From an uncultured Agathobaculum sp. (GTDB lineage: Bacteria; Bacillota; Clostridia; Oscillospirales; Butyricicoccaceae), in NCBI RefSeq assembly GCF_944380975.1, contig NZ_CALWJK010000016.1, positions 1-42,056 on the forward strand: 42,056 nucleotides of DNA. Reading direction: 5' to 3'. Positions 1-42,056 of this stretch are shown one piece after another. A program made the position numbers and the translations under genes. The notes beneath the pieces are model-generated. The model did not search any database. It was not told where the DNA came from and saw only the letters and a list, made by a program, of their open reading frames with translations. Each line of letters opens with the position of its first letter. Position 1 is the first letter of the stretch.

Positions 1-3000
1 CGTCTCGCCCTTTTCCTCCTGCACGGCCTCTTCCAGCAGCTTGAGGTACAGGTCATAGCCGACGCTCATCATATGGCCGGACTGCTCCGGGCCGAGCACG
101 TTGCCCGCGCCGCGAATCTCCAAATCACGCATCGCAATCTTAAAACCTGAACCGAATGCCGCAAATTCTCGAATCGCCGACAACCGCTTCTGCGCGATCT
201 CGGAAAGCGCCTTGCCGTGTCGATAGCACAGATAGGCATAGGCATGGCGGCTCGACCGGCCAACGCGCCCGCGAATCTGATGCAGCTGGGCAAGGCCCAT
301 GTTGTCCGCGTTCTCGATGATAAGCGTATTGGCGTTCGGGATGTCGATGCCGGTCTCAATGATGGTCGTGCAGACCAGAATATCCGTCTCACCGTCCGCC
401 ATGGCGTTCATCGCGGCGGCAATCTCCTTTTGCGTCATTTTGCCGTGTACGATGCCGATACGCGCGTCCGGCAGACGCTGCTGCAACTGATTCGCGCACC
501 GCGCAATCGACTCGACGCGGTTGTGCAGATAATATACCTGTCCGCCGCGCGCAAGTTCCCGCCGAATCGCGTCGAGCAGCACGCCGTCGTTCTGCTCCAA
601 AACGAAGGTCTGCACCGGATGACGGTCGAGCGGCGGCTCTTCGATCGAGGACATGTCCCGAATGCCGGACAGCGCCATATTGAGCGTGCGCGGAATGGGG
701 GTTGCGGACAGCGTCAGCACGTCCACCGTCTTGGAAAGCTCCTTGAGCGTCTCCTTGTGGGACACGCCGAAGCGCTGCTCCTCGTCCACGACGAGCAGCC
801 CCAAATCCTTGAACTTGATCTTCTTGTTGAACAGCTTGTGCGTGCCGATCACGATATCGACCGAGCCGGCTTCCAGCTTTTTGAGCAGATGGGTCTGTTC
901 TGAGCCGGTTTTATAGCGCGTGAGCAGTTCGATTGTGACGGGATGTCCCTGAAACCGCTGCAAGGCGGTCAGATAGTGCTGACGCGCGAGCACAGTGGTC
1001 GGCACAAGAATGGCAGCTTGCTTACCTGCCAGCACACACTTCATCACTGCGCGCAGCGCAACCTCGGTCTTACCGAAGCCCACGTCACCGCACAGCAGAC
1101 GATCCATCGGGCGGTCGGATTCCATATCCATCTTGATCTCCGCGATACAGCGCAGCTGATCGTCGGTTTCCTCATAGGGGAAGGCCTCTTCGAACTCGCG
1201 CTGCCATGCATCGTCCTGCGGGAAGGCAAAGCCCTTCACCTTCGCCCGCTCAGCATACAGCTTGATGAGCCCCTCTGCCAGTTCCTTTGCCGCTGCCTTC
1301 GCGCGCGCCTTGGAGCGCGTCCAGTCCGCGCCACCTAGCTTGTTGAGCCGCACGCGCTCCGGTTCGCCGCCGCCGATGTATTTGCTGATCAGGTCGAGCG
1401 AGGTCGCCGGGACATACAGAAAATCCGTTCCAGCAAAGGCGATTTTGATAAAATCGCGCTCCGCACCGTCCACGGTCATGCGCTCCATGCCGACAAAGCG
1501 GCCAATGCCGTGATGCTCATGCACGACCAGATCTCCCGGCGTTAAGTCGGTAAACGACTTGACGCGGTCGCGGTTGGACTTTTTGACCTGCGTCTTTTTG
1601 CGCCGCGCGAGCACCTGCCCTTCCGTGATAACGACCAATCCGAGGTCGGGGTACTCAAAGCCCGCGGACAGCGTGCCCTCCATCACGCACACCTGCCCGC
1701 CCTTGGGCAGCAGGTCGCTGACGGTCGCGGTCAGCCCCGCCTCGGTCAGCGCGTCGCACATATTGCGGCAGCGTAGCGCACTGCCGCACAGCACGGCCAC
1801 CGCGCGCCCTTGCTGCGTATAGCCGCGGATATCCGCTGCCGCCATATCTAGATTGCCGCCATAGGCGTTCATCTGATTGGCTACAAAGTTCTCCAAATGC
1901 TGCGGCGCCAGTTCCGGAACGTTGTTCAAAAAACTGTCCATCCGCAGGATAGTACGCGGCGTGCGGGCAAGCGCGGCAAAATCGAGCGCATAGCCGTCCA
2001 ATCCGGGCGCAAGCTCACCGCGCTCAAGCAGCGCGGTCACATCATCCCCGATGCGCGCGATGAAGTCACGCACCGCATCGCGCAGGCGCGGCGTGTCCTC
2101 AATCAGCAAAATCGCGTTCTCCGGCAGATAATCGAGCGCGGTTGCCAGTTCCGGATAGACCAGCGGCAGATATTTGTCCGCCGCGGGCAGCGCGCCCGTC
2201 TCTTCCAACCGCTCCGCGTCGCGCTCGATGTGCGCGGCAAGATCGGCATGCTTCTTTTTGCGCGTGGACAGCAGGCCACGCACAGCTTTCGCTAACCCCT
2301 TTGCGCCGCCCGGCGCAAGGTGTGGCAGTGTTTCCATGCATGGCAGGCAGCGCAGTGTCTCGGCGGTTTCCAGCCTCCGCTGACTGCCGACGTCAAAGGT
2401 CGCAATCGAGTCGATCTCATCATCCCAAAACTCGACGCGATAGGGGTTTGCCGACTGCGGCGGGAACACGTCCAGAATGCCGCCGCGCACCGAGAACTGC
2501 CCCACGCCCTCGACCTGTACACAGCGCTCATAGCCCGCACGGGTCAGCTGCTGGGTCAGCATCTCGAGCGGCACAGTCTGTCCGGTGGAAAGGGTCACCA
2601 CCGCGCTTTGCAGCGCGTCGGGCGGCAGCGTGCGCTGCACCGCCGCCTGTACGGACAGCACCGCGAAGGAAGCCTGCGGCAGTACATCCAGCACGGCAAG
2701 GCGCTTTTGCTCGTAGCCGCGCGACACCCCGACCACGTCCGCCATGACCAGTTCGCGCGCAGGCAAAGTCAGCACCTCGCGTTCTGCAAAGGCTTGCAAG
2801 TCGCGCGAAAAACGCGCAGCGGCCGCGTCATCGTCGGTCAGCACGCACACCGGGCGGCCGGTGTCCAGCCCGAGCGCCGCCGCAAGGTGCGCCTTATGGA
2901 TCGCTGATAAGCCGACCGCGAGCAGCGGCGTTTTGCCCTGCTGTACGGCTTCTTTCAACGATTTGTATTCATTTAGAAAAGTTATACTTTTAGTTAATTC

Positions 3001-3006
3001 TGTCAT
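1..3006 (-). CDS. mfd: Transcription-repair coupling factor Mfd (C-terminal end cut off by window edge)
   Basis: Mfd releases RNA polymerase stalled at DNA lesions and recruits UvrA. The first 1002 residues are present; the family is usually about 1150-1180 long, so roughly the last 150 lie outside the window. Read from the complement: an N-terminal UvrB-like region, an RNA-polymerase-interacting CarD-like segment near residues 483-545 (FTDLTPGDLVVHEHHGIG), and a RecG-like translocase with Walker A GDVGFGKT near residue 640 and the Walker B-type box DEEQRFGVSHKE near residue 741. The ATG at 3004-3006 is chosen because AAAGGAGGG lies 12 bases upstream on the minus strand. iscU is the upstream gene on the same strand, but a terminator hairpin separates them. 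No frameshift seen. Confidence 0.96.
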   Translation of the reverse strand, partial: MTELTKSITFLNEYKSLKEAVQQGKTPLLAVGLSAIHKAHLAAALGLDTGRPVCVLTDDDAAAARFSRDLQAFAEREVLTLPARELVMADVVGVSRGYEQKRLAVLDVLPQASFAVLSVQAAVQRTLPPDALQSAVVTLSTGQTVPLEMLTQQLTRAGYERCVQVEGVGQFSVRGGILDVFPPQSANPYRVEFWDDEIDSIATFDVGSQRRLETAETLRCLPCMETLPHLAPGGAKGLAKAVRGLLSTRKKKHADLAAHIERDAERLEETGALPAADKYLPLVYPELATALDYLPENAILLIEDTPRLRDAVRDFIARIGDDVTALLERGELAPGLDGYALDFAALARTPRTILRMDSFLNNVPELAPQHLENFVANQMNAYGGNLDMAAADIRGYTQQGRAVAVLCGSALRCRNMCDALTEAGLTATVSDLLPKGGQVCVMEGTLSAGFEYPDLGLVVITEGQVLARRKKTQVKKSNRDRVKSFTDLTPGDLVVHEHHGIGRFVGMERMTVDGAERDFIKIAFAGTDFLYVPATSLDLISKYIGGGEPERVRLNKLGGADWTRSKARAKAAAKELAEGLIKLYAERAKVKGFAFPQDDAWQREFEEAFPYEETDDQLRCIAEIKMDMESDRPMDRLLCGDVGFGKTEVALRAVMKCVLAGKQAAILVPTTVLARQHYLTALQRFQGHPVTIELLTRYKTGSEQTHLLKKLEAGSVDIVIGTHKLFNKKIKFKDLGLLVVDEEQRFGVSHKETLKELSKTVDVLTLSATPIPRTLNMALSGIRDMSSIEEPPLDRHPVQTFVLEQNDGVLLDAIRRELARGGQVYYLHNRVESIARCANQLQQRLPDARIGIVHGKMTQKEIAAAMNAMADGETDILVCTTIIETGIDIPNANTLIIENADNMGLAQLHQIRGRVGRSSRHAYAYLCYRHGKALSEIAQKRLSAIREFAAFGSGFKIAMRDLEIRGAGNVLGPEQSGHMMSVGYDLYLKLLEEAVQEEKGET

Positions 3007-3036
3007 GCCGGGCTGTCACCCTCCTTTGGAGACGCC

Positions 3037-3062
3037 AAAAGGGCAGATTTTACAATCTGCCC
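3037..3062 (-). terminator. Intrinsic terminator between iscU and mfd
   Basis: A 9-bp stem (3041-3049 with 3054-3062, GGGCAGATT arm) has a 4-base loop and is followed on the minus strand by TTTT. It ends only about 30 bases before the mfd ATG, with no room for a promoter between, so mfd probably depends on read-through. Confidence 0.75.
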
Positions 3063-3086
3063 TCAGTGTATGCGTGTGTTCAGAAC

Positions 3087-3536
3087 TTAATGCGCGTGCT
3101 CATCATGCTCGTGGTGGCAAGCGGCACAGTCCATGCTGCATCCAAGGATCTCTGCCGGATCCTTACCCATGCGCTTATAGTAATCCGCGATGGCCGAGCG
3201 CAGCGCCTCCTCCGCGAGCACCGAGCAGTGCATCTTGACCGGCGGCAGGCCGTCCAGTGCCTCGGCAACCGCCTTGTTGGTCAGCTTGAGCGCCTCTTCC
3301 AGCGTCTTGCCCTTGACCATCTCGGTCGCCATCGAGCTGGTTGCAATCGCCGCGCCGCAGCCGAAGGTCTTGAACTTGACATCCTCAATCACGCCGTCAT
3401 CCGACACCTTGAGGTAAATCTTCATAATGTCGCCGCACTTGGCGTTGCCAACCTCGCCAACGCCGTTGGCATCCTCAATCTCGCCCACATTGCGGGGATG
3501 GGTGAAGTGGTCGAGTACCTTTTCGCTGTATTGCAT
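3087..3536 (-). CDS. iscU: IscU/NifU-type Fe-S cluster assembly scaffold
   Basis: This 149-residue scaffold assembles Fe-S clusters from sulfur supplied by the cysteine desulfurase encoded just upstream. The three ligand cysteines of the family are at C34 (NAKCGD), C60 (FGCGAA) and C104 (HCSVLAEEA), with D36 next to the first. The N-terminus YSEKVLDHFTHPRNVG is typical. The C-terminus carries an extra Cys- and His-rich tail (CSMDCAACHHEHDEHAH) that I do not regard as standard; it could bind metal. The start has AAAGGAG 9 bases upstream. It lies 32 bases downstream of nifS on the same strand, clearly one operon. IscU-like rather than full NifU, because no NifU C-terminal domain is present. Confidence 0.95.
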   Translation of the reverse strand: MQYSEKVLDHFTHPRNVGEIEDANGVGEVGNAKCGDIMKIYLKVSDDGVIEDVKFKTFGCGAAIATSSMATEMVKGKTLEEALKLTNKAVAEALDGLPPVKMHCSVLAEEALRSAIADYYKRMGKDPAEILGCSMDCAACHHEHDEHAH

Positions 3537-3568
3537 AGAAAAAATCTCCTTTTTCTGTTGAATCTATC

Positions 3569-4810
3569 TTAGTGATGCTCGTGCAGCTCGCTTGCTGCGG
3601 TCAGATTGGGCTTACCGTTCTCCCATACCGGGCTCATCGAACGCAGCGTGGACACCACCTGTGCGACCGTTTCGATCAGGTAATCCACATCTTCCTCGGT
3701 GTTCTGCTCGCCCAGCGTCAAGCGCAGAGAACCATGCGCAATCTCATGCGGCAGACCGATTGCCATGAGCACGTGGGACGGGTCGAGCGAGCCGGTCGAG
3801 CACGCCGAGCCGGTCGAGCCGCAGATGCCCATATTGTCCAGCATCAGAATCAGGCCCTCGCCCTCAATCGCCTCGAACACGAACGACGCCGTGCCCGGCA
3901 GACGGTTTTCCGGGTCGCCGGTAAAGTGCGTGTAGGGCACCTTGTCCATCACGCCCTTAACCAGCTTGTCCGTCAGGCGCTTCACATAGCCCATTTTCTC
4001 GTCCAGACCCTCGACCGCTTCTTTCATCGCAGCCGCAAGGCCGATGCAGCCTGCGGTGTTCTCGGTACCCGAGCATAGGCCGCGCTCCTGTCCGCCGCCG
4101 TAAACCAGCGGCTCGAGCGCAATGCCCTTTTTCAGATACAGCACACCCACGCCGCGCGGGCCGCGGAACTTGTGCGCAGAAAGCGAAAGCATGTCGATGC
4201 CCATTTCCTGCACGTCGATGTGCATATGGCCGACCGCCTGCACCGCGTCCGTGTGGAACTTCGCGCCGACCGAATGGGCAAGCGCCGCGATTTCCTTCAG
4301 CGGCTGGATGGTGCCGATCTCGTTGTTTGCCGCCATGATGGAAACGAGCGCGGTATCCTCCGAAAGTTCGTTCTTCAGCTGCTCCAGATCAACGCGGCCA
4401 TACTTGTCCACATCCAGATAGGTGACGCGGAAGCCCTCTTTTTCCAGCGCTTCGCAGGTGTAAAGCACTGCGTGATGCTCGATCTTAGAGGTAATCAAAT
4501 GCTTGCGGCCCTTCGCCGTCGGGCCATGCATAAAGCCGCGGATAGCAAGGTTGTCCGCCTGCGAACCGCCGCCGGTGAAGATAATCTCACCCGGGGCGTA
4601 ATCGTTCGCTTCGTTGACCGGCATCGCGGCGTTCAGGCACTTGCCAACCGTTGTGCGCGCTTCGTTGAGCGCCATTTTGGCCTCGCGGCCGATGCGGTAC
4701 AGCGAGGACGGGTTGCCGTAAAACTCGGTCAGCCACGGCTTCATCGCATCAAATGCGGTTTCGGACAGCGGGGTCGTTGCCGCATTGTCCGCATAAACAA
4801 ATCTTTTCAT
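3569..4810 (-). CDS. nifS: Cysteine desulfurase, NifS/IscS family
   Basis: A 413-residue PLP enzyme that removes sulfur from cysteine to give alanine and an enzyme persulfide for Fe-S assembly. Visible: N-terminal YADNAATTP, PLP-stacking His in SKIEHHAV (about H112), ANNEIGT, the PLP lysine K214 in SAHKFRGPRG, and the persulfide-forming C337 in GSTGSACSTGS. The family position is full length. The C-terminus ends in HEHH, echoing the His-rich tail of its IscU partner. ATG at 4808-4810 is preceded by GGAGAGAAAGG. It is first in the operon nifS-iscU; no iscR regulator is next to it in this window. Confidence 0.96.
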   Translation of the reverse strand: MKRFVYADNAATTPLSETAFDAMKPWLTEFYGNPSSLYRIGREAKMALNEARTTVGKCLNAAMPVNEANDYAPGEIIFTGGGSQADNLAIRGFMHGPTAKGRKHLITSKIEHHAVLYTCEALEKEGFRVTYLDVDKYGRVDLEQLKNELSEDTALVSIMAANNEIGTIQPLKEIAALAHSVGAKFHTDAVQAVGHMHIDVQEMGIDMLSLSAHKFRGPRGVGVLYLKKGIALEPLVYGGGQERGLCSGTENTAGCIGLAAAMKEAVEGLDEKMGYVKRLTDKLVKGVMDKVPYTHFTGDPENRLPGTASFVFEAIEGEGLILMLDNMGICGSTGSACSTGSLDPSHVLMAIGLPHEIAHGSLRLTLGEQNTEEDVDYLIETVAQVVSTLRSMSPVWENGKPNLTAASELHEHH

Positions 4811-4839
4811 CTTATATCAAGCCTTTCTCTCCAAAAAGG

Positions 4840-4862
4840 GGATACACAAATCACGGATACAC
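4840..4862. repeat. Short direct repeat in nifS leader
   Basis: GGATACAC occurs at 4840-4847 and again at 4855-4862, a 15-base period, between the likely nifS promoter and its start codon. A third, shorter match (ATACAC) sits inside the promoter. It could be a regulator site; I cannot assign one. Confidence 0.3.
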
Positions 4863-4893
4863 CACTAAAACGATAGGTTCTCCGGGTACTACT

Positions 4894-4923
4894 AATATAC
4901 ACCTGAAACGCGCATTTTAGCAA
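4894..4923 (-). promoter_or_regulatory. Probable nifS-iscU promoter
   Basis: On the minus strand, TTGCTA (4918-4923) and TATATT (4894-4899) are 18 bases apart, ahead of the nifS operon. Four and five of six positions match the sigma-A consensus. Confidence 0.5.
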
Positions 4924-4992
4924 GCGAAAAACTGACGAAACGCGCGCACGGAATCTTGTCATTTTGCATCATTTTGTGCATTTTGCGTAGTT

Positions 4993-5910
4993 TTAACCAC
5001 GATGCCGCGTATCAATTCGCTTTTTCAGGCGCTGCAACACAGCGTCATACCGTTCTGACCGTGCCGTTGGGTTGCCCCGCAGCATGCTCTTGCGGATGCG
5101 GCCGAGGTTTGCCGCCTGCTCATCAAAGCGGTTTTGCAGCTCATCCAGTCGCGCCAAAATCTGCTCTTTCGCTTCAGTAAGCTGCTCGCGCGCATCGCCC
5201 ATGCGTTCGGAGAACTGCTCGCGGGCGTCGTCCATCTTCTCCGACCATTCGCCGCGCGCTTCATCCACGCGGTAGGACAGACGTGTCAGCTGCACAAGGG
5301 CTGTCTCAGAAAGCTGCTGCCGCAGCTCCGCGCCCTGCTCGCGCAGCTTGTCCAGTTCTTCGAGCATCCGGGCCAGATCGAGTGCCGTGCGCACGGATAC
5401 CACAACGTCGCTTGCAAACGCGGCCGAAAGCAGGATATCCACCACGATCAGCACCCCGAACGGCAGCACCACCACAATGGTCTCCACCGGCGGGTGGATC
5501 ACTCGCGCGAGGATCAATCCCAGAAATCCCCAGCACAACGAGGATTGCAGGCAGATGCGCCCCTGAAACTGAAACCGGTGGGTGGAGTAATCCCAGTATT
5601 TCACCTTAAATAATTTTTCCATTATCACGCCGACGACATATTCAAACGCCGTCGCCGCAAACATACTCGCAAAAAACAGTTCGATCGGCCGATTGTATAA
5701 CGGCAGTGAAACATGCAGCAGAATGGTCGCCCCGAAGCCATAGATCGGCAGCATCGGTCCGCGCAGAAAACCGCGGTTGACAAACCGCCGTTGCTGCAAG
5801 GATACGACGGTGGATTCAAAACACCAACCCAGAAAGCAGTACAGATAAAAAATCAGCAGCCATTGGGGGGCGGAATAGTCATAAAGCAAAGGGTCAGTCC
5901 CTCTTTCCAA
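4993..5910 (-). CDS. PF06541-type (putative ABC transporter CmpB-like) membrane protein with C-terminal coiled coil
   Basis: About 305 residues. The N-terminal half has membrane segments and the family hallmarks FYLYCFLGWCFES, RRFVNRGFLRGPMLPIYGFGA and CLQSSLCWGFLG. The second half after about residue 185 is a charged, heptad-like coiled coil (ELDKLREQGAELRQQL and repeats of DAREQ). Function in the family is unknown despite the ABC label; no ATPase is adjacent. The reading frame stays open to a TTG at 5973, but that TTG is part of the -35 box of its own promoter. I therefore place the start at the TTG at 5908-5910, which has AAGGAAG 12 bases upstream; that spacing is long, so the start is uncertain. 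Confidence 0.8.
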   Translation of the reverse strand: MERGTDPLLYDYSAPQWLLIFYLYCFLGWCFESTVVSLQQRRFVNRGFLRGPMLPIYGFGATILLHVSLPLYNRPIELFFASMFAATAFEYVVGVIMEKLFKVKYWDYSTHRFQFQGRICLQSSLCWGFLGLILARVIHPPVETIVVVLPFGVLIVVDILLSAAFASDVVVSVRTALDLARMLEELDKLREQGAELRQQLSETALVQLTRLSYRVDEARGEWSEKMDDAREQFSERMGDAREQLTEAKEQILARLDELQNRFDEQAANLGRIRKSMLRGNPTARSERYDAVLQRLKKRIDTRHRG

Positions 5911-5944
5911 ATAATGCAAAATCTTCCTTGATACCTGTTTTATT

Positions 5945-5973
5945 ATTCTATCTAATTTTTTGACTTTTTGCAA
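5945..5973 (-). promoter_or_regulatory. Promoter of the PF06541 membrane protein gene
   Basis: On the minus strand, TTGCAA (5968-5973), a 17-base spacer and TAGAAT (5945-5950). It interleaves with the opposing promoter at 5960-5988. Confidence 0.65.
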
Positions 5974-5988
5974 GGGTACAGGTATAAT
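5960..5988 (+). promoter_or_regulatory. Promoter of the alcohol dehydrogenase gene at 6031
   Basis: TTGACT (5960-5965), a 17-base spacer and a perfect TATAAT (5983-5988). The opposing promoter's -35 box lies inside this spacer, so the two cannot both be occupied at once. Confidence 0.85.
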
Positions 5989-6030
5989 AGAGTTAACTCA
6001 CTCCAAAACGAAGGGCAGGATGTCGCCGCT

Positions 6031-7209
6031 ATGCTGAATTTCACCATCCATACAACAACCGAGATCGTCTTTGGCCGTGGTATCGAAGAGCAGATCGGCC
6101 CGAAACTGAAGGAAATCGGCGCGCACCGCGTGCTGGTGCATTTCGGCGGGTCGAGCGCGCGCTCATCCGGCCTGCTGGACCGCGTGGAGAAAAGCTTGTT
6201 TGAAGCCGGATTGTCGTTTATTGAATTCGGCGGCGTCGAGCCAAACCCCAAGGTGTCCATGGTGCGTAAGGGCATTACGCTGTGCCAGCGCGAGGGGATC
6301 GACTTCATTCTCGCCGTTGGCGGCGGCTCGGTCATCGACTCAGCCAAGGGCATTGGTATGGGCGTTGCCACGGGGCGCGACCCGTGGGAATTCGCCTCTA
6401 CCGGCACCGCACCAGATAAGACCCTGCCCATCGCCACGGTACTGACGCTGGCTGCCTCCGGCTCGGAAAGCAGCAACTCCTGCGTGCTGACCAACGAGGA
6501 AACCAAGGAGAAGCGCGGCATCACCAGCCAGACCAACCGCCCGCGCATCAGCTTCCTCAATCCGGAAAACACATTTTCTGTCTCCAAATTCCAGACCGGC
6601 TGCGGCATCGTGGATATCATGATGCACACGCTGGAGCGCTACCTCACTCCCGCGGGCGGTGAAAGCGACATCACCGACCGCATCGCCGAGGGCTTGCTGA
6701 TCGCCACACGGGATGCTGGCCGCCGTGCCATTGCCGAGCCGAATGATTATGAGGCGCGCGCTACGCTCATGTGGGCGGGCAGCGTTTCACATAATGATTA
6801 CACCGGCTGCGGACGCGGCCGTCTGTTCCCGGTGCACAAGCTTGAGCATGAGCTGAGCGCCTTCCGCGACGAGATCGCGCATGGCGCGGGACTGTCCGTG
6901 CTGTTCCCGGCGTGGGCGATGTACGAAATGAAGAACGACATCCCGCGTTTTGCCCAGCTGGCAAACCGCGTATTCGGCGTCGAGATGGACTTCGCCTGCC
7001 CCGAGCGCACCGCGCGCGAGGGTATTCTGACCATGAAGCGCTTTTTCGAAGAGATCGGCATGCCGGTGCACCTGTCGCAGCTCGGCATCAAGCCCGCGGA
7101 CTATGAAACGCTCGCGGAGAACACGATGCGCACAGTAAAAGGCCCGGTCAAGAGCTATACGCCGCTCGACAAGGACGCCATCCTTGCCATTTACCGCTTG
7201 GCCGAATAA
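6031..7209 (+). CDS. Iron-containing (group III) alcohol dehydrogenase, butanol dehydrogenase-like
   Basis: A 392-residue NAD(P)H-dependent enzyme that likely reduces an aldehyde to an alcohol during fermentation; the real substrate cannot be read from sequence. Visible: nucleotide-binding GGGSVIDSAKG (residues 98-107), and the four metal ligands D195 (GIVDIMMH), H199, H269 (VHKLEH) and H284 (EIAHGAGL). The N-terminus NFTIHTTTEIVFGRG resembles the YugJ/BdhA branch. The ATG at 6031 has AGGA 10 bases upstream and lies 43 bases past the promoter -10 box. An earlier in-frame TTG at 5968 falls within the promoter and is excluded. It is monocistronic, ending before a hairpin. Confidence 0.93.
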   Translation: MLNFTIHTTTEIVFGRGIEEQIGPKLKEIGAHRVLVHFGGSSARSSGLLDRVEKSLFEAGLSFIEFGGVEPNPKVSMVRKGITLCQREGIDFILAVGGGSVIDSAKGIGMGVATGRDPWEFASTGTAPDKTLPIATVLTLAASGSESSNSCVLTNEETKEKRGITSQTNRPRISFLNPENTFSVSKFQTGCGIVDIMMHTLERYLTPAGGESDITDRIAEGLLIATRDAGRRAIAEPNDYEARATLMWAGSVSHNDYTGCGRGRLFPVHKLEHELSAFRDEIAHGAGLSVLFPAWAMYEMKNDIPRFAQLANRVFGVEMDFACPERTAREGILTMKRFFEEIGMPVHLSQLGIKPADYETLAENTMRTVKGPVKSYTPLDKDAILAIYRLAE

Positions 7210-7220
7210 TCCCCCCTGCC

Positions 7221-7256
7221 GTCTGCGGCGGATGCTTTCCTCCGTCCGCCGCAGAC
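7221..7256 (+). terminator. Hairpin after the alcohol dehydrogenase gene
   Basis: A perfect 12-bp GC-rich stem (7221-7232 with 7245-7256) has a 12-base loop 11 bases after the stop codon. There is no immediate T run, so termination is likely but not certain. Confidence 0.55.
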
Positions 7257-7304
7257 CGGCCAAGCGATTTTACGAAATTTTCCGTTTTTTCTTTGAATTT
7301 TCTC

Positions 7305-7334
7305 TTGACAACTTTTCGCTTTACGCGCTATAAT
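7305..7334 (+). promoter_or_regulatory. tRNA cluster promoter
   Basis: Perfect TTGACA (7305-7310) and perfect TATAAT (7329-7334) are 18 bases apart, 54 bases before the first tRNA. Confidence 0.9.
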
Positions 7335-7388
7335 GTTTAGGCTAACTGCGATACAAACTTGCAGTTTTCATACCAGCTTTTTTCACAT

Positions 7389-7464
7389 TCCTCAATAGCT
7401 CAGTTGGTAGAGCATGCGGCTGTTAACCGCAGGGTCGTTGGTTCGAGTCCAACTTGAGGAGCCA
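7389..7464 (+). tRNA. tRNA-Asn (GTT)
   Basis: 76 nt with encoded CCA. The acceptor TCCTCAA pairs with TTGAGGA, and the anticodon loop CTGTTAA gives GTT. D loop AGTTGGTAGA and T loop TTCGAGT are present. Confidence 0.97.
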
Positions 7465-7467
7465 TAC

Positions 7468-7543
7468 AGGGGTATAGCTCAGCTGGTAGAGCATCGGTCT
7501 CCAAAACCGAGTGCCGTGGGTTCGATCCCTACTGCCCCTGCCA
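7468..7543 (+). tRNA. tRNA-Trp (CCA)
   Basis: 76 nt with encoded CCA. The acceptor AGGGGTA pairs with TGCCCCT (one G-T), and the anticodon loop CTCCAAA gives CCA. Only 3 bases separate it from tRNA-Asn, so the two are co-transcribed. Confidence 0.97.
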
Positions 7544-7547
7544 TTTT

Positions 7548-7623
7548 GCTGCTGTAGCTCAGTAGGTAGAGTGCATCCTTGGTAAGGATGAGGTCACCGG
7601 TTCAAATCCGGTCAGCAGCTCCA
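7548..7623 (+). tRNA. tRNA-Thr (GGT)
   Basis: 76 nt with encoded CCA. The acceptor GCTGCTG pairs with CAGCAGC, and the anticodon loop TTGGTAA gives GGT. Last of the three-tRNA unit, followed at once by a terminator. Confidence 0.97.
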
Positions 7624-7657
7624 AAAAAACGAACCGTTTCAAACGGTTCGTTTTTTT
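7624..7657 (+). terminator. Intrinsic terminator of the tRNA cluster
   Basis: Self-complementary AAAACGAACCGTTT / AAACGGTTCG hairpin followed by seven Ts (7651-7657), directly after the CCA of tRNA-Thr. Confidence 0.9.
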
Positions 7658-7695
7658 ATGTATTGGAAAATCCCCCGCAAAGGAGCGTGCCCGCG

Positions 7696-8601
7696 TTGAA
7701 AATCCGAAACTCTCTGATCCTTCTGCTTACCGCCACCATCTGGGGTGTGGCGTTCGTGGCGCAGACCGTCGGCATGGACTATATCGGCCCGTTCACCTTC
7801 CTGTTCGCGCGCAGCGTGATCGGCGGCATCGTGCTGCTGCCCGTAGTGGCAGTGCTGCACAAAAACGGCCCAAGCCATGCACACGAAACCGCGGAGGAAA
7901 AGCGGCGCGCACGCAAAACCTTATTCATTGGCGGCGTCTGCTGCGGTGCGGTCATGTGTTTTGCGAGTATTTTGCAGCAGATCGGCCTGCTGTATACCAC
8001 CGTCGGCAAATCCGGTTTTCTGACCGCCTGCTATATCCTGATCGTGCCGTTGCTTGGCCTGCTGCTCGGTCGGAAATGCGGCAAGCTTGTGTGGTGCGGC
8101 GTGGCGCTGGCCATTGTCGGCCTGTACTTCCTATGCCTGACCGATGGGCTGAGCATCAACTTCGGCGATTTACTTACCCTGCTCTGTGCGATCCTATTCT
8201 CGGTACATATTCTGGTGATCGACCATTTCTCCCCTTTGACCGACAGCGTCAAAATGTCCTGCATCCAGTTTTTTGTCTGCGCCGCGATCGCGGGCGTAGG
8301 CATGCTGATTTTTGAAGACCCCAGTCTGAGCGCACTGCTGGCTGCATGGAAGCCGGTGCTGTACGCGGGCGCACTCTCCTCCGGCGCAGCCTATACGCTG
8401 CAAATCATCGGCCAAAAGGGCATGAACCCGACCGTTGCATCGCTCATTATGAGTCTGGAGTCGGTGATTTCCGCGCTTGCCGGCTGGGTCATCCTGCGCC
8501 AAACACTGTCCGGTCGGGAACTGCTGGGCTGTGTGCTGGTGTTTGCCGCGATCATTCTGGCACAGTTGCCGGATAAAACCAATCAAAAAGCCGTCAATTG
8601 A
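7696..8601 (+). CDS. EamA/DMT-family transporter
   Basis: A 301-residue polytopic membrane protein with two EamA repeats and about ten hydrophobic segments (first: NSLILLLTATIWGVAFVAQT; the second half begins near FGDLLTLLCAILFSVHILVID). Members export amino acids, metabolites or drugs; the substrate is not predictable. The frame extends upstream into tRNA-Thr, but AAAGGAG at 7679-7685 points to the TTG at 7696 (10 bases); a GTG at 7687 is too close. No promoter is obvious between the tRNA terminator and the gene, so read-through from the tRNA unit is possible. The stop codon lies inside its terminator stem. Confidence 0.88.
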   Translation: MKIRNSLILLLTATIWGVAFVAQTVGMDYIGPFTFLFARSVIGGIVLLPVVAVLHKNGPSHAHETAEEKRRARKTLFIGGVCCGAVMCFASILQQIGLLYTTVGKSGFLTACYILIVPLLGLLLGRKCGKLVWCGVALAIVGLYFLCLTDGLSINFGDLLTLLCAILFSVHILVIDHFSPLTDSVKMSCIQFFVCAAIAGVGMLIFEDPSLSALLAAWKPVLYAGALSSGAAYTLQIIGQKGMNPTVASLIMSLESVISALAGWVILRQTLSGRELLGCVLVFAAIILAQLPDKTNQKAVN

Positions 8602-8614
8602 CGGCTTTTTCTTT
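8585..8614 (+). terminator. Intrinsic terminator of the EamA gene
   Basis: An 11-bp stem (8585-8595 with 8600-8610), AATT loop and T-rich tail. The stop codon TGA (8599-8601) overlaps it. Confidence 0.88.
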
Positions 8615-8639
8615 TGTGCATCTTTTTTCGCATGCCATA

Positions 8640-8668
8640 TTGACAAACCGCCTGCCATGTCATAATAT
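8640..8668 (+). promoter_or_regulatory. Promoter of the metal ATPase gene
   Basis: Perfect TTGACA (8640-8645), 17-base spacer, TAATAT (8663-8668). The start of transcription would be close to 8675, just before the operator-like palindrome. Confidence 0.7.
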
Positions 8669-8680
8669 GAATACATGAAC

Positions 8681-8700
8681 ATATGAGCAATTATTCATAT
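8681..8700. promoter_or_regulatory. ArsR/SmtB-type operator-like palindrome
   Basis: ATATGA-N8-TCATAT centred on AATT, with an additional outer inverted pair ATATGAATA (8665-8673) / TATTCATAT. The form matches operators of zinc/cadmium sensors of the ArsR/SmtB family, and it sits at the expected transcription start of a metal ATPase gene. No ArsR-family gene is encoded in the window. Confidence 0.6.
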
Positions 8701-8720
8701 ATAAATCAGGAGGCGTTCCT

Positions 8721-11177
8721 ATGGCATTCGACGAATCCTGCGCATCGGCATCCACTCCCGAAAGCGCTTCTTATCCCCACACGCACGCAGATAAGGACAC
8801 AAATCGCGCAGAGCATCTCCACTCTTCATCTTGTAGCTGCGGTCACGAACACCATCATCACCACGACGAAGCTTGCGACTGCGGCCACGAGCACCATCAT
8901 CACCACGACGAGACTTGCGACTGTGGCCACGAGCACCATCATCACCACGACGAAGCTTGCGACTGTGGCCACGAGCACCATCATCACCACAACGAGGCTT
9001 GCGACTGCGGCCACGAGCACCATCATCACCACGACGAGGCTTGCGACTGCGGTCACGAGCACCACCACCACGAAGAGCATCATCCCGCAGCGCATCGCTC
9101 CCACAAACACGGTAAGCAGCGTGTTTACACACTGCAAAACCTCGGCTGTGCACACTGTGCAGCAGAAATGCAGTACCAAATCAGCCGCCTGGACGGCGTA
9201 CATGACTGCACACTGGTATTTGAGACCCGTCAGCTGCGCGTGACCGGTGATGATCCGGACGCACTGCTGCCCCGCATCCGCGAAATCTGCACCTCGATCG
9301 AAAGCGCAACCAAGGTCATGGCACCCGAAGAGGACGAGGAGGAAAACGGCGGTCACACATTGGCCGAACTGCTCATCGGCGCGGGACTGTTCCTGCTTGG
9401 TGAGCTGGTGCTGTCCGGCGTGCCGCAAGTGGTCGCCATGCTTGCGGCGTACTTCCTGCTCGGCTGGCGCGTCCTGCTGACTGCTGTGCGCAACATCGGC
9501 AAGGGCCGCGTATTTGACGAAAACTTCCTCATGGCGCTGGCAACCATCGGCGCATGGGCGATCGGCGCGTCCGATGAGGCGGTCGGCGTAATGCTGTTCT
9601 ACCGCATTGGCGAATATTTTGAGGACCGCGCGGTCGAACGTTCGCGCCGCCAGATTATGCAGGCGGTCGACCTCCGACCGGAAACGGTCAACCGTGTCCT
9701 GCCCGACGGCAGTACGCAGATCGTCCCCGCTGCCGATGCGCAAGTCGATGACATCGTACTCGTCCGTCCGGGCGACCGTGTCCCGCTTGACGGCGTGGTG
9801 GTCGAGGGCGTCAGCCGTCTGGACACTGCCGCCATCACCGGCGAACCGGTGCCGGTGCGTGTCGCACCCGGCGACCGCGCGCTCTCCGGCTGCGTCAACA
9901 CGGACGGCGTGCTCAAGCTGCGCGTTACCCATGTTCTAGCCGAAAGCATGGTGCAGCGCATTCTGGACAGCGTGGAGAATGCTGCCGCGCGCAAGCCAAA
10001 AATCGACCGTTTCATCACGCGTTTTTCGCGTGTTTATACGCCCGCTGTTGTCGGTATTGCGGTACTGACCGCCCTTGTCCCCGGCATCATCACCGGCAAC
10101 TGGGGACACTGGGTATATACCGCACTGACCTTCCTTGTCATTTCCTGTCCGTGCGCCCTTGTGCTGAGCGTGCCGCTGACCTACTTTGCCGGCATCGGCG
10201 CAGGCTCCAAACGCGGCATCCTGTTCAAGGGCGGCGTGTCTCTCGAAGCGCTCAGCGAGGTGAAAACCATTGTGATGGATAAAACCGGCACGATCACTCG
10301 CGGCAACTTCGCCGTGCAGCAGGTGGTACCTGCTGCGGACGCAAACATGGAAGCCGTCGAACTGCTTCGTCTCGCGGCAGCCTGCGAATCTGCATCTACC
10401 CATCCGATTGCAAAATCCATCCTCGCCGCCTGCCAGACCGATTATCCGGCCGCGGACAGCATCCGCGAACAGGCGGGCGAAGGTGTGGAAGCCGTTATCG
10501 GCGGCAAAACCGTGCTGTGCGGCAACCGCAAGCTGCTCGAGCGGCACGGCATCAACCTTACAGGCTTCACCGGCACGCCCGGCAGTACCGAGGTGCTGCT
10601 TGCGCAGAACGGACAGCCGCTCGGTCACATTGTAATTGCGGACACCGTCAAGGCAGACGCAAAGCAGGCTATGGATCGCATGCAGGCACAGGGCCTGACC
10701 ACCGCCATGCTGACCGGCGACGCACAGGAAACCGCCGACGCGGTCGCGCACGAACTCGGCATCCATGAGGTGCGCGCACGGCTGCTTCCCGAAGATAAGC
10801 TGACCGCGCTGACCGAACTGCGCGAAAAGCACGGCGCGGTGATGTTCGTCGGTGACGGCATCAACGACGCCCCCGTGCTTGCAGGCGCGGACGTAGGCGC
10901 GGCAATGGGCAGCGGCGCGGACGCGGCAATCGAAGCCGCAGACGTGGTGTTCATGAACGCCGACCTGTCCTCCATCCCGGCCTCCGTGCAGATTGCGCGC
11001 GATGCACGCCGTATCTCGCGGCAAAACATCGTGTTTGCGCTTGGCGTTAAGCTGCTTGTCATGGTGCTGGGCCTTGCCGGTATTGCATCCATGTGGCTGG
11101 CGGTGTTTGCCGACTCCGGCGTCGCCATGCTGTGCGTGCTCAACTCCATCCGCATGCTGCATCTCAAAGCCGAATAA
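8721..11177 (+). CDS. Heavy-metal P1B-type ATPase (Zn/Cd/Pb exporter type) with His/Cys-repeat N-terminus
   Basis: An 818-residue ATP-driven exporter of soft divalent metals. Order: His-rich N-terminus (residues 1-130) with five full 14-residue repeats of CGHEHHHHHDEACD; one HMA domain with GCAHCAAE (about 142-149); membrane helices; A-domain ITGEPVPV; CPC motif in SCPCALVLSVP, typical of Zn/Cd/Pb and Cu types; phosphorylation site DKTGTITRG; STHPIAKS; TGDAQETADAV; GDGINDAPVLAGADVGAAMG. The ligand-helix signature and the ArsR-like operator favour zinc/cadmium over copper, which is an inference. AGGAGG 7 bases before ATG 8721 fixes the start. Monocistronic, ending in a bidirectional terminator. 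Confidence 0.94.
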   Translation: MAFDESCASASTPESASYPHTHADKDTNRAEHLHSSSCSCGHEHHHHHDEACDCGHEHHHHHDETCDCGHEHHHHHDEACDCGHEHHHHHNEACDCGHEHHHHHDEACDCGHEHHHHEEHHPAAHRSHKHGKQRVYTLQNLGCAHCAAEMQYQISRLDGVHDCTLVFETRQLRVTGDDPDALLPRIREICTSIESATKVMAPEEDEEENGGHTLAELLIGAGLFLLGELVLSGVPQVVAMLAAYFLLGWRVLLTAVRNIGKGRVFDENFLMALATIGAWAIGASDEAVGVMLFYRIGEYFEDRAVERSRRQIMQAVDLRPETVNRVLPDGSTQIVPAADAQVDDIVLVRPGDRVPLDGVVVEGVSRLDTAAITGEPVPVRVAPGDRALSGCVNTDGVLKLRVTHVLAESMVQRILDSVENAAARKPKIDRFITRFSRVYTPAVVGIAVLTALVPGIITGNWGHWVYTALTFLVISCPCALVLSVPLTYFAGIGAGSKRGILFKGGVSLEALSEVKTIVMDKTGTITRGNFAVQQVVPAADANMEAVELLRLAAACESASTHPIAKSILAACQTDYPAADSIREQAGEGVEAVIGGKTVLCGNRKLLERHGINLTGFTGTPGSTEVLLAQNGQPLGHIVIADTVKADAKQAMDRMQAQGLTTAMLTGDAQETADAVAHELGIHEVRARLLPEDKLTALTELREKHGAVMFVGDGINDAPVLAGADVGAAMGSGADAAIEAADVVFMNADLSSIPASVQIARDARRISRQNIVFALGVKLLVMVLGLAGIASMWLAVFADSGVAMLCVLNSIRMLHLKAE
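8838..9071 (+). repeat. 42-bp tandem repeat coding for the His/Cys metal-binding units
   Basis: Five complete 42-bp units (8838-9047) and one partial unit lie in frame within the ATPase gene, each coding for CGHEHHHHHDEACD with A/T and D/N variants. Units differ by a few synonymous changes, consistent with tandem duplication. Confidence 0.93.
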
Positions 11178-11181
11178 CATA

Positions 11182-11218
11182 AAACAAGCGGAAAACCCAA
11201 TGGGTTTTCCGCTTGTTT
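11182..11218. terminator. Bidirectional terminator between metal ATPase and ttcA-like gene
   Basis: A 17-bp perfect stem (11182-11198 with 11202-11218) with a 3-base loop and A/T-rich ends on both sides, between convergent genes. Confidence 0.9.
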
Positions 11219-11221
11219 CGC

Positions 11222-12019
11222 TTACAGCCGATCCAAAAAGTTGTGATGTCCATTTTCATCCCGCCAGCCGAGCAGCTTTGCAGTGTCGACATTCTTCACT
11301 GCGTTTAAAATATTCGCCTCGATCTGCGGATTTTCCGCCGCCAGCGACGCAATCAGCGCCTTGACTGCCGCGCGTTTGGTGTCGCTCTCCAACTTTTTCG
11401 CCGGGCAGTCACAGGAGGCAAAGTCCAGCCCGCAAAAGTCCGCCCATGCCTGCACATTGCGTTCGCGCGTTAAATACAGCGGACGAATTAGTTCCATTCC
11501 CGTATAGTTTTTAGCGGCAAGGCGCGGCAGCATAGCCTGCACCTGCCCGCCGTAGATCAGCCCCATCAGCACAGTTTCCACCGCGTCGTCATAATGATGA
11601 CCGAGCGCAATCTTGTTGCAGCCGCGCTTTTGCGCCTCGGTATACAAATAACCGCGCCGCATTTTCGCGCACAAAAAGCACGGATGCTCCGCCGCGTGGT
11701 TACCTGCCACGCGCAGCACATTGGTTTCAAACACCTCAAGCGGCAGACCGAGGCGCGCGGCGTTCGCCTCCAGCCGCGCGCGACCCTCCGGCGCATAGCC
11801 CGGATCCATCGCCAGAAAACAGAGGGAGAAATCCACCGTGCGCTGCAGATCCTGCATCAAAAGCGCCAGCAGCATGGAATCCTTGCCGCCCGAAATACAA
11901 ACCGCGATCTTATCCCCCGGCTGCACCAGCCGATATTGCTTCATCGCGTCTACAAAAGGCTTGCGCAGCGTGCGCACAAATTCGCTTTGCAGCGTGCGCC
12001 GAATCTCCTGTCCGGTCAT
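11222..12019 (-). CDS. TtcA-family tRNA 2-thiolation protein / PP-loop ATPase
   Basis: 265 residues. The PP-loop SGGKDSM (43-49) adenylates the target base. CFLC (C114, C117) and a later cysteine (ASCDC, C203/C205) match the Fe-S-binding cysteines of TtcA, which thiolates cytidine 32 of tRNA. GHHYDDAVET (140-149) is the conserved family motif. Because Clostridia contain several related PP-loop proteins, I name the family but not the exact base. The ATG overlaps the stop of the upstream SDR gene by four bases (ATGA), which suggests translational coupling. Confidence 0.85.
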   Translation of the reverse strand: MTGQEIRRTLQSEFVRTLRKPFVDAMKQYRLVQPGDKIAVCISGGKDSMLLALLMQDLQRTVDFSLCFLAMDPGYAPEGRARLEANAARLGLPLEVFETNVLRVAGNHAAEHPCFLCAKMRRGYLYTEAQKRGCNKIALGHHYDDAVETVLMGLIYGGQVQAMLPRLAAKNYTGMELIRPLYLTRERNVQAWADFCGLDFASCDCPAKKLESDTKRAAVKALIASLAAENPQIEANILNAVKNVDTAKLLGWRDENGHHNFLDRL

Positions 12020-12771
12020 GCGCCACCCTTTTTGTGCTGGAAGTGGTAGGTCACGCGTGCAAGCAGACTGTCCGGCGCGAAATGCCGCGCAACCGTCATC
12101 GCTTTCATCGCCGCGCCCGGCACGACTACGCCCTTGCCCGCAAACAGGCCGTCCACCGCCGCACGTGCGACCCGCTGCGCAGTCAAGCCACCGAGCGAAA
12201 AGCGTACACCTGCCACCTGATTAAATTCGGTATCCACCGGCCCGGGGCACAGCGCGCATACCTGCACATTGCTGCCCGCGCGCCGCAGCTCCTCGCGGAT
12301 GGCCTGTGTCAGCCGCAGCACATAGTTTTTGGTCGCATAATAGGTTGCCATGAGCGGCCCGGGCAGAAAGCCCGCACTGGACGCAACATTGAGCACATAG
12401 CCTCGCCCACGCTTCTGGAAATCCTGCACGGCCAGCTTGGTCAGAATATGCACCGCACGGATATTCGTATCGATCATACGCAGCTCTTCATCCAGATCGG
12501 TTTCGGTAAAGGGTCCAAACAAGCCAAAGCCTGCATTGTTGACCACGACCTCCAGATCATCCCCACGCGCCGCTTCATACAGCAGGCGGCATTCCTTTTC
12601 ATCCGACACGTCTGCCGCAATGATGTGGCACATTGTCGGCAGTTCTGCCGCAAGGGTACGCAGGCGGTCCTCCCGCCGTGCGCACAAAATCAGCTCATAG
12701 CCGCGTTCGGACAGCAGGCGCGCAATCTCCCGCCCAATGCCGGAGGACGCGCCGGTAATCAACGCTTTCAT
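12016..12771 (-). CDS. Short-chain dehydrogenase/reductase
   Basis: A 251-residue classical SDR. NAD(P) binding by TGASSGIG (6-13), NNAG (78-81), catalytic S131/S132 and Y144-x3-K148. R32/R33 after the second strand (ILCARRE) suggests NADP(H) preference, an inference. The C-terminal part resembles the YqjQ/DltE-like group of SDRs; substrate unknown. First gene of a two-gene operon with the ttcA-like gene (ATGA overlap) and divergent from rnr. Confidence 0.9.
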   Translation of the reverse strand: MKALITGASSGIGREIARLLSERGYELILCARREDRLRTLAAELPTMCHIIAADVSDEKECRLLYEAARGDDLEVVVNNAGFGLFGPFTETDLDEELRMIDTNIRAVHILTKLAVQDFQKRGRGYVLNVASSAGFLPGPLMATYYATKNYVLRLTQAIREELRRAGSNVQVCALCPGPVDTEFNQVAGVRFSLGGLTAQRVARAAVDGLFAGKGVVVPGAAMKAMTVARHFAPDSLLARVTYHFQHKKGGA

Positions 12772-12809
12772 CTTACCGCTCCCCTTTCCGGAGGTTTTTT
12801 CTTATTCTT

Positions 12810-12818
12810 AGTGTACCA
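12810..12818 (-). promoter_or_regulatory. Possible extended -10 promoter of the SDR-ttcA operon
   Basis: On the minus strand TGG-TACACT (TACACT at 12810-12815) about 40 bases before the SDR start. No convincing -35 box. Confidence 0.3.
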
Positions 12819-12881
12819 TGCAGCCCGCGCGCCGTCAAACCGGACCTTACGCCATTTTTCCTTTTAATCCGCCTTTGATGA

Positions 12882-12890
12882 TGGTATACT
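12882..12890 (+). promoter_or_regulatory. Extended -10 promoter of rnr
   Basis: TGG-TATACT with TATACT at 12885-12890, 21 bases before the rnr start. The -35 region is weak, as usual for an extended -10 promoter. Confidence 0.5.
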
Positions 12891-12911
12891 GAATAAGAAG
12901 GAGGGCTTTTT

Positions 12912-15158
12912 ATGGAACAAACTGAGCTGGAAGGCAAGCTGCTTGGCCTACTGACGCAGCCCATGCGCATGGATGAATTGCGCCGCGCCCTGCCCGAGAC
13001 CGGAAAAAACGAGCTGAAGGACGTGCTCGACCGCCTGATTACAAACGGTCAGGTGATGAAAAACAAGAAGAACCGTTTTGCCGTGTCCGCACATTACGGC
13101 TGCGTGGCCGGCACCTATCTCGCAACAGAACGCGCGTTTGCCTTTGTCGCACCCGACGCGCCCGAGGACGGCGCAAAGCCGGATGATCTGTTCATCCCGC
13201 CCGGCGCAAATGGCGGCGCATGGCATGGTGACCGCGTGCTGGTCAAACTATCCGAGCGCAAAAATAATCGCGGACGGCGCGAAGGCGCGGTCATCCGCGT
13301 GCTGCGCCGCGCCGACCGCGAACTGACCGGTGCACTGGTGCAGCGCGGCAATGCGTATTTCGTGCAGCCGACCTCGAAAAAATACCCTGAAATCGCGATC
13401 GACCGTCATCATCTGGGCGACGCCCAACCCGGTGACCGCGTCGCGGTATCCGTCTCGCATTACGGCGACGAAAAATTCCTGCCGCAGGGCGTGATCGAAG
13501 CCGATCTGGGCGAGGACGGAACGATGGAAGCCGCCATCGCAGGCATCCTGCATGAAAACGGCGTATACGACGTATTCCCCGACGAAGTGCTGCAAGCAGC
13601 GGACGCGATCGGGCAGGAAGTCGATCCAGCGGCGCTTGCAGGCCGTCTCGATCTGCGCGACAAGCTGATTTTCACCATCGACGGCGACGACGCAAAAGAC
13701 TTTGACGACGCGGTTTCGCTCGAAGTGCTGGAAAACGGGCATTACCTGCTCGGCGTGCACATTGCCGATGTGTCGCATTATGTCACGCCCGGTGCACCGC
13801 TCGATATGGAAGCGTTCCGCCGCGGCACATCGGTTTATTACCCAGGCCATGTTGTGCCCATGCTGCCGTTTGCGCTCAGCCACGGCATCTGTTCGCTGAA
13901 CCCCGGCGTCGATCGGCTGACCTTTTCCGCGCTGATGGAGGTCGATAAGGACGGACGACGCTACAAGGCGCGCTTTGCCAAATCGGTCATCCGGTCGGGC
14001 GCGCGCATGACTTATCATAAGGTAAACAAAATCCTCGCGGGCGATAAAGCGCTGCGGGAAGAATACAGTTTTCTCGTCGATACCGCCGAGCGCATGAACG
14101 ACCTTGCGCATGCGCTGTACAAGCGGCGCATTGAGCGCGGCGCGCTTGAGCTTGATATCCCCGAAGCGCAAATCATCGTAGACGAAAACGGCAATCCGAC
14201 CGATATCCAATACCGCGACCGCGGCGAAAGCGAAAAGCTGATCGAAGAATTCATGCTGGCAGCCAACGAAGCGGTGGCGGAATATATGTGCAAGAGAGAA
14301 CTGCCGACCGTATACCGCGTGCACGAAAACCCCGACCCGGACAAACTGCGCGTGTTCGCGGCGTTTGCACGGCCGTTCGGCTACCGCATTGATCCCTCCA
14401 AGCCGGAGGACACCTTCCAGTTCCAGACTGTGCTGCGCGGCGCAAAAAACGACCCCAAGCAACGCATCCTGCCGACGCTGCTGCTGCGCAGCCTTGCCCG
14501 CGCACGCTACGCGGATGAGTGCATCGGGCATTACGGCCTGAAAGCCAAATTTTATCTGCACTTCACCTCTCCTATCCGCCGCTATCCCGATCTGGTGGCG
14601 CACCGCATGCTGCAAAAGGCGCTGACCGGCGAAGAATTCACGACCGCCGACCATACCCTGTGCGAAGAAGCTGCGTCCCAATCCTCCACCCGCGAACAGG
14701 CGGCGGATGAATGCGAGCGCGACATCGACAAGCTGTATATCGCAGCCTATATGAAGCGCTTCATCGGTGAGGAATTTGACGCAGAAGTGTCTGGCGTGCA
14801 GTCGTTCGGCATCTTTGTCGCGCTCGAAAACGGCTGCGAGGGTCTGATCCGCGTCGAACTGCTTGCAGGCGACTTCTATCAATATGATGAGCAGCGCATG
14901 ACCATGACCGGCCGCCGCACCGGCAAGCGTTTCAAGATCGGCACGCCCATTCGCGTCAAGCTGCTTGCTGCAAGCGAGGTCACCGGTCAGATCGACTTTG
15001 CACCCGCCGACGGCGCGCTGCCTGTGTCCGACCCGACCGAGGACGCGCCGCCTCCCGCGTTTGCGCCCGCACCGGGCAACCGTGCGCAGCGCCGCCGACA
15101 GGGTCGCAGCAAAGGACGCGGCCGCAAAGGCAAGCCGCCCACGCGCAAACGGCGGTAA
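12912..15158 (+). CDS. rnr: Ribonuclease R
   Basis: A 748-residue processive 3'-to-5' exoribonuclease that degrades structured RNA. Order: N-terminal winged-helix-like region (1-60), cold-shock domains, RNB catalytic domain with the acidic active-site motif TIDGDDAKDFDDAVS (about 254-268), HFTSPIRRYPDLVAHR near 556, S1 domain from about 619 (GEEFDAEVSGVQSFGIFVALENG) and a strongly basic tail (RAQRRRQGRSKGRGRKGK). The acidic/basic layout and length match RNase R rather than RNase II. AAGGAGGG lies 6 bases before the ATG. smpB and ssrA, which often follow rnr in Firmicutes, are not here; a patatin-like gene follows after 31 bases. Confidence 0.96.
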   Translation: MEQTELEGKLLGLLTQPMRMDELRRALPETGKNELKDVLDRLITNGQVMKNKKNRFAVSAHYGCVAGTYLATERAFAFVAPDAPEDGAKPDDLFIPPGANGGAWHGDRVLVKLSERKNNRGRREGAVIRVLRRADRELTGALVQRGNAYFVQPTSKKYPEIAIDRHHLGDAQPGDRVAVSVSHYGDEKFLPQGVIEADLGEDGTMEAAIAGILHENGVYDVFPDEVLQAADAIGQEVDPAALAGRLDLRDKLIFTIDGDDAKDFDDAVSLEVLENGHYLLGVHIADVSHYVTPGAPLDMEAFRRGTSVYYPGHVVPMLPFALSHGICSLNPGVDRLTFSALMEVDKDGRRYKARFAKSVIRSGARMTYHKVNKILAGDKALREEYSFLVDTAERMNDLAHALYKRRIERGALELDIPEAQIIVDENGNPTDIQYRDRGESEKLIEEFMLAANEAVAEYMCKRELPTVYRVHENPDPDKLRVFAAFARPFGYRIDPSKPEDTFQFQTVLRGAKNDPKQRILPTLLLRSLARARYADECIGHYGLKAKFYLHFTSPIRRYPDLVAHRMLQKALTGEEFTTADHTLCEEAASQSSTREQAADECERDIDKLYIAAYMKRFIGEEFDAEVSGVQSFGIFVALENGCEGLIRVELLAGDFYQYDEQRMTMTGRRTGKRFKIGTPIRVKLLAASEVTGQIDFAPADGALPVSDPTEDAPPPAFAPAPGNRAQRRRQGRSKGRGRKGKPPTRKRR

Positions 15159-15189
15159 ATCATCCCAAGCAGAAAGGTTATGAGGAACT

Positions 15190-16032
15190 ATGCCAGGACT
15201 TGTTCTGGAGGGCGGTACGTTCCGCCCAGTATTTTCGTGCGGCGTGATGGACGCGCTGCTCGATAACGATATCATGTTTGATTACGTCATCGGTGTTTCC
15301 GCCGGTATCACCTATGCGGTGTCCTACCTGTCCCGCCAGCGCGGGCGTAATCTGGAGGTACTGCGGCAGTACCGCAACGACAAGCGCTATTTCGGTGCGC
15401 GCAATCTCCGGCGAGACCATTCGATTTTCGGAGTGGAGTTTGTATTCTCCACCATCCCGAACGAGCTGATCCCGTTCGACTGGGACACCTATCACCGTTA
15501 TGCGGGCCGCATCCGCGTCGGCGTGACCAACGCGCGCACGGGCGAAGCGGAATATCTGGACGGCATGCAGCTTGACCGCGCCAGCACTATGCTGCGCGCG
15601 ACCTGCGCCATCCCGATCTATTTCCCGCCCGTGACCATTGGGGGCGAAACCTACTATGACGGCGGTCTGGCCGACCCGATCCCGATTGTGCAGAGCCTGC
15701 ACGATGGCAACGAAAAAAACCTGATTGTGCTCACCCAGCCACTTGACTACCGCAAAGAGATGACGCACGGCAGCAAACTGGCCGCGCGCGCCCTGCGGCG
15801 CAAGTATCCCGCGCTGGCCAAAACCATGCTGACCCGTCCCAAGCGATACAACGAAACCGTGTGCTTCTGCCATCAGCTTGCGGAAAAGCAGTCGCAGAAC
15901 ACGGTGCTGCTTCAGCCCACCGCCCATTTGGAGAGCTTTGAAAAAGATGTGAAAAAGCTGGAATGGGGCTACGAAATGGGGCATAATATGGCGTGCGCGC
16001 GTATGGACGAGATCCGACGCCTATTTTCCTGA
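15190..16032 (+). CDS. Patatin-like phospholipase family protein
   Basis: A 280-residue acyl hydrolase of the RssA/YjjU type. The oxyanion glycine-rich loop LEGGTFRPVFSCGVMDALL is at residues 6-24, the nucleophile S37 in GVSAG and the catalytic D157 in YYDGGLADP, forming the Ser-Asp dyad. No signal peptide, so it is cytoplasmic. Substrate unknown; probably lipid ester hydrolysis. It lies 31 bases after rnr with no promoter visible, so it is likely co-transcribed. GAGG just before the ATG is close; AAAGG further up may also serve. Confidence 0.9.
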   Translation: MPGLVLEGGTFRPVFSCGVMDALLDNDIMFDYVIGVSAGITYAVSYLSRQRGRNLEVLRQYRNDKRYFGARNLRRDHSIFGVEFVFSTIPNELIPFDWDTYHRYAGRIRVGVTNARTGEAEYLDGMQLDRASTMLRATCAIPIYFPPVTIGGETYYDGGLADPIPIVQSLHDGNEKNLIVLTQPLDYRKEMTHGSKLAARALRRKYPALAKTMLTRPKRYNETVCFCHQLAEKQSQNTVLLQPTAHLESFEKDVKKLEWGYEMGHNMACARMDEIRRLFS

Positions 16033-16033
16033 C

Positions 16034-16060
16034 GAAAAGCGTGCTTGATGCACGCTTTTC
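16034..16060 (+). terminator. Hairpin after the patatin-like gene
   Basis: An 11-bp stem GAAAAGCGTGC/GCACGCTTTTC with a 5-base loop, starting 2 bases after the stop. The T run is within the stem only, so it may be a weak terminator. The 55 bases up to uraA show no riboswitch. Confidence 0.55.
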
Positions 16061-16115
16061 AGATACATTCCATCGGCTGTCTGCCGAAATAATACAAAGG
16101 GGATAAAAGAGAAAC

Positions 16116-17399
16116 ATGCAAACCAATCGAATTATCCAGGTCGAGGAGAAGGTGCCGCCGCGCCTGCTCGTGCCGCTGTCCATCCAGCACATGTTCGCCA
16201 TGTTTGGCGCGTCCGTGCTGGTGCCGTTCATGTTCGGCATCAACCCGGCCATCGTGCTGTTTATGAACGGCGTCGGCACGCTGCTGTTCATCTTCATCAC
16301 CAAGGGTAAGGCGCCTGCCTACCTCGGCTCGTCGTTCGCCTTCATCGCGCCGGCAACCATCGTCATTCAGAACTGGGGCTATCAATACGCACTGGGCGGC
16401 TTTGTGGTCGTCGGTCTGTGCGGCTGTATCCTTGCTGCGATCATTTACAAGTGCGGCACCAAATGGATCGATATTGTGCTCCCGCCTGCGGCGATGGGCC
16501 CGGTTGTAGCGCTCATTGGTCTGGAACTTGCCGGTTCCGCTGCGTCCACGGGCAAAATCGTCGGAGACGGCGTGACGACTGCGACCGTTGTCACCTTCTG
16601 TGTGACGCTCGGCGTTGCGGTGCTGGGCAGCGTGCTGTTCCGCAAGTTTTTGTCGGTCATTCCGATCCTGATTGCCATTATCTGCGGCTATGTGGCAGGA
16701 CTTATCACCGAGTATCTTTCGGGAGAGCACGTCATCTGGGATGGTATCGTTGCCGCTATGCAGCAGCCTTTGTTCCAGCTGCCGAACTTTCAGACGCCGA
16801 AGTTTGATCTGGAAGCCATTCTGATCATCCTGCCCGTTCTGCTGGTTATCGCCAATGAGCACATCGGCCATCAGCTGGTCACCAGCAAGGTCGTCGGCCG
16901 CGATCTTCTCAAGGACCCCGGCCTGCACCGTTCGCTGTTTGCGGACAACTTCTCGACCATGATCTCTGGCTTCATCGGCTCGGTGCCAACCACCACCTAC
17001 GGCGAAAACATCGGCGTCATGGCGATCACCAAGGTTTACTCGGTTCGCGTCATCGGCGGCGCAGCCGTTCTGTCCATCATCTGCTCGTTTGTTGGCCCGC
17101 TGGCTGCCCTCATCCAGACCATCCCCGGCCCGGTCATTGGCGGCATCTCCTTCCTGCTGTACGGCATGATCGGCACCTCCGGCCTGCGCATCCTTGTGGA
17201 TAATCAGGTCGATTACGGTAAAAACCGTAACATGGCGCTGACCTCTGTCATTTTCGTCACCGGTCTTTCGGGCGTAACGCTGTCGCTCGGCAACGTATCG
17301 CTCTCCGGTATGACGCTTGCCGCCATCGTCGGCATGCTAATGAGCCTGCTGTTCTATGTATTCGATAAGCTGAAGTGGTCCAACGACCTGACGGACTAA
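16116..17399 (+). CDS. uraA: Uracil permease, NCS2 family
   Basis: A 427-residue proton symporter for uracil with about 14 membrane segments. UraA-like signatures: PLSIQHMFAMFGASVLVP at residues 20-37, the TM8 substrate glutamate in ANEHIGHQ (near 248-255) and TTTYGENIGVMA (near 290-301), whose glutamate also contacts the pyrimidine. These favour uracil over xanthine/urate branches. No PyrR attenuator or purine riboswitch is seen in the short leader. AAAGGGG lies about 13 bases before the ATG. It ends in its own terminator. Confidence 0.92.
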   Translation: MQTNRIIQVEEKVPPRLLVPLSIQHMFAMFGASVLVPFMFGINPAIVLFMNGVGTLLFIFITKGKAPAYLGSSFAFIAPATIVIQNWGYQYALGGFVVVGLCGCILAAIIYKCGTKWIDIVLPPAAMGPVVALIGLELAGSAASTGKIVGDGVTTATVVTFCVTLGVAVLGSVLFRKFLSVIPILIAIICGYVAGLITEYLSGEHVIWDGIVAAMQQPLFQLPNFQTPKFDLEAILIILPVLLVIANEHIGHQLVTSKVVGRDLLKDPGLHRSLFADNFSTMISGFIGSVPTTTYGENIGVMAITKVYSVRVIGGAAVLSIICSFVGPLAALIQTIPGPVIGGISFLLYGMIGTSGLRILVDNQVDYGKNRNMALTSVIFVTGLSGVTLSLGNVSLSGMTLAAIVGMLMSLLFYVFDKLKWSNDLTD

Positions 17400-17408
17400 G
17401 GCAAACGC

Positions 17409-17445
17409 AAAGCTCCGCGCCTGCACGCAGACGCGGAACTTTTTT
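17409..17445 (+). terminator. Intrinsic terminator of uraA
   Basis: AAAG-TCCGCG arm (17409-17419) pairs with CGCGGA-CTTT (17432-17442), one mismatch, followed by a T run to 17445. Confidence 0.8.
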
Positions 17446-17464
17446 GACCAATCCAAACGGCATC

Positions 17465-17499
17465 AAAAAAGCACCTCTTCCATACGGAAGAGGCGCTTT
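17465..17499 (-). terminator. Intrinsic terminator of gap
   Basis: Stem CCTCTTCC/GGAAGAGG extended by AAAGC/GCTTT with one mismatch and loop ATAC; TTTTTT follows on the minus strand. Confidence 0.85.
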
Positions 17500-17518
17500 G
17501 CGTTTTTAAGAGGATAAC

Positions 17519-18547
<1,029 letters not shown>

Positions 18548-18596
18548 TTACAGTATCCTCCTAAAATGTTTTTAATGAGTCTCTGTCGATGGTTTT

Positions 18597-18626
18597 ATTA
18601 TACACTAAACGGGTCGTCTGCCGCAA
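18597..18626 (-). promoter_or_regulatory. gap promoter
   Basis: Minus strand TTGCGG (18621-18626), 18-base spacer, perfect TATAAT (18597-18602), about 50 bases before the gap ATG. Confidence 0.7.
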
Positions 18627-18682
18627 GGTGTAATATTTGTGAAATTTTTGTCATTACAACTAGGCTTTTTGTACATTTTTCT

Positions 18683-18712
18683 TTGCAATGCCTTCCCGTC
18701 TGGTGGTATAAT
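18683..18712 (+). promoter_or_regulatory. Promoter of the GHKL ATPase gene
   Basis: TTGCAA (18683-18688), 18-base spacer and TATAAT (18707-18712) preceded by TGG, an extended -10. It leaves a leader of about 80 bases. Confidence 0.7.
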
Positions 18713-18798
18713 AAGCACATCCCACAAAATATAGTATTTCAGCCACCGCATAACCTTATACCCAGCAAAGAGAAACAAAAATATTTTGGAGGATAGAG

Positions 18799-19869
18799 AT
18801 GGCGGATATTTTCTTTTCCCAGATTGACGAGAAAACCCTGCGTGAGCTGCTCGCCCGTACCGGCCTGCGCGATGCGGCGGTCGTCACTGTTTCTTCCACG
18901 CTCCATATCGAAAACGGCAATCAGGCTGCGGCGCGCCTGACCGGACTGCACCCGCTCGAGCGCATCGACCAGCTGCTCAGTGAACAGGCATCTGCCGCCC
19001 TGCGCGACTGCATCGCGTCTCACACACCCCATACGGTTTATGAAGAGCTCGACGGTTTGGAATACCGTCTGGAGATCCTACCACACCGTGACGGCGCACT
19101 GCTGGCCTTTGTGCGCGACGATCGCGCCTCCTATGATGGTACGCTTCGCGTGCTGCATGCCAAGGGCACACAATATCTGGGGGCTTTGCTGGCAGACGCC
19201 GCACAGGTGGACGATCCTGTGCTGGCTGCGCACCTGCGTCGCCAGTGCTTGCGGATGCACCGTCTGCTCCTGCACTCGGATTTTCTGCACGACCCGCCGT
19301 TGACAGAACAGCTGCAACTGCATTATTGCGATCTGGCTGAGCTGTGCCGCGACGCAGCAGAACAGGCTGCTGCCCATGGTTCCGTTCCCATTACAGTGCA
19401 TGCGGAAGAAACCTGTATCGCGCTGGTGGAGCCGCAGCTCATCCGCACCGCACTATACAACCTGCTGACAAACGCCCTGCATGTCACCCCGACGGACGGT
19501 GACATCTGTCTGAGCCTGTATGATGACGGCGCATTTTTCACCACCACAGTTGCTGACCGTGGTCCCGGTCTGGATGCGGCACGTTTTGAAGCGTTGCTAT
19601 CCGGATGGCAGATGCCTGCCCCACTCGACGAGTATCTTGCGCTTGCGCGACAAGGCACACCGCCCGGACTGGGTTTGCCGCTCATCCAACGCATCGCGCA
19701 GCTGCACGGCGGCAGTCTGCTGCTGTCCCCGCGTGAGGGCGGCGGCAGTCAGCTGCATTTCACCCTTGCGCATCTGCCTGAAGCGCTCGCCGATCACAAC
19801 CTGCACGCCCCCATGATCTTGGAGGACGGCTACCCGCTGGAAGAGATCGAATTTTCTGTTTTGGGTTAA
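18799..19869 (+). CDS. Orphan cytosolic GHKL (histidine-kinase-type) ATPase
   Basis: A 356-residue protein with a C-terminal HATPase_c domain: N box ALYNLLTNALHVTP (218-231), G1 DRGPGLD (253-259), G2 GLGLPLIQRIAQLHGG (290-305). The N-terminal 110 residues look PAS-like (VVTVSSTLHIENGNQAAARLTG). I cannot find a normal phospho-acceptor H box (H-E/D-x-R-x-P); the linker has LHAKGTQYLGALL instead. There is no membrane segment and no response regulator next to it. It could be a divergent sensor kinase, or an ATPase that regulates by binding. TTGGAGGA lies 5-8 bases before the ATG. Confidence 0.78.
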   Translation: MADIFFSQIDEKTLRELLARTGLRDAAVVTVSSTLHIENGNQAAARLTGLHPLERIDQLLSEQASAALRDCIASHTPHTVYEELDGLEYRLEILPHRDGALLAFVRDDRASYDGTLRVLHAKGTQYLGALLADAAQVDDPVLAAHLRRQCLRMHRLLLHSDFLHDPPLTEQLQLHYCDLAELCRDAAEQAAAHGSVPITVHAEETCIALVEPQLIRTALYNLLTNALHVTPTDGDICLSLYDDGAFFTTTVADRGPGLDAARFEALLSGWQMPAPLDEYLALARQGTPPGLGLPLIQRIAQLHGGSLLLSPREGGGSQLHFTLAHLPEALADHNLHAPMILEDGYPLEEIEFSVLG

Positions 19870-19875
19870 AAGAGC

Positions 19876-19915
19876 AAAAAGCAGCCGCTGTGCTGGGCAC
19901 AGCGGCTGCTTTTTT
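19876..19915. terminator. Bidirectional terminator
   Basis: A 13-bp stem (19881-19893 with 19897-19909), TGG loop, A run before and T run after, between convergent genes. Confidence 0.92.
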
Positions 19916-19916
19916 G

Positions 19917-20099
19917 TCAGTCCTCTTGGGACACATCGTACGAAGTCCGTACCCGCTCCGCATGGGACACCTGCGCCTGCGCATCCGCAGCGCCGTCCGC
20001 ATTGTCGTGCAGCAGGTCCTCCGCGGCCAGCGTCGTGGTCGTCACAGACAGCACGGCCGCGCCGGTCAGAAAGTACGAAAGCACCTGTTTGAATGTCAT
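19917..20099 (-). CDS. Small protein with signal-peptide-like N-terminus
   Basis: 60 residues: K4, a hydrophobic stretch YFLTGAAVLSVTTTTLAA (8-25) with a possible signal peptidase site after LAA, then an acidic polar tail ending SYDVSQED. A perfect AGGAGG lies 8 bases before the ATG, and a terminator follows the stop. An extended -10-like TGG-TATCAT lies upstream (about 20147-20152). I do not recognise the family. The strong translation signals make it likely to be a real gene rather than chance. Confidence 0.65.
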   Translation of the reverse strand: MTFKQVLSYFLTGAAVLSVTTTTLAAEDLLHDNADGAADAQAQVSHAERVRTSYDVSQED

Positions 20100-20194
20100 C
20101 TTCGGAACCTCCTGTCAGATGATCCTTCATGGTTCAGCTTATGATACCATAGCTTGGGCTCTTTGGCTGCAAAATGTAACAAAGACGTAATGAA

Positions 20195-20217
20195 GGGCGG
20201 CAAAAGCCGCCCTTTTT
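20195..20217. terminator. Hairpin downstream of the M18 peptidase operon
   Basis: Perfect GGGCGGC/GCCGCCC stem with AAAA loop, 5 Ts on the plus side and only a weak T tail on the minus side. It probably ends the minus operon, although the better T run faces the plus strand, where no gene precedes it. Confidence 0.55.
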
Positions 20218-20244
20218 GTCACCAAATTGTTGCTTGCCCAGAGA

Positions 20245-21639
20245 TCAGTCCTTGTAGAAAGCACCGAAGCCCTTATACGCCATATAGAGGTCCAGCTTTG
20301 CGATCACCTCAAACGGTGCATGCATGGAAAGCACAGGCACGCCTGCGTCCACCGTGTCGATGTTGCGGTTTGCCAGATACATGGCAACCGTGCCGCCGCC
20401 GCCCTGGTCAACCTTGCCAAGCTGGCCGGTCTGCCAGACCACGTCCGCCTTATCGAAAATGCAGCGGATGCGCGCCATCAGCTCCGCAGTTGCGTCCGAC
20501 GTGCCAGATTTACCACGCGCACCCGTGTACTTGACCAACGCAAAGCCACAGTTTGCCTTGGCGTCGTTGCGCTTTTCCGAAACCTCGGGGAAATTCGGGT
20601 CAAAGGCGTTGCACACGTCAGCGGACAGGCAGACCGAGTTCTCATAGCACTCGTCGAGCAGCGCACCCTGCGCACGGCACAGGTCAGCCATAAAGGTGTC
20701 GAATGCGTGCGACTGCATGCCCGTCACGCCGTCCGAACCGGTCTCCTCCTTGTCCACCAGCAGACACACGCAAGTATGAGCGGGCGTTGCCTTGAGGTCG
20801 AGCAGCGCGGTTGCCGCCGTGTACGAGCAGACGCGGTCATCGTGGCCATACGAGCCAACAAACGAACGGTCAAAGCCGATATCACACGCCTTAAACGCCG
20901 GCACGCAACACAGCTCCGCCGACAGGAAATCCGCTTCCACCATGCCGTACTGGCGGTTTAAGTGCTCCATAATAGCGAGCTTGATCTTCTCGCTGCATTT
21001 TTCGTCTACTGTTTCGCTCGGCACCGAGCCGATCAGCACGTTCAGGCCTTCGCCCTTGATGACCTCGGTCGCCTTTTTGGTCATCTGCTCGGACGCAAGA
21101 TGCGGCAGCAGGTCGGTGATGACGAACTTCGGGTCATCCGGCTTGTCGCCCACACGCACCTCTACCGTTTTCATCTGCCCGTTATGGCAAACGCAGACCA
21201 CGCCGCGCAGCTCGAGCGGAATCGCCGTCCACTGGTACTTTTTGATACCGCCATAGTAATGCGTCTTGAAAAATGCCATGCCGCCGTCCTCATAGAGCGG
21301 CACGGTGCGGATATCGACGCGCGGTGCGTCGAGATGGGCAGCGGTCAGGCGCACGCCCTCGGAAATGTCCTTTTTGCCGATGACGGCAAGCATGATGCCC
21401 TTATTCCGGTTGATCCGATAGATCTTGTCGCCCGCCTTGAGGATATCATCGCGCTTCCACGCGTGAAAGCCCTTGGCCTCTGCCATGCGCACCATTTCCG
21501 CAACTGCGTCACGCTCGGTCTTGGCTTCGTCCAGAAATGCCTTGTATTCCTCGGCATACGCCTGCATGCCGCGCTTATCGCTGCCGGTCAGACGGTCAAA
21601 ACCCGGCTTTTTGTCATAAAAAAGCTGTTCAGAAGTCAT
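20245..21639 (-). CDS. M18 family aminopeptidase (aspartyl aminopeptidase type)
   Basis: A 464-residue zinc metallopeptidase that removes N-terminal, mainly acidic, residues from peptides. Metal-binding and catalytic boxes visible in order: AAHLDAPRVD (His ligand and D, near residues 100-109), YGHDDRV (near 270), KEETGSDGV (general-base and metal Glu, near 303), SADVCNAFDPNFP (near 345) and SMHAPFEV (last His ligand, near 440). Full length for the family. It follows the coaE stop by 3 bases, with AAAGGAG inside the end of coaE as its ribosome site, so the two are translationally linked. Last gene of the seven-gene minus operon. Confidence 0.92.
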   Translation of the reverse strand: MTSEQLFYDKKPGFDRLTGSDKRGMQAYAEEYKAFLDEAKTERDAVAEMVRMAEAKGFHAWKRDDILKAGDKIYRINRNKGIMLAVIGKKDISEGVRLTAAHLDAPRVDIRTVPLYEDGGMAFFKTHYYGGIKKYQWTAIPLELRGVVCVCHNGQMKTVEVRVGDKPDDPKFVITDLLPHLASEQMTKKATEVIKGEGLNVLIGSVPSETVDEKCSEKIKLAIMEHLNRQYGMVEADFLSAELCCVPAFKACDIGFDRSFVGSYGHDDRVCSYTAATALLDLKATPAHTCVCLLVDKEETGSDGVTGMQSHAFDTFMADLCRAQGALLDECYENSVCLSADVCNAFDPNFPEVSEKRNDAKANCGFALVKYTGARGKSGTSDATAELMARIRCIFDKADVVWQTGQLGKVDQGGGGTVAMYLANRNIDTVDAGVPVLSMHAPFEVIAKLDLYMAYKGFGAFYKD

Positions 21640-21642
21640 TGC

Positions 21643-22233
21643 TCATTCTCCTTTGCATAAATCTTCAAAAATCGCGTCGGCCTGCCGCTGCAAATCGGCA
21701 ATGCCGCCGTTGTTTTCCACAATGTAATCGCACCGCGCACGATAGAATTCCGCGTCCGGCTGCGCCCCAATGCGGGCACGGGCGGCTGGCTCATCCAATC
21801 CATCGCGCGCCATGATGCGCGCAACGCGCGTCTCGGTATCCGCCAGCACACCAATGATACGCTCACACAGGTCGTCCGCACCGACCTCAAACAACGTCGG
21901 TGCATCGTACAGCACAAATGGACAATCGCCCTGCGCGCACATAGTCTCCAGCGATGCTACGCGGATGTATGGCAGGGTGATCGCATTGAGTTGTTTCAGC
22001 TTTTCCGGGTCGGCAAACACGATGGAGGCGAGTTTGGGGCGGTCGAGCGCACCGTTTTGATCCAGCACCCCGCCGAACGCCGCGTCGAGCGCGGCGAGCA
22101 TGTCGCGATTTTCCGCACAAAGCGTGCGATAGACCGCGTCTGCATCTACCCAGCCCGCGCCTTTTTCACGCAGCAACGCGGCAAACGTGCCCTTGCCCGT
22201 GCCGCTGCCGCCGGTCAGCCCGATGATTCTCAT
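21643..22233 (-). CDS. coaE: Dephospho-CoA kinase
   Basis: A 196-residue enzyme for the last step of coenzyme A synthesis, phosphorylating the ribose 3'-hydroxyl of dephospho-CoA. P-loop GLTGGSGTGKGTF at residues 5-17; DADAVYR near 33-39; LPYIR...D and IVENNG near the end are typical. AAGAAGGTGG precedes the ATG. It sits 29 bases after sua5 and 3 bases before the M18 gene. Confidence 0.94.
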   Translation of the reverse strand: MRIIGLTGGSGTGKGTFAALLREKGAGWVDADAVYRTLCAENRDMLAALDAAFGGVLDQNGALDRPKLASIVFADPEKLKQLNAITLPYIRVASLETMCAQGDCPFVLYDAPTLFEVGADDLCERIIGVLADTETRVARIMARDGLDEPAARARIGAQPDAEFYRARCDYIVENNGGIADLQRQADAIFEDLCKGE

Positions 22234-22262
22234 TTTTCCACCTTCTTTTGCGGGTTATGCAG

Positions 22263-23291
22263 TCAGCCCAATTCAATCACATGGAAGCCCGCGGCTTTTT
22301 TGATGCGATTGGCGACCGCCAGACCCAGTCCCTCGTCCGATGGACACTGTGCCCAAATCTGCTGCACGTCCGTCTCGTCAAACGCACGCAGTCGGTCGAA
22401 CACCTCGCGCGCCTGCGCAGCAAGGTCGGATTGCGAGCCGAAGCATTCCACCGCGCAAGTGGGGAACCGATCTTGATATTCATCAAAGCACAGAACGCCA
22501 GTGGGGCCGTTGATATGTTCTGCAATATAGTCTGCCGTCTTTTGTGGGTCTCCGCGCACCACTGTCACCGGCGCCTTGGGCGCATAGTGGCGGTACTTCA
22601 TGCCCGGCGCGGATACCTCGACATCGTCCCCGATCTTTTCAAACAGCGCGCGGTCGACTTCGACCTCACCCAGCACGGTTTCGAGCTGCTCAAGCGTAAT
22701 ACCGCCCGGTCGCAGCAAGCGCGGCTTATCGAGCGCCAGCGTCACGACCGTGGACTCCACGCCCACGCCGCACGGCCCGCCATCCAGAATGGCAGCAATT
22801 TTGCCGTCCATATCGCGCAGCACATGCTCAGCCGTCGTGGTAGACGGGCGGCCGGACGTATTTGCGGAGGGCGCAGCCAGTGGCACGCCTGCTGCGCGAA
22901 TCAAATCACGCGCCAGCGGATGCGACGGCAGACGGATGCCGACCGTGCCCAGCCCGCACGAAACTTCGTTCGGAATGCAGTCGCCCTTTGGCACGATCAT
23001 GGTCAGCGGGCCGGGCCAGAACGCCTCAGCGAGCAGCTTCGCCTGCGGCGGCACGGCCGGACACAGATCGTAGATCTGCTCAAAGTCCGCGATATGCACG
23101 ATCAGCGGGTTATCCTGTGGACGGCCCTTTGCGTGGAAGATTTTCGCCACTGCATCCCCATTTAAGGCGTTTGCAGCAAGCCCATAGACTGTTTCCGTGG
23201 GCATGCCTACCACTTCGCCCTGCAAAATCAGGTCAGCAGCAGTTTTTATTGCGCTTTCATCTTCTTGTGGGGAAAGCATACTCGTTTTCAC
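22263..23291 (-). CDS. Threonylcarbamoyl-AMP synthase, Sua5/TsaC family
   Basis: A 342-residue enzyme making threonylcarbamoyl-AMP for the t6A base of ANN-decoding tRNAs. The YrdC domain has PTETVYGLAANA (31-42), KGRPQDNPL (near 56) and SANTSGRPSTTTAEHV (near 140). The C-terminal Sua5 domain (after about 215, MKYRHYAPKAPV linker) distinguishes it from short TsaC. The likely start is GTG at 23289-23291 with GGAAGTG upstream; an ATG four codons on is an alternative. Placement near prfA is conserved in Firmicutes. Confidence 0.93.
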   Translation of the reverse strand: MKTSMLSPQEDESAIKTAADLILQGEVVGMPTETVYGLAANALNGDAVAKIFHAKGRPQDNPLIVHIADFEQIYDLCPAVPPQAKLLAEAFWPGPLTMIVPKGDCIPNEVSCGLGTVGIRLPSHPLARDLIRAAGVPLAAPSANTSGRPSTTTAEHVLRDMDGKIAAILDGGPCGVGVESTVVTLALDKPRLLRPGGITLEQLETVLGEVEVDRALFEKIGDDVEVSAPGMKYRHYAPKAPVTVVRGDPQKTADYIAEHINGPTGVLCFDEYQDRFPTCAVECFGSQSDLAAQAREVFDRLRAFDETDVQQIWAQCPSDEGLGLAVANRIKKAAGFHVIELG

Positions 23292-23318
23292 TTACTTTTC
23301 ACTTCCATATAGAGAATT

Positions 23319-23531
23319 TTATCCAATTAATATTGGTGAAAGGGCAAAAAGCACATTGGGCGCGTCGATCACGCCAGTATAAATACCGACTGCAACCAGC
23401 GCCGCGCCGATCGCCAGCAGAATCAGCCGCTTGGTGATCTTAAGCGCGAACAGAATCAGATTGATGGCCACCAGCGCGCCGCCAATCACCATCCACGGCG
23501 CAGACTGCATCAGGGCAGTAAGTTCATTCAT
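23319..23531 (-). CDS. Small two-helix membrane protein
   Basis: 70 residues, mostly hydrophobic: helix 1 about 13-31 (WMVIGGALVAINLILFALK), a short basic link KITKR, helix 2 about 36-52 (LILLAIGAALVAVGIYTGV). AAAGGAG lies 10 bases before the ATG. It occupies the slot between prfA and sua5 where Bacillus has prmC and other genes. Family not recognised. Confidence 0.75.
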   Translation of the reverse strand: MNELTALMQSAPWMVIGGALVAINLILFALKITKRLILLAIGAALVAVGIYTGVIDAPNVLFALSPILIG

Positions 23532-23555
23532 TGCAGAGTTTCTCCTTTCGAGGGG

Positions 23556-24620
23556 TCAGGTTTCGCTTTGCGCTTTCATCTTTTCAGCCGTGTCCGCTGC
23601 GATCAGTGCGTCCAGCACCTCATCCATGTCACCGTTCAAAAACTGGTCGAGCTTGTAGATCGTCAGCTTGATGCGGTGGTCGGACACCCGGTTTTCCGGG
23701 AAGTTATAGGTGCGGATGCGTTCGGAGCGGTCGCCCGTACCAACCTGACTTTTACGGTCAGCGGCAATAGCGGCCTGCTGTTTTTCGACCTCGGCTTCGT
23801 ACAGGCGGCTGCGCAGCACGCGCAGGGCTTTGTCTTTGTTCTTATGCTGGCTGCGTTCGTCCTGACATTCCACGACTGTACCGGTCGGGATATGGGTCAC
23901 ACGGATCGCCGAGGACGTTTTATTGATATGCTGGCCGCCCGCGCCCGATGAACGGAATGTATCAATACGCAGATCGTTCGGATCAAGGTAGAAGTCCACC
24001 TCTTCCGCTTCGGGCAGTACCGCAACCGTCGTTGTTGAGGTGTGCACGCGGCCTTGGCTCTCGGTCTCCGGCACGCGCTGAACACGGTGCACACCGCTCT
24101 CGAACTTGAGCCGCGAATACACCTTATCACCTGCCACGCGGAACACGATTTCTTTGTAGCCGCCGAGCTCGGTCTCGGACGCACTCATCACTTCGGTCTG
24201 CCAGCCGCGTTTATCGGCATACATCGTGTACATGCGGTACAAATCCGCCGCAAACAGTGCGCTTTCTTCGCCGCCCGCGCCGCCGCGTATTTCCACGAAA
24301 ATATTTTTGTCGTCGTTCGGGTCTTTGGGCAGCAGCAGGATCTTCAGTTCCTCTTCGAGCCGCTTTTCCTCAGCCTTGGCTGCGTGCAGCTCCTCCTGCG
24401 CCAGCTCCTTCATATCCGGGTCGGACAGCATTCCGGTCGCGTCCACAATGGTCTGCCGTGCCTGTTCGTACGCGCGGTACGTTGTGACGATCGGCTCGAG
24501 CTCATTGCGCTCCTTGAGCAGCTTCGCCGCACGATCGGGATCATCATACAGCCCCGGCTCAGACAAACGGGCTTCCAGCTCATCCATGCGCTGGCACAGC
24601 CCCTTCACTTTTTCAAACAT
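23556..24620 (-). CDS. prfA: Peptide chain release factor 1
   Basis: 354 residues; recognises UAA and UAG and triggers peptide release. The catalytic GGQ is in [19 protein letters not shown] (about residue 230). [15 protein letters not shown] and [20 protein letters not shown] are RF1-type rather than RF2-type. AAGGAG lies 6 bases before the ATG. It is 16 bases after ydcF-like on the same strand. The prmC methylase gene that often follows prfA is absent here. Confidence 0.97.
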
Positions 24621-24636
24621 GCGTTTCTCCTTCCCC

Positions 24637-25419
24637 TCAGGCCGTCCACCGGCCGGTCAGCATCAATCCAAGGATCGAGCAGTATTCCCGGCAACGCACC
24701 GCCACCCACTGCCCGGGATAGGGTGTCGGCGCGGGAACGCCCAGCCCCTCTTCATAGCCCGCGCGGCGCATCAGCATTTTGGCGCGCGCCAAATGATAGT
24801 CGCTCGTCACCACCGCAGCCGTGTAGCTTTCGTGATCGCGCTTTTCTGCGTTCTCGATCAGTGCACGCGCATTCGCCAGATTTTCGATCGTGTTGGTGGA
24901 CGCATCCTCGCGCAGCAGACGGGCAGGGTCAACGCCCTTTTGCTCGGTCAGGTACGCAAACATGGAATCCGCTTCGGTGCACGGTTCATTGCCGCCCTGT
25001 CCGCCGCACAGCACCGCTTTGCTGTCCGGGTTGGCAGCCAGCAGATCGGCGGCGGTATCGCACCGTGCGGCGAGCGCTGCGGACGGCTGTCCATCCGGGT
25101 TGACCAGCGCACCAAGCACGATATAATAATCCGCCTGCGTATCGGCTTGTTCCGCTCGCATGCCGGACTGAATGACAAACACCTGAATAGCGACGAAGGA
25201 CACCACAAACAATGCGAACAGCACGCGCCCCACGACCGCCAGCACGCGGCAGGCGCGGTATTTTTCCCGTCCACGCAGCATCAGCCACATCCCCGCGCAG
25301 CCTACGGCGAGCGCAAGGAAGAATGCTGCGCCGAAGCGTGACGGTGCCCATGGCAGCTGTATCACGCCGCCCACAACGAACACCGCCGCGAGCGCCAGCC
25401 AGAATTTGCGTTCGGTCAT
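24637..25419 (-). CDS. YdcF/ElyC-like DUF218 membrane protein
   Basis: A 260-residue protein with three N-terminal membrane segments (about 7-24, 30-48, 63-84) and an extracytoplasmic DUF218 domain: [48 protein letters not shown] and [11 protein letters not shown] are the family boxes. Relatives (SanA, ElyC) affect the cell envelope; the reaction is unknown. Its ATG overlaps the ABC-F stop by four bases (ATGA), suggesting coupled translation. Confidence 0.9.
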
Positions 25420-27344
25420 TGCTGTAATTCCTCCAACTCAGCCGCTACGGCCTCCCATTCATCCATCTTGGCGGCCAGCGACTCGTCGCATGCTTCCTTT
25501 TCGGTCATCAGCTCCAGCAGCCGCGCTGAATCAGACGAAGCCTCGATCATCTGCTGTTCCAAGTCCGCCGACTGCTGCTCCAGCTGAGAGATTTCCCGCT
25601 CGAGGGTGTTGAGCTGTTTCTGCAAATTTTTCGTGCCGCCTGTGCGTTTCGGCTTTTCCGGCGGGCGGGGAACGTCGTCCAGCGTCGGGACATCGGGCTT
25701 TTTGCGTTTTGGCGCCGGGACAGGCGCAGGCGTTTCCGGTTTGACCCCTTTTTCGCGGTACGCCAGAAAATCCGAGTACGAGCCAATAAAGTCGATCAGA
25801 TGACCGTCCTCCAGATACAGCACGCGGGTCGCAAATCGCTCGACAAAATATCGGTCGTGCGAGACAAACAGCAACGTGCCGTCGAATGCCTCAACCGCCT
25901 CCTCAATCCATTCACGGCTGGACAAATCCAGATGATTGGTCGGCTCGTCGAGGATGAGGAAATTGAGCGGGTCATACATCAGCTCACACAGTCGCAAACG
26001 ACTTTTCTCGCCGCCGGACAGCATTTCCACGGTTTTCATCTGCTGCTCACCCGTAAACTGGAACGAGCCGAGCCGATTGCGCGCGACCTGCATGGACACA
26101 TTTTTGTCATAGATCAACGTGTCGATCAGGTTGCGGTGCGGGTTGGCGAAATGCACCTGTTGCGGCAGATAGGCGGGGCGTAGTCCCACACCTTTACGAA
26201 TTACGCCGTTATCCGGCATTTCCTCGCCCAGCAGGATTTTGAGCAGCGTCGTTTTGCCCGCACCGTTCGCGCCCAGCAGCGCGACCTTTTCACGGTTGCG
26301 GATATTGAAGCTGATATCATGTAATATTTCCCGCCCATCATAACTCTTTGTAATATCCTTGACCTTGAGAACCTCTTCGGTTTCATAGTTCGGGTCACCA
26401 AAGGTGACGGTCATTTTCTTTTCAGTCTTGGGGCGGTCGGTGACTTTCATGCGCGCGATGCGTTTCTCGATGGACGCCGCACGTTTGGCGAGGTGCTCAG
26501 TGCCGTGCTCATGCATCATGCGGGCGGTCGCTTCCAGACGCTTTTTCTCTGCCATCTCATGTTCATGGTGCTTAAGCTGCTCCTCGCGGCGGCGCTCCCG
26601 CTCGACGGCGTAATACGAGTAGTTACCGTTATAGAAATCGCAGGTGCAGTCGTGAATCTCGATCACGCGGTCGCAGCACTGGTCAATGAACCAGCGGTCA
26701 TGGGAAATAATCATAACAGTGCCGCGGTAGTTCTCGAGGTATTCCCCGAGCCAGTCCACTGCCTGCATATCCAGATGGTTGGTCGGCTCGTCGAGCAGCA
26801 GGATATCGGTCTGCTCCAAAATGATGCGTGCCAAATTGATGCGCGTCTTTTCCCCGCCGGACAGCAGCGCGAACTGCTGCGCACGCATTGCCGGGGGAAT
26901 CTCCAGACCGTTGCACACACGGTCGATCTCGTAATCGCGGTTATAGCCGCCGAGGATTTCCAGACGGGTTTCCAGCTGGGCATACCGTTTGAGCAAGGAT
27001 GCATCATCCGGACGGCGGGTCATCTCATCGGTCAGCGCATCCATCGCAGCAGCGGCCTCGTCCGATTCGCGGAACGCAAGGCGCAGCACATCCTCGACCG
27101 TGGATTCCGGCGGGAAGTCCGGCATCTGGTCGATCACACCCGCGGTTTTACCCTGCCCAAAGGACACATGCCCGCCGTCATAGGGCAGACGGCCGGTCAG
27201 CACATTCAGCAGCGTGGTTTTGCCCGCGCCGTTTGCGCCGAGGATGGCTACCTTTTCTCCCGGCTGGATGTCAAAGGAAATATCCTGTAAAATCAGCTTA
27301 TCGCCATAATATTTGGTCAGATTTTGTACGGAAATATCAGCCAC
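25416..27344 (-). CDS. ABC-F family ATPase (ribosome-associated)
   Basis: 642 residues with two ABC domains and no membrane part, as in the ABC-F translation factors. Domain 1: GANGAGKTT (36-44), LSGGEKTRINLA, LLLDEPTNHLD. Linker with basic coiled coil (RERRREEQLKHHEHEMAEKKR, shown in part). Domain 2: GANGAGKTT near 355, MLSGGEKSRLRL, LILDEPTNHLD. A C-terminal coiled coil (LNTLEREISQLEQQSADLEQQ region) resembles Uup/YdiF types. Could be housekeeping or antibiotic resistance; core-gene context favours housekeeping. First gene of the seven-gene operon. AAAGGAG precedes the ATG. Confidence 0.93.
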   Translation of the reverse strand: MADISVQNLTKYYGDKLILQDISFDIQPGEKVAILGANGAGKTTLLNVLTGRLPYDGGHVSFGQGKTAGVIDQMPDFPPESTVEDVLRLAFRESDEAAAAMDALTDEMTRRPDDASLLKRYAQLETRLEILGGYNRDYEIDRVCNGLEIPPAMRAQQFALLSGGEKTRINLARIILEQTDILLLDEPTNHLDMQAVDWLGEYLENYRGTVMIISHDRWFIDQCCDRVIEIHDCTCDFYNGNYSYYAVERERRREEQLKHHEHEMAEKKRLEATARMMHEHGTEHLAKRAASIEKRIARMKVTDRPKTEKKMTVTFGDPNYETEEVLKVKDITKSYDGREILHDISFNIRNREKVALLGANGAGKTTLLKILLGEEMPDNGVIRKGVGLRPAYLPQQVHFANPHRNLIDTLIYDKNVSMQVARNRLGSFQFTGEQQMKTVEMLSGGEKSRLRLCELMYDPLNFLILDEPTNHLDLSSREWIEEAVEAFDGTLLFVSHDRYFVERFATRVLYLEDGHLIDFIGSYSDFLAYREKGVKPETPAPVPAPKRKKPDVPTLDDVPRPPEKPKRTGGTKNLQKQLNTLEREISQLEQQSADLEQQMIEASSDSARLLELMTEKEACDESLAAKMDEWEAVAAELEELQQ

Positions 27345-27382
27345 GTCAGGCGGCTCCTTTCGGTTGATTGATAATCAGAGAT

Positions 27383-27391
27383 ATTATAGCA
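27383..27391 (-). promoter_or_regulatory. Promoter of the ABC-F to M18 operon
   Basis: Minus strand TGC-TATAAT (TATAAT at 27383-27388), an extended -10, with a poor -35. It is 39 bases before the ABC-F start. Confidence 0.6.
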
Positions 27392-27465
27392 CGTTTTCGC
27401 ATCGTAGAAAACCCCAAAACGCCATAACGCCCTCTTTTCAAGCCGCAGCACGCACAAAACAGCAA

Positions 27466-27487
27466 AGAGCCGCATCCAAGCGGCTCT
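27466..27487 (-). terminator. Terminator after the lipase gene
   Basis: AGAGCCGC/GCGGCTCT perfect 8-bp stem with 6-base loop, followed on the minus strand by TTGCTGTTTTG, 47 bases after the lipase stop. Confidence 0.7.
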
Positions 27488-27533
27488 CTTCCAGAATTTG
27501 TCCGGTTTTTACCTGCGCCGCCGGAAAGCAGTG

Positions 27534-28895
27534 TTACAACCCACGCTCTTTCAGCCCGCGCACCAGTTCGATGTAGAACTCGCGCACGTCAAAGCCCGCG
27601 ATATCCTCGCGCATCAGGTCGATCACGTCGCCGTGGGAGATGCCGCGGCGCCCCGGTACGGTCAGGTTACCGAGAAAATGCCCCCATTCGGCTGAGCTGC
27701 GCGCAACCAGACCGTCGTTTTCCTGCCTGTCATAACGGTTGACCAGCCGCCAAGTCAGATTAAGCGGAAAACCCGCACTTTTCGGACTGCGCATCGTACT
27801 CATCACGCTTTGGTAATAGACGCCGTCCGCGTCGGGCGTTTGCTCGTTGAACGCGGCGCAGGCGTCAGCCGCAAGGTCGCGTACACCGCCCATAAAGTCC
27901 GGTTTTTCGTCACCAAGCACATGGAACACCGCGTTATACCGACGCTCCATCCAGCCGAGCACGCTCTTTGGCAGCGTGGCCAGTAGGTGCTGGGCGAATA
28001 CACACCCCCGATGCGGGGTGTTGATCGTGGTCAGTGAAGCGATATAGGGTGCGAGACCCAGACGCGAGATCGCATAGCGGCTGTCCAGCCCGCCCTTGGA
28101 ATGCGCGATCAGGTTGAGCTTTTCCGCGCCGGTCTCCGCCAGCACGGCTTCGACGCGCGCTTTCAACTCAGCCGCCGACACGGCCACAGGCGCAGCGGAC
28201 TGCTGTCCGCCATAGTAGAGCCTCGCGCCGCATTTTTGCAGCGCCTGCGGAATGCGTCCCCAGTAGTTGACCAACTGCCAGTCGCGGAAAAAGATGCCGT
28301 GCACCAGCAGAATCGGGTACTTCGTGCGGCAATCCTCGTTTTCGGCGTGGACGGCTTCGCGCTCGAGCCGCCCCAAATCGAAGTAGTATTCGCTGCGCGC
28401 GGCACGCAGCACACGATAGAACAGGTACAGGTTGAACACCGGCACCCACCAACACACCAGCAGAAGCACGCGCCAGACGATGCGCAGCCGATTGCAGGTA
28501 ATCAGCACACGGAGAAAGCCGTTCATCACCAACAGACCCATTACAGGCAACCAGATCAACAAATCAATCACAACCGGCACCCATGCGGGCAATCCCGGCA
28601 TGCGGCCAGCCAATCGTCCGGTGCGGTAAAGCACCAGCCACAGCACGCCGGTCGCAACGATCGACCAAAGTACCACCATCAGCAGCTCATAGCCGCCCAG
28701 CAGCGTGCGCAGGCGACGCCTCACGCCCGGCGCACGGCACGGACGGATATGTATAGTCAGATACCCCACCAGCAGCGCGAGCAGCACAACACCAGCCGAC
28801 AGGCCGGACAGCGGCACCAGCTGCGTAAAAACCAGCAGATAATTGGCCAAGCAGGATACCACCAGCACACGCAGCAGCCGTGTGACATATCTCAT
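27534..28895 (-). CDS. Membrane-anchored alpha/beta-hydrolase (lipase-like)
   Basis: 453 residues. The first 165 hold four or five membrane segments (about 7-24, 33-50, 70-90, 105-125, 140-162). The rest is a lipase-type hydrolase: PILLVHGIFFRDW (194-206, oxyanion side), nucleophile S266 in AHSKGGLDSRYA (GxSxG with A for the first G), TTINTPHRG, acidic residue region YDRQENDGLV and likely catalytic His in RGISHGDVID. Secreted bacterial triacylglycerol lipases share these boxes but normally have a signal peptide, not a polytopic anchor. Substrate unknown. The five-hairpin element lies between it and the upstream gene. Confidence 0.82.
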   Translation of the reverse strand: MRYVTRLLRVLVVSCLANYLLVFTQLVPLSGLSAGVVLLALLVGYLTIHIRPCRAPGVRRRLRTLLGGYELLMVVLWSIVATGVLWLVLYRTGRLAGRMPGLPAWVPVVIDLLIWLPVMGLLVMNGFLRVLITCNRLRIVWRVLLLVCWWVPVFNLYLFYRVLRAARSEYYFDLGRLEREAVHAENEDCRTKYPILLVHGIFFRDWQLVNYWGRIPQALQKCGARLYYGGQQSAAPVAVSAAELKARVEAVLAETGAEKLNLIAHSKGGLDSRYAISRLGLAPYIASLTTINTPHRGCVFAQHLLATLPKSVLGWMERRYNAVFHVLGDEKPDFMGGVRDLAADACAAFNEQTPDADGVYYQSVMSTMRSPKSAGFPLNLTWRLVNRYDRQENDGLVARSSAEWGHFLGNLTVPGRRGISHGDVIDLMREDIAGFDVREFYIELVRGLKERGL

Positions 28896-28940
28896 ATCTC
28901 ATCCCCCCTTGCATCTGCGCCGCAAAGTGCGCATAAAGCA

Positions 28941-29116
28941 GAAAAAGCCTGTAAATGCAGGCTTTCTCATCAAAAGGCGGGCTTTGCCTACCTTTTGATA
29001 CAAGGACGCGATTTTGTGTGCATACTTGCGCGCAAAATCGCGCAAGGGCTGTGTTCGCGCGCGTTTTACGCAGCACGGCACAGCCCTCCTCACGGAAAGC
29101 TGTACGCTTTCCGTGA
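28941..29116 (-). repeat. Five-hairpin intergenic element, copy 1
   Basis: Minus orientation, starting 4 bases after the stop of the GDPD-like gene. Stems: A 29106-29116/29090-29100 (11 bp, loop GTACA on the minus strand); B 29079-29086/29046-29053; C 29033-29042/29007-29016 (10 bp); D 28991-28999/28969-28977; E 28958-28968/28941-28951, terminator-like with TTTTTC. The order A-E, the RTACA loop and the sequences of D and E match copy 2 at 33854-34021. Small ORFs across it are not credible. Confidence 0.85.
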
Positions 29117-29120
29117 AACA

Positions 29121-29858
29121 TCAGTATCGCATCATCGGGATCTGATGCGGCTCCGACTCACCCGCCGGCAACAGCATCGCAGTGATATCCGGCCGCCCGG
29201 TTTCGATAAAATTGACCCCGCTGTGGATCAGACCGGCCAGCGTACGCTCATTATTGGTCGGTAGGCTCATAGTAAACAAACCCGCCTGCTTGCAAGCGCC
29301 GATCAATCGAGGCGTCAAATCTCCCGCAGCCGCACGAATACCGAACAAACCTGTCGTTTGCGCCGCCTGCACGAGAGCGTCAATATTATCCGGCAGCGCA
29401 GGCAGCTCGCCCATGATGTGCAGATCCGGATTGGCAACCGCGATACGCGCTGCCTCTACCAGACCCAAGCCGACGAAAATCGTATCGTCCAAATAGTTTA
29501 CATGACGCAGCGTCATGCGAAGCTGAGGCAGCAGCGTCTGGTTATGTACGGTAATGGCGATCTTCGCCTGACAGGTGCGCGCCAGCTCAATGGCCTGTCC
29601 GGCCGGAATAAGCTGCGGCGCCGCCTGATGCAGTTCCGCATAGCTATAATCGGCAATGCTCATCTGTGTGCCGTCCGCTGCCACGCAATAACCATCCGAA
29701 GAAAGCACCGCGATACCGTCTGCGGTCATATCGACCGACAAACAGCAGCCCTTTGCCCCCTCTTCATTTCCGGCGAGGATGGATTCCAGCCCGTCCGGTT
29801 CGGTATCCATGCAGCCGACCGAGGACAGGATAAAAGTCTCCTTATTGGTATAATACAA
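29121..29858 (-). CDS. Degenerate glycerophosphodiester phosphodiesterase-like protein (probably inactive)
   Basis: A 245-residue protein whose layout follows the GDPD barrel: GLESILAGNEEGAKGCCLSVDMTADGIAVLSSDG (residues 23-56, quoted in overlapping parts) aligns by eye with the family core ENTLxAFxxAxxxGADxIExDVxxTxDGxxVVxHD. However, the catalytic HRG is replaced by SVG (13-15), the metal pair E-x-D by S41-V42-D43, and the HD by SD. I infer loss of the usual activity, leaving a binding or structural role. The start is TTG at 29856-29858 with AAGGGG 7 bases upstream. It follows ppiB by 21 bases. Confidence 0.72.
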   Translation of the reverse strand: MYYTNKETFILSSVGCMDTEPDGLESILAGNEEGAKGCCLSVDMTADGIAVLSSDGYCVAADGTQMSIADYSYAELHQAAPQLIPAGQAIELARTCQAKIAITVHNQTLLPQLRMTLRHVNYLDDTIFVGLGLVEAARIAVANPDLHIMGELPALPDNIDALVQAAQTTGLFGIRAAAGDLTPRLIGACKQAGLFTMSLPTNNERTLAGLIHSGVNFIETGRPDITAMLLPAGESEPHQIPMMRY

Positions 29859-29879
29859 TACCGTTCCCCTTCTTTCTGC

Positions 29880-30398
29880 TTACAGGGTTTCTGGCTGCTC
29901 GTACTCCACGCCCATCGTATCGACGGTAACGGTTTTCATTTTCTGCTCCTGACGGGGGCGGTCGTGCCAGTCACGCTGGGTATTGACGATACCATCTACC
30001 ACATCCATGCCCTCAATGACCATGCCGAAGGATGCATACTGGCCGTCGAGATGGGGCGAATCCTCCGTCATGATGAAGAACTGGCTGCCGGCAGAGTCCG
30101 GCGCCATCGTGCGCGCCATGGAAAGCACGCCGCGGGTGTGGTTCAAGTCATTCTGGAAGCCGTTTGCGGTAAATTCGCCGCGGATCTCATAGCCGGGGCC
30201 GCCCATGCCGGTGCCCTCCGGATCACCGCCCTGAATCATGAAGCCCGGAATGACGCGGTGGAAAATCGTGCCGTTATAAAAGCCCTTTTGAATCAGGGAA
30301 ATGAAATTGCGTACCGTATTCGGGGCGATCTCAGGATACAGCTCTGCGCGAATAACGCCGCCTTGCTCCATTTCGATCGTTACAATCGGGTTGCTCAT
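29880..30398 (-). CDS. ppiB: Cyclophilin-type peptidyl-prolyl cis-trans isomerase
   Basis: 172 residues; speeds X-Pro isomerisation during folding. Cyclophilin boxes: FHRVIPGFMIQGGDPEGTG (about 46-64, catalytic Arg in FHR), SMARTMAPDSAGSQFFI (about 92-108) and HLDGQYASFG. No signal peptide, so cytoplasmic. First gene of an operon with the GDPD-like gene. Confidence 0.96.
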   Translation of the reverse strand: MSNPIVTIEMEQGGVIRAELYPEIAPNTVRNFISLIQKGFYNGTIFHRVIPGFMIQGGDPEGTGMGGPGYEIRGEFTANGFQNDLNHTRGVLSMARTMAPDSAGSQFFIMTEDSPHLDGQYASFGMVIEGMDVVDGIVNTQRDWHDRPRQEQKMKTVTVDTMGVEYEQPETL

Positions 30399-30439
30399 GG
30401 TATATCACTCCATTATTGCGATTTTGAACATATATGTGT

Positions 30440-30468
30440 ATTGTAGCAAATTTCCGGCAAAACAGCAA
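30440..30468 (-). promoter_or_regulatory. ppiB promoter
   Basis: Minus strand TTGCTG (30463-30468), 17-base spacer, TGC-TACAAT (TACAAT 30440-30445), an extended -10. Confidence 0.55.
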
Positions 30469-30490
30469 GCAATGTTTCCATAATGAAACT

Positions 30491-30728
30491 CTCTGTGTGC
30501 ATTTGCAGCATAGTGGTCAAGAAATCCACTTTATGCACAGAGCTTTCCACAGCCCCTCTGGGGATAACCCTGTGTACAAAGTGGATAACTTTCAGTAATT
30601 GACCCCACAAGCACCCCAATCCTGTGACTTCGCCGTTTACACATTGTAATATTGCCTGCGGAAAGAAGCATTGGGGGATAATCCGGCACACCGCGCGGCA
30701 CACTGATTGTGTGAACACTTGTGCATAA
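30491..30728. other. Intergenic region with nested inverted repeats and DnaA-box-like nonamers
   Basis: No gene. A long interrupted inverted repeat: GGTCAA (30515-30520)/TTGACC (30599-30604), ATCCACTTT (30524-30532)/AAAGTGGAT (30578-30586), CACAG (30536-30540)/CTGTG (30570-30574), CCCC/GGGG at the tip. A second pair is CCCCAAT (30613-30619)/ATTGGGG (30670-30676). Nonamers near TTATCCACA occur at 30531-30539 (TTATGCACA), 30543-30551, 30559-30567, 30580-30588, 30673-30681 and 30720-30728. Function unknown. No convincing tepA promoter could be picked out. Confidence 0.6.
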
Positions 30729-30741
30729 AAGGAGGAGCCAC

Positions 30742-31425
30742 ATGGCAGAGGAAAACACACCCATCCAGGCGCCGGAGGAAAACAATATTGCTGAAACCGG
30801 TTCCATCACGGCCAAAACTTCGCGCGGTACGGTGCACTGCATCACCATTGTCGGTCAAATCGAGGGGCACATGGAACTGCCCGCGCAGAACAAAACGACA
30901 AAATACGAGCATCTGATTCCGCAGATCACCGCGGTCGAGCAGGCCGAAGAGATCGACGGCATGCTTATCCTGCTCAACACGGTTGGCGGCGACGTAGAAG
31001 CCGGTCTTGCCATTGCCGAACTGATTGCAGGTATGACCAAGCCGACCGTCTCTCTTGTGCTGGGCGGCGGACATTCGATCGGCGTACCGCTGGCAGTAGC
31101 GGCAAAAAAGAGCTTCATTGCCGCCTCAGCTGCGATGACCATTCATCCGGTGCGCATGAATGGCACGATCATCGCCGTACCGCAGGCATTTGAGTATCTT
31201 TCCAAGATTCAGGAGCGGATCGTGGATTTCATCACCAGTCACTCGCACATTTCCGCAGAATGCTTGCAGCAGCTCATGCGCGAAACCGGTCAATTGACCG
31301 CGGATGTCGGAACGGTGATTTCCGGCAAGCAAGCGGTAGAGCTTGGCCTGATCGACGCGGTCGGCACGCTGTCCGAGGCACTCGACGCGCTGTACGACAT
31401 GATCGGCAAAACGCCCGAATCCTGA
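30742..31425 (+). CDS. tepA: TepA-like ClpP-family serine protease
   Basis: A 227-residue ClpP-fold protease. Oxyanion LLNTVGGDVEAGLA (78-90), nucleophile S112 in LGGGHSIGVPLA and catalytic H135 in AMTIHPVRM. The set and the long N-terminal extension (GxIx...HxELP) match TepA/YmfB of Firmicutes, linked in Bacillus to signal-peptide degradation and protein export, rather than ClpP proper. The frame opens at GTG 30721, but AAGGAGG lies 6 bases before ATG 30742, which I take as the start. Monocistronic; ends at a bidirectional terminator. Confidence 0.9.
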   Translation: MAEENTPIQAPEENNIAETGSITAKTSRGTVHCITIVGQIEGHMELPAQNKTTKYEHLIPQITAVEQAEEIDGMLILLNTVGGDVEAGLAIAELIAGMTKPTVSLVLGGGHSIGVPLAVAAKKSFIAASAAMTIHPVRMNGTIIAVPQAFEYLSKIQERIVDFITSHSHISAECLQQLMRETGQLTADVGTVISGKQAVELGLIDAVGTLSEALDALYDMIGKTPES

Positions 31426-31430
31426 ATACA

Positions 31431-32462
31431 ACAACAAAGGCCCCGTCACCCGACGAGGCCTTTTACTTCCAGATTTCCATAGTCGCTCTTTTCCCAGCAG
31501 GATATTTCCCGCTGTATTTATTTTTTCTGCACGGTCGGATTTATTTTTGTTTCCCTTCCGTTACCCTGCTACGACTTTTGCTATCTGCATCGGAATGAAA
31601 CCATGCTCCGAGCCGCTATTTGCAGTTTTATGAAGCTATCCATTTTTACCGGCGATGCTTTTGCCCCGATCTTTTCAAAAACCAAAAGCCCGGTTGCACG
31701 ATATAATTCGATATCTTCGACCGACTGCTTCTCTTTCCTGCCTTTTACAGGAGTTCATTATCCTAATCGTTCACGGGAGTCACCCGACTGCGGTTCGTTT
31801 GGTAATGAACATTTTCTCCGTCGTTTACCTTTCTTACATTCGGGAACTCTATATCAATTTGTCGATGCGTCACTTACTCGGCGGGTGATCGTTCGATTCT
31901 GTTCCTGCTTACCCGAACCACTTTCAGCAAGTTTTGATATCATCTCTATCTTGTGCTCTGGTTCGCTTTTGCGGCATCATACTCATCAGTATGCCCATCG
32001 GCCATTGGATGCGCACTATTTTTGGTTTGGCAGGCATCGTCACGGATTCTTTTTCATTCGCCAACGCATCAAATTCAGGGGTCTTTCATGCGCGAACCTT
32101 ACTTTCCTGCTGCCTCGATCCACTTGCATCGTCAGTATGTTTCACGGATGGATATCACGAGGATAGCTTCCTCAAAGGTGCCGTTCCTTACTTCATTCAG
32201 AAGTCGATCGCGCTTTTCAGGCGGTTCGTTTTGATTTTCTGGAACTCGCTCATTCTTATAGCTATCACCTTGATCGTTTCGGTTACAGCGTCGCGGCGAG
32301 TCCCGCGAACGGATAGGATGTCTCTTCTGTTACCATTGGACTCACCTCTTTCTCCGGTGGTATTTGGCTGTACGCCAGCCCTTTCAGAATAAGAATGGGT
32401 TTCGCCTTTTTGTAAAGCCCCTGCTTTACTTTCCCTCTGGTGTTTGCCCTTATCTTTTCTGT
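31431..32462 (-). ncRNA. Candidate large structured non-coding RNA (about 1.03 kb)
   Basis: A 1-kb stretch with lower GC (about 47% in the lines I counted) than the flanks; the minus strand is purine-rich. No minus-strand ORF of 60 codons exists, and plus ORFs are short, Phe/Ser/Cys-rich and protein-unlike. A minus promoter (32469-32497) and the terminator at 31436-31464 frame it. Complementary pairs include 32449-32461/32385-32393, 32425-32430/32412-32417, 32376-32380/32366-32370, 32296-32301/32244-32249, 32158-32162/32113-32117, 32060-32070/32008-32013 plus 32027-32031, 31988-31993/31978-31983, 31960-31964/31915-31919, 31803-31810/31753-31760, 31684-31694/31648-31662 and 31565-31576/31481-31501. 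Large ornate RNA families (OLE, GOLLD, ROOL) are comparisons only; I cannot assign one. Confidence 0.65.
31436..31464. terminator. Bidirectional terminator of tepA and of the 1-kb RNA
   Basis: AAAGGCC-CGTC arm (31436-31447) pairs with GACG-GGCCTTT (31452-31463) with one mismatch and loop ACCC; TTTT on the plus side, TTTGTTGTTG on the minus side. Confidence 0.82.
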
Positions 32463-32468
32463 GATATT

Positions 32469-32497
32469 ATAATATCATCAAGATTGCACAACGTCAA
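32469..32497 (-). promoter_or_regulatory. Promoter of the 1-kb RNA
   Basis: Minus strand TTGACG (32492-32497), exactly 17 bases, TATTAT (32469-32474). A perfect TATAAT overlaps it at 32466-32471 with a 20-base spacer. Each hexamer of the first pair matches 5 of 6. Confidence 0.78.
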
Positions 32498-32532
32498 GTG
32501 TTATTTTCCGTTTTTTGATGGTGAATTTGCAC

Positions 32533-32552
32533 GAAAGAATCGCTATTCTTTC
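32533..32552. repeat. Perfect inverted repeat between two divergent promoters
   Basis: GAAAGAAT (32533-32540), CGCT, ATTCTTTC (32545-32552). It sits between the minus promoter of the RNA and the plus promoter of the alcohol dehydrogenase, so it may be a shared operator. Confidence 0.5.
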
Positions 32553-32585
32553 AGCGTTTTCCCTCTTTTCAAGGGCGAGCCAATT

Positions 32586-32594
32586 TGCTATAAT
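32586..32594 (+). promoter_or_regulatory. Promoter of the second alcohol dehydrogenase
   Basis: TGC-TATAAT (TATAAT at 32589-32594), extended -10, with TTTTCA 17 bases upstream as a partial -35. Confidence 0.65.
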
Positions 32595-32652
32595 AATATT
32601 GTTGAGTGTGTTTTACACCCATGCTAACTGAATTCCACAAAAATGCTGTCTT

Positions 32653-32677
32653 GGGGGTCATTTTGACCCCCTTTTTT
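32653..32677 (+). terminator. Leader terminator (candidate attenuator) ahead of alcohol dehydrogenase
   Basis: Perfect 8-bp stem GGGGGTCA (32653-32660)/TGACCCCC (32664-32671), TTT loop and six Ts (32672-32677). It lies between the promoter and the ribosome site (32679-32686) of the gene, so full expression needs read-through. Confidence 0.8.
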
Positions 32678-32694
32678 CAAAGGAGGTACAAAAT

Positions 32695-33852
32695 ATGGAT
32701 ATCTTCAGCTTCTACATGCCGACCCGCCTGTTTTTCGGACATGGCTCGGTCAAAAAACTGGCGCGCGCCCGTCTGCCCGAGGGCCGCGGCCTAATCATCA
32801 CCGGCGGCACTTCGACCACCCGCTTGGGTTATGTAGCCAAGGTGGCTGACGCGCTGGCCGAAGCCGGACACGAGACCATGGTATATAATAAAGTGCAGCC
32901 CAACCCGACCATTGAGGGCGTGCGCGAATGCGCAGCGCTGTGCCGTGCAGAAAACATCGCATTTGTTGTCGGCCTTGGCGGCGGTTCGTCAATCGACACC
33001 GCCAAAGCGGTCGCCATCATGGCCACCAATGAGGGCGATTGGTGGGATTACATCCACGGCGGCACCGGCGGCGGCAAGCGCATCGCCAAAGCCGGTCTGC
33101 CAATCGTTGCCATCCCGACCACCGCAGGCACGGGCACAGAGGCTGACCCGTTCACGGTCATCACCAACGGCGAAGAGAAGATCGGCGGCGGTGGCGAAAA
33201 ATGCTTCCCGACTATCTCGATCGTTGATCCCGACTTTATGATGACCGTACCGCCGCATTTGACCGCCTATCAGGGCTTTGATGCATTTTTCCACGCGGCG
33301 GAAGGCTATATCGCCACCACAGCCTCGCCCATCAGCGAAATGTTCTCGCTCAAGGCCATCGAATTGATCGGGCGCTCGCTTGCCACTGCCGTACACGAGG
33401 GCGGCAATGCAGAGGCACGCGCAGATGTTGCGCTGGCGAACACCTTGGCCGGCTTTGTGGAGACGCTGTCCAGCTGCACCGGTGAGCACGCTATTGAGCA
33501 TGCGCTGAGCGCATTCCATCCCGCGCTGCCGCACGGCGCGGGCCTGATTATGATTTCCAAGGCATACTGGAGCCGCTTTTTCGAGTCCTCGGGCGACAAA
33601 TTGGTTGCCATCGCCCGCGCGCTCGGTCATACGGACGCCAACAAACCGGAGGACTTCATCACAGCGCTTGCCGATCTGCAAAAGCGCTGCAACGTCAGCG
33701 AGCTGCGCCTTTCGGGCTATGGGGTACAGCAGGCCGATTTCGGCAAATACGCCGATAACGCCATCGAAACGATGGGCGGCTTGTTCCGCGTAGACCCGCG
33801 CCCGCTCACACGCGAGGATATTATTGCGATTCTTGCGGAAAGCTATAAATGA
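32695..33852 (+). CDS. Iron-containing (group III) alcohol dehydrogenase
   Basis: A 385-residue relative of propanediol/butanol dehydrogenases. Nucleotide-binding GLGGGSSIDTAKA (93-105), IPTTAGTGTEADPF (140-153), metal ligands D196 (YQGFDAFFH), H200, H265 (EHAIEH) and H280 (PHGAGL). Clearly distinct in sequence from the one at 6031 (different N-terminus, loops and C-terminus), so not a recent duplicate. AAAGGAGG lies 8 bases before the ATG. The leader has an intrinsic terminator, and the five-hairpin element follows the stop directly. The substrate is probably a fermentation aldehyde; not resolvable by eye. Confidence 0.93.
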   Translation: MDIFSFYMPTRLFFGHGSVKKLARARLPEGRGLIITGGTSTTRLGYVAKVADALAEAGHETMVYNKVQPNPTIEGVRECAALCRAENIAFVVGLGGGSSIDTAKAVAIMATNEGDWWDYIHGGTGGGKRIAKAGLPIVAIPTTAGTGTEADPFTVITNGEEKIGGGGEKCFPTISIVDPDFMMTVPPHLTAYQGFDAFFHAAEGYIATTASPISEMFSLKAIELIGRSLATAVHEGGNAEARADVALANTLAGFVETLSSCTGEHAIEHALSAFHPALPHGAGLIMISKAYWSRFFESSGDKLVAIARALGHTDANKPEDFITALADLQKRCNVSELRLSGYGVQQADFGKYADNAIETMGGLFRVDPRPLTREDIIAILAESYK

Positions 33853-33853
33853 C

Positions 33854-34021
33854 TTCGATCGAACCATACAGGTTCGATCGAACAGGACACACCGCGGCGC
33901 TGCCGCGGATGTGTCCGTGGCAGGAAAAAGTTCCGATAAACGAAACTTTTCCCCTTTCTTGTATCAAAAGTCCGGCTAAGCCGGGCTTTTGATGAAAAAG
34001 CCTGCATTCGCAGGCTTTTTC
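33854..34021 (+). repeat. Five-hairpin intergenic element, copy 2
   Basis: Starts 2 bases after the alcohol dehydrogenase stop. Stems: A 33854-33865/33871-33882 (12 bp, loop ATACA); B 33885-33897/33903-33916 (13 bp, one bulge); C 33923-33932/33943-33952; D 33963-33970/33986-33993 plus CCGGC/GCCGG inside; E 33994-34005/34010-34021 (12 bp), terminator-like with TTTTTC. Same order as copy 1 on the other strand; D and E are near-identical in sequence, while A-C differ but still pair. Confidence 0.87.
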
Positions 34022-34061
34022 TGTCTAACATGCGCCAGAAGGTGCGAAAGGAGACCCTCCG

Positions 34062-34967
34062 ATGAAAAAATTGCTTCTGATTGCAACCGGCGGTACGATC
34101 GCCTGCCGCGAAACCGAAAACGGCCTGTCGCCTGCACTGAGCGGTACAGAGCTGCTGCATTTTATACCGCAACTCAGCGACTTCTGCACAGTGGATGTTT
34201 GTGACCTGATGCAGCTGGACTCAACCGATCTGACCGCAGACGACCGTCTGGCCATGGCGCAGGCAGTACGGCGCGACGCGGATCAATATGACGGTTTTGT
34301 CATCGCGCATGGCACGGATACACTGGCCTACACCGCAGCGCTGCTTTACCATATACTGACCGACCTTACAAAGCCGGTCGTACTGACCGGCTCGATGCTG
34401 CCCATGGGCGCGTCCAGTTCGGATGCCCCGCGCAACCTGCTGGACGCCTGCCGAGTCGCGGCGGACGGACGCGCGGGCGTGGTGGCTGTGCTCTGCGGCA
34501 AAATCCTTCCGGGCAACCGCGTGGTCAAATTCCACTCCACGCAGATCGATGCCTTTCTCTCGGCAGGTGCGCCGCCCCTCGGCACGGTCGGCGCGGACGG
34601 CAAGGTGCGCTGGGATGTCCCGGCTGCCCCCCCTGCGCCATCTGCTCCCGCCGCGCTCGACCCCCATGTGCTGCTTCTCAAACTCACACCAGACCTTGAG
34701 CCTAGCTTTTTCTCTGCGCTGCACGGCTATCCCAAGGTGATTCTGGAAACCTTCGGCGCGGGCGGTATTCCCGCGCGGCTGGAACACGCTGTGCGCGCGC
34801 TGATTGAGAGCAGCACGCGCGTATATATCACCAGCCAGTGCACCGCTGGGGGCGTGCATCTGCATCACTATGCAGTCGGTCGCCGTGCCGAAGCCTTGGG
34901 CGCGATCTCTCTCGGAGACCGCACTACCGAAGATGCACTCGCGGCGGTCATGTGCGGCGAGATATGA
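34062..34967 (+). CDS. ansA: L-asparaginase (type I, cytoplasmic)
   Basis: A 301-residue enzyme hydrolysing asparagine to aspartate and ammonia. First catalytic Thr is T12 in IATGGTIAC; the second motif VIAHGTDTLAYTA is near residues 79-92, with TGSMLPMG following. No signal peptide, so cytoplasmic type I. Somewhat shorter than the usual 320-340, and the middle has a Pro/Ala-rich linker (VPAAPPAPSAPAALDPH). AAAGGAG precedes the ATG. It follows the five-hairpin element; no separate promoter was found. Confidence 0.9.
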   Translation: MKKLLLIATGGTIACRETENGLSPALSGTELLHFIPQLSDFCTVDVCDLMQLDSTDLTADDRLAMAQAVRRDADQYDGFVIAHGTDTLAYTAALLYHILTDLTKPVVLTGSMLPMGASSSDAPRNLLDACRVAADGRAGVVAVLCGKILPGNRVVKFHSTQIDAFLSAGAPPLGTVGADGKVRWDVPAAPPAPSAPAALDPHVLLLKLTPDLEPSFFSALHGYPKVILETFGAGGIPARLEHAVRALIESSTRVYITSQCTAGGVHLHHYAVGRRAEALGAISLGDRTTEDALAAVMCGEI

Positions 34968-35073
34968 TGTGCCGCGGTTCCTGTCCGTATTTTTCTTTCC
35001 TCACTTGTTCTTGTTTATATTGCACATTTTTATTTTTTCTTTTTTGTGCTATTTGTCTTGTCCATCCATTGTT

Positions 35074-35102
35074 TTGCACAATTGGAAATGGTGTAATATA
35101 GT
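35074..35102 (+). promoter_or_regulatory. Promoter of the 42-aa protein gene
   Basis: TTGCAC (35074-35079), 17-base spacer, TATAGT (35097-35102). The 100 bases before it (34968-35073) are T-rich and hold no gene, only a loose GCACA/TGTGC pair near 35027-35049. Confidence 0.5.
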
Positions 35103-35130
35103 CAAATCATAAAAGAAAGAAGGCCGTAAT

Positions 35131-35259
35131 ATGAATAAGTTTGCAAAGGCGATCATCCGTATGAGCGAGTCTACCATGCAGAACAGCAGCTATGTTCGCG
35201 GCCTGTTCCGCACATACGGCATTCCGGTTTCGCGCCAGGACAGCGCTCCGAAGGACTGA
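35131..35259 (+). CDS. Small 42-residue protein with its own transcription unit
   Basis: Begins MNKFAKAIIRMSESTMQNSS and ends SRQDSAPKD. Basic, with an amphipathic N-terminal half, no cysteine, no clear membrane segment. AGAAGG lies 7 bases before the ATG; a promoter precedes it and a strong terminator follows, so it is probably a real monocistronic gene. I do not recognise the family. The lack of cysteine or a leader-type GG site argues against an AgrD or bacteriocin precursor. Confidence 0.68.
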   Translation: MNKFAKAIIRMSESTMQNSSYVRGLFRTYGIPVSRQDSAPKD

Positions 35260-35304
35260 TGATCTCGCAGCATCGGCATAACGGATAAACCGCAAAGCAA
35301 AAGA

Positions 35305-35343
35305 GAAAACCGACCGAAACTAACGCTCTCGGTCGGTTTTTTT
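35305..35343. terminator. Terminator of the 42-aa gene, shared with the convergent membrane protein gene
   Basis: ACCGACCGA (35308-35316) pairs with TCGGTCGGT (35328-35336), A run before and T run after. Confidence 0.88.
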
Positions 35344-35348
35344 GTATC

Positions 35349-36005
35349 TCAATCCCGGTTTTGAATGTTTTCCCTGTAATACGCCTCAAACAGGTGCATC
35401 ATCAGGCCCTTGCGCCGGTTTTCTCCCACATGCCGCAGATACTTCCAACAGGAGATAGCCGTAATCAAGCCGCCTATCGTGCATACAATCATGTCCCCCA
35501 TTGTATCTGCTACACCAGTCAATGCCACCTGCTGCGGATCTGCGCCGGAAAACGAGACAAGATATTCCCAAATCTCCCACAGCACCGCGCTCATCATGGC
35601 GAACATCCATGTATACAGCGATGCGTTAAATGCATCCGCAGGATCGAGGGCATGTCCCGGCTTTTGAGCGAAATACACCGTCGTGCCCAGCACCGCAAAC
35701 AGGAAACCGGACAGGAAATGCAAAATCTTGTCCCAATACGGAATCAGCTCATACCCACCGAATAGGCTGGCAAACGACACTGCTGCCAACACGAACCAGT
35801 CAAACACGACCTCAAGCAGGTAAACCGGCTTTAATCGGCACAGACGGTACAGCACATGCGGCACAACAGGCAACAAAAACGCCGCCAGCACCAGCAAACC
35901 GTTATATACGGTTGCCTCCTGCAGCATGCGCAGCGCAGCCGCGTAAATCGTGAACCCATAATAGAAGATCAGCGTGCCGTTCCGCACGCGGCGCATCCGT
36001 TCCAT
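35349..36005 (-). CDS. YjdF/DUF2238-like membrane protein
   Basis: 218 residues with about six membrane segments. Conserved-looking boxes are IPYWDKILHFLSGFLFAVLG, SAVLWEIWEYLVS and GVADTMGDMIVCTIGGLI, which resemble the DUF2238 family. Function unknown. The frame extends to 36041, but AAGGGG 6 bases before the ATG at 36003-36005 marks the start, 10 bases after the rnhA stop; the two are co-transcribed. Confidence 0.75.
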   Translation of the reverse strand: MERMRRVRNGTLIFYYGFTIYAAALRMLQEATVYNGLLVLAAFLLPVVPHVLYRLCRLKPVYLLEVVFDWFVLAAVSFASLFGGYELIPYWDKILHFLSGFLFAVLGTTVYFAQKPGHALDPADAFNASLYTWMFAMMSAVLWEIWEYLVSFSGADPQQVALTGVADTMGDMIVCTIGGLITAISCWKYLRHVGENRRKGLMMHLFEAYYRENIQNRD

Positions 36006-36015
36006 ATTGCACCCC

Positions 36016-36453
36016 TTATTTGTACTGCTGGTACGCGGCAACTGCGAGCGCGTCGCAGCGATTATTATACGGATTATCCGCGTGACCCTTCACCCAATGG
36101 AACTGAACCGTGTGTTTTTCCAATAAATCGAGCAGCCGTCCCCACAACTCCGGATTTTTAGCAGGTTTTTTGTCACTCTTTACCCACCCCTTGGCGCGCC
36201 AGCTTTTCGCCCAGCCTTTGGTGATGCCGTCGACCACATACTTGCTGTCCGAATACAAATCGACTGCGCACGGCTCTTTCAGCGCTTCCAGCGCAGTAAT
36301 CACGCCCAGCAGCTCCATGCGGTTGTTGGTGGTGGAGGGTTCGGAGCCGGACAATTCCTTCTCCTTCTCCCCATATTTCAAAATGGCGCCCCAGCCGCCC
36401 GGCCCAGGATTGCCCGAGCACGCGCCGTCGGTATAAATCGTTACGTTTTTCAT
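36016..36453 (-). CDS. rnhA: Ribonuclease HI
   Basis: A 145-residue enzyme that cuts the RNA strand of RNA-DNA hybrids. All catalytic residues present: D9 (YTDGAC), E47 (NRMELLG), D69 (YSDSKY), H124 (VKGHADN) and D134 (NRCDALA), nearly the same numbering as the E. coli enzyme. The frame opens 11 codons earlier, but AGGAGG stands 4 bases before the ATG at 36451-36453. A terminator lies 31 bases upstream. Confidence 0.96.
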
Positions 36454-36484
36454 AATTCCTCCTGTTTTCTTATGTAAAAACAAC

Positions 36485-36510
36485 AAAAGCCACGAAATAC
36501 CGTGGCTTTT
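36485..36510 (-). terminator. Terminator of the zinc phospholipase C family gene
   Basis: AAAAGCCACG/CGTGGCTTTT, 10-bp stem with 6-base loop, followed on the minus strand by TTGTTTTT. It ends 31 bases before the rnhA ATG. Confidence 0.87.
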
Positions 36511-36521
36511 CTGTATTTTTC

Positions 36522-37121
36522 TTATGCAATCACGCTCGCCGGTACTTCCACCTGCTCATAGACGATGCTGATGATGGACAGCACCACCATGGCAGTCGCG
36601 CGGCAGATATGTACCAGATCGTCGTTGATGCCGTGACGGCGACCGGGCGCACGGTATGCATCGTGCATTGAACCAATGCGTGTGATCAACCCATCCACCG
36701 AAACCGGCGGGATGATCGGGCTAGCCCACTGCTCGAACCGAGCCTCGGTCATGCGGCGGCGGATGACCAGCGCCACACGCTTTTCATACAGATAATGCGC
36801 GAGCAAATTGCGCTCATAGATGTCATCATTATGCGGATAGGTGAAGAAATCGGTGATATAGTGGCAAATCTCGCCCAGATCCACCGAAAGCTCACGACCA
36901 TTGACCGGGCCGATGGTGTATTTTTCCGTGAACGCACGGATCTTGTCCATCACCTCATCCATCATAATCGACGGATTGTGGCGCTTAGTCAGATAAGTGC
37001 CGGTCAAATCGGGCTTTAAGTTGCCATACACAAAGCCACTCGAATCAAATGTAACGCCACAGGTCTGCTCCACGTAATCCATTAACAGATGTGCAACGCG
37101 AATATGAGATACGGAATCCAT
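36522..37121 (-). CDS. Zinc-dependent phospholipase C family protein
   Basis: A 199-residue protein of the PF00882 type: [14 protein letters not shown] at the N-terminus (metal His), GNLKPDLTG (metal Asp), [22 protein letters not shown] with further His/Asp ligands. No signal peptide is visible, unlike secreted toxins, so it is an intracellular or membrane-side member of unknown substrate. GGAGG 7 bases before the ATG at 37119-37121 sets the start. A Pho-box-like repeat lies upstream. Confidence 0.8.
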
Positions 37122-37151
37122 CAGCAATCCTCCAGACGGAACACACGTTTC

Positions 37152-37168
37152 TTAACAGCATCTTAACA
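37152..37168 (+). promoter_or_regulatory. Pho-box-like direct repeat
   Basis: TTAACA (37152-37157), 5 bases, TTAACA (37163-37168): the 11-base period of Bacillus PhoP sites, 31 bases upstream of the phospholipase C family gene. A minus-strand TATAAT at 37178-37183 lies just upstream of it, with no good -35. Confidence 0.4.
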
Positions 37169-37316
37169 TCCGGGGCGATTATAAAAAACCCCCGAAAACG
37201 TTTTTAGTATATCACAAATTTCCCACCCTGTCTTGCTTTTTTTGAAATTGTAACGAAAACAACACAATTTCTTTCGGTTTTTGCTGTATTTCCCAACAAA
37301 ATAATTACATTTTTGG

Positions 37317-38189
37317 TTATCTTGCCCGAAACGCCTCGCTGCGGAACTGGATCTTTCCCTCCAACGCCTGCCGCAGCCGCTGGCACATCGCTTCGCGGTC
37401 GCGGTTGAGCGTACCAGCCAAATTGACATAATTCGAGGCATGGTTTGCACGGAACACACTGCCCTCTGCGTCAATGTGCTCAAGCAGGATAAGCGTTTCA
37501 TGTGCGATCTCGATGGGGTTCATCAGGTAGAAGCGGCCCGCCTGCCAGTCGCGCATCAGGGGCGTTTCCAGTTCAAAGAGCAGGGTCAAAAGGCCGATAT
37601 ACTCCGGCTTCATGCGCGAGAGTGCCTCGGCGGTCTTGATTGCGTGCTCCTCGGAAAGCTCGGTCGAGCCGAGACCCGCAATACAGGTGACCGACAGCTT
37701 CATGCCCGCCTGCTTTACCATCAGGCCCGCACGCACGATCTCGTCAGCGGTTTCGCCCTTATTAACGCGGCGCAGCACCTCGTCCGAACCGGATTCCAGG
37801 CCGAGATAGATCATATCCAAGCCCAGCTCATGCAGCAGGTTCAGTTCCTCCTGCTTTTTGACCAGAATAGACGCGGGCGAGCCGTAACTTGTCACGCGCT
37901 CGCACTCCGGAAACACCTGCCGGATATAGCGCAGAATCTCGGCCATGTGCTCGGCGCGGCACATGAGCGCATCGCCGTCCGCCAGAAAGATGCGCCGAAC
38001 ATGCGGATACATGCGGCGCGCCTCGTCAAAATCGCGCTTAACATCCTCGATCTTGCGCACACGGAAGCGCTTTTCCTTATACATATCGCAGAAGGTGCAC
38101 TTGTTATGGCTGCATCCAATCGTCACCTGAACGATCAGGCTGTACGCCTCAGAGGGCGGCCGGAATACGCGGCCTTCGTATTCAATCAC
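37317..38189 (-). CDS. Radical SAM protein
   Basis: A 290-residue radical SAM enzyme with cluster motif C26-x4-C31-x2-C34 in GCSHNKCTFCDMY, SAM-binding FLADGDALM and GLESGSDEVLRRVNKG, and TCIAGLGSTE. Substrate unknown; resembles the Elp3/coproporphyrinogen-oxidase-like group found across Clostridia. The frame is open further upstream through Lys/Arg-rich codons that are really the preceding terminator and gene; AAAGGAGG 7 bases before GTG 38187-38189 sets the start. The preceding terminator's T run ends 24 bases before this GTG. Confidence 0.88.
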   Translation of the reverse strand: MIEYEGRVFRPPSEAYSLIVQVTIGCSHNKCTFCDMYKEKRFRVRKIEDVKRDFDEARRMYPHVRRIFLADGDALMCRAEHMAEILRYIRQVFPECERVTSYGSPASILVKKQEELNLLHELGLDMIYLGLESGSDEVLRRVNKGETADEIVRAGLMVKQAGMKLSVTCIAGLGSTELSEEHAIKTAEALSRMKPEYIGLLTLLFELETPLMRDWQAGRFYLMNPIEIAHETLILLEHIDAEGSVFRANHASNYVNLAGTLNRDREAMCQRLRQALEGKIQFRSEAFRAR

Positions 38190-38213
38190 GGAAATTCCTC
38201 CTTTGTTTGCATC

Positions 38214-38252
38214 AAAAAAACAGCGGGCGGAGGGGAAAACCTCCGCCCGCTG
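38214..38252 (-). terminator. Intrinsic terminator of the acidic membrane protein gene
   Basis: Perfect 13-bp stem (38221-38233 with 38240-38252), 6-base loop, seven Ts on the minus strand (38214-38220). Confidence 0.93.
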
Positions 38253-38256
38253 TCGC

Positions 38257-38580
38257 TCATTCTTCGGTTTTCTCTTCTGCGGGAGCGGCTTCCTCGGCCT
38301 TTTCTTCCTCGGTCTCCTCGTCCGCTTCCGGCGCTTGCTCATCAAACGAATCCTGATAAGCGTCGTCTACCGCCGCGCACTCCTCCGCACAAGCGCAGGA
38401 CGCGCAATCGGAATCCTCGCGCATCATTTCCTCCAGCTCATCCATCGCCTTGAGCTCCGCCTCGTGATAAACTTCCTCTTCGCGCTTCTTCTGAAGCAGT
38501 ACAAGCGCCGCCGTTGCACCGGCTGCACAGGCAAGACTGGTCAGCAGCAGAGTCGCTTTGATTTTCGTCGAATTTTTCAA
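38257..38580 (-). CDS. Acidic, single-helix membrane protein with Cys cluster
   Basis: About 107 residues: N-terminal helix KATLLLTSLACAAGATAALVLL, then an acidic tail with CASCACAEEC and a C-terminal Glu/Ala-rich run. The helix residue order gives no lipobox. A GTG at 38587-38589 is only 2 bases from the AGAGGAA ribosome site, so I favour the TTG at 38578-38580 (8 bases). Family not recognised. The four clustered cysteines could bind metal or form disulfides. Confidence 0.7.
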   Translation of the reverse strand: MKNSTKIKATLLLTSLACAAGATAALVLLQKKREEEVYHEAELKAMDELEEMMREDSDCASCACAEECAAVDDAYQDSFDEQAPEADEETEEEKAEEAAPAEEKTEE

Positions 38581-38663
38581 AGAATCCACTTCCTCTCAAA
38601 GTGATGCGGAATATTTATTTAACTTTATCATACCCTTGCGGCAAAGTCAATGGCGGCATCCGG

Positions 38664-39473
38664 TTATTTGCCCAGTTCATAGGCGCGCGCAATGCATTTA
38701 TCATTTGCCTGCGCGAGCATATCGGCAAGGCCGCATGCTTCGAGCACCCGCATTGCCTCAATCGTTGTGCCACCCGGCGAGCAGACGGCACGGATCAGCT
38801 CCGCAGGCGTTTTATCACCTTCCAGCAGCATTTTTGCCGAGCCGATCATGGTCTGACAGAATAATTTGAGCGCGTCCTGCTGTCCGATGCCGTGCGCCGC
38901 GGCGCTTTTGACCATCGCATCCGCAAACGCATAAATATAGGCCGGTGCCGAACCCGCATACGGAATGACCTCGTTGAGCATATCCTCCTGCTCAAAGACA
39001 ACGGTCACGCCCATGGTGTCGAACAGCGCGCGCATCTGCGCCAGCTGCGCCTCGGTTGCCGCCGTATTTTTGACCAGTTCGGTCGCGCCCTCGCCCAACA
39101 TCAGCGGCGTATTGGGCATGACGCGGATGACCGGCGTATCCGCGCCGAGCGCCCGCTCGATCTTGGCAAAGGTGACACCCGCTGCAATCGACACGACCAG
39201 CGGCTTTTCTCCGCCGCATTTTCCCAGCACCGGCAAAATTTCATCAAAATTCTGCGGTTTGACCGCAAGCAGCACGGTTTCGCAATCAGTATACACCTGG
39301 GTATAATTGTCCGTAACAGCATAGCCACGGGCGCGGTTTGCCGCACGCTTTTCCTCGCTGCGGTTGAACAGCAGTACCTGATCGCGCGTCAGCAGACCGG
39401 CGCGCACCGCGCCTTCCGCGATCGCCATGCCCATATTGCCGGCGCCCAGCACGCCAAAACGGTATGTTTTCAT
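38664..39473 (-). CDS. proC: Pyrroline-5-carboxylate reductase
   Basis: A 269-residue enzyme of the last step of proline synthesis. NADP-binding GVLGAGNMGMAIAEGA (8-23), AVKPQNFDEIL (near 71), RVMPNTPLMLGEGAT (near 116) and the C-terminal signature GSAPAYIYAFADAM ... SPGGTTIEAMRVLE. The usual family box SGSGPAYVF appears as YAGSAPAYIY, a mild variation. GGGGAG precedes the ATG. Divergent from the exporter-like gene at 39611. Confidence 0.95.
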   Translation of the reverse strand: MKTYRFGVLGAGNMGMAIAEGAVRAGLLTRDQVLLFNRSEEKRAANRARGYAVTDNYTQVYTDCETVLLAVKPQNFDEILPVLGKCGGEKPLVVSIAAGVTFAKIERALGADTPVIRVMPNTPLMLGEGATELVKNTAATEAQLAQMRALFDTMGVTVVFEQEDMLNEVIPYAGSAPAYIYAFADAMVKSAAAHGIGQQDALKLFCQTMIGSAKMLLEGDKTPAELIRAVCSPGGTTIEAMRVLEACGLADMLAQANDKCIARAYELGK

Positions 39474-39512
39474 GAAACGCTCCCCTCTCCATTCCGATAG
39501 GCTGTTAAAAGA

Positions 39513-39541
39513 ATTATAGCATACCCGGCTTTTCCCTGCAA
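39513..39541 (-). promoter_or_regulatory. proC promoter
   Basis: Minus strand TTGCAG (39536-39541), 17-base spacer, TGC-TATAAT (TATAAT 39513-39518). Confidence 0.75.
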
Positions 39542-39546
39542 ATATC

Positions 39547-39575
39547 TTGTGAAAAAGCCGCTTTTGTGATACAAT
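39547..39575 (+). promoter_or_regulatory. Promoter of the aromatic-acid-exporter-like gene
   Basis: TTGTGA (39547-39552), 17-base spacer, TGA-TACAAT (TACAAT 39570-39575). Its -35 is only 5 bases from the proC -35. Confidence 0.7.
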
Positions 39576-39610
39576 AGCTTCATTATTTTATTCCGGAGGA
39601 GAACGAAACG

Positions 39611-40504
39611 TTGGCTCGCTTTGTTCCGCACATTGGACTGCGGACGGTCAAAACCGGTCTTGCGGTGGCGCTGGCACTGTTTTTCGCCGATCTGCGCGGT
39701 TCGACCTCTCTGATTTTCGCCGCCATCGGGGCAATCAGTGCGATGAGCCGCACGGTGGGCGACGCTTTTGAAACCTGCCGCACGCAGCTGACCGGCATCC
39801 TGCTGGGTGCTGGATTTGGCGCGCTGTTCGTCAGTCTGTTTTCCGAGTTCCGCTATTTGGGAATCGGGCTGGGGCTGATGATGCTGATTCTGCTGTGCGT
39901 CCGGCTGCGACTGCAATTTGCCGTACCGCTGTCCTGCATCGTGTTCGTTTCCATCTGCGTGTCACCGGCCGGTGACGCATTCCAGTATGGCTTCAACCGC
40001 CTGCTGGACACCACCATCGGCCTTGCCACAGCACTGGTCATCAATGTTGCGATCAAGCCTTATAACAACAGCCGGCGGATTGCCGATTTGCTGCGGCAAT
40101 TCCATCAGTCGGTTCCCGATTTTGTCAGCGAGCGCGTGCTGCATGGGAGATATCCCGACCTGTCGCCGCTCCGAGAACAGCTTGACCGCATCTCAACAGA
40201 ACTGAGCATTTTTGAAAAACAGCGCCTGTTCCGCATACGCGGACATGACGAGCAGGCGGTTTATTTGCGCGGCTGCGAACGGCTTGCGCAAAGCATCTGG
40301 CAGGAGCTTTCCGCCCTGTGCGCGATGGATGAAAAGGGGCATCTGTCGCTTGAAAATGCCATCTGGCTGAGGGATATCGGCCTGCATGTGCCGGACGGTG
40401 TGTGCGCCATGCCGCAAAGTACGGCGGACGTGGTCGGCAACTACCATCTGGACAATCTGCTGCGTGCGTGGCAGTTCCTCGGCGAATTCAGTCTCTCGGA
40501 ATAG
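39611..40504 (+). CDS. Aromatic acid exporter (ArAE/DUF939) family protein
   Basis: 297 residues: four or five membrane segments in the first 130 (VKTGLAVALALFFADL, TSLIFAAIGAISAMSRTVGDAF, then three more), followed by a soluble helical C-terminal half with HFTSP-free, Leu/Arg-rich segments typical of the ArAE_1 C-terminal domain. Relatives export aromatic acids; the substrate is not provable here. Start is TTG 39611 with GGAGGA about 10 bases before it. It precedes the sodium-dependent transporter by 60 bases without a terminator. Confidence 0.82.
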   Translation: MARFVPHIGLRTVKTGLAVALALFFADLRGSTSLIFAAIGAISAMSRTVGDAFETCRTQLTGILLGAGFGALFVSLFSEFRYLGIGLGLMMLILLCVRLRLQFAVPLSCIVFVSICVSPAGDAFQYGFNRLLDTTIGLATALVINVAIKPYNNSRRIADLLRQFHQSVPDFVSERVLHGRYPDLSPLREQLDRISTELSIFEKQRLFRIRGHDEQAVYLRGCERLAQSIWQELSALCAMDEKGHLSLENAIWLRDIGLHVPDGVCAMPQSTADVVGNYHLDNLLRAWQFLGEFSLSE

Positions 40505-40567
40505 TATTCCCGCCGCCCGGGCAGCAGTAAATAGAAAGAAAACATGTAAGGGAGTAGTTTGCAAAAA

Positions 40568-41968
40568 ATGGAACAGAAATCAAGAAGCAGCTTTTCCAGC
40601 CGCATCGGCTTCGTGCTGGCTGCGGCCGGTTCTGCAGTGGGTCTGGGCAACCTGTGGCGTTTCCCGTATCTGGCCGCGCAGTACGGCGGCGGCATTTTCC
40701 TGCTGGTGTATATCATTCTGGCGGTTACGTTCGGTTTTGCGCTGATGATCACCGAGATCGCCATCGGCCGCAAAACCCGCCTGTCCTGTATCGGCGCATA
40801 TAAGGCGCTCGACCGCCGGTTCGGCTTCCTCGGCTGGATCGCGGCGTTCGTACCGGTTATCATCACGCCGTATTATTGTGTCATCGGCGGCTGGGTCATG
40901 AAATACCTGTTCACCTTCCTGAGCGGCAATGGTCTGGCAGCGGCTGACAACGGCAATTATTTCAACGCGTTCATCGGCTTCGACACCGGTTCCATCCCGG
41001 CTACTATGCTGGATTTCAGCGGCCCGACCCCGTGGTTTTTGATCTATGTGCTGCTGACCACCATTGTTGTTATCTTTGGTGTCGAAAAGGGCATTGAAAA
41101 GGCCAGCCGCGTGATGATGCCTGTGCTCGCCGTGCTGAGCGTGATCGTTGCCGTTTACTCGCTGACGATTGACGGCGCTATGGCGGGTCTGAAATATTAC
41201 CTGCTGCCCGACTTCTCGCAGTTCTCCGCCTCGACCGTACTCGGCGCACTCGGCCAGCTGTTCTATTCGATGTCTCTGGCGATGGGCATTATGATTACCT
41301 ACGGCTCATATATGCAGAAAGAAAACCTGCTGGAGCACTCGGTCACGCAGATCGAAGTATTCGACACCCTGTTTGCGTTTATCGCAGGTCTGATGATCAT
41401 TCCGGCAGTTGTCGCTTTCAACGGCGGCGACCCGTCCCAGATTAACAACGGTCCCGGACTGATGTTTATTACGCTGCCGATGGTATTTGAATCCATGCAT
41501 TTCGGCTCTATCATCGGTACCGTGTTCTTTCTGCTGGTGCTGTTTGCAGCGCTGACCTCCTCGATCTCGCTGATGGAGACCATTGTCTCGGTCGTAATGG
41601 ACAAGACCCCGCTGAAGCGCACGCCTGCAACCCTGCTCGTTATGGTTGTCGTGCTGCTGGTTGGCGTACCGTCCTGTCTGGGCTACGGTCCGTGGGCAGG
41701 CATCACCATCATTGGCATGCAGTTCCTCGACTTCTTTGACTTTATCTCCAACTCGGTGCTCATGCCGATCGTTGCGTTCCTGACCTGCATCCTGATCGGC
41801 CATGTGGTCGGCACCAAGGTCATCGCAGACGAGGTCAAGGAAGGCGCAGGCTCCTTCCACCGCGAAGCGCTGCACCGCGTCATGGTGCGCTGGATCGCGC
41901 CGATCCTGCTGGTGGTCATCCTTGCCACCGAACTGGCAACCAAGGTGTTCCACATCTTCACAATCTGA
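40568..41968 (+). CDS. Neurotransmitter:sodium symporter family (SNF) transporter
   Basis: About 466 residues. TM1 signature GFVLAAAGSAVGLGNLWRFPYLAAQYGGG, TM6 region GQLFYSMSLAMGIMITYGSYM and the TM8 stretch LLVLFAALTSSISLMETIVS are classical NSS (parts quoted). Members import amino acids with sodium. The length and about 11-12 helices fit bacterial members of the MhsT type. The ribosome site GGAG (40551-40554) is 4 bases before a TTG at 40559 and 13 before ATG 40568; either could be the start. Probably in an operon with the exporter-like gene. Confidence 0.92.
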   Translation: MEQKSRSSFSSRIGFVLAAAGSAVGLGNLWRFPYLAAQYGGGIFLLVYIILAVTFGFALMITEIAIGRKTRLSCIGAYKALDRRFGFLGWIAAFVPVIITPYYCVIGGWVMKYLFTFLSGNGLAAADNGNYFNAFIGFDTGSIPATMLDFSGPTPWFLIYVLLTTIVVIFGVEKGIEKASRVMMPVLAVLSVIVAVYSLTIDGAMAGLKYYLLPDFSQFSASTVLGALGQLFYSMSLAMGIMITYGSYMQKENLLEHSVTQIEVFDTLFAFIAGLMIIPAVVAFNGGDPSQINNGPGLMFITLPMVFESMHFGSIIGTVFFLLVLFAALTSSISLMETIVSVVMDKTPLKRTPATLLVMVVVLLVGVPSCLGYGPWAGITIIGMQFLDFFDFISNSVLMPIVAFLTCILIGHVVGTKVIADEVKEGAGSFHREALHRVMVRWIAPILLVVILATELATKVFHIFTI

Positions 41969-41979
41969 TCTATCCAAAC

Positions 41980-42023
41980 AAAAAGGGCGCGTTGCAGAAA
42001 TGAAATCTGCAGCGCGCCCTTTT
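41980..42023 (+). terminator. Intrinsic terminator of the sodium symporter gene
   Basis: AAAAGGGCGCG paired with CGCGCCCTTTT, with an inner GCAGA/TCTGC, then TTTTA. The remaining 33 bases to the window end hold no gene I can support. Confidence 0.9.
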
Positions 42024-42056
42024 ATGCGCCGTCCAAAGGAGTATGTAGCCGATAGG

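Follow-up and report, generated by a model that had tools for sequence, protein, structure and literature searches.

The question raised by this locus is what separates tepA from an iron-containing alcohol dehydrogenase (Fe-ADH) gene in an uncultured Agathobaculum species, a genus that we take to belong to the family Butyricicoccaceae and the order Oscillospirales. In the window, as we call the whole 42,056-nucleotide stretch of DNA that was analysed, the gap runs from 31426 to 32694, tepA (identified by a CLP_protease match) ending at 31425 and the Fe-ADH gene starting at 32695. An earlier note had proposed that it holds a framed minus-strand unit of about 1 kb: a large, structured, non-coding RNA without any credible protein. 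The frame was borne out, since gap, promoter and terminator were all found (Table 1), the terminator pairs falling within the 31436–31464 given for them. Promoter-like and terminator-like signals numbered 4 and 6, compared with 2.2 and 2.8 in shuffles, and are weak by themselves as counts, but both promoter boxes barely vary across the genus, which confirms the promoter. The lower GC content claimed for the unit also held, at 0.43–0.50 per interval in the gap and 0.51–0.64 in the flanks, except for 0.46 at 30250–30749, upstream of tepA. The two longest plus-strand ORFs of the gap (187 and 152 aa) had no Pfam match. On the evidence of comparison, the segment is the gene of a predicted stand-alone, structured RNA, served by a sigma-70-type promoter of its own and belonging to a family kept in parts of the order. 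Separately, plus-strand signals resembling a promoter and a terminator hairpin (GGGGGTCATTTTGACCCCC-T6) lie at 32566–32671, just upstream of the alcohol dehydrogenase gene, and are possibly an attenuator leader of that gene.

Table 1. Features of the RNA locus in window coordinates. RNA numbering in the text: p = 32466 − window coordinate.
Feature	Position	Strand	Remarks
Promoter TTGACG-17-TATTAT	32469..32497	minus	Both boxes nearly invariant in the 23-row alignment
RNA transcript unit, ~1.03 kb	31434..32462	minus	Predicted approximate ends, from promoter and terminator; homologues in the genus
5' hairpin, p37-42/49-54	32412..32429	minus	Above all 100 nulls; two-sided change in 5/6 pairs
P2, Shine-Dalgarno hairpin GGUGAGUCC/GGACUCGCC around ORF1	32295..32346	minus	Pairing kept, covariation slight
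ORF1, 17 codons, MVTEETSYPFAGLAATL	32283..32336	minus	Strong extended Shine-Dalgarno; AUG in P2; conserved stop
Long-range helix, 5' strand (p147-165)	32301..32319	minus	Covariation compared with nulls
Hairpin GAGGA-AGCUA-UCCUC	32159..32173	minus	100% of cells paired, no two-sided change
P3: closing helix, CCAAUGGCCGAUGGG, apical hairpin CAUACUGAUGAGUAUG (p454-492)	31974..32012	minus	Kept in four genera
Long-range helix, 3' strand (p688-706)	31760..31778	minus	Covariation compared with nulls
Variable domain	31496..31725	minus	Nearly none to ~460 nt in other Agathobaculum species
ORF2, MEIWK	31463..31480	minus	Stop abuts terminator; 4–6 codons in 23/23 rows
Intrinsic terminator, 12 pairs	31436..31463	minus	Covaries (above all 100 null alignments)

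A DNA search of 60 genomes recovered the RNA, whole or in part, in 24, all of them Agathobaculum; these are 24 of the 25 genomes of the genus, the source genome included. With homologues so distributed, the predicted gene is a real RNA gene. The remaining genome (G024, 96% complete) yielded no copy by DNA, pattern or model search. Among the 15 loci whose tepA is at least 85% identical, 13 have the RNA next to tepA, no RNA being found there in A. butyriciproducens DSM 100391 (L039) and B. faecihominis (L043); in one genome (G010) a different gene, as judged by eye, follows it. The RNA is present at the tepA locus of A. desmolans ATCC 43058 (L041). The resulting alignment has 23 rows with a mean identity of 73% (range 55–98%), and two genomes with RNA pieces only near contig ends (G013, G019) were left out. 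Two of the rows are differing copies (L008, L025) from a single assembly (G011; 77% complete, 2% contamination) and represent either a duplicate or a mixed bin. RNA length varies from 770 to 1305 nt in the alignment because the domain around p741–970 varies strongly. The size of about 1 kb in the earlier note describes Agathobaculum and is genus-specific: relatives have apparent lengths of up to 1420 nt, and compact ones are about 330 nt long.

The earlier note had proposed to look for homologues with covarying helices, and these were found. Helices were compared with 100 null alignments simulated on a FastTree tree, with each column's own changes re-dropped at random (30 nulls in an earlier version); this helix-level test replaced a column-pair G-test, which found no pair below E 0.2 and has too little power with 23 rows. 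The 5' hairpin, a long-range helix and the terminator each exceeded the best of the 100 nulls. In the long-range helix p147–153 and p156–165 pair with p688–706 across about 540 nt; 98–99% of cells are paired, 7 of the 16 pairs show two-sided changes, and the helix also forms when the single sequence is folded to minimum energy. Each half tested alone was not significant.

P2 masks the Shine-Dalgarno sequence of ORF1. It is paired in 98.3% of cells (36 sequences), compared with 29–45% when slid, and in 93.8% order-wide (33 sequences), where 2 of 7 pairs show two-sided change. In the former set 1 of 8 pairs does so, a level reached by 325 of 500 shuffles. P2 and the extended long-range helix share p163–171 and can therefore coexist only partially, an overlap that suggests a switch. 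P3 shows two-sided change in 7 of 10 pairs across its four genera, with 94.6% of cells paired compared with 27–49% when slid. Two candidates within P3 were dropped: its CUGAUGA, which resembles a hammerhead motif, because it is a hairpin loop and Rfam gave no ribozyme, and an ORF (MGILMSM...), because its length ranges from 8 to 24 codons with scattered stops. The loop of the GAGGA-AGCUA-UCCUC hairpin is complementary to an upstream GAUAGCU (contact 96%, no two-sided change), a possible pseudoknot.

The proposal of a structured RNA therefore held, with the multi-helix covariation of a large RNA, and of the five helices named for it one proved conserved and one did not. The hairpin at 31978–31993 is complete in 22 of the 23 rows and shows compensatory changes in other genera. 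In contrast, the helix 31753–31760/31803–31810 is complete in one row, with 53% of cells paired, and would cross the covarying long-range helix. Those at 31648–31694 and 31481–31501/31565–31576 fold in the window sequence, but fall wholly or partly within a domain (about 31725–31496) that in several species is almost missing or defies alignment; the 5'-end helix 32449–32461/32385–32393 also folds in the window sequence.

The gap holds no ordinary protein, as claimed, but the label of non-coding is only partly apt, as there are two micro-ORFs with conserved stops. As an internal control we followed every AUG column common to at least 18 of the 23 rows. There were seven such columns, including one within the promoter. 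For ORF1 and ORF2 the stop stays in a single column in 22 of the 23 rows, whereas the four other conserved AUGs in the transcript, three of which share a frame, have scattered stops (12 of 23 at best). By this comparison ORF1 and ORF2 are unlike the other conserved AUGs, and the two putative micro-ORFs are under selection. ORF1 has 17 codons in 22 of the rows and 20 in the remaining one. Across five genera, 37 of the 38 loci have an ORF1 of 16–20 codons (the 38th did not yield the search pattern), ending in TAA, TGA or TAG, while the two other frames at the site run from 1 to 82 codons. ORF2 has five codons in 21 rows and four and six in the other two, a result of whole-codon indels; its Shine-Dalgarno sequence is weak (−8.0). 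At the peptide level conservation is limited. ORF1 substitutions show only a mild synonymous bias (11 of 41 possible synonymous changes compared with 18 of 121), a point against the reading that we prefer below. FAGLAA is present in the ORF1 peptide of most genus rows and the ORF2 peptide is MEIWK in 14 of the 23, but between genera the ORF1 peptide keeps at most M-x-x-E, and not in all.

Scanning the whole window with Rfam 15 at gathering score gave no match to OLE, ROOL, GOLLD, HEARO or raiA, all of which we take to be among its models; the earlier note had likewise failed to place the RNA with OLE, GOLLD or ROOL. The segment alone, at E up to 10, gave sub-threshold matches to unrelated families and nothing above chance. 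At gathering score the relatives' loci matched rRNA, 6S, T-box and M-box models only, and one of them (L121), at E up to 5, gave one unrelated match. The absence of an Rfam match rules out known families alone. No description of the RNA was found in the paper listings and passages searched, which covered open-access main text and a minority of preprints, and a term search of the main text of PMC8040213 and PMC7580957, supplements aside, returned nothing relevant. The RNA family is well supported, and the case for its being new comes from the lack of a match in the Rfam scans together with listings that show nothing similar. Like OLE, ROOL and GOLLD, the predicted RNA is large and structured; in contrast to them it has neither Rfam nor phage matches and carries conserved micro-ORFs. 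Passages of PMC12286853 place ROOL and GOLLD in phages or prophages, frequently close to tRNA islands; GOLLD, they state, binds ribosomes in pull-downs, and RpsU is given as a proposed binding partner of OLE. The window sequence had no match among 50,697 phage and 72,556 plasmid records, a 24-nt core pattern had no exact match in viral contigs, and the three tRNAs of the window lie about 24 kb from the RNA. These searches gave no sign that the RNA has a phage or plasmid origin.

Relatives were found beyond the genus. With up to three mismatches allowed, the P3 sequence was recovered from 35 of 87 family genomes and 4 of 15 genera; the backward sequence of the pattern occurs in 0 of 87. Five matches outside the family at three mismatches were fetched (L136–L140) and proved at most weak P3-length profile matches; one locus within the family (L135) looks coding by eye. 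In the compact RNAs the ORF1 module lies 106–120 nt from P3, compared with about 355 nt in the window's RNA. With an E cut-off of 0.05, a model of the ORF1 module (R1) matched 84 of 394 order genomes. Of these, 29 belong to the own family, where nearly all matches reach 38 bits, and 55 lie outside it with no more than 31 bits; the weak matches include false ones. A wider model trained on 33 loci (R2) matched 48 of 295 order genomes with E no higher than 0.001; 20 of the 48 belong to the training set, and the weakest matches include leader-like or other ORFs (L158, L159, L199). Among 39 family genomes searched by model, chosen mostly for want of an earlier match, 12 had a match with E no higher than 0.01, which was weak in four cases, and 27 (G024 among them) had none.

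At class level there were 19 matches, 8 of them strong and within the order. The other 11 lie in 11 genomes outside it, where about 3 would be expected by chance, at E values of 8e-4 to 8e-3. Three of these open genes of 236, 335 and 360 codons, L232 and L233 have 3-codon ORFs and L238 an 18-codon ORF, and no 6S RNA was found near any of the five that were scanned. We take the outside matches as chance, while L232, L233 and L238 may be genuine; the ORF1 module is found elsewhere in the order and not convincingly outside it. One match outside the order (L229, 1501–1582) is an ORF of 47 codons near M-box riboswitch matches.

Some matches within the order were of other kinds. A second match in G012 (L146) is the start of an HD-domain gene, which begins with the same module. 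In L158 (849–1000) the module opens an ORF of 41 codons, whose small peptide looks hydrophobic. In nine loci of other order families (L150–L154, L156, L157, L159, L160) a Shine-Dalgarno-GUCCNAUGG module and a short ORF precede genes for secreted-looking or lipoprotein-like proteins; these leader modules are either a shared regulon or merely strong Shine-Dalgarno sites.

A promoter-like site (TTGAC-, spacer 16–18 allowed) lies upstream in 25 of 29 order-wide loci, one of them own-family, by raw count; the spacer is 17 in 24. These 25 loci and 12 chosen from the own family gave 37 transcripts, which were cut at 900 nt where they had no terminator, two being plain 1000-nt windows. CAAYTGAATA occurs in ten of them, in the own family and another (f1 and f26), compared with 0.13 expected by base composition, the ten being inflated by near copies.

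The relatives repeat a module, Shine-Dalgarno-UCCNAUG. TCC-A/C/G-ATG is present in 71 copies in the 37 transcripts, compared with 5.0 expected by shuffling. The loci were found through their first module, so that first copies are ascertained and the 34 later ones form the informative set. Among these a stop follows within three codons in 23, compared with 59 of 446 other AUGs; when each cluster is represented by a single transcript (26 of the 37), the counts are 15 of 22 and 49 of 325 (Fisher p 1.3e-7). Frequent copies read AUG UAC UAA or AUG UGC UGA. The window's own transcript runs against this pattern, its two later copies having 19 and 9 codons, and ORF2 in its genus, at 4–6 codons, lies beyond the strict three-codon limit. 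Mean pairing with the 16S tail was −18.1 kcal/mol for first modules, −12.4 for later ones and −10.7 for window gene starts, where the 33 gene starts were chosen for best pairing and the test pooled all modules, the first ones being ascertained. In L202, 2 of 6 GAGUCC copies, counted as 2 of 5 for GUGAGUCC, have no AUG (GUGAGUCCACC), and such copies occur likewise in relatives. Lambda bar is a known minigene. Minigenes have also been described in the axe-txe leader (PMC8708949). The relatives' modules resemble both in having a Shine-Dalgarno sequence, an AUG, one or two codons and a stop, and differ in being repeated within a stand-alone structured RNA. As far as the predicted transcripts allow it to be judged, this chain of start-stop modules is conserved and unusual.

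The relatives often lie close to the gene for 6S RNA. An Rfam 6S scan covered 31 genomes outside the own family, namely 30 of the 55 R1-match genomes and G145, which was found by R2 only and was not used to train it. Selection was by rank and sequence pattern, after removal of four false-looking loci, the coding- or leader-like matches L187, L189, L194 and L199 being set aside before the scan. In 14 of the 31 the distance from the RNA to a 6S RNA is about 1.1 kb or less, and short flanks at some loci mean that misses may be undercalled. The 6S RNA is divergent in the 13 measured (601–1031 nt) and, by coordinates, in G145. A DUF1292 gene separates the two in all six loci examined (L213, L217, L215, L203, L210, L202); in L217 the gene that follows is HD-like, scoring marginally below the Pfam HD cut-off, and by eye the same holds for L215. 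All 13 examined own-family genomes that also have the RNA carry 6S RNA elsewhere, and in the source genome it is on another contig (C43).

What, then, would such an RNA do? Comparison of the predicted transcripts establishes their transcription signals, a covarying fold in which the long-range helix closes the core and P3 is kept, and selection on the micro-ORFs. Conservation of start, stop and Shine-Dalgarno sequence without a conserved peptide points to the act of translation, and we infer that ribosomes initiate on the RNA. Our preferred reading, to which we give somewhat less than an even chance, is a new family of ribosome-engaging structured RNAs that would capture ribosomes. The start modules, each with an extended Shine-Dalgarno sequence, AUG and nearby stop, would capture ribosomes or 30S subunits, and translation of ORF1 would open P2 and the long-range helix. 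Because strands of both helices lie in ORF1, ribosome supply would set the fold. In trans, the RNA might lower initiation on other mRNAs or report ribosome availability.

The boldest step is that the RNA may withhold ribosomes from other mRNAs as 6S RNA does for RNA polymerase. This idea draws on the 6S analogy and on the repeated modules of relatives; the genus of the window has only two clear micro-ORFs, and in view of the weak ORF2 Shine-Dalgarno sequence the many-module picture comes from other families. Like 6S (SsrS) RNA (RF00013), the RNA would be a stand-alone regulator, and the logic proposed for it, capture of a core machine, is that of 6S; in contrast to 6S it has no Rfam match (RF00013 found nothing within the window), carries start modules and is a separate gene near the true 6S. 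A translational counterpart of 6S RNA, often back to back with it, mimicking start sites and capturing ribosomes while translation of its own micro-ORF gates the fold, is a tentative and on balance doubtful reading.

Alternatively, the start modules could be stability elements, with parked 30S subunits shielding an RNA whose folded core (P3 and the long-range helix) does the real work. Covariation of P3 and the core, and the spread of P3 over four genera, fit this, and the Stab-SD effect known from cryIIIA leaders is a precedent. Ribosomes on minigenes have also been proposed to protect an mRNA, by the authors of PMC8708949. The immediate stops after later AUGs and the conserved micro-ORF at the extreme 3' end are not readily explained in this way, and we regard this reading as unlikely.

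RNAIII (hld) and SgrS (SgrT) are dual-function RNAs that combine structure with a short ORF. The predicted RNA likewise combines structure with a short ORF under selection, so its ORF1 peptide, and that of ORF2, could be the product. The constancy of ORF1 length, the FAGLAA segment and the recurring ORF2 peptide favour such a role, but so little of the peptide is left between genera, and later minigenes would encode mere dipeptides, that we consider it quite improbable; in contrast to RNAIII and SgrS, there is more than one micro-ORF, the peptide is hardly conserved between genera and relatives carry start-stop minigenes.

CsrB and CsrC are sponges of CsrA, and by the same logic the RNA could titrate an RNA-binding regulator that recognizes the start module in mRNA leaders. 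GAGUCC repeats that in part have no AUG, and similar modules before genes for secreted-looking proteins in other families, would fit a sponge. However, these leaders could be ordinary strong Shine-Dalgarno sites, the protein partner is hypothetical and a sponge has no need of conserved stops, which makes this very unlikely. The purely non-coding ornate RNA of the earlier note, taken to form an RNA-only particle, would suit the large covarying fold and lies beyond the reach of the Rfam result, which excludes known families only, but it is highly improbable given two micro-ORFs with conserved stops and relatives of compact size.

Whether or not the capture reading holds, the family adds a new, covariation-supported RNA, a chain of start-stop modules in its relatives and a recurring association with the 6S locus. 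If ribosome capture were true, common gut bacteria would possess an RNA for metering ribosomes, as 6S RNA does for RNA polymerase.
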